Source: Alkalisalibacterium limincola (GTDB taxonomy: Bacteria; Pseudomonadota; Gammaproteobacteria; Xanthomonadales; Xanthomonadaceae). Taken from it: DNA of 64,000 bases. The position numbers were made by a program, and so were the translations under genes. The DNA lies in the NCBI RefSeq assembly GCF_008017755.1, contig NZ_VRTS01000001.1:496001-560000 (forward strand), given 5' to 3'. Of the stretch, positions 1 to 64,000 are shown piece by piece (position 1 is the stretch's first letter; the number at the start of each line of letters is the position of its first letter). Under the pieces are notes generated by a model. That model ran no database searches. It was not told the DNA's origin and worked only from the letters and a program-made list of their open reading frames with translations.

Positions 1-627
1 CGAGGTCGGGATCAGGCTGCTGCCACAGGCCCGTGCGCGGCGCAGGTCCTTGTGCGCCGCGTCGATGATGGTCTGGGTGTTGGTCAGGCTGTGGATCGTG
101 GTCAGGCTGCCGTGGCGGATGCCGATGCCTTCGTGGATCACCTTGACCACCGGCGCCAGGCAGTTGGTGGTGCACGAGGCCGCGGTGACGATGCGATGGA
201 TCGCCGGATCAAACAGGTCGCCGTTGACCCCAACCACCGCGTCCAGCACACCGGCCTCCTTGACCGGCGCGGTCACGACCACGCGCTTCACGCCCTGGTC
301 GAGGTAGGGCTGCAGCACAGCCTGCTTCTTGAACTTGCCCGAGGCTTCGACGACCACGTCGCAACCCGACCAGTCGGTGGCCTCCAGCGTCTTCTCGCCA
401 CCGAAACGGATCCGCCGCCCATCGACGACCAGGTCACCGTCCTCGTGGAACACCGGGACCGGCCAGGGTCCGTGGATCGAATCGAAGGCCAGCAGGTGGG
501 CGTAGGTGGGCGCGTCGCCGGCGGGGTCGTTGACCTGCACGAACTCGAATCCGGGGCGTCCCCAGGCGGCACGAAGCAGCAGCCGACCCATGCGGCCAAA
601 ACCGTTGATGCCGATCCGGATGCTCAT
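1..627 (-). CDS. ArsJ-associated glyceraldehyde-3-phosphate dehydrogenase, partial (3' end outside window)
   Basis: The first 209 residues are readable from the ATG at 627 to the left edge; the rest is missing. The Rossmann nucleotide-binding motif INGFGRMGRL starts at residue 7. The GAPDH active-site block SCTTNC puts the catalytic Cys at residue 152, and His179 in TTIHSLTNTQ is the likely base. The start overlaps the arsR stop (ATGA), so the two genes are co-transcribed. GAPDH genes fused to an arsR in this way usually precede arsJ: the enzyme makes 1-arseno-3-phosphoglycerate from arsenate and ArsJ exports it. The FEFVQVND...THLLAFD-type N-terminal region (residues 27-49) also resembles that subgroup. 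The arsJ gene would lie left of the window and is inferred, not seen. A housekeeping glycolytic GAPDH is the alternative. Confidence 0.85.
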   Translation of the reverse strand, partial: MSIRIGINGFGRMGRLLLRAAWGRPGFEFVQVNDPAGDAPTYAHLLAFDSIHGPWPVPVFHEDGDLVVDGRRIRFGGEKTLEATDWSGCDVVVEASGKFKKQAVLQPYLDQGVKRVVVTAPVKEAGVLDAVVGVNGDLFDPAIHRIVTAASCTTNCLAPVVKVIHEGIGIRHGSLTTIHSLTNTQTIIDAAHKDLRRARACGSSLIPTS

Positions 628-983
628 GCGCAACGGGCCTGGACGGCGCCGCGACGCGCCGGAGTCTCGCAACTCGCCCCACTGGCCGCACAGCAGTTCT
701 CGCCGAGGAACCCCACCAGGGCCGCGATGGCATCCAGCCGGGCGCGATAGGTGATGTGGCGGCCCTTCGGCTCTGCCTCGACAAGCCCGGCTGATACCAG
801 TGCCTTCAGGTGGAACGACAGGGTTGGCGGGCTCAAGTCGAGGGCGACGGCCATCTCGCCGGGGCAGTCGCCTACCGGGGCATGGCGCACGAGGTGTCGG
901 AACAGTGCCAGGCGACTGCGCTGCGACAGGGCCGACAACGCTTGAAGGGCCGCGTCCTCGGTCATTGAATCGGTCGAATTCAT
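624..983 (-). CDS. arsR: ArsR-family metalloregulator (arsenic operon repressor)
   Basis: A 119-residue winged-helix repressor. The recognition helix region lies near residues 48-65 (LDLSPPTLSFHLKALVSAGL), a typical ArsR/SmtB DNA-binding segment. The C-terminus holds a cysteine cluster, NCCAASGASC, plus a further Cys at the very end. This is likely the As(III) site, differently placed from the ELCVC motif of E. coli ArsR. Binding of trivalent arsenic should release the operator. The stop overlaps the start of the GAPDH gene. A perfect 7-bp inverted repeat sits directly upstream of the ATG and is the probable operator. Family assignment is firm; the inducer is inferred from the cysteines and the neighbour. 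Confidence 0.88.
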   Translation of the reverse strand: MNSTDSMTEDAALQALSALSQRSRLALFRHLVRHAPVGDCPGEMAVALDLSPPTLSFHLKALVSAGLVEAEPKGRHITYRARLDAIAALVGFLGENCCAASGASCETPARRGAVQARCA

Positions 984-985
984 TT

Positions 986-1002
986 TGATATTTCCAATAT
1001 CA
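986..1002 (-). promoter_or_regulatory. Candidate ArsR operator
   Basis: TGATATT-TCC-AATATCA is a perfect 7-bp inverted repeat with a 3-nt spacer, beginning 2 bp upstream of the arsR ATG. It is A+T-rich in a G+C-rich region. ArsR/SmtB proteins bind this kind of palindrome at their own promoter, so autoregulation is the simplest reading. No clear -35/-10 pair is visible. Confidence 0.65.
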
Positions 1003-1021
1003 TGGAATTATTAAACGGTAG

Positions 1022-1048
1022 TTTGCACCGAAACCGTCTCGGCGCAAA
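1022..1048 (-). terminator. Hairpin after phoU, possible weak terminator
   Basis: TTTGCACCGA and TCGGCGCAAA form a 10-bp stem with one A/C mismatch and a 7-nt loop. It lies 4 bp past the phoU stop and before arsR, both on the minus strand, so it is placed to separate the pst and ars transcripts. It lacks a strong U tract, so Rho-independent termination is uncertain. Confidence 0.35.
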
Positions 1049-1052
1049 TGCT

Positions 1053-1763
1053 TCAGGGCGTCAGGGGGATGTTGGTGTTGTCGCCCTTGGGGCGCTCATC
1101 CGCCGGCAGCTCGCCTTCGGCCTGGAACCAGATGTTCTCCGCGATGTTCGTCACGTGATCGCCGATGCGCTCGATGTTCTTGGCGATGAAAAGGAAGTGC
1201 GTGCAGGTGCCGATCACGCTCGGGCTTTCCATCATGTACGTCAGCAATTCGCGGAACAGACTGTTGTAGCGGGCGTCCAGGTCGACATCACGGTCGCGGA
1301 CATCGAGTGCACGTACTGCATCCCCGGCGGCGTAGGCATCCAGTACTTCGCGCAGCATGCCGGACGCGAACTCGACCATTTCCGACAGGCCATTGACGGC
1401 AGCCCGCGGCTGCGCCTCCGACAAGGCGAGCGAGCGTTTGGCCACGTTGGCCGCATAGTCCCCGATCCGCTCGATGTCGGCGGCAATGCGCAAGGACGAA
1501 AGGACCCCTCGCAGGTCGCCGGCCATCGGCTGACGAAGGGCCAGAAGGCGAAGTACATCGCCCGACACCTCCAGCTCGAGCTTGTCGATGCGCGCGTCGG
1601 CAGCGATGACCTCTTCCGCCAGGGCCCCGTCACCCTCGCGCAGCGCACGCATGCCCCCGCTCATCTGCTCCAGTGCGAGTTCCCCCATCCCGAGGATCTC
1701 GCCGCGCAGTCGCGCCAGTTCCTCGTCGTAGCTCTTGACGATGTGCTCGTTTCGCTTGTTCAT
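1053..1763 (-). CDS. phoU: Phosphate transport system regulatory protein PhoU
   Basis: A 236-residue protein of the normal PhoU length, made of two three-helix-bundle repeats. Each repeat carries the metal-binding signature: ADIERIGDYAANVAK in the first half and NIERIGDHVTNIAE in the second. PhoU links the Pst transporter to the PhoR/PhoB two-component system and keeps the Pho regulon off when phosphate is plentiful. The ATG at 1763 is chosen because MNKRNEHIVKSYDEEL is the usual PhoU N-terminus; the open frame continues upstream into pstB. It is last in pstSCAB-phoU, 14 bp after pstB. Confidence 0.97.
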   Translation of the reverse strand: MNKRNEHIVKSYDEELARLRGEILGMGELALEQMSGGMRALREGDGALAEEVIAADARIDKLELEVSGDVLRLLALRQPMAGDLRGVLSSLRIAADIERIGDYAANVAKRSLALSEAQPRAAVNGLSEMVEFASGMLREVLDAYAAGDAVRALDVRDRDVDLDARYNSLFRELLTYMMESPSVIGTCTHFLFIAKNIERIGDHVTNIAENIWFQAEGELPADERPKGDNTNIPLTP

Positions 1764-1777
1764 GGCGCCCACTCCGA

Positions 1778-2605
1778 TCAGCCGTAACGGCCGGTGATGT
1801 AGTCCTCGGTGCGCTTCGTGCGCGGATTGGTGAACAGATCGCTGGTGTCGGCCAGCTCGACCAGCTCGCCGAGGTGGAAGAAGGCCGTTCGGTCCGACAC
1901 CCGTGCGGCCTGCTGCATGTTGTGGGTCACGATGACGATGGTGAAGTTGGCCTTGAGCTCGTCGATCAGCTCCTCGATGATCGAGGTGGCGATCGGGTCC
2001 AGCGCCGAACAGGGCTCGTCCATGAGGATCACCTCTGGGCTGACCGCGATCGCGCGGGCGATGCACAGCCGCTGTTGCTGGCCGCCGGAAAGACCGGTGC
2101 CGGGCTGGTCCAGACGGTCCTTGACCTCGTTCCAGAGCCCGGCACGTCGCAGGCTGGACTCGACGATGTCGACCAGCTCCGCCTTGTTCTGGGCCAGACC
2201 ATGCAACCTCGGGCCGTAGGCGATGTTCTCGAAGATCGACTTCGGGAACGGGTTCGGCTTCTGGAAGACCATCCCCACCTGGGCACGCAGCAGCACGACA
2301 TCCAGCGACGAGGCGTGGATGTCCTTGCCGTCGAGCAGGATCTCTCCCTCGACCCGCGCGGATTCGATGGTGTCGTTCATGCGGTTGAAGCTGCGCAGGA
2401 ACGTGGACTTGCCGCAGCCGGACGGGCCGATGAACGAGATCACCTCGTGCTCGAAGATGTCCATCGACACCCCCTTGATCGCCTCCGTGTCGCCGTAGAA
2501 CACCTTCACGTCACGGGCGGACATCTTCACCCGCCCGGTGGATTTCGACGGCGAGTGCGCATCCAGCACAGGAGCCCCCAGCGGAACCTGGACCTGCTTG
2601 TTCAT
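1778..2605 (-). CDS. pstB: Phosphate ABC transporter ATP-binding protein PstB
   Basis: A 275-residue cytoplasmic ATPase that energises phosphate import. Walker A is GPSGCGKST (residues 60-68), the ABC signature LSGGQ is at 172-176, and Walker B VILMDEP is at 192-198, followed by the switch histidine in THNMQ. The NRMND and [11 protein letters not shown] motifs are typical of PstB. About 25 residues precede the conserved domain and are slightly longer than in E. coli. It lies 4 bp after pstA and before phoU. Confidence 0.97.
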
Positions 2606-2609
2606 CGAC

Positions 2610-3980
2610 TTACCACCTCTTTTCGAATTTTCTGCGCAGCCAGATCGCCAGCGCGTTGAGCGACAGCATCAGTGCGAGGAGCACGATGATCGCGGCCGAT
2701 GTGCGTGCCTCGAAGAAGTTTCGCAGTTCGTTGCCCTGCCACAGGTAGATCTGCACCGGCAGCGCATTGGACTGGTCGAACGGCCCGGTCGGCATCGATG
2801 CGACGAACGCATTCATGCCGATCAGCAGCAGCGGCGCCGTCTCGCCAAGCGCTTGGGCCAGACCGATGATCGAGCCTGTGAGGATGCCGGGCAGCGCCAG
2901 CGGGAGCACATGGTGGAAGACCGCCTGCGTCTTGGATGCACCGACGCCAAGTGCGGCCTGGCGGATCGATGGCGGGATCGCCTTGAGGGCGGCGCGCGTC
3001 GCGATGATCACGGTCGGCAGCGTCATCAGGCTCAACACCAGGCCGCCGACGACCGGGGCGGAGAGCGGCAGCTTGAAATACTGGATGAACACCGCGGCAC
3101 CGAGCAGGCCGAAGATGATCGATGGCACCGCGGCGAGGTTGTTGATGTTCACCTCGATGATGTCGGTGATGCGATTCTTCGGGGCGAACTCTTCCAGGTA
3201 GATCGCCGAGGCCACGCCCATCGGTACCGCCACCAGCAGCACGATCATCATCATGTACAGCGAACCCATGAACGCGCCGGCCAGGCCGGCGGACGCCAGC
3301 GAGGACCGCGAATCCGGGTTCGTGAACAGCGCGAGGTTGAAACGCAGGTCGAGAAGGCCGTCGGCATGCAACTGGTCGATCCACGACCTGACCCGAGGGC
3401 TGAGCTGCTGCTGCGCATCGGGCAGGTCGCGGTCGATGTTCCCCTTGAGCCACACGTCCACGTTGGCATCGGCGAGCAGGTTCACCCTCCGTGTCTGGCC
3501 GACGATCGACGGGTCGTCGACCACCATGTCGCGCAGGCGGATGCGCTCGCCGGAGGTGACCAGGCGGGTGGCATCGCGACCGTGCTCGGCGATGTCGGGA
3601 ATGTGCTCGGACAGGGCGGCGACGATCAGGCGGTTGAAGTTGATGAAGCCAACCGAGTTCTCCCACTCCAGTCGGCGCTCGCGGAAGGCATTGGCATCCT
3701 CGCCTGGTTCTCGATCAGGGGCCGCATCGATGGTCACCACGGCCGGATCGAAGTAGACGTCGAGCGTGATCGAGGCCTGCCAGAAGGCGGGCAGCCCCTT
3801 GCTGAAGATGTGGACGAAGAGGATCACGACGAAGGCCAGGCCCAGCAACATCGCCCCGAGGCCCATGGCCTTGAAGGTCTTCTCCTGGCGGTGACGGCGG
3901 GAGAGCGACTTGTTGACGCGGTCCTGCACTGCACTTGGCGGCAGGCTGCTGCGGTCCGGCGAATAGGAGGTCGTCTTCAT
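2610..3980 (-). CDS. pstA: Phosphate ABC transporter permease PstA (long form)
   Basis: An inner-membrane permease of 456 residues, against about 296 in E. coli. The extra length is N-terminal: a first membrane segment near residues 37-57, then a soluble periplasmic domain of about 170 residues. The standard permease core follows, with the EAA-type loop [26 protein letters not shown]. Long PstA proteins occur in many proteobacteria that also carry long PstC. The function of the inserted domain is not known to me. It is 1 bp after pstC and 4 bp before pstB, so translation is probably coupled. Confidence 0.95.
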
Positions 3981-3981
3981 G

Positions 3982-5370
3982 TCAGTCGTACTGCTCGCGG
4001 TAGCGGCGGACGATCATCAGGGCGATCACGTTGAGGAACAGCGTGATCACGAACAGGGTCAGGCCCAATGCGAAGGCCACCAGCGACTGCGGTCCGGCGA
4101 AATCGGAATCGCCGGTGAGCTGGTTGACGATCGTCACTGTCATGGTAGACACGGCGTCGAACGGGTTGGCCGTCAGCACGGGTGAGTTGCCGGCCGCGAG
4201 CACCACGATCATCGTTTCCCCGACCGCGCGACTGGCCGCCAGCAGCACCGCACCGACGATGCCGGGCAAGGCGGCAGGCAGGACCACGCGACGGATCGTC
4301 TCCGAGCGGGTGGCTCCAAGGCCCAGTGACCCATCGCGGAGCGACTTCGGCACCTGGGTGATGATGTCGTCGGACAGCGAAGAGATGAAGGGGATCAGCA
4401 TGATCCCCATCACGACGCCCGCAGTCAGTGCCGACGTCGCCCGGATGTTCAGCCCCACCATGTCCCCCAGCCCGGCCAGGAACGGTCCGACCGCGACCAA
4501 CGCGAAGAAGCCATAGACGATCGTGGGTATGCCCGCCAGCACTTCCAGCGCCGGCTTGGCGAAACTGCGCACCCAGCTCGACGCGTACTCGGCCAGGTAG
4601 ATCGCCGCGAACAGGCCGATCGGGATGGCGACCGCCATGGCGATTGCCGCCACCAGCATCGTGCCGCCCAACAGCGGCAACATGCCGTAACGACCGTAGC
4701 CACTGGTTTCCGTGACATGGAAGACGGGGTTCCAGACCGTGCCGAAGAAGAAGTCGGCCGGGCGGATGAACTGGAAGAACTTCAAGGTCTCGCCGACCAT
4801 CGACAGCACGATGCCGATCGTGGTCAGGATCGCGACGGCCGAACTGAGCATCAGGGCGACCTGGACGACGCGTTCGATCTGGTTGCGGGCGCGCAGTGCC
4901 GGATTCATGCGCCGGAAGCCGAACAGCAGTCCCACCGCCGCCAGGCCCGCAGCGAGCCCGGTCAACAGCCATGCGCTGGTGCGCCGCAGGGCGCGCAGCT
5001 GCTCGGCTGCGGCCAGCTCCCAGGGTTGCGCACCCTGGACGAAGCCTCGTTCGCCAGTCAGTGCATGGATGCGCCGCAGGGCGACCCGCATCTCGTTGTC
5101 GGTAAGGCCGGGCCGTTCGACGCTGATCTGGGTTGAGATGCTGGCGTCGATGACCGTCGGTGCAAACACCAGCCATGCCACCACCAGGAGCAACGCCGGC
5201 CCCCCGGCCAGCAAGGCGAGGCGCACCCCGTGGTGCTGCGGCCTGGAATGCATCCGCGCAAGACCCGCCTCGCGCCCGCCGTGCGCCATCGCGCGACTGC
5301 GCACCAGCCCCATCTGGTAACCCACGACCATCAGGCCGAGCAGCAGCAATAGCAGTCCGTAGTTGCCCAT
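3982..5370 (-). CDS. pstC: Phosphate ABC transporter permease PstC (long form)
   Basis: A 462-residue inner-membrane permease, about 140 residues longer than E. coli PstC. The extension holds a first hydrophobic segment at residues 4-18, a second near 50-66 and a soluble stretch before the common core. The core carries the PstC coupling loop SLGLGATRSETIRRVVLPAALPG and the segment EVLAGIPTIVYGFFAL. It pairs with PstA to form the translocation channel. A 102-bp gap with a strong hairpin separates it from pstS, consistent with higher expression of the binding protein than of the membrane subunits. Confidence 0.96.
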   Translation of the reverse strand: MGNYGLLLLLLGLMVVGYQMGLVRSRAMAHGGREAGLARMHSRPQHHGVRLALLAGGPALLLVVAWLVFAPTVIDASISTQISVERPGLTDNEMRVALRRIHALTGERGFVQGAQPWELAAAEQLRALRRTSAWLLTGLAAGLAAVGLLFGFRRMNPALRARNQIERVVQVALMLSSAVAILTTIGIVLSMVGETLKFFQFIRPADFFFGTVWNPVFHVTETSGYGRYGMLPLLGGTMLVAAIAMAVAIPIGLFAAIYLAEYASSWVRSFAKPALEVLAGIPTIVYGFFALVAVGPFLAGLGDMVGLNIRATSALTAGVVMGIMLIPFISSLSDDIITQVPKSLRDGSLGLGATRSETIRRVVLPAALPGIVGAVLLAASRAVGETMIVVLAAGNSPVLTANPFDAVSTMTVTIVNQLTGDSDFAGPQSLVAFALGLTLFVITLFLNVIALMIVRRYREQYD

Positions 5371-5422
5371 TGAGCGGAGATCCCGACATTTCGATGACCG
5401 GCGAGAACCGGCGGTTGCACAA

Positions 5423-5455
5423 GCACAGGGCCTCCTGCGGCGAGGAGCCCCGTGC
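5423..5455 (-). promoter_or_regulatory. Stem-loop between pstS and pstC
   Basis: GCAC-A-GGGCCTCCT pairs imperfectly with AGGAG-CCCC-GTGC around a 6-nt loop, in the gap after the pstS stop. Such hairpins after a periplasmic binding-protein gene usually protect its 3' end or attenuate read-through, so that more binding protein than permease is made. That role is inferred from position only. Confidence 0.45.
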
Positions 5456-5472
5456 GCGCCGCGTTGAGCTGC

Positions 5473-6507
5473 TTACAGCACCGAGTTGCGGCTGCGGATG
5501 TTCTCCATCACTTCGGCACGCTCTTCGTCGGACAGCGGAATCAGGCCAGCCTCTTCCAGCGGGCTGCCTTCGCCCGACAGGGCATCGGAAACGAAGTACT
5601 GCGCGAACTCCTGGAGGCCCGGGATGACGCCGATGTGGTCACCCTTGACGTAGAAGTACAGTGGGCGGGACACCGGGTATTCGCCGGAGAGGATCGCCTC
5701 GACCGAGGGCGTGACGCCGGAAACCGTAGCCACCTTCAGGCGGTCGCGGTTGTTCTCGTAGAAGCTCAAGCCGAACACTCCCAACGCGTCGCGCTGGGCC
5801 GCCAGTCGGGCCAGGGTCTCGGTGTAGTCGCCGGCGATCTCGATCATGCGGCCATCGGTGCGGATCGCGTCGCAGAACTGGTTGCGGGCATCGCCCTCCA
5901 ACGCCTTGACCTCGTCGAAGGTGTTGCAGCCAGCGCGCACCACGTTGAGGTCGTAGACCTCGCGGGTACCGTGGTTGCTACCCGGGATCGCCAGCACGAT
6001 CTCCTGGTCGGGCAGGCTGGGATCGATCTGGTTCCAGCGGGTGTAGGGATTGGCGACCATCTGGCCGTCACGCGGGATCTGCGCGGCCTGCGCGAGGAAC
6101 ACGTGCTTGGGCTCGAGTGCGAAGGTGCCCGAATCCGAGCGCGAGGCAAACACGATGCCGTCGTAGCCGAACTTGACCTCGATGACTTCGGTCACACCAT
6201 TCTCGCGGCAGGCGGCCTTCTCGGCGTCGGTGATTGCGCGAGAGGCGTTGCCGATGTCGATCGTGTCGGTGCCCACGCCGGCGCAGAACTGGCGCATGCC
6301 ACCACCCGTGCCGCCGGACCCGATGACGGGGGTACGGAACTGGGCGTAGTTGTTGCCGAACTCTTCGGCGGCGATCGACGAGAACGGCAGCACCGTGGAG
6401 GAGCCAGCGGCCTGGATGTTGTCACGTGCGAACGCGGCAGCGGGCAGCGCGAGGGCGGCGGCTACGGCGACGCCAAGTGCGAGCTTGTTGAATCCGGAGA
6501 AGGACAT
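5473..6507 (-). CDS. pstS: Phosphate-binding periplasmic protein PstS
   Basis: A 344-residue periplasmic solute-binding protein. A Sec signal peptide covers about residues 1-27, with hydrophobic core LALGVAVAAALALPAAAFA. The mature chain opens with AAGSSTVLPF and carries the phosphate-binding loop GSGGTGGGMRQFC, both PstS hallmarks. Three cysteines in the mature region (FCAGVG, ACREN, GCNTF) may form a disulphide. It is first in the pstSCAB-phoU operon and is divergent from rnt. A Pho-box-like element lies 96 bp upstream. Confidence 0.95.
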   Translation of the reverse strand: MSFSGFNKLALGVAVAAALALPAAAFARDNIQAAGSSTVLPFSSIAAEEFGNNYAQFRTPVIGSGGTGGGMRQFCAGVGTDTIDIGNASRAITDAEKAACRENGVTEVIEVKFGYDGIVFASRSDSGTFALEPKHVFLAQAAQIPRDGQMVANPYTRWNQIDPSLPDQEIVLAIPGSNHGTREVYDLNVVRAGCNTFDEVKALEGDARNQFCDAIRTDGRMIEIAGDYTETLARLAAQRDALGVFGLSFYENNRDRLKVATVSGVTPSVEAILSGEYPVSRPLYFYVKGDHIGVIPGLQEFAQYFVSDALSGEGSPLEEAGLIPLSDEERAEVMENIRSRNSVL

Positions 6508-6602
6508 TTCCTGGGTTCCTCGGTAGTTGACGGTGTAGAGACCGGCGATGCCAGGCGGGGACGACCCCGCCCTGACGACGAGGAGAAGTCTGGACAGTGA
6601 AT

Positions 6603-6620
6603 GTTGCGGTTGTGTTGCAG
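6603..6620 (-). promoter_or_regulatory. Candidate Pho box upstream of pstS
   Basis: Read on the minus strand, this is CTGCAAC-ACAA-CCGCAAC: two 7-bp direct repeats separated by 4 bp, the architecture of a PhoB site. It agrees with 12 of 18 positions of the E. coli consensus. Its place before pstS in the divergent region supports the call, but no convincing -10 follows at the usual distance. Confidence 0.45.
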
Positions 6621-6689
6621 CCGGTCATATTTGTACCCGCCAGCGGTGGGTGGTCCCTCCGGTGGGCCGGACAGCCTCGGCCCGCCTGC

Positions 6690-6695
6690 TATCCT
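6690..6695 (+). promoter_or_regulatory. Extended -10 element of rnt (possibly leaderless)
   Basis: TATCCT preceded by TGC gives an extended -10 element (TGC-TATCCT). Only 7 nt separate it from the ATG at 6703, so transcription would begin at or next to the start codon. No Shine-Dalgarno sequence is present. Confidence 0.45.
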
Positions 6696-6702
6696 TGCGC
6701 CG

Positions 6703-7365
6703 ATGGATTCCTCCCCCAACCCCAATCCCGAAGCCGCTGCAACGCCCGAGCGGCCGCCGATGGCCAGCCGGTTTCGCGGTTTCCTGCCCGTGGTGGTGGA
6801 TGTCGAGACCGGCGGCTTCGATTGCGAACGCCACGCGCTGCTGGAGATCGCGGCGATCCCGATCGAGCTCGACGAGTCCGGGTTCTACCGCCCCGGCGAG
6901 GTGGTCGCATCGCACGTGGACCCCTTCCCGGGCGCCGAGATCGACCCCCGCTCGCTGGAAATCACCGGCATCGTGCTCGACCACCCGTTCCGGATGGCAC
7001 GCGAGGAGCGCGCCGCGCTCGACCACGTGTTCGCCAAGGTACGCCAGGCGGTGAAGCGCCATGGCTGCCAGCGCGCCATCCTGGTCGGGCACAACGCCTC
7101 CTTCGACCTGGGCTTCCTCAACGCCGCGGTGCGACGCACCGGGCACAAGCGCAACCCGTTCCACCCCTTCAGCACGTTCGATACCGTCACGCTGGGCGGC
7201 CTGGCCTACGGCCAGACCGTGCTGAGCAAGGCCGTGCAGGCCGCGGGCCTGGACTGGGACGACACCGAGGCGCACTCGGCCATCTACGACACCGAGCGCA
7301 CGGCCGAGTTGTTCTGTCTTGTCCTGAACCGGTGGCGCCAGTTCGAGGCCGCCAGCGGCGAGTGA
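6703..7365 (+). CDS. rnt: Ribonuclease T
   Basis: A 220-residue DEDDh 3'-5' exoribonuclease that trims tRNA and other stable RNA 3' ends. The metal ligands are visible: Asp33 and Glu35 in VDVETGGFD, Asp135 in [12 protein letters not shown], and His191 with Asp196 in HSAIYDTER. Each is offset by exactly 10 from E. coli RNase T. The ATG at 6703 gives the right length; one at 6760 would leave only three residues before the conserved RFRGF. No Shine-Dalgarno sequence precedes it. It converges on the next gene with a 13-bp gap. Confidence 0.95.
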
Positions 7366-7378
7366 GGCGCGCCCGGGA

Positions 7379-7663
7379 TCAGGCGGGAGGCCTGGCCCTG
7401 GCTTCAGCGTGGCGCGCACGCCGCAACCGGAAGCCACGCACGAGGCCGAACAGGCTGATCGCGATCCACACCAGCTGCAGCAGGATCGCCGACAGGTTGG
7501 GCGCGTAGTACAGCGACAACAGGATGAAGAGCGCACCGAACAGGTTGGCCAGCTGGTAACCGATCGAGTGCGCGCCGAGCTTGTCGGCCTGGAGCAGGAA
7601 GAACGCGCCCACCACGAAAGCCACGCCGGCCAGGCCGACGAAGTCGTGCCACTGCATGCCCAT
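7379..7663 (-). CDS. Small CBU_0592-like membrane protein of unknown function
   Basis: A 94-residue protein with three hydrophobic segments, roughly residues 6-24, 30-50 and 55-75, and an Arg-rich C-terminal tail. It resembles the family of small membrane proteins named after Coxiella CBU_0592 (pattern GxxFxxxYxL...LFGALFILLSL); no function is established. The ATG at 7663 lies 2 bp after the rlmB stop, which decides the start over longer readings. It is translated as the last gene of an rnr-rlmB unit. Confidence 0.7.
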   Translation of the reverse strand: MGMQWHDFVGLAGVAFVVGAFFLLQADKLGAHSIGYQLANLFGALFILLSLYYAPNLSAILLQLVWIAISLFGLVRGFRLRRARHAEARARPPA

Positions 7664-7665
7664 GC

Positions 7666-8415
7666 TCACTCCCCGCGCTGTCGGACCGCTTCGAACAATG
7701 CCACACCGGCGGCCACGGAGACATTGAGGCTCTCCATGTCGCCCGGCATCGGAATGGAGGCCAGGCCGTCGCAATGCTCCCGCGTCAGCCGGCGCATGCC
7801 CTCGCCTTCCCCGCCCAGCACCAGGGCCACGTTGCCCTTCAGGTCGAGCTGGAACAGGGTCGCCTTGGTGTCACCGGCCAGGCCGTAGACCCACACGCCC
7901 ATGTCGCGCATCGCCTTGAGGGTGCGCGCCAGGTTGGTCACCCGGACCACCGGAATCCGGTCGGCCGCACCGGAGGAGGTCTTGCGCACGGTCGCGTTGA
8001 CCGGCGCGGAGCGGTCCTTGGGAATCACCACGGCCGTCGCGCCCGCGGCGGCGGCCGAACGCAGGCAGGCACCCAGGTTGTGCGGGTCCTGCACGCCGTC
8101 GAGCACCAGCACCAGGGCCTTGCCCGCGGCCTGTTCGACCAGCTCGGCGAGGTCGCCCTCGTCCCAGGTACGCACCGCGTCGTAGCGCGCCACCACGCCC
8201 TGGTGGCGCACGCCCCCGCCGACGCCGTCCAGCGCCTGCTGGTTGACCTTGCGCACGGGAATGCCGCGCTCGTGCGCTTCCTTGACGATCTCCTGCAGCC
8301 GCGGGTTCTTCGCCCCCGGCTCCACCAGCACCTCGCGTACGTTCTCCGCGTCGTGCTCCAGCGCCGAGGCCACCGCGTTGATGCCGGCGACCCAGCGACC
8401 CTGTCCGTTGCTCAT
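7666..8415 (-). CDS. rlmB: 23S rRNA (guanosine-2'-O-)-methyltransferase RlmB
   Basis: A 249-residue SPOUT (TrmH-type) enzyme that methylates the ribose of G2251 of 23S rRNA. The N-terminal substrate-binding domain is followed by the knotted catalytic domain: DGVQDPHNLGACLRSA (motif 1), LVLGGEGEGMRRLT (motif 2) and SIPMPGDMESLNVSVAAGV (motif 3). The length matches E. coli RlmB (243). It lies 31 bp after rnr, as in many gammaproteobacteria. Confidence 0.95.
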   Translation of the reverse strand: MSNGQGRWVAGINAVASALEHDAENVREVLVEPGAKNPRLQEIVKEAHERGIPVRKVNQQALDGVGGGVRHQGVVARYDAVRTWDEGDLAELVEQAAGKALVLVLDGVQDPHNLGACLRSAAAAGATAVVIPKDRSAPVNATVRKTSSGAADRIPVVRVTNLARTLKAMRDMGVWVYGLAGDTKATLFQLDLKGNVALVLGGEGEGMRRLTREHCDGLASIPMPGDMESLNVSVAAGVALFEAVRQRGE

Positions 8416-8446
8416 GTGCGTCTTCTTCCTGGATCAGTGGCCCCGC

Positions 8447-10954
8447 TCAGCGGCGGCCGCCCTTCTTCGCCTTCGGCGGCGTGGGCGGGACGAAACTCCC
8501 GAACTCCGCCTTGTCCGACAGCACCAGCCGGAAATCGATCTTGCGCTCCTCCAGGCTGGCCTTGAGCACGATGATGCGGACCGCATCACCGAGCTGGAAG
8601 ACCAGCCCGCCGCGCTCTCCGCCCAAGGTCCGCCGGGCCGGATCGAAATGGTAATAGTCGTTGGGCAGCTGGGTGACGTGCACCAGGCCGTTGACCTTGG
8701 ACTCCTTGAGCTCCACGAACAGGCCGAAGCTGGTGACACCGCTGATGACGCCGTCGAACTCCGAGCCGACGTGCTGCTCCATCCAGGCGGCGCGGTAGCG
8801 CTCGTCAACCTCGCGCGAAGCTTCGTCGGCGCGGCGGCCACGCTCGGAGCACTGCAGCGACAGCGTCGCCATGTCGTGGCGGGCGTAGCGGAAGTCCTCC
8901 GCACTCCCCCCGGCCAGCACGTGCTTGATCGCGCGGTGCACCAGCAGGTCCGGGTAACGCCGGATCGGCGAGGTGAAGTGCGCATAGGCATCGAGCGCCA
9001 GGCCGAAATGACCGTTGTTCTCCGGCGTGTAGACCGCCAGGGCCTGCGAGCGCAGCAGCACCGACTCCAGCAGCGCGGCGTCGGGACGCTCGCGCACCTT
9101 CCGGATCAACTGCGTGTAGTCGCGCGGACGCACCCGGCCCAGCGGCGGCAGGCTCAGGTTGAATTCCTTCAGGAACTCCAGCAGGTCCTCGTACTTGTTC
9201 TCCGGGGGGCTCTCGTGGACGCGGTAGGGGGCAGGCACCCCCGACTCGAGCAGGAAGCGCGCGGCCTCGACGTTGGCCGCGATCATGCACTCCTCGATGA
9301 GCTTGTGCGCATCGTTGCGCTGGAGCATGCCTGCCTGGACCACCTCGCCGGCCGGACCCAGCACGAAGCGGGTTTCGCCGGACTCGAACTCGATCGCCCC
9401 GCGCTTGGCCCGGGCCCGTGCCAGTACGCCGTAGAGCTGGTGCAGCTGCTTGACCTGCGGCATGAGCTCGCCGATCTGCGCCTTCGCGTTCTCGTCGTCC
9501 TCGCCGATCGCGTTCCACACCAGGGTGTAGGTCAGGCGTGCGTGCGAACGCATCACCGCCTCGTAGAACTCGGAGGACACCACCTCGCCGTCGCGGTCGA
9601 TGCGCATGTCGCACACGAAGCACATCCGGTCGACCTTGGGCTTGAGCGAGCAGATCCCGTTGGACAGCGTCTCGGGCAGCATCGGAACGACGAAGCCGGG
9701 GAAGTACACCGAGGTCGCGCGGTCCTGCGCTTCCTCGTCGAGCGCCATGCCCGGCTTGACGTAGTTGGACACGTCGGCGATCGCGACGACCAGCCGGAAA
9801 CCCTTCCCGTCGGGTTCGCAATACACCGCGTCGTCGAAATCCTTGGCGTCCTCGCCATCGATCGTCACCAGCGGCAACTGGCGCAGGTCGGCACGCTTGC
9901 CGATCTGGGCCGGGGAAACCTCCGTCGGCGTCGCCGTGGCTTCGTCGAGCACCGGCTGCGGGAACTCGTGTGGCAGGCCGTGGCCATGGATCGCGGCCTC
10001 GACCACCAGCGACGGCGTCAGCTTGTCGCCCAGCACGGTCAGGATGCGGCCGAACGGCGGACGATGCTGGGTCGGCGGCTCGGTGATCTCGCACACCACC
10101 AGCTGGCCGTCGCGCGCGCCTTCGCGGGCATTGGCCGGGATCATCACGTCCTGCAGCACGCGCCGGTCGTCCGGCGTGACGTAGGCCACGCCATTGCGTT
10201 CCTCGAAGCGGCCCATGACCCGGCTCAGGCGGCGCTCGAGCACCTCGACGATCGCGCCTTCCTTGCGGCCGCGCCGGTCGACGCCGGTGACGCTGGCCAG
10301 CACGCGGTCGCCATGCATCGCCTTGCGCAGCTCCTTGGGCGGCAGGAACAGGTCGTCGCCGCCGGCCTCGGGCCGCAGGAACCCGAAACCCTCCGGGTTG
10401 GCGATGACGGTGCCCGGCACCAGGTCGAGCTTTTCGGCCACGGCGTATCCGCCGCGACGATTGGCGAGCAGCTGGCCATCGCGCAACATGGCGCCAAGGC
10501 GCTTGCCCAGTGCATCGAACCGGTCCGCAGTGGTGAGTTCCAGGGCCGCCGCCAGGCCTTCCACGCTCATCGGGCCGTCCGCCTCGCCCAGCACGGAGAG
10601 GATCACTTCCCGGCTGGGGATGGGATTCTCGTAGCGGCGCGCCTCGCGCGCGGCATGGGGATCCTGTACACCAGCTCGGCCTCCGCCCTTGCCGGCGGCC
10701 TGCGACGGTCCCTGGGAGCGCGCCGGATCCGCCGATTTCCGGCCCTTGGCCTTCTGGCCACCTGGCTGCTGGTCCTTCGGCTTCTTCGCCGCGCCGGGGG
10801 CGGAAGTGCCCTGCTTTCCCCGCCGCTTTCCAGGAGGGGCTGCCGCGTCCGGGCCAGAGCCGCTGGTGGGCATCGAATCGGGCATCCAGCCCGGCCGTTT
10901 CGGGGCCGAGGTGGATCGCCCTCCCGTCTTGTTCTTCTTGGATTTTTCAGTCAT
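8447..10954 (-). CDS. rnr: Ribonuclease R
   Basis: An 835-residue processive 3'-5' exoribonuclease of the RNB family. In order: a Lys/Gly/Pro-rich low-complexity N-terminal extension of about 105 residues, a winged-helix segment, cold-shock domains, the RNB catalytic domain with acidic cluster DGEDAKDFDDAVYC, and a C-terminal S1 domain (EFDGVISGVTSFGLFVEL) with a basic tail. The ATG at 10954 (MTEKSKKNK) is preferred over an in-frame codon at 11080 that would extend into the tRNA-Leu gene. The basic extension probably adds RNA affinity. It heads a unit with rlmB. Confidence 0.95.
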   Translation of the reverse strand: MTEKSKKNKTGGRSTSAPKRPGWMPDSMPTSGSGPDAAAPPGKRRGKQGTSAPGAAKKPKDQQPGGQKAKGRKSADPARSQGPSQAAGKGGGRAGVQDPHAAREARRYENPIPSREVILSVLGEADGPMSVEGLAAALELTTADRFDALGKRLGAMLRDGQLLANRRGGYAVAEKLDLVPGTVIANPEGFGFLRPEAGGDDLFLPPKELRKAMHGDRVLASVTGVDRRGRKEGAIVEVLERRLSRVMGRFEERNGVAYVTPDDRRVLQDVMIPANAREGARDGQLVVCEITEPPTQHRPPFGRILTVLGDKLTPSLVVEAAIHGHGLPHEFPQPVLDEATATPTEVSPAQIGKRADLRQLPLVTIDGEDAKDFDDAVYCEPDGKGFRLVVAIADVSNYVKPGMALDEEAQDRATSVYFPGFVVPMLPETLSNGICSLKPKVDRMCFVCDMRIDRDGEVVSSEFYEAVMRSHARLTYTLVWNAIGEDDENAKAQIGELMPQVKQLHQLYGVLARARAKRGAIEFESGETRFVLGPAGEVVQAGMLQRNDAHKLIEECMIAANVEAARFLLESGVPAPYRVHESPPENKYEDLLEFLKEFNLSLPPLGRVRPRDYTQLIRKVRERPDAALLESVLLRSQALAVYTPENNGHFGLALDAYAHFTSPIRRYPDLLVHRAIKHVLAGGSAEDFRYARHDMATLSLQCSERGRRADEASREVDERYRAAWMEQHVGSEFDGVISGVTSFGLFVELKESKVNGLVHVTQLPNDYYHFDPARRTLGGERGGLVFQLGDAVRIIVLKASLEERKIDFRLVLSDKAEFGSFVPPTPPKAKKGGRR

Positions 10955-10989
10955 CGGCGCATGGTACACGAAGGTGCGCCATGAACCCG

Positions 10990-11018
10990 TTGACACCGGG
11001 GGCCATCGCCAGTAACTT
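10990..11018 (+). promoter_or_regulatory. Candidate sigma-70 promoter of tRNA-Leu
   Basis: A perfect -35 TTGACA (10990-10995), a 17-nt spacer and TAACTT (11013-11018, 3 of 6 matches) are followed by a G+C-rich discriminator. The tRNA starts 34 nt downstream. A G+C-rich discriminator is usual for stringently controlled stable-RNA promoters. Confidence 0.55.
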
Positions 11019-11052
11019 ATGCGGCTCGCCGACGCCCACAAGCTCGCGCGAA

Positions 11053-11137
<85 letters not shown>

Positions 11138-11149
11138 CACACCGAAAGA

Positions 11150-11180
11150 ACGGCCTGCCTCCGGCGGGCCGTTTTTTTTT
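11150..11180 (+). terminator. Rho-independent terminator of tRNA-Leu
   Basis: A 10-bp stem, ACGGCCTGCC with GGCGGGCCGT (one T-G wobble), has a 3-nt loop and is followed by nine T residues. It begins 12 nt after the CCA end. Confidence 0.92.
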
Positions 11181-11390
11181 GCTCCTGCAGTGCGCGATGC
11201 ACGACGCCCTCACGCGCCGGGCATCGCACTGAACCGCCCCCTCCCGGGGACTGTCCCCGCGCTGAACATTTCGGCACGCGAACTTCATCGCAACGCCGAT
11301 TTAATGACCCCTTTACGTTCCGGTCGTTAGACTGGATCCCGAATTCATGGAAGTCCGGACCCACCGTTCGGGCACTAAAGGAGGATTCGC

Positions 11391-11783
11391 ATGATGAAGT
11401 CCAAGACCCTGATCGCCGCTGCCACCGCCGCCGCTTTCGCTTTTTCCGGTGCGGCGTTCGCGCAGCAGCCGGTCGAGCCGCCGCAGGAGGACATGACTCC
11501 GCCGACGGACACCACCATGCCCGCAGAGCCGATGCCCGAGCATGGCATGCCGCCCGTCGACGACACCGCCGGTGCCATGCCGGAGACCCAGGTGACCGAG
11601 GCCGACCTGCGTACCGCGCTTGAACAGGTGGGTTACAGCGAGATCGAGAACGTGGACGTCGATGCACCGATGTGGAGCGCCGAGGCGGTCAACCCGCAGG
11701 GCGAGCATGTCCTGGTGCAGATCGACGCATCGACCGCGACGATCGTCGCCGAGCAGCCGCTGGACACCGAGGACGCCGAGTAA
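11391..11783 (+). CDS. Small secreted acidic protein of unknown function
   Basis: 130 residues. A Sec signal peptide covers residues 1-24 (cut after SGAAFA). Then comes a Pro/Met/Glu-rich acidic stretch to about residue 70, and a C-terminal domain of about 55 residues that starts TEADLRTALEQVGYSEI. The C-terminal pattern (helix, then the strands NVDVDAPMWSAEAV and HVLVQIDASTATIVA) resembles a single PepSY-like repeat; this is a suggestion, not an identification. AGGAGG lies 7 nt before the first of two consecutive ATGs. It is a single gene flanked by two terminators. Confidence 0.8.
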   Translation: MMKSKTLIAAATAAAFAFSGAAFAQQPVEPPQEDMTPPTDTTMPAEPMPEHGMPPVDDTAGAMPETQVTEADLRTALEQVGYSEIENVDVDAPMWSAEAVNPQGEHVLVQIDASTATIVAEQPLDTEDAE

Positions 11784-11830
11784 CACCCCTCGCTCCAGCC
11801 AGCAAAGGTTCCTCATGACGGGGAACGCAC

Positions 11831-11867
11831 CACGAAAAAGGGCGGCCACTGGCCGCCCTTTTTCGTG
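11831..11867. terminator. Bidirectional terminator between the secreted-protein gene and purA
   Basis: A perfect 17-bp stem, CACGAAAAAGGGCGGCC with its complement, around a 3-nt loop. The stem itself supplies T5 on one side and A5 on the other, so it can end both the plus-strand gene and the convergent purA transcript. Confidence 0.9.
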
Positions 11868-11885
11868 ACCGGCTGCAATCCGGCC

Positions 11886-13190
<1,305 letters not shown>

Positions 13191-13238
13191 TCACTGTGCG
13201 GACTCGCGCGGCACCGGGGCTCCCGGCGTCCAGACGCG

Positions 13239-13267
13239 GCAAAGCCGGGGACGCGCCCCGGCTTTGC
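13239..13267 (-). terminator. Perfect hairpin between the DUF2065 gene and purA
   Basis: A 12-bp perfect stem, GCAAAGCCGGGG with its complement, and a 5-nt loop, in the gap before purA. No T tract follows on the minus strand, so it may be a processing or attenuation element rather than a full terminator. Confidence 0.5.
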
Positions 13268-13308
13268 GAAATTATCCCCCAAAACACCGGCGAATGCAGG
13301 CCCGGCCG

Positions 13309-13491
13309 TCAACGCACCAGTTGCAACGCCACCAGCCCGACCACGACCATGACGCCGCCGAAGCGGCGCAGATGCCGGTCCTCGAGCTTCTGCGCCTCCG
13401 CCGCCATGCGCTTCCATCCACCCGGAGCGATGAACAGCAGCAGCCCCTCGATCACCAGGACCAGGCACAAGGCGGCCATCAACAGGTCCAT
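13309..13491 (-). CDS. DUF2065 family small membrane protein
   Basis: 60 residues with two membrane segments (about 2-22 and 43-58) joined by the basic loop APGGWKRMAAEAQKLEDRHLRR. Small DUF2065 proteins are very often found between hflC and purA, exactly as here. Their function is unknown; proximity suggests a link with the HflKC membrane complex. It is 23 bp after hflC. Confidence 0.88.
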   Translation of the reverse strand: MDLLMAALCLVLVIEGLLLFIAPGGWKRMAAEAQKLEDRHLRRFGGVMVVVGLVALQLVR

Positions 13492-13514
13492 GCGGTGTTC
13501 CCGGGCCCGCCCGC

Positions 13515-14381
13515 TCAGCGGCGCGGGCCATCCTCGAAGTAGCGCAGGAACTCCGCGTCACGGTCCAGGACCATCACGCCCTGGCCGTCGGCGAACGCAC
13601 CGCGATAGGCCTCGAGGCTGCGGTAGAAGGCATAGAACTCGGCGTCGGCGCCGAACGCCGAAGCATAGATCTCCGCCGCCCGTGCATCGCCCTCACCGCG
13701 CAGCCGCTGGGCATCGCGCTCGGCATCGGCCAACAGCACCGTCACCGCCCGGTCGGCTTCGGAAGTGATCGACAACAGCACTTCCTGGCCTTCGGCGCGC
13801 AGCTCGTTGGCCACCCGCAGGCGCTCGGCGCGCATGCGGTTGAACACCGATTCGATCACCTGGCTGTCCTCGGGCAGGTCGATGCGCTTGATCCGCACAT
13901 CCACCACCTGCACGCCCAGGCTCTCGGCACCGCGGTTGGACACCTCGATGAAACGCTGGGCCAGGTCGGCGCGCTCGCCGGCCACAACGGCCTGCAGCGT
14001 GCGCTGGGCGATCTCGTTCCGGATCGTCTCCGTGACGATCGGGCGCAGGCGCTCGCGCGCGTTCTCCTCGTTGCCGCCCGTGCTCTGGTAGTAGCGACGG
14101 ACGTCGGAGATGCGCCACTTGACGAAGAAGTCGACATTGACGTCCTTCTTCTCGAACGTGAGGTAGCGCTCCGGACGCGAATCCAGCGTCAGGATGCGGC
14201 GATCGAAGCGCATGACGTCCTGGACCACCGGCAACTTGAAGTGCAGGCCCGGCTGGATGCCTTCCTCGATGACGCGGCCGAACTGCAGGCGCAACGCGAC
14301 TTGGCTTTCCTGGACCTGGTACACCGCGCCCATGCCAAGCAGCACGAGGAGCGCCAGTGCGATAAGGATGATGTTTCTCAT
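13515..14381 (-). CDS. hflC: Protease modulator HflC
   Basis: 288 residues. An N-terminal membrane anchor (about residues 4-21) is followed by a periplasmic SPFH/band-7 domain with the QVALRLQFGRV and PGLHFKLPVVQDV motifs and a helical segment rich in Arg, Ala and Glu (about 190-240). HflC and HflK form a large membrane cage around the FtsH protease and modulate its activity. The ATG at 14381 overlaps the hflK stop by 4 bp. ftsH is also in this window, about 7 kb away. Confidence 0.96.
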   Translation of the reverse strand: MRNIILIALALLVLLGMGAVYQVQESQVALRLQFGRVIEEGIQPGLHFKLPVVQDVMRFDRRILTLDSRPERYLTFEKKDVNVDFFVKWRISDVRRYYQSTGGNEENARERLRPIVTETIRNEIAQRTLQAVVAGERADLAQRFIEVSNRGAESLGVQVVDVRIKRIDLPEDSQVIESVFNRMRAERLRVANELRAEGQEVLLSITSEADRAVTVLLADAERDAQRLRGEGDARAAEIYASAFGADAEFYAFYRSLEAYRGAFADGQGVMVLDRDAEFLRYFEDGPRR

Positions 14382-15565
14382 CGACGGGGATCCTCGCGGG
14401 TGGAGCGGGGTGAACGGCCCTGCTGGCGGGGGTCTGTCGACCCTGGCGCAGGCGGTATCGCGGACGTGCCACCGGTGCTGGTGGCGGCCGGGAGCCGGTT
14501 GAGCGGCGCATTGGGCTGCATCGCGCCCTCGCCTCCCATCGGCAGGTAGAGCACGTTGCCGCCGTCGCCGGCGTAGACCTTGCGGTTGTTGGCCAGGACC
14601 TCCTGCATCGTCTCCAGGTAGAGGCGCTGGCGGGTCACGCCGGGGGCCTCGCGGTACTGCTCGACGAGCAGAGTGAAGCGGTCGGCGTCACCGGTGGCAC
14701 GCGCGATCGCGGCCTCGCGATAGCCCTCGGCCTCGTTGCGGATCCGGGCCGCGTCGCCGCGTGCCTCGGGAACGATCTTGCTGGCGTAGGCCTCCGCCTC
14801 GCTCTCCAGGCGCTCCTTGTCCTCGCGGGCGCTGATCGCGTCGTCGAAGGCCTGGCGCACTTCCTGCGGGGGACGCGCGTCGGTCAGGTTAAGCGTCGTC
14901 ACCTGCAGCCCGGTCGGATAGCTGTCGATCGTGGTCTGCAGGCGCTGGCTGGCCTCGCCGGCCAGCAGGGCGCGCTCGCCGGTCAGCACCGTGTCCATCT
15001 CGTTGCCGCCGATCACGTCGCGGATCGCGCTCTCGGCCGCCTGCTTGATGGTTTCATCGGGCTCGCGGGTACCGAACAGGAACTCGCGCGGGTCCGACAC
15101 CAGGTACTGCACTTCATAGGTGATGTTGACGATGTTCTCGTCGCGGGTCAGCAGGCGCACCTGCTCGGAGATGCGGCGCACGTCGGTCACGTTGACCTTG
15201 GTGACCGACTCGATGGGACGCGGCCACTTGAAGTTCGGGCCCGGGTCCATGAACCGGGTGAACTCGCCGAAGCGCAGCACCACGCCGCGCTGGCGCTCGT
15301 CGACCATCTGCCAGCTGTCGAACACCAGCCAGACGGCCACTGCCAGCACCACCCAGCCGATGATCGCGCCGAACCCGGCCGATCCCGAGCCACCACGGGG
15401 CGAACCACCGTCACCGCCGCCACCGAACACCTTGCCGAGGTTGGCCTTGAGCTTGGAGAGGAAGATCTCGACGTCGTCGCCGCCGCCATCCTTCCGCTTC
15501 CAGGGGTCCTTGCCGCCACCGCCATTGCTGTTGCCGCCACCCTTTCCGGGCTCGTTCCACGCCAT
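14378..15565 (-). CDS. hflK: FtsH protease activity modulator HflK
   Basis: 395 residues. A Gly-rich cytoplasmic head (residues 1-62) is followed by a membrane segment at about 64-83, an SPFH domain with RQRGVVLRFGEF and DPGPNFKWPRPIESV, a coiled-coil helix, and a Pro/Ser/Arg-rich tail. The ATG at 15565 (MAWNEPGKGG) is chosen; a TTG three bases earlier is possible. It partners HflC in the complex that restrains or directs FtsH. Confidence 0.95.
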   Translation of the reverse strand: MAWNEPGKGGGNSNGGGGKDPWKRKDGGGDDVEIFLSKLKANLGKVFGGGGDGGSPRGGSGSAGFGAIIGWVVLAVAVWLVFDSWQMVDERQRGVVLRFGEFTRFMDPGPNFKWPRPIESVTKVNVTDVRRISEQVRLLTRDENIVNITYEVQYLVSDPREFLFGTREPDETIKQAAESAIRDVIGGNEMDTVLTGERALLAGEASQRLQTTIDSYPTGLQVTTLNLTDARPPQEVRQAFDDAISAREDKERLESEAEAYASKIVPEARGDAARIRNEAEGYREAAIARATGDADRFTLLVEQYREAPGVTRQRLYLETMQEVLANNRKVYAGDGGNVLYLPMGGEGAMQPNAPLNRLPAATSTGGTSAIPPAPGSTDPRQQGRSPRSTREDPRR

Positions 15566-15667
15566 CAACTACTCCCGCGCCGGCACCATGGCCGGGCTTC
15601 GATGCAGGCGGCCCGGGCCGGGCCCCCTGCGGAAATTCCACTTGCATCGCGGCAGCCGGCCGCGCGT

Positions 15668-17014
15668 TCAGAACTCGTCATTGTAGGAAGGCGGCCCGTG
15701 AGCGGCAAGCAAAGGCGCGCGCAACGGTTCCCCGTCGCTTCCGGCGGCCAGTTGCTCGAGCACGCCGCGCGGCAGTTCCACCTCGATCCGCCAGCCCTCG
15801 TCGTCGGCTTCGTCCTGGAGCACGCCCCCCAGTTCATGCAGTCGCGCACGCAGGCGCCCCCGCCCCGGCAGGCAGCCTCAGGACGAGCCGGACCTGGTGG
15901 TTGGCGAAGCGCTCGGCCAGCGCCGTGCGCAGCAGATCCAGGCCGTCGCATCGCGGGCCGAGATCCAGACCCGCTCGCGCCCGCCCGCCTCGACCCCGCC
16001 GGTGGGCTCGTCGCGTCGCGCCACGGCCCCCTCGACCCGGTCGATCTTGTTGAACACCAGCACCTGCGGGATGTCGCCGGCGCCGATTTCCTCCAGCACG
16101 CCATCGACCTGGTCGATGCGGTCGAGCCGCTGGGGATCGGCCGCGTCGACCAGGTGCAACAGGAGGTCCGCCTCGCGCGCCTCGGCCAGCGTGGAGCGGA
16201 ACGCGGCGACCAGTTCGTGCGGCAGGTCGCGTACGAATCCCACCGTGTCGGCCAGCACCAGGGGCCCGCAGGCCAGTCCCTCCACCCTGCGCACGGTGGG
16301 ATCCAGTGTCGCGAACAACTTGTCCGCGGCGTAGACGCCGGAGCCGGTCAGGACATTGAACAGGGTGGACTTGCCGGCGTTGGTATAGCCCACCAGCGCC
16401 ACCCGGGGCACTTCGTTGCGGATGCGCGCCCGGCGCATCTGGGTGCGCTGCACCTCGACCTTGTCGAGCCTGCGCTGCAGCGACTCCAGCTTGGTCTGGA
16501 GCATGCGCCGGTCGAGTTCGAGCTGCTTCTCGCCGGGGCCGCGCAGGCCGATCGCGCCACCACGCTGCCGCTCCAGGTGGGTCCAGCCCCGCACCAGCCG
16601 CGTGGACAGGTGCTTGAGCTGGGCCAGTTCGACCTGCAGCTTGCCCTCGTTGGTACGGGCGCGCAGCGCGAAGATATCGAGGATCAGGCCGGTCCGGTCG
16701 ACCACCCGGCACTTGAGCTCGCGCTCCAGGTTGCGCTCCTGCACGGGGCTCAACGCGTGGTTCACCAGCACCAGGTCGGCACCGGTGGCCGCGATGACCG
16801 CCTTGACCTCGTCGAGCTTGCCGCTGCCGATCAGCAGGGACGGGCTGGGTTTGTCCAGCCGCGCGTTGATCTCGGAGACCACCGTGGCGCCCGCAGAACG
16901 CACCAGTTCGGCGAACTCCTCGGCCGCTTCGGGATCGTGCCCGCCACCCCGGGGCCCCACGAGGTGCGGGTGGATCAGGAGTGCGTTCTCGCCGCCTTTT
17001 GATCGCTCGAACAC
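15668..17014 (-). CDS. hflX: GTPase HflX (two compensating frameshifts in this sequence)
   Basis: Ribosome-associated GTPase that helps rescue stalled or heat-damaged ribosomes. The N-terminal HflX domain (LLIGSGKLDEV, a long coiled-coil segment, RGPGEKQLELDRR) precedes the G domain with G1 GYTNAGKST, DTVGF and NKID. The GTG at 17014, 7 bp after the hfq stop, is the start. The frame breaks twice: about one C is missing on the plus strand near 15949 (GATGCGAC where GATGGCGAC is expected), and one extra C lies in the run at 15857-15861. Restoring both gives 448 residues ending at 15668. The two breaks cancel, and only about 30 codons are affected, so sequencing error is likely. Confidence 0.9.
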
Positions 17015-17021
17015 GGAGTGC

Positions 17022-17294
17022 TCAGCCCTCCTCGTGGTCGCCGGAGGGCGCGTGCGCCGACTCCACCGAGCCACCACCCGGGCCCACGCGCACGTTGCGC
17101 GCCGGCACCACGGTGGAAATCGCGTGCTTGTAGACCATCTGGCTGACGGTGTTGCGCAGCAGCACCACGAACTGGTCGAAGGATTCGATCGTGCCCTGCA
17201 GCTTGATGCCGTTCACCAGGTAGACCGAGACCGGGATGCGCTCACGGCGCAGGGCGTTGAGAAAAGGATCCTGGAGGGATTGACCCTTGGACAT
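17022..17294 (-). CDS. hfq: RNA-binding protein Hfq
   Basis: A 90-residue RNA chaperone that pairs small RNAs with mRNAs. The Sm1 motif spans [26 protein letters not shown] (residues 9-34) and the Sm2 motif is YKHAIST near residue 55. The rim and proximal-face residues are present. The C-terminal tail is short (about 25 residues, acidic and Gly-rich). It is between miaA and hflX, the standard order. Confidence 0.97.
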
Positions 17295-17423
17295 GCGTAC
17301 TCCGCATTTTTAGTTATGGCCCGCCAAGGCAGCGGGAGACCCGGCCAAAGGACCCCTGGGCCGGAAGTTCGTTCAATCCCACCCATGGTACATCCGCGGC
17401 GCTGCCCCGGCGACGGCCGAAGG

Positions 17424-18362
17424 TCACGCCGTGCCGAGGTATCGGCCGATCAGCGCGTCGGCCCGGGGGCGGGCCGCCACCGGGTCAACCCAGGTCACGC
17501 CGGGCTGGCCGCGCAGCCAGGTCAACTGCCGCTTCGCCAGTTGGCGCGTGGCGGCGATCGCGGCGCTGCGGAACTGCTCCGCATCGAGGTCGCCGGCCAG
17601 GTGGGCCCAGGCCTGGCGGTAGCCCACGGCGCGCATCGAGGGCAGGTCCGGATGCAGCCTGGGGTCCTCCCGAAGGCGGCGCACCTCGTCCAGGAAGCCC
17701 TGTTCGAGCATCTGGTCGAAACGCTCGGCGATGCGCTGGTGCAGCACCGCACGCTCGGCGGGGGCCAGCGCGAGCTTCAACACACGAAACCGGCTCGGCG
17801 CGACGGGACGCTCGCCCTGCCAGTCGCTGATCGGCCGACCGCTGATGCGCCAGACCTCGAGCGCGCGCGAGATTCGTTGCGGGTCGTTGGGATGGATCCG
17901 CCCCGCCGCGACCGGATCGACCTTCGCCAGCTTTCGGTGCATCGACTCCCATCCAGCCTCGCGGGCTTCGTCCGCGATGGCCTCACGCACGACCGGGTCG
18001 GCAGAAGGCATCGCCGACAGGCCATCGAGCAGGGCACGGAAGTACAGCCCGGTACCCCCGGCCAGCAGCGGGATGCATCCCGAATCGTGCAATGCCTCCA
18101 TCTCGCGCGCGGCATCGACGGCGAACTCCGCCGCGGAATAGGCCTCGTGCGGGTCGCGTATGTCGATCAGCCGATGGGGAGCGCGCGCCAGCAGGGCCGC
18201 ATCGGGCTTGGCGGTGCCGATGTCCATGCCGCGGTAGACCAGCGCCGAATCGACACTGACGACCTCGGTGCCCAGCCGCTCCGCCCAGTCGGCGGCCAAT
18301 GCCGTCTTGCCCGAGGCCGTCGGGCCCATCAATGCGATCGCGATGGGAGTCCTGGCATGCAT
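17424..18362 (-). CDS. miaA: tRNA dimethylallyltransferase
   Basis: A 312-residue enzyme that adds a dimethylallyl group to A37 of tRNAs reading codons that begin with U. The P-loop is GPTASGKT (residues 13-20), followed by [30 protein letters not shown] and the tRNA-binding [12 protein letters not shown]. The ATG at 18362 ([11 protein letters not shown]) is chosen because it starts the conserved domain with a normal N-terminus. 129 bp separate it from hfq, leaving room for a separate hfq promoter, which I cannot pin down. Confidence 0.95.
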
Positions 18363-18375
18363 CGGCAGGTTCCGC

Positions 18376-19868
18376 TCAAACACCCCTGGCGTCGCGCATG
18401 TCGCCTTCCATCCCGGTGAAGGTGTCGTCGACCGAGGTCGCAGGCGGCCGGCCCAACAGGCTGACGCCGACGATCGCAAGCGTGGCCAGCGCCACGCCCG
18501 GGATCATCTCGTACACCCCGAACCAGCCAAAGCGGTTCCACACCAGCACGACCAGCGAGCCCACCAGCATGCCGGCCAACGCGCCATCGCGGGTCATGCG
18601 CCGCCACAGCAGCGACAGGACGATGACCGGCCCGAAGGCGGCGCCGAAGCCGGCCCAGGCGTAGCTGACCAGCTGCAGCACGCGCGCGTCGGGGTCGCGC
18701 GCCATCCAGATCGCCACCAGCGACACCAGCAGCAGCGTGATGCGGCCGACCCAGAGCAGTTCCACCTGGCTGGCCGTGCGCCGCAGGAAGGCGCGGTAGA
18801 AATCCTCGGTCAGCGCGCTCGAACACACCAGCAACTGGCTGTTGAGCGTGGACATGATCGCGGCCAGGATCGCCGAGAGCAGGATGCCGGCGATCCAAGG
18901 ATGGAACACGACCGTGACCAGCGACAGGAACACGCGCTCGGCGTTCTCCTGGACCGGCCCGGCGAACTCGGGATTGTTGGCGAACCAGCCGATGCCGAAG
19001 AAGCCCACGCCCAGCGAACCGAACAGGCACAGCAACATCCAGCCCACGCCGATGCGCCGCGCGGTGGGAATGGATGCCACCGATTCGGCGGCCATGAAAC
19101 GCACCAGGATGTGCGGCTGGCCGAAATAGCCCAGGCCCCAGGCCAGGCCCGACACGATGGCCACCCAGCCGCCAGCCCCGACCAGGCTGAGGTAGGCCAC
19201 GTCGACCTCGCGCACCAGCGCCACGGAATCGGCGAAGCCGCCATTGAAATAGACCACGGTGATCGGCGTCACCACCAGCGCGAACAACATCAGCAGTCCC
19301 TGCGCCGTGTCGGTCCAGCTCACGGCCAGGAAACCGCCCACCAGCGTATAGGCGATGGTCACGCCGGCACCGATCCAGATCGCCGTGGCGTAGGGCACGC
19401 CGAACACGCCCTCGATGAGGCGGCCGCCGGCGACCACGCCGGAGGCGACGTAGAGGGCGAAGAACACGAGGATGACAAGCGCGGGCACGACCCGCAGCAG
19501 GCGGCTGCGGTCCTCGAACCGGTGGGTGAAGTAGTCCGGCAACGTCAGCGAGTTGTTCGCGCGTTCGGTATAGGCGCGCAGCGTCCGGCAACCAGCGTCC
19601 AGTTCAGCCACGCGCCCGCCACCAGGCCCACGCCGATCCACATTTCCGACAGGCCGCTCAGGAAGATCGCCCCGGGCAGGCCAAGCAGCAGCCAGCCGCT
19701 CATGTCGGAAGCACCCGCCGACAGCGCGGTGACCGTCGGTCCGAGTTTGCGCCCGCCGAGGATGTAGTCGTCGAAATCGTTCGTACGTCGCCAGGCGTAG
19801 TAGCCGATCACGACCAGGCCAAGCATGTACAGCGCGAAGGCTACGTAGGTCGGCGTGGATACGTTCAT
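18376..19868 (-). CDS. putP: Sodium/proline-type symporter (frameshifted in this sequence)
   Basis: Sodium:solute symporter family, with about 12-13 membrane segments after reconstruction (497 residues). The N-terminal part (19868 to about 19581) contains [30 protein letters not shown] and the C-terminal part continues [22 protein letters not shown], both close to E. coli PutP. The two parts are in different frames. One base is missing near 19581 (GGACGCTGCGC where GGACGCCTGCGC fits), between the segments LNWTLVAGR and LRAYTE. Transport of proline with Na+ is the likely role. The stop lies 14 bp from the miaA start. Confidence 0.88.
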
Positions 19869-19943
19869 GCAACTCCAGTACGGCGAAAGCGCGACAGCCT
19901 AACGCAGTTGTCGCCGCGAACCGAACCCCGCCCGACCCGGCGC

Positions 19944-20105
19944 TTGTCCACAGCAGGTGTGGAAAAGCGGTGGGGAAAGCCTGTGGATGGAACCCCACCA
20001 ACCAATGCTGGCGCGGCTGTCGGCCGACTTGACGATTCCATGACCACCCAGCTCCGCGCTATCCACAAAACGTGTGGACAAGCCATGGGGAAAGCCTGTG
20101 GACAG
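19944..20105. repeat. 115-bp-period tandem repeat with six DnaA-box-like 9-mers
   Basis: Two copies of a 45-bp core (19945-19989 and 20060-20104) are offset by exactly 115 bp, and the flanking CCATGACCAC recurs at the same offset (20037 and 20152). Each core holds an inverted TCCACA/TGTGGA pair, then GGGGAAAGCCTGTGGA. The 9-mers are: plus strand TTGTCCACA (19944-19952) and CTATCCACA (20059-20067); minus strand TTTTCCACA (19958-19966), CCATCCACA (19982-19990), TTGTCCACA (20073-20081) and CTGTCCACA (20097-20105). This fills most of the 310-bp gap between folP and putP. A DnaA-titrating or regulatory site is one reading; a clade-specific repeat is another. Confidence 0.6.
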
Positions 20106-20178
20106 CTCCCGAAGTTGCTTCGTGGGCACGCACTTGCGCCGCTGTGGCGATGCCATGACCACGCCGTTCGCCCGAGGG

Positions 20179-21081
20179 CTACTCGTCGTCGGGCCAGCGC
20201 GGCGCAGCGGACGCCTTCGACACGCGAGGCAGCGGCTGGCCGTCAACCGCCACCCATACCTGCAACATGTCGCGCGTCGCGGCCACGTCGTGCACGCGCA
20301 GGATCCTCGCGCCGCGCTGCACGGCGATCAATGCGGCTGCGGTCGAGCCCGCGATGCGGTCGTCCACCTCCCGCCCGGTCAACTCCCCGATCATGCGCTT
20401 GCGCGAAAGGCCCGCCAGGACCGGGCAGCCCAGGTCGCCGAACCGGTCCAGCCGCGCCAGCAGGGCCAGGTTGTGTTCGAGCGTCTTGCCAAACCCGAAC
20501 CCCGGATCGAGCACCAGGCGACTCTTCGGGATGCCCGCCATCTCGCAGGCAAAGACCCGCTGCGCCAGGAACGCGTGCACCTCGGCCACCACGTCGTGGT
20601 ACTCGGGAGCCTCCTGCATGCTGCGTGGCTCCCCCTGCATGTGCATCAGCACCACCGGCACGCCGGCCTCCGCCACCGCCTCCAGCGCACCCTCGCGACG
20701 CAGCGCGTACACATCGTTGACCAGGCCTGCCCCCGCGGCGAGTGCCGCACGCATCACCGGGGCCTTCGAGGTATCCACGGAGACCGGCACGCTGGTGCGC
20801 GCCAGCAGGCCCTCGATCACCGGCAACACCCGTGCCAGCTCATCGTCCCCGGACACATCCTGCGCCCCGGGGCGGGTGGACTCGCCACCGACATCGAGCA
20901 GGTCCGCACCGGCCTCGACCAAGGCCAGGCCGTGCGCGATAGCCGCCTCCGGCGTGTCCAGCCGCCCCCCGTCGGAGAACGAGTCCGGCGTCACGTTGAC
21001 GATGCCCATGATGCGCGGGCGGTCGAGCACCAGCACGCGGCCGGCGCAGTCGAGTCGGGGCACGGAGGGATCGTCGAACAT
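20179..21081 (-). CDS. folP: Dihydropteroate synthase
   Basis: A 300-residue folate-pathway enzyme that joins p-aminobenzoate to the pterin pyrophosphate; the sulfonamide target. The signature motifs are in order: [38 protein letters not shown] and [11 protein letters not shown]. The ATG at 21081 ([10 protein letters not shown]) gives a normal length; there is no clear Shine-Dalgarno sequence. It follows ftsH after a terminator-like hairpin. Confidence 0.95.
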
Positions 21082-21122
21082 GGAAGGAGGATGCGCGGCC
21101 GAGGGAGCCACAGCGTAGCGCG

Positions 21123-21154
21123 AAAACGACGACGCCCCTCGCTGGAGGGGCGTC
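21123..21154 (-). terminator. Terminator after ftsH
   Basis: On the minus strand, GACGCCCCTC and GAGGGGCGTC form a 10-bp perfect stem around a 4-nt loop, followed shortly by TTTT. It lies 23 bp past the reconstructed ftsH stop. Confidence 0.65.
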
Positions 21155-21176
21155 GCCTGGCGCATGTCCGCGTGGC

Positions 21177-23089
21177 TCAGACCTGCGGTGCGGGCCGCCG
21201 ATCGGCCCGGCGGCGGGTTTGCCCCCGCCCTCGCCGTCGCTGGGCTTGTCGCCGCGACCGGTATTGCTCCAGTCGACCGGCGGCGGCACCTCGCGGCCCT
21301 CCATGATCGCGTCGATCTGCTTGGCGTCGATCGTCTCGTACTGCAGCAGCGCCTCGGCCATCACGTGCAGCTTGTCGATGTTCTCGGTCAGGATCTCGCG
21401 GGTGCGCTCGTAGGCCTTGTCGAGGATTGATCGCACCACCTCGTCGATCTTGCGCGCCGTGTCGTCGGACACCGACTTGTGCTGGGTCACCGAGCGGCCC
21501 AGGAACACCTCGTCCTCGTCGTCGCTGTAGGCGATCGGGCCCAACTCGTCGGAAAGGCCCCACTTGGTGACCATGTTGCGGGCCATCTTGGTGGCGCGCT
21601 CGATGTCGTTGGACGCGCCGGTGGTCACCTGGTCGTCGCCGAAGATCAGCTCCTCGGCCACGCGACCGCCGTAGAGCGAACACAGCTGGCTGCGGATCGC
21701 GACCTTGTTGATCGAGTACTTGTCGCCCTCCGGCAGGTACATCGTGACGCCCAGCGCACGGCCGCGGGGGATGATCGTCACCTTGTAGACCGGATCGTGC
21801 TCGGGCACGACGCGGCCGACGATGGCGTGGCCGGCCTCGTGGTAGGCGGTGAGCTTCTTCTCGTCCTCGCTCATCGCCATGGAACGACGCTCGGCACCCA
21901 TCAGGATCTTGTCGCGGGCCTTGTCGAAATGGTCCATGCGCACGTCGCGCGCGTTCTCGCGCGCGGCGAACAGCGCCGCCTCGTTGACCAGGTTGGCCAG
22001 GTCGGCACCGGAGAAACCCGGGGTGCCGCGCGCGATGACCATCGGCTCGACATCGTCGGCCAGCGGCACCTTGCGCATGTGCACCTTGAGGATCTGGTCA
22101 CGGCCGCGCACGTCGGGCAGGCCGACCACGACCTGGCGGTCGAAGCGGCCCGGGCGCAGCAGGGCCGGGTCGAGCACGTCGGGACGGTTGGTGGCCGCGA
22201 CCACGATGACGCCCTCGCCACCCTCGAAGCCGTCCATCTCGACCAGCAGCTGGTTCAGGGTCTGCTCGCGCTCGTCGTGTCCGCCGCCCAGGCCGGCACC
22301 ACGATGACGTCCCACCGCATCGATCTCGTCGATGAAGATGATGCACGGCGCGTGCTTCTTGGCCTGCTCGAACATGTCGCGCACCCGGCTGGCACCCACG
22401 CCGACGAACATCTCGACGAAGTCGGAGCCGGAGATCGAGAAGAACGGCACCTTGGCCTCGCCGGCGATCGCCCGCGCCAGCAGCGTCTTGCCGGTGCCCG
22501 GGGGGCCGACCATCAACACGCCGCGGGGGATCTTGCCGCCGAATTTCTGGAACTTGCCCGGGTCGCGGAGGAACTCGACGAGTTCGCCGACCTCCTCCTT
22601 GGCCTCGTCGCAACCCGCCACGTCGCCGAAGTTGACCTTGACCTGGTCCTCGCTCTGCATCTTCGCGCGCGATTTGCCGAAGCTCATCGCGCCCTTGCCG
22701 CCGCCACCGGACTGCAGCTGGCGCATGAAGAAGATGAAGATCGCGATGAACAGGATATAGGGCAGGAGGCTGAGGAAGATCATCCCGAAGGTCATCCTCG
22801 ACTCTTCCTGCTGGATAGCGACCTCGTGGTACAGCAGGTCGTCGACCAGCTTGTCGTCCTGAGGCGCGATCACCGTGAACGAACCACCCGACCGCCGCTG
22901 CGCGGTGATCGTGCGGGTACGGCCCGCGTCCTCGATCACCACCTTGGAGATCTCGCCCGCGCGCACCTGGGCCACGAACTCGTTGTAGAGCACCGGCTGC
23001 TGCTCGCGGGTGTTGAAGCTCTGGAAGACCATCATCAGCACGACGGCGACGATTACCCAGAGCAACAGATTCTTGGCCAGATCGTTCAT
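21177..23089 (-). CDS. ftsH: ATP-dependent zinc metalloprotease FtsH (frameshift near 3' end in this sequence)
   Basis: An inner-membrane AAA+ protease for membrane quality control and regulator turnover. Membrane segments lie at about residues 6-23 and 106-122. Walker A is GPPGTGKT, Walker B is [11 protein letters not shown], the second region of homology is [19 protein letters not shown], and the zinc site is HEAGH. As sequenced, the frame runs about 110 codons too far into folP. Adding one G to the run at 21192-21194 (plus strand) ends the protein with PIGGPAPQV at 21177, 637 residues in all. Only the last five codons are affected. Confidence 0.95.
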
Positions 23090-23103
23090 CTACATCATTC
23101 CTC

Positions 23104-23721
23104 TCAGCGCTTGCCGGTCGCCAGCACGTAAACCTCCGGGGAGCGGCTGCGGGAGGCCTTGGGTTTGCGAACCACCACCTTGCCATAGCGTGTGCGGAGG
23201 TCGCGGACAAATTCGTCGAATCCAACGCCCATGAACAGCTTCGCCAGGAAGCTGCCACCGGGCCTGAGGTGGTCCTGGGCGAAATCGCGGGCCAGCTCCA
23301 CCAGGTACATCGATCGGGGCTGGTCCACCGACTCCACGCCACTGAAGTTGGGGGCCATGTCCGAAAGCACAAGGTCGGCCTCATCATCGCCCAGCAAAGC
23401 CTTCAGCCGAGAAAGTGCTTCCGCCTCCCTGAAGTCGCCGTGAAGGAACTCGACACCGGCTATGGAAGCCATCTCCAGGATGTCGAGCGCGATCACCCGG
23501 CCGGTCGAGCCCAGGCGGTTGCGGGCCAGCTGCGACCAGCCCCCCGGGGCCGCGCCGAGGTCGACCACGACCATCCCCGGCTTGACCAGCCGGTCGCGGT
23601 CGATGAGCTCCTCGAGCTTGAACGCGGCCCGCGAACGCAGTCCCTCCGCCTGCGCCTTTTTCACGTAGGGATCGGAGAAATGTCGTTGCAGCCATTGCTG
23701 GCTGCTCTTGCTGCGGGCCAT
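23104..23721 (-). CDS. rlmE: 23S rRNA (uridine-2'-O-)-methyltransferase RlmE (FtsJ/RrmJ)
   Basis: A 205-residue enzyme that methylates the ribose of U2552 on the 50S subunit. The SAM motif is [11 protein letters not shown], with catalytic K-D-K-E type residues in [16 protein letters not shown] and PEVYVLAT. The ATG at 23721 ([12 protein letters not shown]) aligns with the E. coli N-terminus; one at 23757 is an alternative. It lies 14 bp before ftsH, the usual pairing of the heat-shock genes rlmE and ftsH, and is divergent from yhbY. Confidence 0.94.
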
Positions 23722-23796
23722 GGGAGGGCGGTGCCAGTCGTCGAAACGGTTCCCCATGATACCCTTTCCGCCCCCTGCCCCGCCCTGAACCCGACC

Positions 23797-24099
23797 ATGC
23801 CGACCCAACTCACCCCCACCCAGAAGCGCTACCTTCGCGGCCTGGCCCACGGCCTCAAGCCGGTCCTGCTGGTGGGCGGCAAGGGCATCACCGAAGGCGT
23901 GGTCGCCGAACTCGACCTGGTCCTGGATACCCACGAACTGGTCAAGGTCAAGCTGGCCGCGGAGGATCGCGAAACGCGCGACGCCTGGATCGCCGACCTG
24001 GCCACGCGCGCCGACGCGTCCCTGGTGCAGCGCATCGGCAACACCGCAGTGCTGTACCGCGGCCGCGAAAAGAAGCCGCAGGTCGTCCTGCCGCGCTGA
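23797..24099 (+). CDS. yhbY: CRM-domain RNA-binding protein YhbY
   Basis: A 100-residue protein consisting of a single CRM (CRS1/YhbY) domain with the GxxG RNA-binding loop in [10 protein letters not shown]. It associates with pre-50S ribosomal particles in E. coli. It starts at the ATG at 23797, 75 bp from the divergent rlmE, and is followed after 4 bp by the next gene. Confidence 0.93.
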
Positions 24100-24103
24100 C
24101 GCG

Positions 24104-24478
24104 ATGCAACTGCAACAGGACAGCAATCCGGCAGGCTACGTCGTGCGGCGCGTCGAGGCCGGCACGATCGAGGTGAACGATCGTTCCCTGGCGAGCAGCT
24201 TCATCGTCTACCCCTCCGGGCTGATCGAGGACTGGCCACCGCTGGATTGCCCGAGCCTTGAGCCGGGCCACCTGGAACAGGCCCTGTCGCTGGCACCGGA
24301 AGTCGTGCTGCTGGGCAGCGGCCCGGTGCAGCGCTTCCCCTCCCAGGCCGTCATGGCCGCCTGCCTCACCCGGGGTGTCGGCATCGAAGTAATGGACAAC
24401 GCCGCCGCGGCACGTACCTACAATGTGCTCGCCGCCGAAGGCCGAAGCGTCGTCGCGGCGTTCCTGCTGCCGGGCTGA
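24104..24478 (+). CDS. Mth938-like (DUF498) domain protein
   Basis: 124 residues matching the small Mth938-like/DUF498 fold family: [50 protein letters not shown]. Bacterial members have no firm function, while the eukaryotic relative NDUFAF3 is a complex I assembly factor. It is 4 bp after yhbY, so the two are probably co-transcribed, and it converges on nlpD with a 9-bp gap. Confidence 0.85.
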
Positions 24479-24487
24479 GCCCGAGCC

Positions 24488-25396
24488 TCAGCGACGCGGC
24501 AGGTGCTGCAGCGGGTCCACCGGGCGACCGTTGCGGCGGATCTCGAAGTGCAGCATGTCGCGGCTCGCGCCGCTTCGCCCCATCTCGGCCACCTGCTGGC
24601 CACCACGAACGGACTGGCCTTCCTCGACCAGCCGGCGCCGGTTGTGGCCGTAGGCCGACAGCCATTCGTCGGTGTGCTTGATGATGATCAGCTCCCCGTA
24701 GCCCACCAGACCCGAGCCGGAGTACACCACCACGCCATCCGCGGCGGCACGGACTTCCTGCCCGGACTGGCCGGCGATGTCGATGCCCTGCCGCGTGCTC
24801 TCGCCATCGACGAAGCGCCCGACCAGCTGGCCGTCGGCGGGCCACCGCCATGCGACCGGACCCGTGGCGACCACCGGTGCCGGGGCCGACACGCCCGAGG
24901 CGCCGGTGGAAGGGGTGGCAGCCGCCGGAGCCGTGGCCTGTCCCGTGGCGGGCGTGGTGCCGGGCGTGGCCGGTGACGGGCTGGTGGCCGCCTGCCCGCG
25001 CCGCGAGGACGCCGCGGTCGCCCTCGAGGAACGCGTATCCGGCGCAGGCTGCGCCGCGGGACGCGCAGCAGCCGTCTGTGTCGGCGCTGGCGCCCCGCCA
25101 GGCGGCTGCAGGCGGATGCGCTGCCCGGGGTAGATCGTGTAGGGCGCGCCGATCCCGTTCCAGCGCGCGACTTCCCGATAGTCCAGACCGTGCCGGAACG
25201 CGATGCCATAGAGCGTTTCGCCCCGCGCCACGACCGCCTCGGCCTGCGTCGCGCCGGCAGCCGGCCTGGCGGCCGGCTGCGAGGTCCTGGGTGCCTGGAC
25301 CCCGGACTCGCGACGCACCACGTTCGAGCGCCCGCATCCGGCCAACAAAGCCAGCACGACGAGAACCGCGACCGCACGCAGCCCGACTGCACCCAT
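24488..25396 (-). CDS. nlpD: NlpD-like lipoprotein, LysM plus degenerate M23 domain
   Basis: A 302-residue outer-membrane lipoprotein. The lipobox LLAGC gives the lipidated Cys near residue 21. A LysM domain (residues about 58-98, ETLYGIAFRHGLDYREVARWN) binds peptidoglycan. After a Pro/Ala/Thr linker comes an M23/LytM domain with YGHN and LHFEI. The first metal-ligand His of active LytM enzymes is replaced (TRQGIDIA), so it should be an amidase activator rather than a hydrolase, like E. coli NlpD. The start overlaps the yqaA stop by 1 bp. Confidence 0.92.
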   Translation of the reverse strand: MGAVGLRAVAVLVVLALLAGCGRSNVVRRESGVQAPRTSQPAARPAAGATQAEAVVARGETLYGIAFRHGLDYREVARWNGIGAPYTIYPGQRIRLQPPGGAPAPTQTAAARPAAQPAPDTRSSRATAASSRRGQAATSPSPATPGTTPATGQATAPAAATPSTGASGVSAPAPVVATGPVAWRWPADGQLVGRFVDGESTRQGIDIAGQSGQEVRAAADGVVVYSGSGLVGYGELIIIKHTDEWLSAYGHNRRRLVEEGQSVRGGQQVAEMGRSGASRDMLHFEIRRNGRPVDPLQHLPRR

Positions 25397-25977
25397 CAAC
25401 GCACCTCCAGCCACACCAGGGCGAGGAGCACCGCAACGGCCACGCCCCAGCCCAACCATTCCACGTAACGCCGGATCAGTCGCTCCAGGCGCTCCCCACC
25501 GAAGGCCACCAGGCCCGCCACGAGAAAGTAACGCATGCCCCGCCCGACGAGTGAGCCCAGGGTGAACGGCACCAGCCCGATGCCGGCCGCGCCGGCGGCG
25601 ACGGTGAACACCTTGTAGGGGATCGGGGTGAAGCCGGCGACGAAGATGATCCAGAACCCGTAGCGCGTGAACAGCTCCTGGATTTCGTGGAAGGTCTCGA
25701 CCTTGCCGGCGCGCTCGATCCACGGCCACACCGCCTCGAGCGCCAGGCTGCCCAGCGCGTAGCCAAGCAAGCCACCCAGCACGGACGCCACCGTGCAGAT
25801 CAGCGCGAATCGCCACCACTTCTTCGGCTGCGCCAGCGCCATTGGCGCCAGCATGACGTCCGGCGGCACCGGGAAGATGACCGACTCGCTGGCGCTCACG
25901 CCGGCCAGGTAGGCAGGCGCGTGGCGGTGGGCTGCCAGGCGCAGGCAGCGGTCGTAGATGGGTCCGAAGATCTTCAA
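25396..25977 (-). CDS. yqaA: YqaA-family (DedA/SNARE-associated) membrane protein
   Basis: 193 residues with about four membrane segments and the DedA/VTT-type motifs FITRYGFWIIFVAGFTPIPYKVFTVAAG (partly, from about residue 104) and GRGMRYFLVAGLVAFGG. These proteins are thought to move or scramble phospholipids; no direct substrate is known here. I choose the TTG at 25977 (then KIFGPIYDRCLR) because it begins where related proteins do and lies 4 bp after the pcm stop. Upstream in-frame ATGs would run deep into pcm. It is between pcm and nlpD, the standard order. Confidence 0.85.
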   Translation of the reverse strand: MKIFGPIYDRCLRLAAHRHAPAYLAGVSASESVIFPVPPDVMLAPMALAQPKKWWRFALICTVASVLGGLLGYALGSLALEAVWPWIERAGKVETFHEIQELFTRYGFWIIFVAGFTPIPYKVFTVAAGAAGIGLVPFTLGSLVGRGMRYFLVAGLVAFGGERLERLIRRYVEWLGWGVAVAVLLALVWLEVR

Positions 25978-25981
25978 GGTG

Positions 25982-26659
25982 TCAGCCCAGGCCCGAGAGA
26001 AGTGGCACGAACACGACCGGGCCGAGGTCATCCTGCACGAGGCCATCCCCGGTTCGATGGAAGCGCAGCAACTGCTGGGCCGATGGCCCGCCGACCGGCG
26101 CGATCAGGACGCCGCCCGGATTGAGCTGGTCGAACAGCGCCTGCTCCAGCGCGGCCCCGCCGGCCGTCACGATGATCGCGTCGAACGGGGCCGCATCGGG
26201 CCAGCCGACCCGGCCATCGTCGTACCGGCAGCGCACGTTGCGCATGCCCAGCTTCAGCAGCCGCCGCCGCGTGGGCCGCAACAGCTCGTCGATCCGCTCC
26301 ACGGTCAGCACCTGCTCGACCAGCAGCGACAGCACGGCGGCCTGGTAGCCAGAGCCCGTCCCCACTTCCAGCACCCGCGCCGGCCGGCCGAACTCCAGCA
26401 GCGCCTCGGTCATGCGCGCCACCACCCAGGGCTGGGAAATGGTCTGGCCGCAGCCGATCGGCAGCGCCGTGTCCTCGTAGGCCCGTGACGCCAGTGCCTC
26501 GTCGATGAACAGATGGCGCGGCACCGAGCGCATCGCCGCCAGCACGTCCTCGTTGCGGATACCGTTCTCGCGCAGGCGCTCGATCATGCGGTCGCGGGCG
26601 CGCTGGGACGTCATGCCCTGTCCGGCGGCCTCGGGGTTGAGTCGGAACCTTGGATTCAT
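25982..26659 (-). CDS. pcm: Protein-L-isoaspartate O-methyltransferase
   Basis: A 225-residue SAM-dependent repair enzyme for isoaspartyl residues in aged proteins. Motifs: [17 protein letters not shown], the SAM loop [14 protein letters not shown], and [10 protein letters not shown]. The ATG at 26659 overlaps the surE stop by 4 bp (ATGA). The surE-pcm pair is a conserved stationary-phase unit that usually precedes nlpD and rpoS; rpoS itself is not in the window. Confidence 0.95.
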
Positions 26660-27435
26660 TGGCCCTGCTTCACTGCCTCGCCCAGGCCACCGACCCAGCT
26701 GGCCACCTTGTCGAGCGCCTGGTAACGGGTCAGGTCGACGTGGATGGGCGTGATGGAGATGTTCCCGGTGCGCACGGCATGGAAGTCGGTGCCCGCACCG
26801 GCATCCTGCTCGGCGCCAGGCGGACCGATCCACCAGACCGTACGCCCGCGTGGATCCTCCATCGGGATGCAGGCCTCGGCGCGGTGCCGATGCCCGAGCC
26901 GCGTCACCTCGAAGCCCCGGACGTCCTTCCACGGCAGATCGGGCACGTTGACGTTGAGGATGGTGTCGGCCGGCAACGGGTCCACCAGCAGGCGCGCGGT
27001 GATCTCGACCGCCGCACGTCCCGCGGTCTCGAAATGGCGTCCCTTGTGGTCGCCGGTCGCCAGCGAGATGGCTATGGCGGGCAGGCCGAGGAAACGCCCT
27101 TCCATCGCCGCGGCGACCGTGCCGGAATAGATCACGTCGTCGCCGAGGTTGGCGAAGTTGTTGATGCCCGACACGACGATGTCGGGGTCGAAGTCGAGCA
27201 GGCCCGACAGCGCCAGGTGGACGCAGTCGGTGGGCGTTCCGGCGATGCGCCAGGTGTCTTCGTCGACGCGAACCGCGCGGATCGGCTGGTCGAGCGTCAG
27301 CGAGTTGCTGGCACCCGAACGGTCGCGGTCAGGCGCCACCACGACGACCTCGTGCCCGGCCTTGCGCAGGCAGGCGGCGAGCACCTTGATGCCGGTGGCA
27401 TCCACGCCGTCGTCGTTGCTGACCAGTACACGCAT
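26656..27435 (-). CDS. surE: 5'/3'-nucleotidase SurE
   Basis: A 259-residue metal-dependent survival phosphatase acting on nucleoside monophosphates. The catalytic motif VSNDDG supplies Asp8 and Asp9. SGASNSLT and [25 protein letters not shown] complete the active site. The ATG at 27435 (MRVLVSNDD) is the standard start. It is divergent from the smr gene with a 90-bp gap. Confidence 0.96.
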
Positions 27436-27513
27436 CGTTGCTTCCGCCAAAGCCGAGGATGATACCAGCCCGGACACCGCTTTCGCTGGCATGCCTTTCC
27501 CGCTTCGGCCGGT

Positions 27514-27519
27514 TAGTCT
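27514..27519 (+). promoter_or_regulatory. Possible -10 element of smr (leaderless candidate)
   Basis: TAGTCT lies 6 nt before the ATG at 27526, and no Shine-Dalgarno sequence is present. The spacing implies a transcript starting at the initiation codon. Confidence 0.3.
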
Positions 27520-27525
27520 GGCCCC

Positions 27526-28106
27526 ATGAGCAAGCGACCGAAGCCTCCCAGCCGTGTGCGGGCCCCGCCCCGGACCCCGAGGACGCGCGACTGTTCCGCG
27601 ACGCGATCGGCCCGGTGCGGGCGCTTCCGGAGCCGCCCGCGCCACCGCCGCAGCGTCCGAAACCGGCACCGCGACCGCGGCAACGCGAACACGATGAGGC
27701 CGAGGCGATCCGCGACCTGCGGCAGCGGCCGTTCGACGCCAGCCTTGCCGACCCGGGCGAACCGCTGTCCTTCCGTCGCCCCGGCTTCCCCGACCGGCTC
27801 TTCCGGCGGCTGAAGCGCGGCGAGTTCGCCGTCGAGGACGAAGTCGACCTGCACCACCTGCGCGTCGCCGAGGCGGAAACCGTGCTGCGCGAATTCCTGG
27901 CGCAGGCCCACCAGTCCGACCAGCACTGCGTGCGGATCATCCACGGCAAAGGCCGGAACTCCGAATTCGGAACCCCGGTCCTCAAACTGCTGGTCGACAG
28001 GACCCTGGGCCAGCGCGGTGACGTGCTGGCCTATGTGTCCGCTCCGGCGCGCCAGGGAGGCACCGGGGCGGTGCTGGTGCTGCTCGGCGGCCGCCAGGGC
28101 CGCTGA
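27526..28106 (+). CDS. Smr-domain protein (frameshifted in this sequence)
   Basis: 193 residues after repair. An N-terminal Pro/Arg-rich stretch is followed by a [13 protein letters not shown] segment, and a C-terminal Smr (MutS2-type) domain with [14 protein letters not shown] and the VRIIHGKG motif. Smr domains are nucleases or nucleic-acid binders; a role in RNA or DNA metabolism is likely, the substrate unknown. The ATG at 27526 and the conserved part are in different frames. One C missing from the C-rich run near 27570 reconciles them. In the downstream frame no credible start codon exists. Confidence 0.82.
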
Positions 28107-28112
28107 GCGCGG

Positions 28113-28340
28113 TCAGTTGCCAGTGCGCTGGTCGCCGGCCTTGCTTTCAGGCGCGTTGATCCAGTGCACGGTCACTCCCCGCGTGCGGGCCGCCCGTTCG
28201 ACCGCCTGCACGTAGGCACCGTCGACGTAGTAGCGGCCCGGCTGGGGCTCGGTGTGGGCGGTTTGCGGGGTGGCGCAACCCGCCAGGAGCGCCGTTGCGG
28301 CGACCAGCAAGCAAATCAGCATCGGACGAGACGTCTTCAT
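28113..28340 (-). CDS. Small lipoprotein of unknown function
   Basis: 75 residues. A signal peptide with the lipobox LLAGC puts the lipidated Cys near residue 21. The short mature part contains PGRYYVDGAYVQAVERAARTRGVTVHWINAP from about residue 34. A GGAGG sequence 4 nt upstream of the ATG at 28340 fixes the start against a longer open frame. It converges on smr with a 6-bp gap and follows truD. I do not recognise the family. Confidence 0.82.
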   Translation of the reverse strand: MKTSRPMLICLLVAATALLAGCATPQTAHTEPQPGRYYVDGAYVQAVERAARTRGVTVHWINAPESKAGDQRTGN

Positions 28341-28423
28341 ATGACCTCCGGATCGATCCACACCCCACCATTGGGCTCCATTCAGGGGTGTCTGTTCAGC
28401 ATACGCCTTTTCCGGCGTGTCGA

Positions 28424-29515
28424 TCACGACCGTCCATCGCCCCGATCGTGCCGCTGGCCGTCCCCTTCCCGGGCCTCGCCGCCCGCCCCGGATGCCGCAC
28501 CACGCACATCGCCCAGCTCATGCAGGACGCCCGTGGCATAGGCCCCCGGCGGCAGGTCGAAGCCCAGGCGCAAGACCCGCCCGGTCAGCCACTCCAGGCG
28601 GATCGACGGCACCCGGATCCGCAGCGCCCGACGCTCCTGCTTGAGGCCGGCGGCTTCCAGCCCCTCCAGAAGGTCGCTGAAACCGGCGGCCACCGCCTCC
28701 TCGAGCGCGCGGACCGCATCCTCGCTGCGCAGCTCGCCCCGGCCCCACAACGGGCCGGTGGGATGGATGTCCAGTGACGCCGCCCGCGCCCGCAACTCCT
28801 CATCCAGCGGCTCCGGACCGAAGACGCTGCGCGATCCGTCGAGCATCCACACCTCGCCTTCGCCGCCCGTGGCCCAGTCACCCTCCAGCACACGACGCGC
28901 CAGCACCGCATTGAACACGGCCGACCGGGCGGCAGAGAGCAGGATCGAGCGCTGGTCGCGCCTGACCCGACGACCGGCGAACATCGCGCGCGCCGCCTCG
29001 ATGTTGCCGCCGCCGCGCCCGAAGCGCTGTTCACCGAAGAAGTTGGGCAGGCCGGTGGCGAGGATGCGCTCCACCCGCGCCTGCAGCGCGGAGCGGTCCC
29101 CTTCCACCTCGCGCAGGGTCAGCACGAAGCGATTGCCGGCCAGTGCACCGCGCGGCAGCTTGCGCGCATGCCAGGTGCTCGACAGCACCTGCATTCCATC
29201 GAGCTCCAGGCCGGAAAGCTCGGGAGCCACCCGCTTGGGCAGGTGCACGCTGAAGCGCTGCCGCGTGAGTGCGTGCCGGTCCTTGAGGCCGGCGTAGCCG
29301 ACCGCATGCTCCGGCACCCCGGCCCACTGCGCGAGGTGGCGCGCGACGAACGCGGTGTTCATGCCGCGCTTCTCGACCTCCAGCAGCAGGTGCTCGCCCT
29401 CGCCACTGGGCTCGAAGGCCGGCAGTTCCTCCACCCGGAAGTCCTCGGGCTCGCTTCGCATCACCCCCGTCAGCAACGGCGGACCGAAGGCCCGGACCAG
29501 CGAAAAATCGTTCAC
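28424..29515 (-). CDS. truD: tRNA pseudouridine(13) synthase
   Basis: A 363-residue enzyme that makes pseudouridine-13 in tRNA-Glu. The catalytic block is [14 protein letters not shown] (Asp catalytic). [20 protein letters not shown] and the C-terminal [11 protein letters not shown] are TruD hallmarks. I choose the GTG at 29515, which overlaps the repaired ispF stop (GTGA). A frame break in ispF makes truD appear fused to an upstream N-terminus in the raw sequence; that fusion is not real. Confidence 0.93.
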
Positions 29516-29998
29516 GCCGGCACCAGGAGCACGGCCGCCTGCGCGGCGATGCCCTCGCCGCGGCCGGTGAAGCCCAGCCGTTCGGTCGTCGTCGCCTTGA
29601 CGCTGACCACGCCGGCATCGACCTGCAGGTCCGCGGCCAGCACCTCGCGCATCGCGGCCACGTGGGCCCACCCGGGGCCGCTCGCAGATGATCGTCAGGT
29701 CGGCATTGCCCAGCGCATAGCCCTGCCCACGAACCAGCGCGAGGCAGTGCCTCAGGAAACTGCGGCTGTCGGCATCGCGCCAGCGCGGATCGCTGGGCGG
29801 GAAATGCCGCCCGATGTCGCCCAGGGCCAGCGCGCCCAGCATCGCATCGCACAGCGCGTGGATGGCCACATCGCCATCGGAATGCGCCAACAGGCCCTGG
29901 TCGTGGGCGATGCGCACACCTGCCAGGACCACGTGGTCGCCCTCACCGAAGGCATGGACATCGAATCCGGTACCGATGCGGGGGTGGCGATCAGCCAT
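29512..29998 (-). CDS. ispF: 2-C-methyl-D-erythritol 2,4-cyclodiphosphate synthase (frameshifted in this sequence)
   Basis: MEP-pathway isoprenoid enzyme, 161-162 residues after repair. The metal ligands are in GFDVHAF, the [14 protein letters not shown] block follows, and the C-terminal half has [21 protein letters not shown]. The frame breaks at about 29665-29672, within ERPRVGP-HVAAM: either one base is extra or two are missing. Adding one G and one C gives the family pattern PRVGPHV. The start overlaps the ispD stop by 8 bp. It is essential, so a true null is unlikely. Confidence 0.9.
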
Positions 29999-30689
29999 GG
30001 GACTCTCCCGAACGCGAAAGGATGAAGGCGGCAAGGGCGAGATCCGCCCGGGTGGTGACCTTGATGTTGTCCTCGCGCCCTTCCACCAGCAGCGGCTTGA
30101 GGCCGAGCCGCTCCATCGCCATCGACTCGTCGGTCACCACCACGCCTGCGGCGGCTGCGGCCAGCAACGCTCGCTGCAATCCGCCGCGCCGGAACATCTG
30201 CGGCGTCAGCGCCCTCCAGAGGGACTCGCGGGGCTCGGTGGCCACGACCCGGCACGCCTCGTCGGCCCGCTTGAGCGTGTCACGCACCGGGGCCGCAAGC
30301 AGGCCACCCACCGGATGCCGCCCGGCGCGCTCGAACAGACGGTCTAGATCGACGCGGGCCAGGCAGGGGCGTGCGGCATCGTGCACCAGGACGAAGTCCT
30401 CGTCGGCCACCGTGGCCGGCAGCGCCTGCAGGCCGGCCAGCACCGAGTCGGCGCGCTCACCGCCACCCGGCGCGGTCAGCACCGGCTTTCCGACACGATC
30501 GCGCCACCCCGGCCAATGGGCGTCCCCGGGTGCCAGGACCACCATCGCGCCGGTAATGCGGGGATGCGCGAGCAGGCGGTCGAGCGTGTGCGCGATCAAG
30601 GGCTCGCCCAACAGCGGCAGGTACTGCTTGGGCACCTCGGCGCCAAAGCGCAGGCCCCGGCCTGCCGCCGGGACCACCACCCAGCTCAC
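29991..30689 (-). CDS. ispD: 2-C-methyl-D-erythritol 4-phosphate cytidylyltransferase
   Basis: A 232-residue MEP-pathway enzyme that couples methylerythritol phosphate to CTP. The nucleotide-binding motif [19 protein letters not shown] (residues 4-22) and LVHDAARPC are intact. It overlaps ftsB by 4 bp and ispF by 8 bp, so the three are translated from one mRNA. Confidence 0.95.
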
Positions 30690-30988
30690 CGTCGCCGCTC
30701 CGGAGCGGGCGCGGGCGCGTCCTCCACGATGCGGTAGAAGACTTCACCGGGCCGGATCATCCCCAGTTCCGCGCGTGCACGCTCCTCCACCGCATCCTCG
30801 CCTTCCTTGAGGTCGTCGACTTCCGCCGCCAGCGCGTCGTTGCGCAACTTCAGCCGATCGTTCTCCCGCGACTGGGTGGCCACAGCCTCCCCCAGGCGGT
30901 CCACCTCGCCGCGACCGGTCGCACCGCTCCACAGGCGCACCTGCAGCGCAATCAGCAGCGCGACCAGCAGCACGGCGAGCAGGCGCAT
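30686..30988 (-). CDS. ftsB: Cell division protein FtsB
   Basis: A 100-residue single-pass inner-membrane protein. The membrane segment is about residues 3-19, followed by a heptad-rich coiled coil (RLGEAVATQSRENDRLKLRNDALAAEVDDLKEG, about residues 31-63). The periplasmic tail contains RARAELGMIRPGEVFYRIV, typical of FtsB. It forms the FtsQLB complex of the divisome. The ATG at 30988 is preferred over a GTG three bases earlier. It lies between eno and ispD, as usual. Confidence 0.92.
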   Translation of the reverse strand: MRLLAVLLVALLIALQVRLWSGATGRGEVDRLGEAVATQSRENDRLKLRNDALAAEVDDLKEGEDAVEERARAELGMIRPGEVFYRIVEDAPAPAPERRR

Positions 30989-31007
30989 CACGGCGGCGTA
31001 GGCTCCC

Positions 31008-35147
<4,140 letters not shown>

Positions 35148-35290
35148 CTACCGAGTGACCGCCGCCACCGCGACTACCGGCGGGAGAAGGCGTTCATCCC
35201 GTGCCGCAGGCGTGCCCTGCGGCGGGGCCGGCGATCGCCGGACCCGCCTACTGGCAGCGGATCCCCACTCGACCGCCCCGAACCGCCCGA

Positions 35291-35680
35291 TCACTCGTGC
35301 CGATCGTCATCGTCGTCGATCTCGTGCTCTTCCGGCGTGTCGGTCTCTTCAGCCAGGGCGGTCTCGGATTCCATGTGGGTGCGCACATTGCCCTTCGCGT
35401 CGGTTCCGTCTTCGTCGGTGGTGGCCTCGCCGCCGGCGCGTTGCGAGTCGATCGCAGCGCGCTCCTGCGGCGTCAGGTCGCCATCGGTGTCGACTTCGCG
35501 CTCGGCGACGGGCCCGGTCGGCGTCATCGGCCCCATCGACGGCGAGGCCGACGTGGGGGCCGCCTGGGCGGCGGTGGGTGCCGGCTGCTCGGGCGGCGGC
35601 GGCGGCGGCTCTTCCCGCCCGCAGGCGGCCAGGGTCAATACGGACAGGCTCGCGAAAAGGCTGATCAGGCTGCTGCGCAT
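35291..35680 (-). CDS. Acidic lipoprotein with an EF-hand-like motif
   Basis: 129 residues. The signal peptide ends in the lipobox TLAAC (lipid Cys near residue 20), followed by a run of Glu and Pro. The mature chain contains VDTDGDLTPQERAAID, resembling the Ca2+-binding loop and exit helix of a single EF-hand. It ends in a very acidic tail (EEHEIDDDDDRHE). The ATG at 35680 is chosen because the signal peptide starts there; the frame is open far upstream, antisense to parE. It is divergent from parE with a 174-bp gap. Function unknown. Confidence 0.8.
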   Translation of the reverse strand: MRSSLISLFASLSVLTLAACGREEPPPPPPEQPAPTAAQAAPTSASPSMGPMTPTGPVAEREVDTDGDLTPQERAAIDSQRAGGEATTDEDGTDAKGNVRTHMESETALAEETDTPEEHEIDDDDDRHE

Positions 35681-35854
35681 CTGGGTTTCTCCCGGCAGGT
35701 CGGCTCTCCGGAGTCTATCGCGCCGCAGGTGAGGATGGTGACGTCCCTCCCCTCCCCGGCCTTGGACTTTCGTCTTGACCCCGCCCGGGCCCGCCGCCAT
35801 CCTGCCGCCTCCGGCGCACGATCGCGCGCCCGCCCCCGCTGAAGGCCGTCGAAC

Positions 35855-37777
35855 TTGAATACCCGCTACAACGCCGCCGATATCGAAGTCCTTTCCGGCC
35901 TGGACCCGGTCAAGCGCCGCCCGGGCATGTATACCGACACCACCCGCCCGAACCACCTGGCCCAGGAAGTGGTGGACAACTCCGTCGACGAGGCCCTGGC
36001 AGGCCATGCGAAGACGATCGAAGTCACGCTTTTCGCCGATGGCAGTTGCGAAGTGTCCGACGATGGCCGCGGCATGCCGGTCGACATCCATCCCGAGGAG
36101 GGCATTCCCGGCGTCGAGCTGATCCTGACCCGCCTGCACGCGGGCGGGAAGTTCTCCAACCGCAACTACACCTTCTCCGGCGGCCTGCATGGGGTCGGCG
36201 TCAGCGTGGTCAACGCGCTCTCGACGCGGGTGGACGTGTACATCAAGCGCGAGGGCAGCGAGTACCACATGGCGTTCCGCGACGGCCTGACCGACAGCGC
36301 CCTGACCGAGACCGGAACCGTCGGCAAGCGCAACACCGGCACCCGCCTGCGCTTCTGGGCCGACCCGAAGTACTTCGACACGCCCAGGTTCGCGCTGCGC
36401 CCGTTGCGCCACCTGCTGCGCGCCAAGGCGGTGCTGTGCCCGGGCCTGACCGTGAAGCTGTTCGACGAGGCCAGTGGCGAGCGCAACGAATGGCACTACG
36501 CCGACGGCCTGCGCGACTACCTGGCTGCGCAACTGGCCGACCGGGAACTGTTGCCGCCGGAACTGTTCATCGGCGCGATGGCGAAGGAAACCGAAACCGT
36601 CGACTGGGCGTTGGCCTGGGTGCCCCCGGGCGAGATGGCCGGCGGCGAGCTGGTGCAGGAAAGCTACGTCAACCTCATCCCGACCGCCCAGCACGGCACC
36701 CACGTCAACGGCCTGCGCTCGGGCCTGACCGATGCGCTGCGCGAATTCTGCGACCTCCGCGGCCTGCTCCCACGCGGCGTGAAACTGGCGCCCGAGGATG
36801 TCTGGGACCGGGTCAGCTACGTGCTGAGCCTGAAGATGACCGACCCGCAGTTCTCCGGACAGACCAAGGAACGGCTGAGCTCGCGCCAGGCGGCCGGCGT
36901 GGTCGAGGGCGTGGCCCACGACGCGTTCTCGCTGTGGCTCAACCAGCACGTGGAGCTGGGCGAGAAGATCGCGCAGCTGGCGATCGACCGCGCTGCGGCG
37001 CGCCTGAAGACCGAGAAGCAGGTGGTGCGCAAGAAGGTCACCCAGGGCCCCGCACTGCCGGGCAAGCTGGCCGACTGCATCAGCCAGGACCTCTCGCGCA
37101 CCGAGTTGTTCCTGGTCGAGGGCGACTCCGCCGGCGGCAGCGCCAAGCAGGCACGCGACAAGGACTTCCAGGCCATCCTTCCGCTGCGCGGCAAGATCCT
37201 CAACACCTGGGAGGTCGAATCAAGCGCGGTGCTCGGCTCGCAGGAAGTGCACGACCTGGCGGTGGCGATCGGCTGCGACCCGGGCAAGGACGACATCACC
37301 GGCCTGCGCTACGGCAAGGTCATCGTGCTTGCAGACGCCGACTCCGACGGGCTGCACATCGCCACCCTGCTCTCGGCGCTGTTCCTGAAACACTTCCCGG
37401 CACTGGTCGCCGCCGGCCATGTGTTCGTCGCGATGCCGCCGCTGTTCCGCGTCGACGTGGGCAAGCAGGTGTTCTACGCGCTCGACGAAGAGGAAAAGCG
37501 CATCCTCCTGGAGAAGATCGAGCGCGAGAAGGCCGAGAACAAGAAGGGCATGTCCGGTCCGGTCAGCGTGACGCGCTTCAAGGGCCTGGGCGAGATGAAC
37601 CCGCCGCAGCTGCGCGAGTCGGCGATCCACCCCGACACCCGCAGGCTGGTGCAGCTCACGGTCGAGGACGCCGAAGGCACCGACGCGCTGATGGACATGC
37701 TGCTGGGCAAGAAGCGCGCCTCCGACCGCCGCGCCTGGCTGGAGGACAAGGGCGACCTGGCGACGCTGGAGGTCTGA
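35855..37777 (+). CDS. parE: DNA topoisomerase IV subunit B
   Basis: A 640-residue ATPase subunit of topoisomerase IV, which decatenates daughter chromosomes. The GHKL ATP-binding domain has EVVDNSVDEALAGHA, DDGRGMPVD and GGLHGVGVSVVNALS. The transducer follows, then the TOPRIM domain with EGDSAGGSAKQARD and DADSDGLHI, and the C-terminal GLGEMNPPQL. The start is the TTG at 35855 (MNTRYNAADIEVL), with GAAGG 10 nt upstream. No in-frame ATG precedes the GHKL fold closely. parC is not in the window. Confidence 0.96.
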   Translation: MNTRYNAADIEVLSGLDPVKRRPGMYTDTTRPNHLAQEVVDNSVDEALAGHAKTIEVTLFADGSCEVSDDGRGMPVDIHPEEGIPGVELILTRLHAGGKFSNRNYTFSGGLHGVGVSVVNALSTRVDVYIKREGSEYHMAFRDGLTDSALTETGTVGKRNTGTRLRFWADPKYFDTPRFALRPLRHLLRAKAVLCPGLTVKLFDEASGERNEWHYADGLRDYLAAQLADRELLPPELFIGAMAKETETVDWALAWVPPGEMAGGELVQESYVNLIPTAQHGTHVNGLRSGLTDALREFCDLRGLLPRGVKLAPEDVWDRVSYVLSLKMTDPQFSGQTKERLSSRQAAGVVEGVAHDAFSLWLNQHVELGEKIAQLAIDRAAARLKTEKQVVRKKVTQGPALPGKLADCISQDLSRTELFLVEGDSAGGSAKQARDKDFQAILPLRGKILNTWEVESSAVLGSQEVHDLAVAIGCDPGKDDITGLRYGKVIVLADADSDGLHIATLLSALFLKHFPALVAAGHVFVAMPPLFRVDVGKQVFYALDEEEKRILLEKIEREKAENKKGMSGPVSVTRFKGLGEMNPPQLRESAIHPDTRRLVQLTVEDAEGTDALMDMLLGKKRASDRRAWLEDKGDLATLEV

Positions 37778-37800
37778 GGACCCACGGGCCCTGGCACGCC

Positions 37801-38580
37801 CTATTCCAGGCAGGCCTGCAGAAGGCGCTCGAGCACCGGTTGCAGCCTCGCCGCCTTTTCCGGCAGGTACTCGAACCGGTCCTCGTCCATGTAGGTGCGT
37901 TGGCTGGTCTCCAGTTGCACCGCCTCCACGCCTTCGCCGGGGCGACCGTAGTGGCGGGTGATGTAGCCGCCCTTGAAGCGGCCGTTGGCCACCCAGTCGA
38001 ACGCGTCCTGCCCCGCCAGCACCGCCTCGAGACGGCCCTGTAGTGCCGCGCTGCAACTGTGGCCGGTGGCGGTGCCCAGGTTGAGGTCCGGCAGCCGGCC
38101 CTCGAACAGCCACGGCACCTCGCCACGGATCGAATGGCCTTCCCACAGCACCACGCGCCCGTGCGCGCGGCGCAGGCGGGCGAGTTCGGCGGCCAGGACA
38201 TCGTGGTAGGGCTGCCAGTACCGCTCGATGCGGTCCGCCACTTCCTCCGCTCCCGGCTCCTCGCCCTCGCGATACACGGCCCCACCGTCGAAACGCCGGG
38301 TCGGACACAGTCCGGTGGTGTTCTGACCCGGGTACAGCGACGTGTCCTCCGGCGAGCGGTTGAGGTCGACGACATAGCGCGAGTAACGCGGCACCAGGAG
38401 CGAAGCACCCAGTTCGCGGGCGAACGCGTACAGGGTGGAGACGTGCCAGTCGGTATCGGGAACGCCGCGCGCGGCCTCGGTCAGGCGATCGGCAAACCCG
38501 TCGGGAACGAGGATCCCGTCGTGCGGCAGGCTGACCAGCAACGGGACGGAGCCCTGGTGGAGGGAAAAGACCGGTTCCAT
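37801..38580 (-). CDS. hutG: N-formylglutamate amidohydrolase family protein
   Basis: A 259-residue zinc hydrolase-like enzyme: LLVSLPHDG near the N-terminus, DTDWHVSTLY, VDLNRSPEDTSLYP, LWEGHSIRGEVPW and ITRHYGRPGEGVEAVQLETSQRTYMDE are the family blocks. HutG-type enzymes release formate from N-formylglutamate, the last step of one histidine-degradation route. No other hut gene is near, so the substrate is not certain. It converges on parE with a 23-bp gap. The following 207 bp to gor hold no gene I can support. Confidence 0.88.
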   Translation of the reverse strand: MEPVFSLHQGSVPLLVSLPHDGILVPDGFADRLTEAARGVPDTDWHVSTLYAFARELGASLLVPRYSRYVVDLNRSPEDTSLYPGQNTTGLCPTRRFDGGAVYREGEEPGAEEVADRIERYWQPYHDVLAAELARLRRAHGRVVLWEGHSIRGEVPWLFEGRLPDLNLGTATGHSCSAALQGRLEAVLAGQDAFDWVANGRFKGGYITRHYGRPGEGVEAVQLETSQRTYMDEDRFEYLPEKAARLQPVLERLLQACLE

Positions 38581-38787
38581 CGCCACAGCATAGCGGGCAG
38601 AGCGGCTGGAGACAGTCCCCTCCACGACCCCTGCCACATGCGGCCATCACGCCTGCCCCTGCTGGAGCTGAAGGGCTCCGTGCGCCGCGTCTTCCCCGCC
38701 GCCGACATCGACAGCCGTCAGGTCCCCGTTGAAGCCAGCCTGCCTGCAGCTTCTCGACCGGCTCACGGGGCGCCACACCGCCGCAGG

Positions 38788-40158
38788 CTAGCGCAGCAGG
38801 ACCAGCTCCTCGGCGGCCGTCGGGTGGATCGCCACGGTGGCATCGAAGTCGGCTTTGGTCGCGCCCATGCGCATCGCGACCGCGAAGCCCTGCAGCATCT
38901 CGTCGGCGGCCGGGCCCGCGACATGCAGGCCCACGACCCGCTCCTCCTCACCCACGCACACCAGCTTCACCAGCGCGCGCAACTCGCTGCCGGCCAGTGC
39001 CGCCAGCATCGGCCGGAAGTGGCCACGGTATACGCGCACGGCGCCATCGCCCCAGAGCTCCTTCGCGCGCGCCTCCGACTCGCCGATGCTGCCCAGGGGC
39101 GGACGGCCGAACACCACCGTGGGCACCGGCCCATCCAGCAGGGGCCCCGCCAGCGCGCCACCGAAAAGCTGGTCCGACAGCGCGCGCCCTGCCCGCACGG
39201 CCAATGGGGTGAGCTGTGGCCCCAGCGAGGCCACGTCGCCGATCGCGAAGACACCCGGCACGCTGGTGCGTCCGTGGGCGTCGACTTCGATCCGACCGTC
39301 CGTGGTGGTGGCCACGCCGAGTCCGGCGAGCCCCAGGCCCTCGGTGTTGGGCGCCCGCCCGATCGCCCAGAGCAATTCGTCGACCTCACCCTCGGGGGCC
39401 GAACCCCGCTTGCGCAGGCGATAGCACGCCCCGGACCGGGTCACGCCCTCGACCTCGACACCAAAGTGGAGGTCGACGCCCACATGCCTGAGGTGCAAGG
39501 CTGCGGCCTCGCTGAGGTCGAGGTCGAAATGTTCCAGCAGGCGCTCGCCGCGGACCAGCATGCATACCCTGCTGCCCAATGCACTCAGGATGCCGGCCAG
39601 CTCCACGGCGATATAGCCACCGCCCACCAGGACGATGCTCGGCGGTGGCTGCGCCAGGTCGAAGAAGCCGTCGGAATCGATGCCGAGTTCGCCGCCGGGG
39701 ATCGATGCCCGCCGCGAACGGCCCCCGGTGGCGAGCAGGACGCCCCGGCCGGCGAGCTCCCAGCCGCTATGCGCCCCGTCCAGGCAGGTCACCAGGCCGG
39801 GACCGACGAGCCGACCCCGGGTGCGCAGCGTTACGACGCCTAGGTCGTCGAGCCGCTGGCGGTAACTGGCATGGATGTTGCCGATGTATCGCTGCCGGTG
39901 CTCGATGAAACGTGGCCAGTCGAGCGTGCGCTCATCGCCACTGAAGCACAGCGCCGTGGCGGTCTTCTGCATCAAGGCCAGTTCGGCGGCGAGCCACATC
40001 GCCTTCTTCGGCACGCAGCCGGCGTTCACGCATGTACCACCGAGCTCGTGGGGCTCCAGCAGGGCCACCCGGGCTCCGTGTTCGGCCGCACGGATGGCTG
40101 CCGCGATGCCACCCGAGCCCGCGCCCAGGACGATCAGGTCGAATTCGGAGTTTTCCAT
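38788..40158 (-). CDS. gor: Glutathione-disulfide reductase
   Basis: A 456-residue flavoprotein disulphide reductase. The FAD motif GAGSGGIAAA (about residues 13-22), redox disulphide GGTCVNAGCVPKK and second dinucleotide motif GGGYIAVELAGIL are present, with the C-terminal catalytic HPTAAEELVLLR. Arginines suited to NADPH lie in the region after the second motif (LVRGERLLEHFD). The AGSGGIAAAIRAAEHGA and TCVNAGCVPKKAMW segments fit glutathione reductase rather than dihydrolipoamide dehydrogenase. It maintains reduced glutathione in the cytoplasm. Confidence 0.88.
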   Translation of the reverse strand: MENSEFDLIVLGAGSGGIAAAIRAAEHGARVALLEPHELGGTCVNAGCVPKKAMWLAAELALMQKTATALCFSGDERTLDWPRFIEHRQRYIGNIHASYRQRLDDLGVVTLRTRGRLVGPGLVTCLDGAHSGWELAGRGVLLATGGRSRRASIPGGELGIDSDGFFDLAQPPPSIVLVGGGYIAVELAGILSALGSRVCMLVRGERLLEHFDLDLSEAAALHLRHVGVDLHFGVEVEGVTRSGACYRLRKRGSAPEGEVDELLWAIGRAPNTEGLGLAGLGVATTTDGRIEVDAHGRTSVPGVFAIGDVASLGPQLTPLAVRAGRALSDQLFGGALAGPLLDGPVPTVVFGRPPLGSIGESEARAKELWGDGAVRVYRGHFRPMLAALAGSELRALVKLVCVGEEERVVGLHVAGPAADEMLQGFAVAMRMGATKADFDATVAIHPTAAEELVLLR

Positions 40159-40203
40159 GCTTCGAGAGTGCAGCAAGCCCCGGCCGCTGTCATCCGATCC
40201 GGG

Positions 40204-41469
40204 TCATGCGGCCAGGCCACGGAAGCGGCCCGGGTTGGACGGTCGCGGGTCGACGACCGGTTCGCGCCCGCACAGCAGGTCGGCGACCAGGTGCCCGGTG
40301 ACGGCGCTGAGGCTGACACCCAGCATGCCGTGGCCGGTGGCCAGCGTCATGTTGTCGAGGCCCGCCACGCGGCCGATGATGGGCAGGTCGTCCCAGGTCA
40401 TGGGACGCCAGCCGTACCAGTCCTCCACGTGCACCGGCCCCTCGGGTTCGCGCAGGTACTCGCCTGCCCCACGGACCAGCGCCCTGAGCCGCGTCGGATT
40501 GAGGCGACTGTCGTATCCGGAGAACTCCATCGTGCTGCCGAGCCGGAAGCCGTCGCTCCAGGCCGTCACGCACACCCTGCGTTCCTCTAGCACCAGCGGG
40601 CGACGTGGCGCCAGGCTGGGCCGGCTGTAGGTGATCGAATAGCCCTTGCCGGGCTGCACCGGGACATGCAGCCCAAGGCCGCGTGCCATCGGGGCCGACC
40701 AGGCCCCGGAGGCCAGCACGACCTCGCGCGCCAGCAGGCGGCCGCGCTCGGTGTCCACATGGCCGATCGCGCTTGCTTCGCGTGAAAACCCCGTCACCCG
40801 GCAGCGCTCGTCGATGATGCCCCCGGCCTCCCGCACCGCCTGCGCCAGTCCGACCACGAGACGGTCGGGGCGCAGGCTGGCGTCGCCGGGGAAGTAAAGC
40901 CCCCCCGCCATGTCGGGCAGCAGGGACGGTTCCTCCAGCGCCAGGCGCCCGGACGACCACGCCTCGGCCTCGATGCCGAAGCCCTGGACCTCCTCGACCA
41001 CCGCCGCGGCATGCTCCCAGCGGCGCGCGTCGCGATAGACATGGATCAACCCGCTGGGTTCGAAGTCGCAAGCCACGCGGGCGTCCTCGACCAGGTCCGC
41101 CAGCAGCAGCCGCGAGGCATTGAGCAGGCGACCCTTGGCGCGTCCGGCCTCGAGATAGTCGCGCCGGTTGCAGCGTGCGGCGAAACGCAGGAGCCAGGCC
41201 GCCAGTTCGGGGTCGAAGCGCGGCCGGATGTAGAACGGGGCGTCGGGCTGAAGCATCCACTTCAGGGCCTCGCCGATCGTTCCCGGCGCGGCCAGCGGTG
41301 CCGCATGGCTCGGCGTGATCGTGCCGCAATTGCCGTACGAACTGCCGCTGCCCACCGCGCCCTGCTCGACCACCCGCACCTGGCGCCCGGCCTTGAGCAG
41401 GTACCAGGCGCAGGCCAGGCCGATCACCCCGCCACCGATGATCAATACGTCGTCAGCTCTGGAATCCAT
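40204..41469 (-). CDS. dadA: D-amino acid dehydrogenase-like FAD-dependent oxidoreductase
   Basis: 421 residues, DAO family. The FAD motif GGGVIGLACAWYLLKAG begins near residue 12, and GSGSSYGNCGTITPSHAAPL and the C-terminal GWRPMTWDDLPIIGRV, TGHGMLGVSLSAVTG match the small-subunit/DadA group, which oxidises D-amino acids to keto acids and passes electrons to the membrane. Substrate specificity cannot be read from sequence. No dadX racemase is next to it. An ATG at 41469 is preferred to a GTG three bases earlier. Confidence 0.85.
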   Translation of the reverse strand: MDSRADDVLIIGGGVIGLACAWYLLKAGRQVRVVEQGAVGSGSSYGNCGTITPSHAAPLAAPGTIGEALKWMLQPDAPFYIRPRFDPELAAWLLRFAARCNRRDYLEAGRAKGRLLNASRLLLADLVEDARVACDFEPSGLIHVYRDARRWEHAAAVVEEVQGFGIEAEAWSSGRLALEEPSLLPDMAGGLYFPGDASLRPDRLVVGLAQAVREAGGIIDERCRVTGFSREASAIGHVDTERGRLLAREVVLASGAWSAPMARGLGLHVPVQPGKGYSITYSRPSLAPRRPLVLEERRVCVTAWSDGFRLGSTMEFSGYDSRLNPTRLRALVRGAGEYLREPEGPVHVEDWYGWRPMTWDDLPIIGRVAGLDNMTLATGHGMLGVSLSAVTGHLVADLLCGREPVVDPRPSNPGRFRGLAA

Positions 41470-41494
41470 CACGGCATTTTACGTGCCGAGGGGG

Positions 41495-42784
41495 TCACGG
41501 CGCTGTATGCCCGGCAACCCGGTCCAGGCGCATCGGCTGCAGCCGGAGATAGGTCAGGGACCGCCACATCCATTCCGCCGGACCAAAACGGAATCGCGCC
41601 AGCCACCAGTGGCTCAACACCACCTGCGCGCAGAAAAGTGCCAGCACGAACGGCACCTGCCACGCGCGCGGCAACTGCTCGTAGAATCCCAGTCCGTAGC
41701 CATAGAACACCAGTGTGCATACGACCGACTGGATCAGGTAGTTGGTCAGCGCCATCCGACCCGCCGGGGCCAGCACGGCGAGCCACGGGGCCCAGCGCCC
41801 CACCTGCAGCAGCAAGACCACGCCGGCGAGGTATCCCAACGCCATCAGCAGGCTGCCCAGCAGGTTGGCGGTGGACGCTGCCGCCACGACGAAGTCCATG
41901 CGCCCCGGATCCATGGTCGGCATCAGCCAGGCCCCCAGCACGACCAGTGGCAGCCCGATGAATCCGCCCAGCATGGCCAGGTTGCGGAACAGGGCGGGGT
42001 TCGCATCCGCATCGGCGATCGCTCCGGAACGGATGAACCACGCACCGATCAGGAACAGGCCGAGGATCGTGGGACCGAAAATGGGCAGGTAGCCGGCGAA
42101 CATCATCGCCACCGTCGCGACATTCGCCTCGACCGACGCCACGTAGCTGCCACCGGGCCCGTAGGCCTCGCGCTGGAGTTCGACCAGCGCCTGGAACTGT
42201 TGCGACTGCGCGGCGAGCGACCGGGACATCGCCTCGGCCGCCTCGGGGTCGTGGCGTGCCGCCTCCACCGACAGCGCGAACAACCAGGTGATGACGATCG
42301 GCACCAGGAAGATGCCCAGGCCCCACCAGCGCAGCCGCGCGGCCGGCGTGGAACGGAAGAACGCCAGCATGACCAGGCCCATCGTCGCGTAGACCAGCAG
42401 GATGTCGCCCGACCACACCAGCAGCGCGTGCACCGCGCCGATGCCGAGCAGCACCAGCAGGCGGCGCAGGTAAAGCACCGTGCCCGCACTGCCCGAACGG
42501 GCGGCGCGATCGAGCATGATGGCGAAGCCCATGCCGAACAGCAGCGAGAACAGGGCGTAGAACTTGCCCTGCACGAGGATGAATATCGCCGCATCGGCCC
42601 AGAGGTCGGCCCCGCTCAAGGACGGGTCGATTCCCGTCAACGCGTCCATCAGGGGGGCGACGAAGGCCTCGATGTTCATCAGCAGGATGCCCAGCAGGGC
42701 GAATCCACGCAGCACATCGAGCGCCTCCAGGCGCTCGGCCGCCGCCACCGGTGCCACGGCACCCGAAACCCCGATCCGGTCCAT
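41495..42784 (-). CDS. DUF418 (YeiB-type) membrane protein
   Basis: A 429-residue inner-membrane protein with about 10-12 hydrophobic segments. The N-terminus RLEALDVLRGFALLGILLMNIE, FALLFGMGFA-type segment and the C-terminal DUF418 domain (GRMALTNYLIQS..., SHWWLARFRFGPAEWMWRSLTY) define the family. Function is unknown; acyl- or solute-transport roles have been proposed. The GGGGAGG sequence ends 6 nt before the ATG at 42784, which decides against the in-frame ATG at 42790. Confidence 0.88.
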   Translation of the reverse strand: MDRIGVSGAVAPVAAAERLEALDVLRGFALLGILLMNIEAFVAPLMDALTGIDPSLSGADLWADAAIFILVQGKFYALFSLLFGMGFAIMLDRAARSGSAGTVLYLRRLLVLLGIGAVHALLVWSGDILLVYATMGLVMLAFFRSTPAARLRWWGLGIFLVPIVITWLFALSVEAARHDPEAAEAMSRSLAAQSQQFQALVELQREAYGPGGSYVASVEANVATVAMMFAGYLPIFGPTILGLFLIGAWFIRSGAIADADANPALFRNLAMLGGFIGLPLVVLGAWLMPTMDPGRMDFVVAAASTANLLGSLLMALGYLAGVVLLLQVGRWAPWLAVLAPAGRMALTNYLIQSVVCTLVFYGYGLGFYEQLPRAWQVPFVLALFCAQVVLSHWWLARFRFGPAEWMWRSLTYLRLQPMRLDRVAGHTAP

Positions 42785-42841
42785 GCCCATCCTCCCCGAT
42801 GAACGATCACCGCCGGCGCACGATGGCCGGTCGGCTGAGCG

Positions 42842-43321
42842 TCAGTGCTCCACGCCACCCTCGCCGTGGGCGTGGCCGTGCTCGAGTTCTTCCTTCGAAG
42901 CCTCGCGCACCTGCACGATCTCGACGTCGAACTCCAGCGTCTTGCCCGCCATCGGATGGTTGAGGTCGACATCGACCACCGACATCCCGACCTTCATGAC
43001 GGTCACCGCCCGCGGGCCGAACTTCGTCTGCAGCACCACCTGGTCGCCAGGCGCCATGCGCCGGTCGCCGAAGTACTTCTTCGGCAGTCGCTGCACCTGC
43101 CCCTCGCGACGCTCGCCATAGGCCTTGTCGGGCTCGACGGTCACCTGGAAGCGATCGCCCGCCTCGCGGTCCATCATCGCTTCCTCCAGCCCGGCGATCA
43201 CCTGCTGCTTGCCCACCAGCACGGCCATCGGCTCGCGGTCGAAGGACGACTCGGTGGGGGCCTGGCCCGGCTCGGCCACCGAATAGTGGAATCGCACGAC
43301 GCAATTGTTCTCGATCTTCAT
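42842..43321 (-). CDS. slyD: FKBP-type peptidyl-prolyl isomerase, SlyD-like
   Basis: 159 residues. An FKBP fold with the IF (insert-in-flap) chaperone domain: VVRFHYSV, GLEEAMMDREAGDRF, EPDKAYGERREGQV and the Asn/His segment VVDVDLNHPMAGKTLEFDVEIV. The C-terminal tail GHAHGEGGVEH is far shorter than the Cys/His-rich nickel-binding tail of E. coli SlyD. So folding activity is expected, but metal storage is doubtful. The ATG at 43321 is preferred over a TTG three bases before. Confidence 0.92.
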   Translation of the reverse strand: MKIENNCVVRFHYSVAEPGQAPTESSFDREPMAVLVGKQQVIAGLEEAMMDREAGDRFQVTVEPDKAYGERREGQVQRLPKKYFGDRRMAPGDQVVLQTKFGPRAVTVMKVGMSVVDVDLNHPMAGKTLEFDVEIVQVREASKEELEHGHAHGEGGVEH

Positions 43322-43388
43322 CAACGCAGCTCGCTTTCAACGGAATCGGGATGCAGCCGGGGGCCGGTTCGGGCAATATCCCGGAGAC

Positions 43389-43904
43389 ATGAGGACCCTG
43401 CATTATCCCGACCCGTGCCCGTGCGCGCCAGCGCGCTGGCCGCGACTTCTCCTTGCGCTGCTGCTGGCGATGCTGCTGGCCTGCTCCGGCCCGGAGCGCC
43501 GCAGCAGTGTTCCGCCGCCTCCGCCGGCCATGGCCAACGACGTGCTGATGCGGGCCATCGGACTGGTCGGCACGCCGTACCGCTATGGGGGCAACACGCC
43601 TGCGGGAGGCTTCGACTGCAGCGGCCTCATCGGCTTCGTCTTCCAGGACGCCGCCGGCATGGCACTGCCACGCACCACGCGACAACTGGCCGAGATGGAC
43701 CGCCCCAGTGTCGCCCGGCAACAGCTCCAGCCCGGCGACCTGGTCTTCTTCGGCCAACGCAACCGGGTCAATCACGCCGGCATCTACGTCGGCGAGGGCC
43801 GGTTCGTGCACGCCCCCAGTACCGGGGGCACGGTGCGCCTTGACGCACTGGACGGCCACTATTGGCGCGACACCTACCTGCAGGCGCGACGGGTGCTGCG
43901 CTAG
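43389..43904 (+). CDS. NlpC/P60 family cell-wall peptidase
   Basis: A 171-residue predicted secreted or lipid-anchored endopeptidase. The N-terminal hydrophobic segment (residues about 20-33) ends in LLACS, a possible lipobox. The NlpC/P60 domain follows from about residue 50: GTPYRYGGNTPAGGFDCSGL contains the catalytic Cys, NHAGIYVG the catalytic His, and FVHAPST the third polar residue. It should cut peptide stems of peptidoglycan. GGAG lies close to the ATG at 43389. Its stop shares the CTAG palindrome with the stop of the convergent gene. Confidence 0.9.
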   Translation: MRTLHYPDPCPCAPARWPRLLLALLLAMLLACSGPERRSSVPPPPPAMANDVLMRAIGLVGTPYRYGGNTPAGGFDCSGLIGFVFQDAAGMALPRTTRQLAEMDRPSVARQQLQPGDLVFFGQRNRVNHAGIYVGEGRFVHAPSTGGTVRLDALDGHYWRDTYLQARRVLR

Positions 43905-44305
43905 GCGTCGGCCAGCCGGCCACCCGGTTCCGGTCGCCGCCACAACCACGTCCCGACCACCAGCATGGTCGCGCTGGCCAGCACCCACGCCAGGAAGGGT
44001 GCCGGCGAAAACCACATCACGCCGGAGGCCAGGAGCATCATCGCCACGGCGATTCGCTTGGCGCGTCGTGACACCGCGCCGTTTCGCTCCCACTCGGTGA
44101 TCATCGGCCCGAACCGGGGATGGGCCGCGAGCCAGCCGTGCAACCGCGGCGAGCCACGCATCGCGCACCACGAGGCCAGCAGCACGAAGGGCACCGTGGG
44201 CAGGCCCGGCAACACCACGCCGACCACCGCCAGGCCCAGCGCCAGCCATGCGGCGAGCAGCCAGGCCAGGCGCACCAACGGATTAGGGGAAAGACCGCGG
44301 GACAT
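43901..44305 (-). CDS. ybaN: YbaN/DUF454 family membrane protein
   Basis: A 134-residue inner-membrane protein. The membrane segments are about residues 10-34 and 87-118 with a short hydrophobic stretch between. The signature LPGLPTVPFVLLASWCAMRGSPRLHGWL and RFGPMITEWERNGAVSRRAKR is typical of DUF454. Function unknown. It converges on the NlpC/P60 gene with a 4-bp overlap of stop codons. Confidence 0.9.
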   Translation of the reverse strand: MSRGLSPNPLVRLAWLLAAWLALGLAVVGVVLPGLPTVPFVLLASWCAMRGSPRLHGWLAAHPRFGPMITEWERNGAVSRRAKRIAVAMMLLASGVMWFSPAPFLAWVLASATMLVVGTWLWRRPEPGGRLADA

Positions 44306-44429
44306 GCACGCAGTCTAGGCCGCCCCCCCGGAAAACCAAGTCCCGTCATGCCATGATTTGACCCAGATCAGGCCACCGGGCCGTTCGAACGGACATGCTC
44401 GACACATCGCCCGACCGAGGAGCACGCGC

Positions 44430-45317
44430 ATGACGACGTCGCCAAGGACCCTGCTTGCCGCCACCGACTTCTCCGCCCGCGGGGATTCCGCAGTCCGGAG
44501 GGCCGCCCTCCTCGCCGCCCAGCACAAGGCACGGCTGGAGATCGTCCACGTGCTCCATGGGCTCGGCTCGACGGCGTGGTGGAGCGAGTCGCTGCGCGAC
44601 GACGACGATGAAGTCCTTGCGCGTCGCAGTCGGGAGCGGCTGCAGGACCTCGCCAAGCGACTCTCCGCCGAATACGGCATCGAGGTCGCCACGACCCAGC
44701 TGCGGGGTTCGGTGGCAGCCGTCCTCACCGCCCACGCCGCCAAGACGCATGCACGGATGATCGTCCTCGGCGCCACCGGTGCCGGCGCGGTGGCCCGGCG
44801 CCTGCTCGGCTCCTCCACCCAGGCCGTGTTGCGCTCATCGCACGTCCCGGTACTGGTGGTACGCAACCGGGCCGAGAACGACTACCGCAAGGTTGTCTTC
44901 GCGACCGACTTCTCCGAGGGTGCCGATGCGGCCGTCACCGAGGGCCTGGCCCTCGCCCCGGGCGCAAACACGGTCTTCTTCAGCGCGCTCGATGCGCCCC
45001 GGAGCCGTATCGAGCCCGCCCTGGGCCTGGACGAGCTGACCCGGGCGACGAAACTGCAGGAAGCGCGCGAGGCGACGCGAGACCGCCTGGGAACGCTCGC
45101 CGCCCGCATGGGCCACGATGGCGCAGGGATCATCGTCCGCGACGGCCGTGCCAGCGAGGAACTCCCGGTCCTGGTGCACGAGGTCGGAGCCGACCTGCTT
45201 TGCCTGGGCTCGGAACCGCATCCGGCCCTGGAACGCTGGATGCTGGGCAGCACCAGTGCGCATGCGGTCGCCGAGGCCGAATGCGACGTACTCGTGGTGC
45301 CGCACACCTCCTCCTGA
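44430..45317 (+). CDS. Tandem-domain universal stress protein
   Basis: 295 residues containing two UspA folds. The first domain (about 5-142) ends with the nucleotide-binding motif GATGAGAVARRLLGSST and VPVLVVR. The second domain (about 150-292) ends with MLGSTSAHAVAEAECDVLVVP; its glycine loop is weaker. Such proteins help survival in energy, oxidative or envelope stress and are often ATP-binding. GAGGAG lies 8 nt before the ATG at 44430. Another tandem Usp gene follows 33 bp later, so the two are probably co-transcribed. Confidence 0.9.
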   Translation: MTTSPRTLLAATDFSARGDSAVRRAALLAAQHKARLEIVHVLHGLGSTAWWSESLRDDDDEVLARRSRERLQDLAKRLSAEYGIEVATTQLRGSVAAVLTAHAAKTHARMIVLGATGAGAVARRLLGSSTQAVLRSSHVPVLVVRNRAENDYRKVVFATDFSEGADAAVTEGLALAPGANTVFFSALDAPRSRIEPALGLDELTRATKLQEAREATRDRLGTLAARMGHDGAGIIVRDGRASEELPVLVHEVGADLLCLGSEPHPALERWMLGSTSAHAVAEAECDVLVVPHTSS

Positions 45318-45350
45318 CCCCCGAACCGGAATCCCGCAGGGAGCATGCCG

Positions 45351-46275
45351 ATGAGCGCAGCCGACACCCCAACCGTCGAGACGATCCTGGTCGTCACCGA
45401 CTTTTCCGACGGTTCCAGGCTGGCCGTCGATCGCGCGGCGCGACTGGCGCACGACCTCGGCGCAGACCTGCATATCGCGCATGCCGCGCTTCTGCCCACG
45501 GTCATTCCCGCCTGGGGCGACCCCGGGGGGCGGCGCCTGGATCGACGCCAACGCGATCATCGACGCCGCCTACGAGGCCCTCGAAGCCGAAGCAGACCGG
45601 GTCGAAGCGGCCCATGGCGACCGTCCCAAACCCCACGTCAGCAGCGGCGCCACCCACCGTGGGCTGGTCGGCGTGGCCGACGCCATCGGTGCCCAGCTGG
45701 TGGTGGTGGGCTCCAGGGGGCAGGGCTTCAAACTGGGCAGGCTGCTCGGCTCGACCGCCGAGCGGATGTTGCGCAGCGTGCACGTGCCGGTGCTCGTGGT
45801 GCGCACGCCGTGCAGCCACGACTACCGTCGCGCCGTCATCGCCACCGACTTCTCGGGGCCGGCGCTCGCCGCGGCCGATGCCGTGGGCCGCTTCGCCGGG
45901 TCGGCCGAGCGCTTGCTGGTCCACGTGCACGAGGACCTCTACGAACACCTGGCGGCCTATTCCGGCGCACCGGCCACCGATCGCGAACGCCACTCACGCC
46001 ATGCCTCCGGCCAGGCCTCGCGATCGCTGGAGCAGGAGCTTTCCCGCCTGGATGCCATGGGGCTTCGTGCCACCGGCGCGATCCGGGACGGCGTGGCCAG
46101 CGAGGTGTTGCCCGACTACATCCGCGAATGCGGGGCGGACCTGCTCGCGATGGGCGCCCATGGCCGGGGTGGCCTGGAGCGCCTGATGCTGGGCAGCGTC
46201 AGCGGCTGGCTCCTGGGCCAGGTCGAGTGCGATGTGCTGGTAGTGCGCGGCGAAGACACGGATGCCGCTGGATGA
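45351..46275 (+). CDS. Second tandem-domain universal stress protein (frameshifted in this sequence)
   Basis: About 307 residues after repair. The first domain starts TILVVTDFSDGSRLAVDRAARLAH and ends GSRGQGFKLGRLLGSTAERML with VPVLVVR. The second domain ends MGAHGRGGLERLMLGSVSGWLLGQVECDVLVVR. Both carry the ATP-type GxxGx9G(S/T) loop. The frame breaks at the run of six G at 45525-45530, one base too long (or two short). I prefer the ATG at 45351, since GGGAG is 5-9 nt upstream; the ATG at 45345 is too close to it. It is a near neighbour and paralogue of the gene before it. Confidence 0.87.
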
Positions 46276-46416
46276 AGGTGAAAACAAGGACATGTCAACG
46301 GGACATGAATGGGAGCTATACGCGGTAATCACCCGTCCGGGCGTGTACTTGGACCGTCGGCCACGACCCCTGTGGCGACGTCCATATCCCCTTCCGAACA
46401 GATGGAGCGCCCGACC

Positions 46417-47014
46417 ATGACCACTGCTCGCCAATTGCTTCTCGCTTCCGCCTGCGCGTTCGGCCTCGGCCTCGCTGGCGCAGTCCAAGCCGCCCCCACC
46501 GTCGGCACCTACGGCGGCACCACCACTGTCGAACTCGATGCCGGCTTCACTGGCGCACTTGCCTCCCTCGGCGTCGAGCTGGGCCTGGCCGGGACGCCCG
46601 CGCTGGTGCTGCGGCGTCGGCTTCCCGATTCCGGCCGGCGAGATCGACCTCGAGACCGCTGCCGGCGAGATCGTCCACACCGGCGGCATCACGCTCACCG
46701 CAGGCGACCTGACCGTCACGCTGAGCACCTTCATCATCGACACCACGGGCGAATCTCCGGTCCTGACCGGCCTGGTAAAGGCCAACAACGACCTCCTGTT
46801 CCGTGCGCCCCTGTTCGACCTCGAGCTGCCCGCCGGCCTGACGCTGCCGCTGCGCCCGTCGCGCCTTGGCCAGCTGCCGCTGCCGGGCGTCGGCCTCACC
46901 CTGACGGCCGCGGCCGCCGACCTGCTCAACGCCGTCTTCGAGGTCGAGGCCTTCGAGGAAGGTCTCGTCATCGGCGAGGCCTCGGTCCTGGCGCGGACGA
47001 TCCCGTTCCGTTGA
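46417..47014 (+). CDS. Secreted protein of unknown family (frameshifted in this sequence)
   Basis: About 199 residues after repair. A Sec signal peptide covers residues 1-25 (LLLASACAFGLGLAGAVQA). The mature part is rich in Gly, Leu, Thr and acidic residues in alternating strand-like patterns: TYGGTTTVELDAGFTGALASLGVELG, GEIVHTGGITLTAGDLTVTLSTFIIDTTG (in parts) and a late LFDLELPAGL block. This looks like a beta-rich extracellular domain. One extra C (or two missing bases) near 46611 breaks the frame within PALVL-GVGFPIPAGE. ATG 46417 is preferred; ATG 46402 is in frame. I do not recognise the family. Confidence 0.75.
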
Positions 47015-47047
47015 TCGGACCGCGTTGATCAAGACCCTTGATCTGAA

Positions 47048-47084
47048 CCGGCGCCATCGTCTGTGCATCTTTCGATGGCGCCGG
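47048..47084 (+). terminator. Perfect 12-bp hairpin after the secreted-protein gene
   Basis: CCGGCGCCATCG pairs perfectly with CGATGGCGCCGG around a 13-nt loop, 34 bp after the stop at 47014. No U tract follows, so it may end the transcript inefficiently or protect a 3' end. The 322-bp gap 47015-47336 contains no other feature I can support except an A+T-poor leader before rhlE. Confidence 0.5.
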
Positions 47085-47336
47085 GCTCCGCGATCGCGTA
47101 GCATCCACCGCGATCCAGAGCTCCAGCCGTCCGAACTCCTTAGCTTCGACCCGACGGCGCGACCCTCCCCTGCGAATGCAACGGAAGCGGTCCCCCGCCC
47201 ACCGGCTGAACGCCGCACGTGGCTGTCGCTCCCGACCGGACCCAACCACCACAAGGGTGGTCGTCCGCCAAACCAGGATGCCGGCAGCGCGGTTCATTAA
47301 GGAACGCTCCGGGGACCACCGCTCAGGAGCTCCACC

Positions 47337-48719
47337 ATGTCTTTCGAATCCCTCGGGCTTTCGCCCGCCTTGTTGCGTGCGCTCGCCGACCAGGGCTACA
47401 CCACGCCCACCCCGATCCAGCTGCAGGCGATTCCGCTCGCGCTCGACGGCGGCGACCTGCTGGCCGGCGCCCAGACCGGCACCGGCAAGACCGCCGCGTT
47501 CGCCCTTCCCCTGCTGCAGCGGCTCGCCGCCCAGACGCCTGCCCGTGGCCCACGCCGCCCGCGTGCGCTGGTGCTTGCCCCGACCCGTGAGCTGGCCCTG
47601 CAGGTGCACGAGAACCTGCGCGCCTATGCCCGCCACCTGTCCATCCACGCCACCGCCATCTTCGGCGGTGCGGGCATGGGTCCACAGCTCGACCAGCTGC
47701 GCCGTGGCGTCGACGTCGTGGTGGCCACGCCCGGCCGCCTGATCGACCATCTCGACCGCCGCAGCGTCGACCTCTCGGGTGTCGAGGTACTCGTGCTCGA
47801 CGAAGCCGACCGGATGCTGGACATGGGCTTCCTGCCCGCCATCCGCCGCATCCTCGGCACCTTGCCCAAGCAGCGCCAGACGATGCTGTTCTCGGCCACC
47901 TTCGAAGCTCGCATCAAGGACCTGGCCCAGCAGTTCATGCGCAACCCGCGTGAAGTGCAGGTGGCGCCGAACAACACGATCGCCTCCACCGTCACGCACC
48001 GCGTGCACCCGGTGGACGCCGAGCGCAAGCGCGACCTGCTGATCCACCTGCTGTCGGTGGACACACGCCGCCAGACGCTGGTGTTCAGCCGCACCAAGCA
48101 TGGCGCCGACCGCCTGACCAAGCAGATCGCGGACGCGGGCATCAATGCCGTCGCGATCCATGGCAACAAGACCCAGGGCGCCCGGACGCGCGCCCTGAAG
48201 GACTTCAAGACCGGTCGCGCCACGGTACTCGTGGCCACCGACATCGCCGCACGCGGCCTGGACATCGACCAGCTGCCGGTGGTCATCAACTTCGACCTGC
48301 CGATGGTGGCCGAGGACTACGTCCACCGCATCGGTCGCACCGGCCGCGCCGGCGCCGAGGGCCTGGCCCTGTCGTTGGTGGCCGATGCCGAGGTCAGCCT
48401 GCTGCGCGCGATCCAGCGCCTGCTGGGCAAGAACGTCGACGTCGAGGAAGTCCCGGGCTTCACCCCCAAGCGCACGCTGCGCATGGGCAACGACCGTCCG
48501 GACAATGTCCGACCGGCCGGCAACCGGGCGCCGACCAAGCACGCCCGCCGCGGCCACCCGGCACGCAATGCCGGTGCGCAGCCGCACGCCGGCCCGAAGA
48601 AGCACGGCACGCGTGACGCTCCCGCAGCGGACCCGCCAGCGCGGTTGACCGGCGACACCCGCGCAGCCGGCGTGCTATCAAGCCCGCATGCGCTGCGTGG
48701 TGGTCGATGCGCCCGGTGA
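47337..48719 (+). CDS. rhlE: DEAD-box RNA helicase RhlE
   Basis: A 460-residue ATP-dependent RNA helicase. Q motif TPTPIQ, motif I AQTGTGKT, Ib TPGR, II DEAD, III SAT, V TDIAARGLD and VI HRIGRTGRAG are all visible. After residue 385 comes a basic, Arg/His/Pro-rich tail typical of RhlE, involved in RNA binding. The last 32 bp overlap the next gene. It is preceded by a long leader, which may allow cold- or growth-linked control, though no element is identified. Confidence 0.94.
   Translation: MSFESLGLSPALLRALADQGYTTPTPIQLQAIPLALDGGDLLAGAQTGTGKTAAFALPLLQRLAAQTPARGPRRPRALVLAPTRELALQVHENLRAYARHLSIHATAIFGGAGMGPQLDQLRRGVDVVVATPGRLIDHLDRRSVDLSGVEVLVLDEADRMLDMGFLPAIRRILGTLPKQRQTMLFSATFEARIKDLAQQFMRNPREVQVAPNNTIASTVTHRVHPVDAERKRDLLIHLLSVDTRRQTLVFSRTKHGADRLTKQIADAGINAVAIHGNKTQGARTRALKDFKTGRATVLVATDIAARGLDIDQLPVVINFDLPMVAEDYVHRIGRTGRAGAEGLALSLVADAEVSLLRAIQRLLGKNVDVEEVPGFTPKRTLRMGNDRPDNVRPAGNRAPTKHARRGHPARNAGAQPHAGPKKHGTRDAPAADPPARLTGDTRAAGVLSSPHALRGGRCAR
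48676..48681 (+). promoter_or_regulatory. Extended -10 element upstream of the quinone-reductase-like gene (leaderless candidate)
   Basis: TATCAA preceded by TGC forms an extended -10 (TGC-TATCAA), 6 nt before the ATG at 48688 and inside rhlE. No Shine-Dalgarno sequence is present. Confidence 0.35.
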
Positions 48720-49713
48720 CCACCGGGCCCTGAAGGTCCTCTCCCGCCCCGACCCCGTGCCGGGGCCGGGCGAGGTGCTGGTCGCCGTGGAGGCCTGCGG
48801 CGTGAACTACGCCGATGCGATAATCCGCATGGGCCTTTACGCATCGGCCCGCCAGTTGCACGGCTATCCGATCACACCGGGCTTCGAAGTGGCCGGCCGC
48901 GTGCTGGCCCTGGGCCCCGGTGTGGACGATCTCGAGCTGGGCCAGCGCGTGCTGGCCCTTTCGCTGTTCAATGGCTACACCAGCCACCTGGTGGTCGGCC
49001 GCACTGGGGTGTTCGTCTGCCCGGCCGCGCTCGACGCCGCCCAGGCCGCCACCCTGCCCACCGTCTTCCTGACCGCCTGGTTCATGGCCCATCGCCAGGT
49101 CCATGCACGCCCGGGCGATCGCTGGCTGGTCCACTCCGCGGCCGGTGGCGTGGGCTCGGCGCTCGTGCAACTCGGCCGCCTCGCCGGGTGCGAGGTGGTC
49201 GGCGTCGTCGGCGCCAGCCACAAGGTGGACTACTGCCGCTCGCTGGGTGCCAGCGTCATCGACAAGTCTTCGCAGGACCTCTGGACCTGCGCCCGCGAAC
49301 TGGCCCCCGGCGGCTACCAGGCGATATTCGACGCCAACGGGGTCGGCACGCTCGGGCAGAGCTATGCACACCTGGCTCCGACCGGTGTGCTGGCGGTCTA
49401 CGGTTTCCACTCGATGCTGCCACGCAGCGGGCGCGTGAACTGGCTGCGGCTGGCCTGGGACTGGCTGCGCACGCCCCGCTTCAACCCGATGGACATGACC
49501 CAGTCCAACAAGAGCGTGGTCGCCGCCAACCTCAGCTTCCTGCAGTCGCATGCCCTGGAGCTCCGCGAGGGCATGGACTGGCTGCTGACCCGTTTCGAGT
49601 CCGGTGCGCTGCGTCCGTTGCCGGTGGAATCCTATCCCCTGGAGGACGTCGCGCAGGCGCACCGACGCATCGAATCCGGGCAAACGCTGGGCAAGCTTGC
49701 GCTGCTGCCCTAG
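48688..49713 (+). CDS. Zinc-independent medium-chain dehydrogenase (quinone oxidoreductase / VAT-1-like)
   Basis: A 341-residue NADPH-dependent oxidoreductase. The N-terminal GroES-like fold has CGVNYADAIIRMGLY and PGFEVAGRVLALGPGVDDL. The Rossmann motif AAGGVGSALVQLGRLAG is present. The four structural and catalytic zinc cysteines of alcohol dehydrogenases are absent, as in quinone reductases. The middle region (MDMTQSNKSVVAANLSFL) resembles the VAT-1 subgroup. The substrate is unknown. Its start lies inside the 3' end of rhlE. Confidence 0.85.
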   Translation: MRCVVVDAPGDHRALKVLSRPDPVPGPGEVLVAVEACGVNYADAIIRMGLYASARQLHGYPITPGFEVAGRVLALGPGVDDLELGQRVLALSLFNGYTSHLVVGRTGVFVCPAALDAAQAATLPTVFLTAWFMAHRQVHARPGDRWLVHSAAGGVGSALVQLGRLAGCEVVGVVGASHKVDYCRSLGASVIDKSSQDLWTCARELAPGGYQAIFDANGVGTLGQSYAHLAPTGVLAVYGFHSMLPRSGRVNWLRLAWDWLRTPRFNPMDMTQSNKSVVAANLSFLQSHALELREGMDWLLTRFESGALRPLPVESYPLEDVAQAHRRIESGQTLGKLALLP

Positions 49714-49805
49714 GCCGGTCGGCCGTCCATTCACGAAAGGCTTGCCCAGGCCACGTTAGGGTTGGATCTGCAATCGATGACATGCCCCCGGGCAAAGGAG
49801 CCGAA

Positions 49806-50255
49806 ATGAGCGACAACAAGCGCTGGGACTTCTTCAAGGAAAGCGACACTTCCTACGGCGTCTTCTATCCCGAGCACTACACGGTGGCGGCATTCGCCGA
49901 CCGCGCTGCCGCGGATGCCGCCGCCGATGCCGCCCGTGCCGCCGGCTACCCGGCCGAGGACGTGCGTGCGGTCGATGGCCAGTTCATGGTCAACGAGCTT
50001 GAAACCGACCACGACAAGAGCTGGCTGGACAAGGTCAAGACCCGCATCGCCGATGTGGTCGGCACCGAGACCCGCTTCATCGAACTCGACCTGGAGCACG
50101 CCCGCCGGGGCGCCGCATTCCTGTTCGTCTACACCCCCGAGGAAGAGGACGGCGAGAAGGTCGAGGCGCTGTTGCGCAGTCGGGAAGCCCTGTACGCCCG
50201 CCGCTACCTGCCGCTGGCGATCGAACGGCTGATCGAACCGCCCCGCGTCGACTGA
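49806..50255 (+). CDS. Conserved hypothetical cytoplasmic protein
   Basis: 149 residues, soluble, acidic. An N-terminal KRWDFFKESDTSYGVFYPEHYTVAAF segment is followed by an Ala-rich helix (DRAAADAAADAARAAGY) and a loop VRAVDGQFMVNELETDHDKSW; a second alpha/beta segment contains FLFVYTPEEEDGEKVEALL. The order (beta, Ala-rich helix, beta, Asp-rich loop) resembles stress-related heat-induced proteins with a general-stress-protein-like fold, but I cannot assign a family. AAGGAG 7 nt upstream fixes the ATG at 49806; longer frames overlap the previous gene. Confidence 0.8.
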   Translation: MSDNKRWDFFKESDTSYGVFYPEHYTVAAFADRAAADAAADAARAAGYPAEDVRAVDGQFMVNELETDHDKSWLDKVKTRIADVVGTETRFIELDLEHARRGAAFLFVYTPEEEDGEKVEALLRSREALYARRYLPLAIERLIEPPRVD

Positions 50256-50281
50256 CGCGCCGCCGGCACGCCGGCCCCTCC

Positions 50282-51127
50282 TCAGGCATGGAGGATGCCG
50301 GCGTGATGGCGCAGGTGGTCTTCGACGAAACTCTGGATGAAATAGTAGCTGTGGTCGTAGCCGGCATGGCGACGCAGCACCAGGGACTGGCCCGCGTTCG
50401 CGCAGGCCTCCTCGAAAAGCTCGGGCCGCAACTGCCGGGCCAGGAACTGGTCCTGCTCGCCCTGGTCGACGAGGATGGTCGAATCGACCGCCTCGCGCCG
50501 CACCAGTTCGCACGCATCGTAGGCGAGCCAGGCTTCGCGCTGCGGCCCCAGGTAGCGGGGGAACGCCTTCATGCCCCAGGGCACGCGGCTGGGCGCCACG
50601 ATCGGCGCGAAGGCCGAGATCGAGCGGAAGCGCTTCGGGTTGCGCAGGCCCACCACCAGTGCGCCGTGCCCGCCCATCGAGTGTCCGAAGATGCCCGCTC
50701 GCCCCTCGGCTGCGGGAAACGATTCCTCCACCAACGCCGGAAGCTCCGCCGCCACATGGCTGTACATCCGGAAGTGGCGCGAGAACGGCGGCTGGTCCGC
50801 GTCGACGTAGAAGCCCGCGCCCTCGCCGAACTCCCAGTCGTCGGCCGCCCCCTCGATACCGGTATCGCGTGGCGACGTGTCCGGGCACACGAGCATCAGG
50901 CCCAACTCGGCCGCCATGCGCTGCGCACCCGCCTTGATGACGAACGTCTCCTCGGTACAGGTGAGGCCAGCAAGGAAGTACAGCACCGGCACCGGACCGT
51001 TAGCGGCCTGCGGCGGCTGGTAGGCGGCGAAACGCATCGGCAGGCCGCACTCGCCCGAAGCCATGCGGTAGAAGCCCTGCACGCCGCCGAAGCAGCGCTG
51101 TTCCGAGATCGTCTCGAAAGAAGCCAT
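50282..51127 (-). CDS. fghA: S-formylglutathione hydrolase
   Basis: A 281-residue alpha/beta hydrolase that releases formate and glutathione from S-formylglutathione. The catalytic Ser is in GHSMGGHGAL, the oxyanion and acid region includes LVDQGEQDQFL, and the catalytic His is in GYDHSYYFI. The N-terminal LTCTEETF block is typical. It shares one base with the upstream frmA stop (TGATG), so the two steps of glutathione-dependent formaldehyde oxidation are translated together. Confidence 0.95.
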   Translation of the reverse strand: MASFETISEQRCFGGVQGFYRMASGECGLPMRFAAYQPPQAANGPVPVLYFLAGLTCTEETFVIKAGAQRMAAELGLMLVCPDTSPRDTGIEGAADDWEFGEGAGFYVDADQPPFSRHFRMYSHVAAELPALVEESFPAAEGRAGIFGHSMGGHGALVVGLRNPKRFRSISAFAPIVAPSRVPWGMKAFPRYLGPQREAWLAYDACELVRREAVDSTILVDQGEQDQFLARQLRPELFEEACANAGQSLVLRRHAGYDHSYYFIQSFVEDHLRHHAGILHA

Positions 51128-52235
51128 CAGTACACCACCACCGACCGGATCGACTCGCCGCGGTGCATCAGGTCGAAGCCCTCGTTGATCTGGTCGAGCG
51201 TCAGCGTGTGGGTGATCAGCGAGTCGATGTCGATCTTGCCCTCCATGTACCAGTCCACGATCTTCGGCACGTCGGTGCGGCCGCGCGCGCCACCGAAGGC
51301 CGAGCCGCGCCAGTTGCGCCCGGTCACCAGCTGGAACGGTCGCGTGGAGATCTCCTGCCCGGCACCGGCCACGCCGATGATCACGCTGGTGCCCCAGCCC
51401 TTGTGCGCGCACTCCAGGGCCTGGCGCATCACCTTGGTGTTGCCGATGCACTCGAAGGTGTAGTCGGCACCGCCCCTGGTGAGGTCGACCAGGTAAGGCA
51501 CCAGGTCGCCTTCGACCTCGCTGGGATTCACGAAATGGGTCATGCCGAACTTCTCGGCCAGCGCCTTCTTGGACGGGTTGAGGTCGACGCCGACGATCAT
51601 GTCGGCGCCGGCCAGTCGCGCGCCCTGGATCACGTTGAGACCGATCCCCCCGAGGCCGAACACGACAACCTTCGAGCCGACCTCGACCTTGGCGGTGTAG
51701 ATGACCGCACCGATGCCGGTGGTGACGCCACAGCCGATGTAGCAGACCTTGTCGAACGGCGCGTCCTCGCGGATCTTCGCCAGCGCGATCTCCGGAACCA
51801 CCGTGTAGTTGGCGAACGTGGAGGTGCCCATGTAATGGTGGATCCTCTCGCCATCGAGCGAGAAACGGCTGCTGCCGTCGGGCATCAATCCCTGCCCCTG
51901 GGTGCCGCGGATGGCCTGGCAGAGGTTGGTCTTGGGATTGAGGCAGTACTCGCAACCCCGGCATTCGGGCGTGTAGAGCGGGATGACGTGGTCGCCCTTC
52001 TTCAGGGAGCCCACTCCCGGCCCCACGTCGACCACCACGCCAGCGCCCTCGTGCCCGAGGATGGCCGGGAACAGGCCCTCGGGGTCGCACCCGAGCGGGT
52101 GAACTCGTCGGTGTGGCAGATGCCGGTGGCCTTGATCTCGACCAGCACCTCGCCCTGCCGCGGGCCCTCCAGGTCCACCGTCTCGATGCTCAGGGGCGCG
52201 CCGGCCTTGAATGCGACTGCAGCTCGAACTTTCAC
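51127..52235 (-). CDS. frmA: S-(hydroxymethyl)glutathione dehydrogenase (frameshifted in this sequence)
   Basis: 369 residues after repair, class III alcohol dehydrogenase, converting S-hydroxymethylglutathione to S-formylglutathione with NAD+. The catalytic-zinc ligands are in GICHTDEF and GHEGAG, and the structural zinc Cys cluster is [15 protein letters not shown]. The Rossmann motif [13 protein letters not shown] is intact. The GTG start at 52235 is chosen (VKVRAAVAF). One base is missing near 52087 (GGTGCGACC where GGTGCCGACC fits) between TRSGA and DPEGLFP. No frmR repressor is seen upstream. Confidence 0.93.
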
Positions 52236-52428
52236 GATGGGGTCCTCGGGATTGGTCGGGTGAGCCCGAGTGTATCGTCCCCATGCGTCGGGGCGGGGTG
52301 CACGAGGCTGTGCGCGGTTGTGCGCCGTGTGTCTCACCTTCGTGCGCGGCATCCTGAGAAGATCGGGGTCCACGCAGTAGATCCGGTGCGAATTTGAGCT
52401 TCCAAGACACCCTCGAACGGATGCGTTC

Positions 52429-55400
52429 GTGAGCGAAGGCCTGCGCCCGGGTTGGTCGTGGGTCGCGGTGTGCGCCGTCCTGGTGCTGGCCGCGCCCGCG
52501 CACGCCCTGGACCCAAGCAAGCGGCTGCACCAGTACGTCAACGACGGTTGGTCGATCGAGCGCGGCCTGCCGCAGATCACCGTCAGCGCGATCACCCAGG
52601 ACGCGCAGGGCTACCTGTGGGTCGGGACCCAGGCGGGCCTGGCCCGGTTCGACGGCAACCGGTTCACTCCCTACGTGCTCCAGGACCACCCCGAGCTGCA
52701 GGGCGCCATGGTGCAGGCCCTTGCGGCCACCGCCGACGGGCGCATCTGGGTCGGAACCTACAAGGGCCTTTCGGTCTGGGAGCAGGGGCGACTGAGGGCC
52801 GTGCCCCTGTCCGCGGAGATGGGCGAAGGAAGCCACCCCGTAGTCGACGTGCTTTCGCTCACGCCCCATGGCGATACCGTGGAAGCGGCCACTTCGCTGG
52901 GCACCCTGGAAGTCCGCGACGGCGAGCTCCAGCGCATTCACGGCACGCAAGCCGAGCCCAGCCACGCGGTGTTGCGCGAGGAAGACGCGCTCTGGGTCGG
53001 TGTCGCGGGTGGCATCTGGCGACACCACGGCGCGTTCGCCACGTGGATGCCGCTGCCGGACGCGGCCTCGGGAGCAGCGGTCACCCGCCTGCTGCGCGAC
53101 TCCGATGGGCGGTTCTGGGCCGGCACCGCGCGTGGCCTGTTCCGGCTGGAAGCGGGCAACCTCGTACCCCACGCCCCGGCCGATGCCGTGTTCCGACAGC
53201 CCGTGGGCGACCTGCTCGAGGACCGCGACGGAAGCCTCTGGGTGTCGACGATCGACCATCTCGTACGCCTTCGCGACGGCGAGCAGGTCGAGCTGGCGGG
53301 CCCGGGCCATCCGAATGTGCCCGCCAACGTGCGTTCGCTGTTCGAGGATACCGAAGGCAACCTCTGGCTGGGCAGCCAATCGCAGGGTCTCTTCAGGCTG
53401 TGGGACGGCTGGACCTACCGCTACAGCCAGCCCGAGGGACTGCATGACCCGGTGCTGTGGTCGGTGACGCGCGCAGCGGATGGTCGCATCCTGATGGGCA
53501 GCAGCGACGGCCTGAGCGTCATGCGGGAGGGCCGCATCACACCCGTTCTGGCCGGTTCGGACCTGCCCCATCCGCACGTCTACACGTTGCTGGCGGAAGG
53601 TGAGCGCACCTGGATCGGCACGCGAGGTGGCGCCGTGCTCATGGAGGGGGACGCCCTGTCCACTCCGCGCGCCTTTCGCGAGTTGCAGGGCCTGCAGATC
53701 AACGCCTTCCTGCGCAGCGGCGCAGGCCCCCTGTGGATCGCCACGACCGGCGGGCTGTTCAGCTTCGACGGCGACGCGCTGACACGGTTCGGGGCCGCCG
53801 ACGGCCTGGGCGATCCGCGTGTGCGCATCATCGTCGACGAAGGCCCCGAAGGGCTGCTGCTGGGCACGCAGTCCGGCCTGGTGCGCTTTCGTGACGGCGT
53901 CGGCCAAGACGAAGGCACCGACCAGGGCCTCCCCGCCAATCTCGACATCACCGCCGTGGCACGACTGGACGACGGCGGCCTGTTGCTGGGCACCATCTCG
54001 GAGCGGCTCTTCCACTTCGACGGGCTCAGCTGGCTTGAGATCAGCCAGGCGGGCGACCTCCCCGACAATGCCGCGTTCTTCATGGCGGAGGACTCCCACG
54101 GTTGGATCTGGGTGGCCGGAATCCGCGGCATCTACCGCTTCCAGGCCTCGGACCTGCGCCGTTTCCGCGAAGATCCGAGCCGGGGGCTGGCTTCGGAAAT
54201 GCTGATGAACGAACGCGGCATCTACCGCGGTGGACAGAAGGGGTATTGCTGCAACGGCGCCGGCCTGGCCAAGGGCTTCATGCACGAGGACCGCCTGTGG
54301 CTGCCTTCACGCGATGGCCTGGTGTCGATCGCGGCCGAGGACGTGCACCACAACGAGGTGCCACCCCAGGCCGTGGTGGAACGGATTTCGCACGGCGGAG
54401 AGGTCCTGCGCGTGGCTTCGGGCGAGACGCTGGGCCAGCTGCCCGGTCGCAACCGGGACGTATCGATCGAGTTCACCACCACCAGCCTGCAACAGCCCGA
54501 CAGCGTCGAGATCCGCTACCGCCTGGCCGGCTACGACGACGCCTGGCACACCTTGGAGGACCTCTCCCGGCGCAGCGTGTCCTACACCAACCTGCCGCCC
54601 GGCGAATATCTGTTCGAAGTCAGTGCGGCCAACAATTCCGGCCGGTGGAGCGACGAGACCGCCTGGGTCGGGTTCGCCGTCCGGCCACGCTTCCATGAAA
54701 CCTTCTGGTTCTATGCCTTGATCATCCTCGCGGGCGCGGGTCTGGGCGGAGGCGTGTCGCGGGTGCGCAACCGGCTGCTGCGGCAGCGACAACGCGAACT
54801 GGAGCGCTTGATCGACGTGCGCACCGCCGACCTGGAGGCCGCCAACGCGCGGCTGGCGACCGCCAGCCTCACCGACGCACTCACCGGGCTGCACAACCGT
54901 CGCTATCTCCGTGAACAGTTGCCGCACGACCTCGCCTTCTATGCCCGCGAGCGCGGTACGACCGCAGCCGATGGACAGGCGATGGTGCTGGCGATCATCG
55001 ACATCGATCACTTCAAGGCGATCAACGACCGCCACGGCCACCTCGCCGGCGACGAGGTGCTTTGCGAGTTCTCGGCCCGGCTGCTGGCGCAGGTCCGCCA
55101 TGGGGACTACGTGGTGCGCTGGGGCGGCGAGGAGTTCCTGCTGGTGATGCGTCCGATGCCGCACGAGCAGGCCCCGCGCCTCATCGAGCGCCTGCGCCGC
55201 GCCGTCGCCGACGAGCCGTTCCACCTGGGCAACGGCACCTCGCTCCCCGTCACCTGCTCGATCGGCTTCACGCGTTTTCCGCTGCAGGGCGGCAAGACCG
55301 GGCCAGTGGAGTGGGAAGGCCTGGTGGACCTGGCCGATCGCGCACTTTACGAGGTCAAGCGTGACAATCGAAACGACTGGGCGACGTTCGAGCCGGCAGC

Positions 55401-55515
55401 CGACGCGGACGAGGACCATCTGGCACGGATGCTGGCGCAGGATCCCGCGGCGCTGGTGGAGGATGGCAGCCTGCGCCTGGTGCGCAGCCCGCGGGCCCAC
55501 GCCACGTCGGACTGA
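52429..55515 (+). CDS. Periplasmic-sensor diguanylate cyclase (propeller + Y_Y_Y + GGDEF)
   Basis: 1028 residues. A signal peptide (about 1-26) leads to a large beta-propeller built from two-component-regulator repeats ([44 protein letters not shown], ...), then a Y_Y_Y domain with [11 protein letters not shown] and [15 protein letters not shown] near residues 700-745. A membrane segment lies at about 759-780, then a short coiled coil and the GGDEF domain with GGEEF at 899-903. An inhibitory RHGD I-site sits at 890-893. It should make cyclic-di-GMP in response to a periplasmic ligand. The GTG at 52429 is the start; it is divergent from frmA. Confidence 0.92.
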
Positions 55516-55524
55516 GCGAGCGTC

Positions 55525-56805
55525 CTAGGCCACCGGCCGGGCGTCGTCCGACTCGATCCCCACGTTGCTCGAGGCCGCCTGGTAGGTCTCCAGGTCCAGC
55601 AATCCTTCCTCGCGCGCCACCAGCACCGGCACCAGCATCTGCCCGGTCACGTTGGTCATCGTACGCATCATGTCCAGCACCCGGTCGATCGCCAGCAGCA
55701 GGCCCAGCCCCTCCAGCGGCACCCCCGCCGCCGACAGCACCACCGTCGCCATGACCACGGCGGTTCCCGGCACGCCGGCGGTGCCGAAACTGCCCAGGAC
55801 CGACGCCATCATGATGGCGGCGTACTGGGCGAAGCTCAGGTCGATGCCGTAGTACTGCGCGATGAACACCGCTGCGAGTGCCGGGTAGATCGCGCCGCAA
55901 CCGTCCATCTTGATGCTGGCACCCAGGGGCACGGCGAACGCCGCGTAGTCGCGGTCCACGCCGAGGTTGTGGGTCACGCTGCGCAGCGCCACCGGCATCG
56001 AGGCGAAGCTCGACGAGCTCACGAAAGCCACCTGCATGCCCGGTGCGGCGCCACGGAGGAACTTCAGCGGATTGAGTCCGTGCGCAAGCAGCAACCCGCC
56101 GTAGACGAAGACGATGTGCAGGGCACAGGCCAGGTAGAGCGCGAACACGAAGTTCCCCAGCGGCAACAGGCGCTCGAACCCATAGCTGCCCACCAGGGCC
56201 GCGATCAGCCCGAACGTTCCCAGGGGCGTGAATTCCAGCACGAAGCGGGTCACCTGGATCATCACATCGCTGGCCTCGCCGGCCAGCCGACGCAACCCCG
56301 CGGTGCGCTCGCCCAGCTTCACCAGCGCGAACCCCAGCAGCCCGGCGAAGAAGATCACCTGCAGGATGCGGCCCTCGGCCAGAGCCATGAACGGATTCGC
56401 CGGCACCACGTCCAGCACCACCTCGACAGGCGTGGGCACCTCGCGCACCACGTAGTCCTCGGCGATGGGCAACTCACCGACCCCCGCGCCCGGATTCGTC
56501 ACCCAGGCCACGCCCAGGCCCACCAGCACCGCCAGCACCGCGGTCAACGCGAACCATCCGAAGGTGCGCCCACCCAGGCGCGCGATCGACTTCTGCCCGT
56601 GCAGGCTGGCCACCGCATTGATGACCGCGAAGAACACCAGCGGCGTTGCGATCATGCGGATCAGCGTGATGTAGAGGTCGCCCAGCGGTTGCAGCCAGGT
56701 GGCCGCGGGCTCGCCCCACAGCCAGCCCACCAACGCGCCCAGCACGAACGCGCCCATGACCCGCTTCCAGAACGGGATGCGAAGCCAAGCCTGGACCCAA
56801 GTCAT
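55525..56805 (-). CDS. Dicarboxylate/amino acid:cation symporter (DAACS family)
   Basis: A 426-residue inner-membrane symporter with eight transmembrane helices and two re-entrant hairpins. The signature motifs are SSSSFASMPVAL, MDGCGAIYP and GTAGVPGTAVVM. Close relatives (GltP, DctA) take up glutamate, aspartate or C4-dicarboxylates with H+ or Na+; the exact substrate cannot be read from sequence. The ATG at 56805 is chosen (MTWVQAWLRIPFWKR). It converges on the diguanylate cyclase with a 9-bp gap. Confidence 0.9.
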   Translation of the reverse strand: MTWVQAWLRIPFWKRVMGAFVLGALVGWLWGEPAATWLQPLGDLYITLIRMIATPLVFFAVINAVASLHGQKSIARLGGRTFGWFALTAVLAVLVGLGVAWVTNPGAGVGELPIAEDYVVREVPTPVEVVLDVVPANPFMALAEGRILQVIFFAGLLGFALVKLGERTAGLRRLAGEASDVMIQVTRFVLEFTPLGTFGLIAALVGSYGFERLLPLGNFVFALYLACALHIVFVYGGLLLAHGLNPLKFLRGAAPGMQVAFVSSSSFASMPVALRSVTHNLGVDRDYAAFAVPLGASIKMDGCGAIYPALAAVFIAQYYGIDLSFAQYAAIMMASVLGSFGTAGVPGTAVVMATVVLSAAGVPLEGLGLLLAIDRVLDMMRTMTNVTGQMLVPVLVAREEGLLDLETYQAASSNVGIESDDARPVA

Positions 56806-56970
56806 GATCGACCATCCGAGTTTCAATCACGCAGGGTAACCACTCGCCCGCGCCGGGGAAGCGGAGCCGACGCGACACTGTGTTCCAAGCGCGGCACGCC
56901 CGGCACCACCAGCACCGTGCGGCCGGCTCCGGCTATCCTGACGCGGTTCCCGAAGGCACGCGCCACGCCC

Positions 56971-57459
56971 ATGCCCTACACCCCGATCCTCGCCACGCTC
57001 GGCTACGTACTGAGCCCCGACCGCGGCCGCGTGCTGATGGTCCACCGCAACGCCCGCCCCGGCGACCAGCACCTGGGCAAGTACAACGGCCTGGGCGGCA
57101 AGCTCGAGCCCGACGAGGACATCGTCGCCGGCATGCGCCGCGAGATCCAAGAGGAAGCGGGCATCGACTGCACGCAACTGCAGTTGCGCGGCACCATCAG
57201 CTGGCCCGGCTTCGGCAAGGGCGGCGAGGACTGGTTCGGGTTCGTGTTCCTGGTCACCGCATTCGAGGGCGAGCCGCATGCAACCAACCCCGAGGGCGAG
57301 CTGTCCTGGGAGCGCATCGACCGGCTCGGGGACCTGCCCTTGTGGGAGGGCGACCGGCATTTCCTGCCCCTGGTCTTCGACGCCGATCCGCGGCCTTTCC
57401 ACGGCGTCATGCCCTACCGCGACGGGCAGCTGGTGTCGTGGTCGGTCAATCGCTGTTGA
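56971..57459 (+). CDS. Nudix hydrolase (MutT / 8-oxo-dGTP type)
   Basis: 162 residues with a perfect Nudix box: G(KLEPD)E(DIVAGMR)REIQEEAGI (residues about 37-59). The N-terminus TPILATLGYVLSPDRGRVLMVHRN and FGFVFLVTAFEG fit the MTH1/8-oxo-dGTPase-like subgroup that removes oxidised nucleotides; this is inferred by similarity. It starts at the ATG at 56971 and converges on the next gene with a 9-bp gap. Confidence 0.85.
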   Translation: MPYTPILATLGYVLSPDRGRVLMVHRNARPGDQHLGKYNGLGGKLEPDEDIVAGMRREIQEEAGIDCTQLQLRGTISWPGFGKGGEDWFGFVFLVTAFEGEPHATNPEGELSWERIDRLGDLPLWEGDRHFLPLVFDADPRPFHGVMPYRDGQLVSWSVNRC

Positions 57460-57468
57460 GCCTGCGCA

Positions 57469-58332
57469 TCAGGCTGCGAAGCGTCGCCGCCCCAGCCAGA
57501 TGAGGCCGACGCCGAAGAAGTACATCAAGAGTCCGTACACGGCCGACGGCACGCCCATCTCCGGCGAATCCAGCAGCGTCATCGCCACCAGCAGGCCCAG
57601 CGTGCCGTTCTTGATCCCCAGTTCGACGGCCACGGTCAGTGCGTCGACCGGCGACAGCCCAAGCCCGCGCGTGGCGAACAAGCCCAGGCCGATGCCGAGC
57701 AGGTTGAGTGCCACGCAGGCCGGCCCGGCCTGCAGCAACAACTCCGGCAGCCTGTCTCCGATCCGCACCGCGATCGCAACGATCAGCGCGGCCAGCACCA
57801 TGGCCCCGAACAGTCCCACCGCGCGCTCCGCACGCGCTGCCACCCCGGGCGAACGCCAGCGCACCAGCATGCCGACCGCCACCGGGATCACGGTGATCAC
57901 CGCCAGCATCGCCACCGTGCGCAGCACGGGAAGCTCGACTTGCTGGCCCTCGCCGACGAAGCCACGCAGGGCCAGGTTGGTCAACAAGGGCAAGCTCACG
58001 ATGGTCACCAGGCTGGCGGTGACCGTCAGCGAGATCGACAGGGCCAGGTGTCCCCGCGCCAGGTAGGTGATCAGGTTCGAGGACGTGCCACCCGGGCACG
58101 CGGCCAGGATGACCAGGCCGACCGCCACCAGCGGCGGCAACGACAGCGCCCAGGCCAGCGCGAACGCCGCCGCCGGCATCAGCACCAGTTGCGCCACGCT
58201 GCCCCATACCAGGCCGCGCGGACGGTGGGCCACCTGGAGGAAATCGCGTGGCCGCAGGCTCAGGCCGATGCCGGCCATGATGATGATCAGTGCGATCGGC
58301 AGGCCGATCGAGATCAGCGGGTTCTGCTCCAT
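57469..58332 (-). CDS. Bile acid:sodium symporter family (BASS) transporter
   Basis: A 287-residue membrane protein with about nine hydrophobic segments. The SBF/BASS motifs CPGGTSSNLITYLARG and ELGIKNGTLGL are present; the latter carries the Na+-binding Glu. Bacterial members transport organic anions such as pyruvate or pantoate; the substrate here is not known. It lies between the Nudix gene (convergent) and a HemJ-like gene, 29 bp after the latter. Confidence 0.88.
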   Translation of the reverse strand: MEQNPLISIGLPIALIIIMAGIGLSLRPRDFLQVAHRPRGLVWGSVAQLVLMPAAAFALAWALSLPPLVAVGLVILAACPGGTSSNLITYLARGHLALSISLTVTASLVTIVSLPLLTNLALRGFVGEGQQVELPVLRTVAMLAVITVIPVAVGMLVRWRSPGVAARAERAVGLFGAMVLAALIVAIAVRIGDRLPELLLQAGPACVALNLLGIGLGLFATRGLGLSPVDALTVAVELGIKNGTLGLLVAMTLLDSPEMGVPSAVYGLLMYFFGVGLIWLGRRRFAA

Positions 58333-58361
58333 CCTGGCTCAGGCCTCGCGCGGAAACGGGG

Positions 58362-58811
58362 TCAGAACGGCTTGCCGACGACCAGGAAGATCGCGCCCAG
58401 CGCCAGCAGGATCGGCAGCTCGTTGAACCAGCGCAGCGCCTTGGCCGAGGGGAGCGCACCCCCGGCGGCAGCGCGCTTGAGCAGTTTCCCGCTCCAGATG
58501 AAGAAACCCAGCAGCAGCAGCACCAGCAGGAACTTCACATGCATCCAGCCGCTGCCGGCCGTCACCGGCGGATACACCGCCGGCATCACCCGGAAGCCGA
58601 ACCACAACAGCGCTCCGAGCACGAAAACGAGTCCGAACATCACGTGTCCAAAGCCGTACAGCCGCCGTCCCATGAGCACCAGCCGCTGCTGCACCGCAGC
58701 CTCGCCACGTGATTCCGACAGGTTCACCAGGATCCGCGGCAGGTAGAACACCGCCGCCATCCAGGCGATCACGAACAGCAGGTGGAAGGTCTTGGTCCAG
58801 AGATAGATCAC
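58362..58811 (-). CDS. hemJ: HemJ/CopD-family membrane protein
   Basis: 149 residues with four membrane segments. The N-terminal TKTFHLLFVIAWMAAVFYLPRILVN contains the conserved His in helix one; WMHVKFLLVLLLLGFF carries the second conserved His and Lys, and the end RWFNELPILLALGAIFLVVGKPF is typical of HemJ. HemJ oxidises protoporphyrinogen IX in many bacteria lacking HemG or HemY. Length and motifs fit, but CopD-like relatives of other function exist. The start is the GTG at 58811. It overlaps no neighbour. Confidence 0.78.
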   Translation of the reverse strand: MIYLWTKTFHLLFVIAWMAAVFYLPRILVNLSESRGEAAVQQRLVLMGRRLYGFGHVMFGLVFVLGALLWFGFRVMPAVYPPVTAGSGWMHVKFLLVLLLLGFFIWSGKLLKRAAAGGALPSAKALRWFNELPILLALGAIFLVVGKPF

Positions 58812-58884
58812 GGTTTGACTCCATGGGCGGTCGCCGCAGCATGCCACGCCGCCCGTGCCGGGTGAATGGCGCTGGCGCGACGGC

Positions 58885-60753
58885 TCATTCGCGGACGTGG
58901 ATGCGCCACTGGCGCTGGTCCTCCACGCTGCCGTCGCGCCCATGCACGCGCAGGCCCAGCCAGTGCCAACCGCCCTGGCCCGGCGGCAGCTGCAACGTGT
59001 GCGCGAAGTCGACGTACGGGTGCGCGGGGTCGAGCGAGTTCTGCCAGAACGTCCCCACGTGCCCCGCTTCGAGGCCGTAGTGGGCGTCCCCGACCACGTC
59101 GCCATCGAGCAGGACCTCGATGCGCGCGATTCCCGCACCGTCCTTGAACGCCCAGCCACGCAGCTCGAAGGTCGACCCCACGTGCTCGCCATCGCGCGGC
59201 GCGTACACATCGAGCAGTGCCGGCAGGGCGCAGTCCTCGGCCGCCACGCGCGGAGGCTCGCCGCCCATGATCGGAAAGAGCAGGAAGCGCAAACGGCCAC
59301 GATCCACACTGAAGACCTCGGCCGGTGGCAGCCCTCCGGCAAGCATGCAAATCTCACGGTGCCAGCCCAGTGCCTCGCGTGGCGGTGTCGCGTCCTCGGC
59401 CAGGACCAGCAGTGTCGGGCGAGTGGCATCGCGAGGCGTGGTGATCGCATCCCACACATCCAGCTGCATCGCACGGCCGTGCTTGTGGTTGAGCGGGTGG
59501 TCGAGCACCCCCACGTCGTGGCGGTCCAGTGCGAAGGCCAGCTGCGCGGCCAGCATGAAATTGTCGGCCACCACCCGGGTATCGGGCGGCAACTCCGCCA
59601 GGCGCCCGCGCACGTGCACTCCGATCTCATCCCAGCCGGCGAAGTTGGTCGGGTAAGGCAGCGCGCCGGCCACCGCGCGCTCGCGCAGTGCCGGCGACTG
59701 CGCCACCACCAGGTAACCCAGGGCCAGCAGGACGCCGCCCGCGGCGAGTACATGGAGCAGCACGCGCCAGACCTTCCGCCAGCCGGCCATCAGCACTGGC
59801 GCCACTGCCAGCAACGGCAGGTAGCCCGGCAGCATCCAGTGAAAGCTGACGCGCTGGGTATCGGCGAACACCCCCAGCACCGCCAGCCCGAGCAGCGGCA
59901 CCGCGGCGGTCCCCAGCACATAGCCCCAGGGCATCGCATCATCGCCTGCGCGCCATCGCCGCCACGCGTGCACCAGCGTTCCCAGCAGCAGCACCAACAG
60001 CAGCGGGGTCACGAACACGAACTGCACCAGCGGCAGCAGCGCCCCCTTGAGCTGCGGCCGCCACGGATGCCGGTCCACCAGCTGGAAGCTCAATCCCGCG
60101 TGGGCATGCTCCATGTTCCACCAAAGCAGCGGCAACCAGGCCAGCGCGCCGGCCAGCAGTGCCAGCCACAGGCCCGGCTCGCGCAACAGCGCACGGCCAC
60201 GGGGCTCGAGCATCAGGCCGACGAATCCCGCCGCGATGACCGCAGGGAATCGATAGTGCGCCAGCGCCCCCAGCACCAGACCGAAGGCCAGCCAGGCGAA
60301 TCCACGCCGGGATACCCGCCCAAGCAGCATCGCGCCCGCATCCAGGCAGACCAGTGTCGCGAACGTCAGCGGCACGTCCGGGAGCGCCAACGCGCCCATC
60401 GTCGCCAGCAACGGCATCGCCAGCGCCAGCGTTCCCGCCTGCCACGCCACCGTGTCGCCGAACCAGCGTCGCGCGATGCGCCATACCAGCCACGGCATCG
60501 CCGCGCCCATCACCAGGAACGGCCAGCGCACCCCCAGCAACGTATCCCCGCCCACCAGCGTGCCCAGCCAGATCAGCCACGGCGTGCCGGCCGGGATCTC
60601 GGCGTAGGCCCAGTCCAGCGCAGTCGACTCCCACCAATAGAACGCCTCGTCGCCGAACAGCGGCAAGCGCAGCACCACCACCAGCTTGAGCAACAACAGC
60701 AAGCCCCACAGCATAAGGAAGACGGTGCGCGGGCGGTCGGGCGTCGGGGGCAT
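58885..60753 (-). CDS. GT39-family glycosyltransferase (dolichyl-phosphate-mannose type)
   Basis: A 622-residue integral membrane enzyme with about 10 membrane segments in the first 370 residues. The catalytic first-loop motif LFGDEAFYWWES (residues about 33-44) has the acidic pair expected in GT39/PMT enzymes. A periplasmic C-terminal domain of about 250 residues follows, including a beta-rich part (TFELRGWAFKDGAGIARIEVLLDGD). It probably transfers a sugar from a polyprenyl-phosphate donor to an envelope glycan or protein; the target is not known. It is divergent from the VIT gene. Confidence 0.85.
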   Translation of the reverse strand: MPPTPDRPRTVFLMLWGLLLLLKLVVVLRLPLFGDEAFYWWESTALDWAYAEIPAGTPWLIWLGTLVGGDTLLGVRWPFLVMGAAMPWLVWRIARRWFGDTVAWQAGTLALAMPLLATMGALALPDVPLTFATLVCLDAGAMLLGRVSRRGFAWLAFGLVLGALAHYRFPAVIAAGFVGLMLEPRGRALLREPGLWLALLAGALAWLPLLWWNMEHAHAGLSFQLVDRHPWRPQLKGALLPLVQFVFVTPLLLVLLLGTLVHAWRRWRAGDDAMPWGYVLGTAAVPLLGLAVLGVFADTQRVSFHWMLPGYLPLLAVAPVLMAGWRKVWRVLLHVLAAGGVLLALGYLVVAQSPALRERAVAGALPYPTNFAGWDEIGVHVRGRLAELPPDTRVVADNFMLAAQLAFALDRHDVGVLDHPLNHKHGRAMQLDVWDAITTPRDATRPTLLVLAEDATPPREALGWHREICMLAGGLPPAEVFSVDRGRLRFLLFPIMGGEPPRVAAEDCALPALLDVYAPRDGEHVGSTFELRGWAFKDGAGIARIEVLLDGDVVGDAHYGLEAGHVGTFWQNSLDPAHPYVDFAHTLQLPPGQGGWHWLGLRVHGRDGSVEDQRQWRIHVRE

Positions 60754-60877
60754 GGCGGGACGGGTCGAAGGGCAAGGCGCACTTTAGCCCATGCCCACGC
60801 GCACACCCACCTGTACATGGGCATCGGCGCTACCCTTGCATCAAGGCCGCCATCGCGGCGCTGCACCAGGCCAGCCC

Positions 60878-61563
60878 ATGCCCTCGCGCGAACACCACCA
60901 CGTCAACCGGCTGGGATGGCTGCGCGCCGCGGTACTGGGCGCCAACGACGGGATGATCTCCACCGCCAGCCTGATCCTGGGCGTGGCGGCGGCGACCGGC
61001 CACGACGCCGCCGTCGTGGCCGGGTTCGCCGGCTGGTGGCCGGTGCGTTGTCGATGGCGGCCGGTGAATACGTGTCGGTGAGCTCACAGGCCGACAGCGA
61101 GCGCGCCGACCTGGAGCGCGAGCAACGCGCCCTCGATGCCGAACCGGAACTCGAGCTCGAGGAACTGACCCAGCTTCAGGTGCAGCGGGGGCTGCCGCCG
61201 GCACTGGCCCGCCAGGCCGCCGAGGCACTGACCCGGCACGACGCGCTGGAGGCGCACGCCCGGGACGAACTCGGCCTGCACCGCCTGCAGCGCGCGCGGC
61301 CGCTGCAGGCCGCGGTCGCGTCGGCGATCGCCTTCTCGCTCGGTGCCGGCTTCCCGCTGGCCCTCCTCGTCTTCGCTCCGGCAACGATGCTGCCCTGGGG
61401 GCTGTTCGGCGCGTGCATCGCCGCGCTCGGCGGCATGGGAGCACTTGCGGCACGCATCGGCGGTGCGCCGGCGTGGCACGGCTCGGCGCGCGTGGCGTTC
61501 TGGGGCGCCCTGGCGATGACGGTGACGCACTTCGCCGGCGGGCTGTTCGGCGCCATGGGCTGA
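60878..61563 (+). CDS. VIT1/CCC1-family transporter (frameshifted in this sequence)
   Basis: 228 residues after repair, predicted membrane transporter for Fe2+ or Mn2+. The N-terminal VLGANDGMISTASLILGVAAA is the family signature, then ALSMAAGEYVSVSSQADSERADLEREQRAL links to a cytoplasmic helical domain, and two C-terminal membrane helices end FAGGLFGAMG. One base is missing near 61033 (GCCGGCTGGTG where GCCGGCCTGGTG fits, between FAG and LVAGALS). The ATG at 60878 starts the usual N-terminus. It converges on the AttH-like gene with a 13-bp gap. Confidence 0.88.
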
Positions 61564-61576
61564 GGCTTGCCGAGGT

Positions 61577-62755
61577 TCAGCGGTAACCGGTCAGCTCCAG
61601 GAAGCCTTCTCCCGCCACGGGCCGACCGCGGTGATGCCCCTCGGCGCGGATGCTGCCTTCCCAGTACTGCACCGCGGTGCGCATCTCCTGGTCGTCCATT
61701 CGCGCGTGCACTTCCAGCGAAAAGTCCAGGGCGTCCGATTGCAGCCTCCACGCCACCGGGTACTGTGCCCCGCTGTGCGGGCTGCGCCAGGTGCGCAGCG
61801 GCCGCGCATCGACCACGCCCTCGGCGAACGCCCGCACGGCCCCGTCCGGGGCCACCAGGCTGCCGCGCTGCGACACGGGGCGGCCATCGCGGTCGCGGAT
61901 GTGGAAGAACATCAGCTCATGGCCGTCGTCGAGCTGCAGCGAAAACCAGTCCCAACCCGCCTGTTCGTCGCCAAGGCCGATGCTGCCCCACTCGTGGTCG
62001 TACCAGGCCGAACCGCTCACCGGCACCGGGGCGTCGCGCCCCGGCAGTTGCAGCTCCCCTCGTGCTGCCAGTCGCGTATAGGCGTAGTAGTACGAGGCGC
62101 CACCGGGCACATCGGATTTTTCGCTGTAACCGTCCTCGCCATGCAGCACCCTGGGCTTGTCCGCCACCAGTTCCAGCTCCAGCCCGAAGGCCTCGCCATC
62201 GGCGTTGCGGCCCGGGCACGACAGCCGAAGCGGGAACATTCCGCCGGCCGACAGCCCGCGCGCGCTGCAGGTTTCCACCCACGCCGCGAATGGCTCGGAC
62301 TGGGCTCCCGCCAGCCCGGCGGCGGGTCGCGCCAGTCGCTCGTCCACGTGGAAGCGCCCACCATCCAGTTCGCTGATCGCCACGTGCGCCATGTAGAGCT
62401 GGCCCGCCTCCCAGCCCGTCGCTTCGGTTCCGGAGCGCAGCGCGAAGCGGAACAACGCCACCTGCACGCCGAACGCCTCGTCCCCGGGGCCGCGCAGGTT
62501 GGCGGTGTAGTACCACCACTCGATGCGGTGCGCGGGGTGGGGGCCGTGGTCGCGCGGGAATTCGAGGCGTGCCGGCCGTGTCACCGGGGCGAAGGCGGTG
62601 GCGGCCTCGGCGGCCAGCAACTGCGACAGGTCCTGGCCACCATTGCGCGGGCTCGCGTCGTCGCCCACGCAGCCGGCGAGCGCCAGCGCGGACAGCGCGA
62701 CCAGCGCGGACAGCAGGGCCCCGCGCCCGCGCGACCACTGGGTCATCCCGCTCAC
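61577..62755 (-). CDS. AttH/CrtC-like (lipocalin-like) lipoprotein
   Basis: 392 residues. The signal peptide ends in the lipobox LALAGC (Cys near residue 29). The lipocalin-like AttH fold has HRIEWWYYTANLRG, SYYYAYTRLAARGELQLPG and SGSAWYDHEWGS, the usual block order. AttH-like proteins in att clusters are paired with FtsX-type ABC permeases, as here: the start overlaps the permease stop (ATGA). The activity is not established; carotenoid hydratase CrtC is a distant relative. MTQWSRG at 62746 is an alternative start. Confidence 0.85.
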   Translation of the reverse strand: MSGMTQWSRGRGALLSALVALSALALAGCVGDDASPRNGGQDLSQLLAAEAATAFAPVTRPARLEFPRDHGPHPAHRIEWWYYTANLRGPGDEAFGVQVALFRFALRSGTEATGWEAGQLYMAHVAISELDGGRFHVDERLARPAAGLAGAQSEPFAAWVETCSARGLSAGGMFPLRLSCPGRNADGEAFGLELELVADKPRVLHGEDGYSEKSDVPGGASYYYAYTRLAARGELQLPGRDAPVPVSGSAWYDHEWGSIGLGDEQAGWDWFSLQLDDGHELMFFHIRDRDGRPVSQRGSLVAPDGAVRAFAEGVVDARPLRTWRSPHSGAQYPVAWRLQSDALDFSLEVHARMDDQEMRTAVQYWEGSIRAEGHHRGRPVAGEGFLELTGYR

Positions 62756-64000
62756 AGCGCCTGCTCCCGCAGCGTTGGCGCCAGTGGCATGCGTGCCGCA
62801 CGACGCGCAGGCAGCAGGCCCGCGACCAGCGATGCCGCCAACGCCAGGCCCACCGCGAAAGCGATCTGTCCCAGCGGCAGTTCAAGCGGCATGCTCCAGC
62901 CGAACGAGCGACGGTTGATGACACGGATCAGCAGCGCGGCCAGCATCACCCCCAGCGGAATCGCCAGCACCCCGGCCAGCGCGCCCAGCAACATCGCCTG
63001 CCACAGCTGCAAGCGTGCCAGCGCCGCTGCGCCCACACCGATCGCGCGCATCAGCACCACCTCGCGCAGGCGCTCGAGCTGCAAGGCCAGCAACGCGCCC
63101 AGCACCGCCACCACCGCGATCACCCCGGCCAGCAAGCGCAGCAGGTCGGTGACCGCGAACGTGCGCTGGAACACGCGCAGGGTCTCCTCGCGGATGGCCT
63201 CGGCGGTGACCAGCGAGACGCCCTCGCCGCTGCCCACCTCGGCGCGTACCGCAACGGCCAGCGCTTCGGCTCGCCCGGCCTCGGCGTACACGCCGATCGC
63301 ATTGATCCGGGGGTCGTCATACAACTGCAGGTACTGCGCGCGCGACAGCGTCGCCACGCCCTGGCTACTGGTGTAGTCGCGATACACCGCCGCCACCCGG
63401 CGCGACACCGGCCCGCCCGGCGTGGGCAGCGCGAAGCGGTCGCCCACCGCCAGTCCCAGGCGCGTCGCCAGCGGTTCGCTGACCAGCAGTTCCCCCGCCT
63501 GGAACCCGGCCCACGCCGCCTCGGGCGATCCTTCCACGAAATCGTAGCCGTCGATGCCGCGCGCGGGCATGTCCACCGCGAGCACCGCCATCGGTCCGTC
63601 CTCCGCCATGACGCTGCGGCGCCGGTTCAGGGTGAGGGCTTCCACGCCGTCGATCGCGAGGAGCCGCTCGGGCAACCCGGAGGGCAGTCCATCCTCGCCC
63701 GACGGGTGCGACAGGTACAGGTCGGCCTGCAGGCTGAGCGAAATCCAGTCCGACACCCCCTCGCGGAAGCTGTGGATCATCGTGCTCATGCCGATCAGCG
63801 TGGCGATCGCCAGCGCCAGCGCGGCCAACGCGATTCCGGTGCGGTCCAATCCAAGACGGGTGCCGGAGATCAACAGCCGTCCCAGCACCGGCAACCTCGG
63901 GCCCAGCACGCGCTCCGCAAAGACCAGCAGCCCCAGCGCCAGCGCCGGCACCAACCCAAGTGCCGCCATCAGCATCGCGAAGATCGCCACGAAGGCCACG
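62752..64000 (-). CDS. FtsX-family ABC transporter permease, partial (5' end outside window)
   Basis: At least 415 residues, entering from the right edge. Hydrophobic segments lie near the visible N-terminus, near residues 40-70, and in the last 150 residues, with a large soluble periplasmic region between (about 75-270). The C-terminal LREVVLMRAIGVGAAALARLQLWQAMLLGALAG is the FtsX permease domain. Full-length members of this type run about 800 residues, so the true start is right of the window. It overlaps the AttH-like gene by 4 bp. Its partner ATPase should be further right. Confidence 0.87.
   Translation of the reverse strand, partial: VAFVAIFAMLMAALGLVPALALGLLVFAERVLGPRLPVLGRLLISGTRLGLDRTGIALAALALAIATLIGMSTMIHSFREGVSDWISLSLQADLYLSHPSGEDGLPSGLPERLLAIDGVEALTLNRRRSVMAEDGPMAVLAVDMPARGIDGYDFVEGSPEAAWAGFQAGELLVSEPLATRLGLAVGDRFALPTPGGPVSRRVAAVYRDYTSSQGVATLSRAQYLQLYDDPRINAIGVYAEAGRAEALAVAVRAEVGSGEGVSLVTAEAIREETLRVFQRTFAVTDLLRLLAGVIAVVAVLGALLALQLERLREVVLMRAIGVGAAALARLQLWQAMLLGALAGVLAIPLGVMLAALLIRVINRRSFGWSMPLELPLGQIAFAVGLALAASLVAGLLPARRAARMPLAPTLREQAL

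Follow-up and report, generated by a model that had tools for sequence, protein, structure and literature searches.

The window, that is, the whole stretch of 64,000 bp that was analysed (68.8% G+C), was found to carry a tandem pair of DnaA-box-bearing units in the intergenic region flanked by the folP end at 20179 and a putP-type symporter gene that starts at 19868, both genes being on the minus strand. The two units have the same orientation and follow each other with a step of 115 bp. Each includes, in this order, box I on the plus strand, 5 bp, box II on the minus strand, 3 bp, slot III, 3 bp and slot IV on the minus strand, such that an inverted box II begins at +14, a degenerate slot III at +26 and a box-like slot IV at +38 from the start of box I. 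The features are as follows.

18376–19868, minus strand: putP-type sodium:solute symporter gene, frameshifted, with PF00474 in two frames
19944–20105, plus strand: the two DARS-like units, 115 bp apart, with the direction from box I to slot IV towards the 3' end of folP
19944–19952, plus strand: unit 1 box I, TTGTCCACA; the identical 9-mer occurs in the dnaA-dnaN gap of the same genome
19958–19966, minus strand: unit 1 box II, TTTTCCACA, inverted, after a 5-bp gap from box I
19970–19978, minus strand: unit 1 slot III (+26), GTGGGGAAA as read on the plus strand, degenerate and non-consensus; +26 is a peak across 117 sites (see below)
19982–19990, minus strand: unit 1 slot IV (+38), CCATCCACA, a box-like 9-mer
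20023–20054, plus strand: tail of unit 1, sharing 75% identity with that of unit 2
20059–20067, plus strand: unit 2 box I, CTATCCACA; the identical 9-mer occurs in the dnaA-dnaN gap of the same genome
20073–20081, minus strand: unit 2 box II, TTGTCCACA, inverted
20085–20093, minus strand: unit 2 slot III (+26), ATGGGGAAA as read on the plus strand, degenerate
20097–20105, minus strand: unit 2 slot IV (+38), CTGTCCACA, a box-like 9-mer
20138–20169, plus strand: tail of unit 2, the counterpart of the unit 1 tail
20179–21078, minus strand: folP (dihydropteroate synthase, PF00809), its start set by likeness to relatives; the conserved neighbour of the array

The first-pass annotation had described six DnaA-box-like 9-mers, spaced by 14 and then 24 bp within a 115-bp repeat; all six were found where it had placed them, and both the spacings and the repeat length are correct, the slot at +26 having been left out. 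As the tails of the units are 75% identical, the 115-bp duplication extends past the boxes. Four of the six 9-mers are within one mismatch of TTATCCACA, those of slot IV (19982 and 20097) having two, and TTWTNCACA occurs in the 64 kb window at 19958 only. Scored over its 18 bases, the head-to-head pair with its 5-bp gap has two mismatches in both copies, and no other place in the window has fewer than seven. Among 60 windows simulated to the dinucleotide statistics of the real one, none had a TCCACA-N5-TGTGGA pair, against two in the real one, and the densest 170 bp held at most two boxes at up to one mismatch (four in the real window) and at most four at up to two mismatches (six in the real window). 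No IHF-like or Fis-like site was detected within the array.

The symporter gene is split near 19545–19600, with a change of frame after the first 64 profile positions, and is either a true pseudogene or the product of an assembly error.

Occurrence in the draft genome

The draft genome (3.03 Mb, 20 contigs, 95.5% complete) carries the array on contig C11. A search for further copies throughout the genome, proposed in the first-pass annotation because dozens of scattered copies would have pointed to an ordinary repeat, was run by DNA search and with a gapped pattern, and the unit was found at this one locus only; the other 34 DNA-search matches were short pieces with E values of 0.37 or worse. 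An interspersed repeat is thus ruled out by the single genomic locus, and the unit is not an INTERSPERSED repeat.

The exact TCCACA-N5-TGTGGA pair occurs at three sites in the genome, two of them in the window array and the third on contig C2 at priA. TTRTCCACA was found 11 times, no more often than the reversed-pattern control (also 11), so strong boxes are not over-represented in the genome; the window array and the C2 core account for two each, and a further one is in the dnaA-dnaN gap. This gap, the presumed oriC, shares the 9-mers TTGTCCACA and CTATCCACA with the window, but its boxes point apart at a distance of 36 bp and no TCCACA-N5-TGTGGA pair is present. The array is not itself oriC, dnaA being on contig C19 and the array on C11, with a different box geometry.

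Arrays at folP in related genera

Six genera were found to carry arrays of one to nine units between folP and miaA. The 31 loci compared (window included; L100 and L102 left out as repeats of G249 and G077) comprise 113 units, 102 of them distinct. Two or more units are present in 27 loci, with a step of 114 or 115 bp in 24 of these. Within the pair, nine of the 12 inner bases never vary, which is partly a matter of selection as the unit search tolerated one mismatch per 6-mer. Slots III and IV face folP wherever folP was placed, the exceptions being the L091 unit at 9937 and the two units of L103; as the criterion for orienting units in the 31-locus comparison was how well slots III and IV matched, these two slots are subject to bias.

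By tblastn, folP was identified in 28 of the 30 related loci, L272 having miaA alone (the fetched piece ends early) and the short L278 neither gene. The other flank of the array holds miaA, putP or both in 27 of the 28 folP loci, and L276 and L277 are pieces in which neither miaA nor putP was reached in one direction. Among the 30 related loci miaA was present in 25 and putP in six. In several related genera putP is missing and the array is followed directly by miaA; since loci in which putP was not found have miaA as their next identified gene, the array is independent of putP.

A stricter pair pattern matched 112 of 247 genomes of the family, sites at priA and elsewhere being counted too, and the reversed-pattern control was absent from the matches listed for these 247 genomes. 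Among the best 80 named folP loci (one without downstream sequence, six with less than 1.5 kb of it and about half from other orders), the exact pair lies 3' of folP in four, namely Lysobacter sp. Root76 (L100), Lysobacter niastensis (L102), Arenimonas donghaensis (L134) and a Lysobacteraceae MAG (L103). It was absent after folP in the records of four Xanthomonas, three testable Stenotrophomonas, four Pseudoxanthomonas and two Luteimonas. As just four of the 80 named loci have the exact pair behind folP, the array there is a feature of a clade, and the clade-specific repeat with phased sites that the first-pass annotation had listed as one option is what the arrays in six genera amount to.

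Unit number rises with genome size (Spearman 0.84 over 30 of the 31 loci, kinship not corrected for). Within groups the coefficient was 0.81 in g15 (n = 9), 0.40 in g45 (n = 11) and −0.08 in g42 (n = 7), and for genus means it was 0.70 (n = 6, p = 0.12). No phased IHF-like site was found in the other folP arrays, the eight matches in 112 units being confined to two loci.

Similar pairs were also seen in other surroundings. A relative with six units at folP carries five more pairs, arranged as a further array, at a distance of about 57 kb (L092, G232 C1:5589772-5590541), and similar pair groups occur in another family of the order (L082 in G099 and L084 in G129), the last box of the G129 groups being at +37 and not at +38. 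In the units of many relatives, slot IV is followed by an inverted repeat, GCCTTGCG..GCAAGG, that is conserved in part and lies at roughly +57 to +73 as counted from box I; it was not evident in the window units. The palindrome CCTTGC-N3-GCAAGG, taken from the conserved stretch past slot IV in relatives, has zero to three sites per genome in six genomes and none in the genome studied here (G000).

Extra slots and a second core at priA

The positions that follow the pair were scanned at 117 non-redundant TCCACA-N5-TGTGGA sites, E. coli left out, in both directions (234 readings); the sites were chosen blind to what follows the pair and the scan is free of any choice of orientation. TGTGGA-like 6-mers (at most one mismatch) were found 68 times at +26 (three exact), 35 times at +38 (22 exact) and 17 times at +37 (14 exact), with about one expected per offset. 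The sole other offset with eight or more is −35 (eight, none exact), the peak at +14 being there by construction. The +26 peak coincides with the place of DARS box III.

The core pattern TTATCCACA-N5-TGTGGATAA-N3-TGTG was present in 96 of 99 genomes of the family at up to three mismatches and, at up to two, in 295 of 369 genomes of the class Gammaproteobacteria and 77 of 150 of the phylum; several families of the phylum set (f201, f203, f214 and f218) were without it. The reversed core pattern had no match in the three sets (99, 369 and 150 genomes). As the pattern contains TGTG at +26, its counts are no independent test of box III, and such a test is provided by the 117-site scan. Exact pairs were also seen singly, at places without a known role, among the 12 genomes scanned for them; the reversed-pattern control gave one site, in one of these 12 (G306).

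The contig C2 site (L201 1498-1532, C2 at about 35630), outside the window and upstream of priA, reads TTATCCACA-CAGCC-TGTGGATAA-GTC-TGTGGAAGG. It is a full DARS-type core, canonical box III included, and is accompanied by an exact IHF-like match at +121. Of the loci with the core that were retrieved, priA adjoins 27 of 30 from the family and 9 of 30 from the class; no DnaA or DnaN match was found in the flanks (about 1.5 kb or less) of any of the 30 family or 30 class loci. Of the 27 family loci at priA (the three others were left out of this count), 26 have an IHF-like WATCARNNNNTTR with at most one mismatch, on the same strand, at +120 to +122, and any other offset has at most two such matches. 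Exact IHF-like matches were present at 11 of these 27 loci and in none of 27 control stretches of equal length, which are mostly coding and of differing make-up. Seven of the nine class loci at priA have an IHF-like site at +118 to +121; of the remaining two, one has no IHF-like match and the other has one at +105 on the opposite strand. The priA region of E. coli K-12 is without the core (best 8 mismatches of 22).

At the 21 class loci that are not at priA, Pfam was run on 24 flanking ORFs (23 of 39 and one alternative). The matches varied, only rRNA adenine dimethylase being found twice (L250 and L251, from genomes of one family), and at least five of the 24 ORFs had no match.

Comparison with E. 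coli loci and proposed function

DARS loci, the original paper on which is reportedly that of Fujimitsu in 2009, contribute to the timing of replication initiation in E. coli. In NC_000913 the DARS1 core reads TTATCCACT-N5-TGTGGATAA-N3-TGTGTATTA and the DARS2 core, at 4136 in L048, reads TTATTCACC-N5-TGTGGATAG-N3-TGTGAAGAA, both with box I at +0, inverted box II at +14 and box III at +26. The DARS2 core falls between the primer sites of the published DARS2 deletion, as given in the accessible part of PMC4585315; a string match located part of MutH-9, and the long string of MutH-10 was unmatched as typed, its start being visible in the printed sequence. DARS boxes I and II are opposed and act to stimulate the release of ADP (PMC8682772, in the portion available), and boxes 1 and 2 are crucial in E. 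coli, box 3 being needed for full activity (PMC4585315, in the same part as above). The E. coli boxes keep ADP-DnaA in a head-to-head arrangement, as a result of which ADP departs and the apo-DnaA takes up ATP again (PMC8682772 and PMC4585315).

Like DARS1 (bioD-uvrB), the window units have an inverted box II at a distance of 14 bp from box I and a further slot at +26, and an IHF-like site is absent, within 300 bp of DARS1 and within the window array. DARS1 is a single copy in E. coli, whereas the window element is tandem, with a degenerate box III and an extra slot at +38. DARS2 (upstream of mutH) has the same box I/II geometry and its box III at the place of the +26 slot. Its IHF-like matches are at +93 and +109, with one mismatch each, and the one at +109 is comparable with the site at +121 beside the priA core. 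Unlike DARS2, in which IHF and Fis sites beside the core define the subtype, the window array has neither, and the core of the regulated type would be the one at priA. The +26 slot is in register across units; neither window copy has a consensus box in it, and the priA core has a canonical one. The degenerate box III in both window copies counts against full DARS membership, and the lack of IHF-like and Fis-like sites in the array, the patchy occurrence of arrays at folP and the single pairs at places without a known role also weigh against a DARS reading.

In seven single-contig relatives the folP array is 28.7–33.6 centisomes from dnaA, similar to DARS1, which is 32.9 centisomes from oriC in E. 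coli (DARS2 20.6, datA 10.1), with distances counted from what we take to be the oriC coordinate. This likeness may simply be due to folP gene order. The second core is 6.6–8.9 centisomes from dnaA in six of the seven and 3.6 in one array-less genome, its adjacency to priA being assumed in G306 and G288 from sequence likeness or position.

From these comparisons, the window is proposed to hold a tandem, IHF-less, DARS1-like element that would recharge ADP-DnaA and be partnered by a DARS2-like element at priA, a reading to which we give a probability of about 0.6. A DARS-like role had been among the options of the first-pass annotation, and it is well supported by the placing of box I at +0 and inverted box II at +14 and by the comparison across genera.

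The same annotation had also suggested titration, in which the cluster would soak up DnaA according to local gene dosage and leave its nucleotide state unaltered. Six box-like sites in 162 bp and the increase of unit number with genome size described above are what such a site might show, but we consider it unlikely, as just four of the six boxes are within one mismatch of the consensus, and titration needs neither the fixed 5-bp head-to-head gap nor the 12-bp steps, both of which recur across genera. Strong boxes, moreover, are no more frequent in the genome than the control pattern, and only two of the 11 are in the array, so that bulk titration is weakly supported. An element like datA that promotes hydrolysis of DnaA-bound ATP is improbable. 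datA and the array are both non-coding DnaA-box clusters, that of the window lying in an intergenic region apart from dnaA, but the spacing geometry does not fit, the opposed pair of E. coli datA being 12 bp apart and that of the window 14; datA also requires IHF, and the array has no IHF-like site. Transcriptional control by DnaA, whether of putP or of the end of the folP operon, has an equally poor chance. The element does lie between minus-strand folP and putP, upstream of the putP start, but putP is frameshifted in the window, the array is kept where putP was not found and miaA comes next (L083, L086, L091, L094 and L096, for example), and a search covering promoters of the sigma-70 type gave none in 19700–20400. 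An RNA hairpin or terminator formed by the TCCACA...TGTGGA inverted repeat hardly deserves credence, for although the inner two 6-mers are complementary and positions I3 and II7 are so in 46 of 102 units (34.2 in shuffles, maximum 42), the other outer positions are at shuffle level (I1-II9 22 of 102 against 24.6, I2-II8 91 against 91.1), the box-like slots at +26 and +38 all have one orientation, no terminator-like site was found and the only Rfam match in the window is one tRNA.

As for the DARS1-like reading, Hda (TIGR03420) was found above the curated cut-off in the present genome and in seven relatives (8 of 8 genomes), and ADP-DnaA is therefore expected to form, presumably by Hda-dependent hydrolysis. 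The DnaA of this genome matches the full-length solved DnaA 8btg over residues 7–439 of 450, and its C-terminal DNA-binding domain (domain IV) matches that of E. coli (1J1V, E 1.9e-36). ADP-DnaA would occupy boxes I and II with the AAA+ domains head to head, and the slots at +26 and +38 could load further ADP-DnaA; ADP would then be dropped, apo-DnaA released and ATP reloaded, and in this manner the locus might help to restore ATP-DnaA ahead of the next initiation. As the exact 5-bp gap is common to the E. coli DARS loci, the same act is likely here, and DARS-type ADP release at the window element, like the DnaA binding that it presupposes, is judged likely by analogy. Because the array has no IHF-like site, it would act as DARS1 does, with its core only. 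The duplicate unit together with the +26 and +38 slots may increase local loading, and the priA core with its phased IHF-like site would be the regulated, DARS2-like partner.

In the portions available, the published comparisons deal with E. coli and its relatives, one covering Enterobacterales, Vibrio and Shewanella (PMC8682772) and another reporting that the DARS2 core is conserved in E. coli-related species (PMC4245941); the present locus would be a tandem variant in another family. Among open-licence literature no report of DARS in the family of this genome was found. It is conceivable, at somewhat under an even chance, that DARS is near-universal in Gammaproteobacteria, that the widespread priA core with its phased IHF-like site is possibly ancestral, and that Lysobacter-like genera grew an additional, IHF-less locus at folP by tandem amplification of the core, with the copy number tuned to chromosome size.

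A simple pattern finds DARS-type cores in most of the Gammaproteobacteria sampled, which makes the generality of DnaA reactivation directly testable, and the tandem arrays with their varied copy number are natural dosage variants. Judging from sequence, these bacteria probably control chromosome replication by DARS-like elements.
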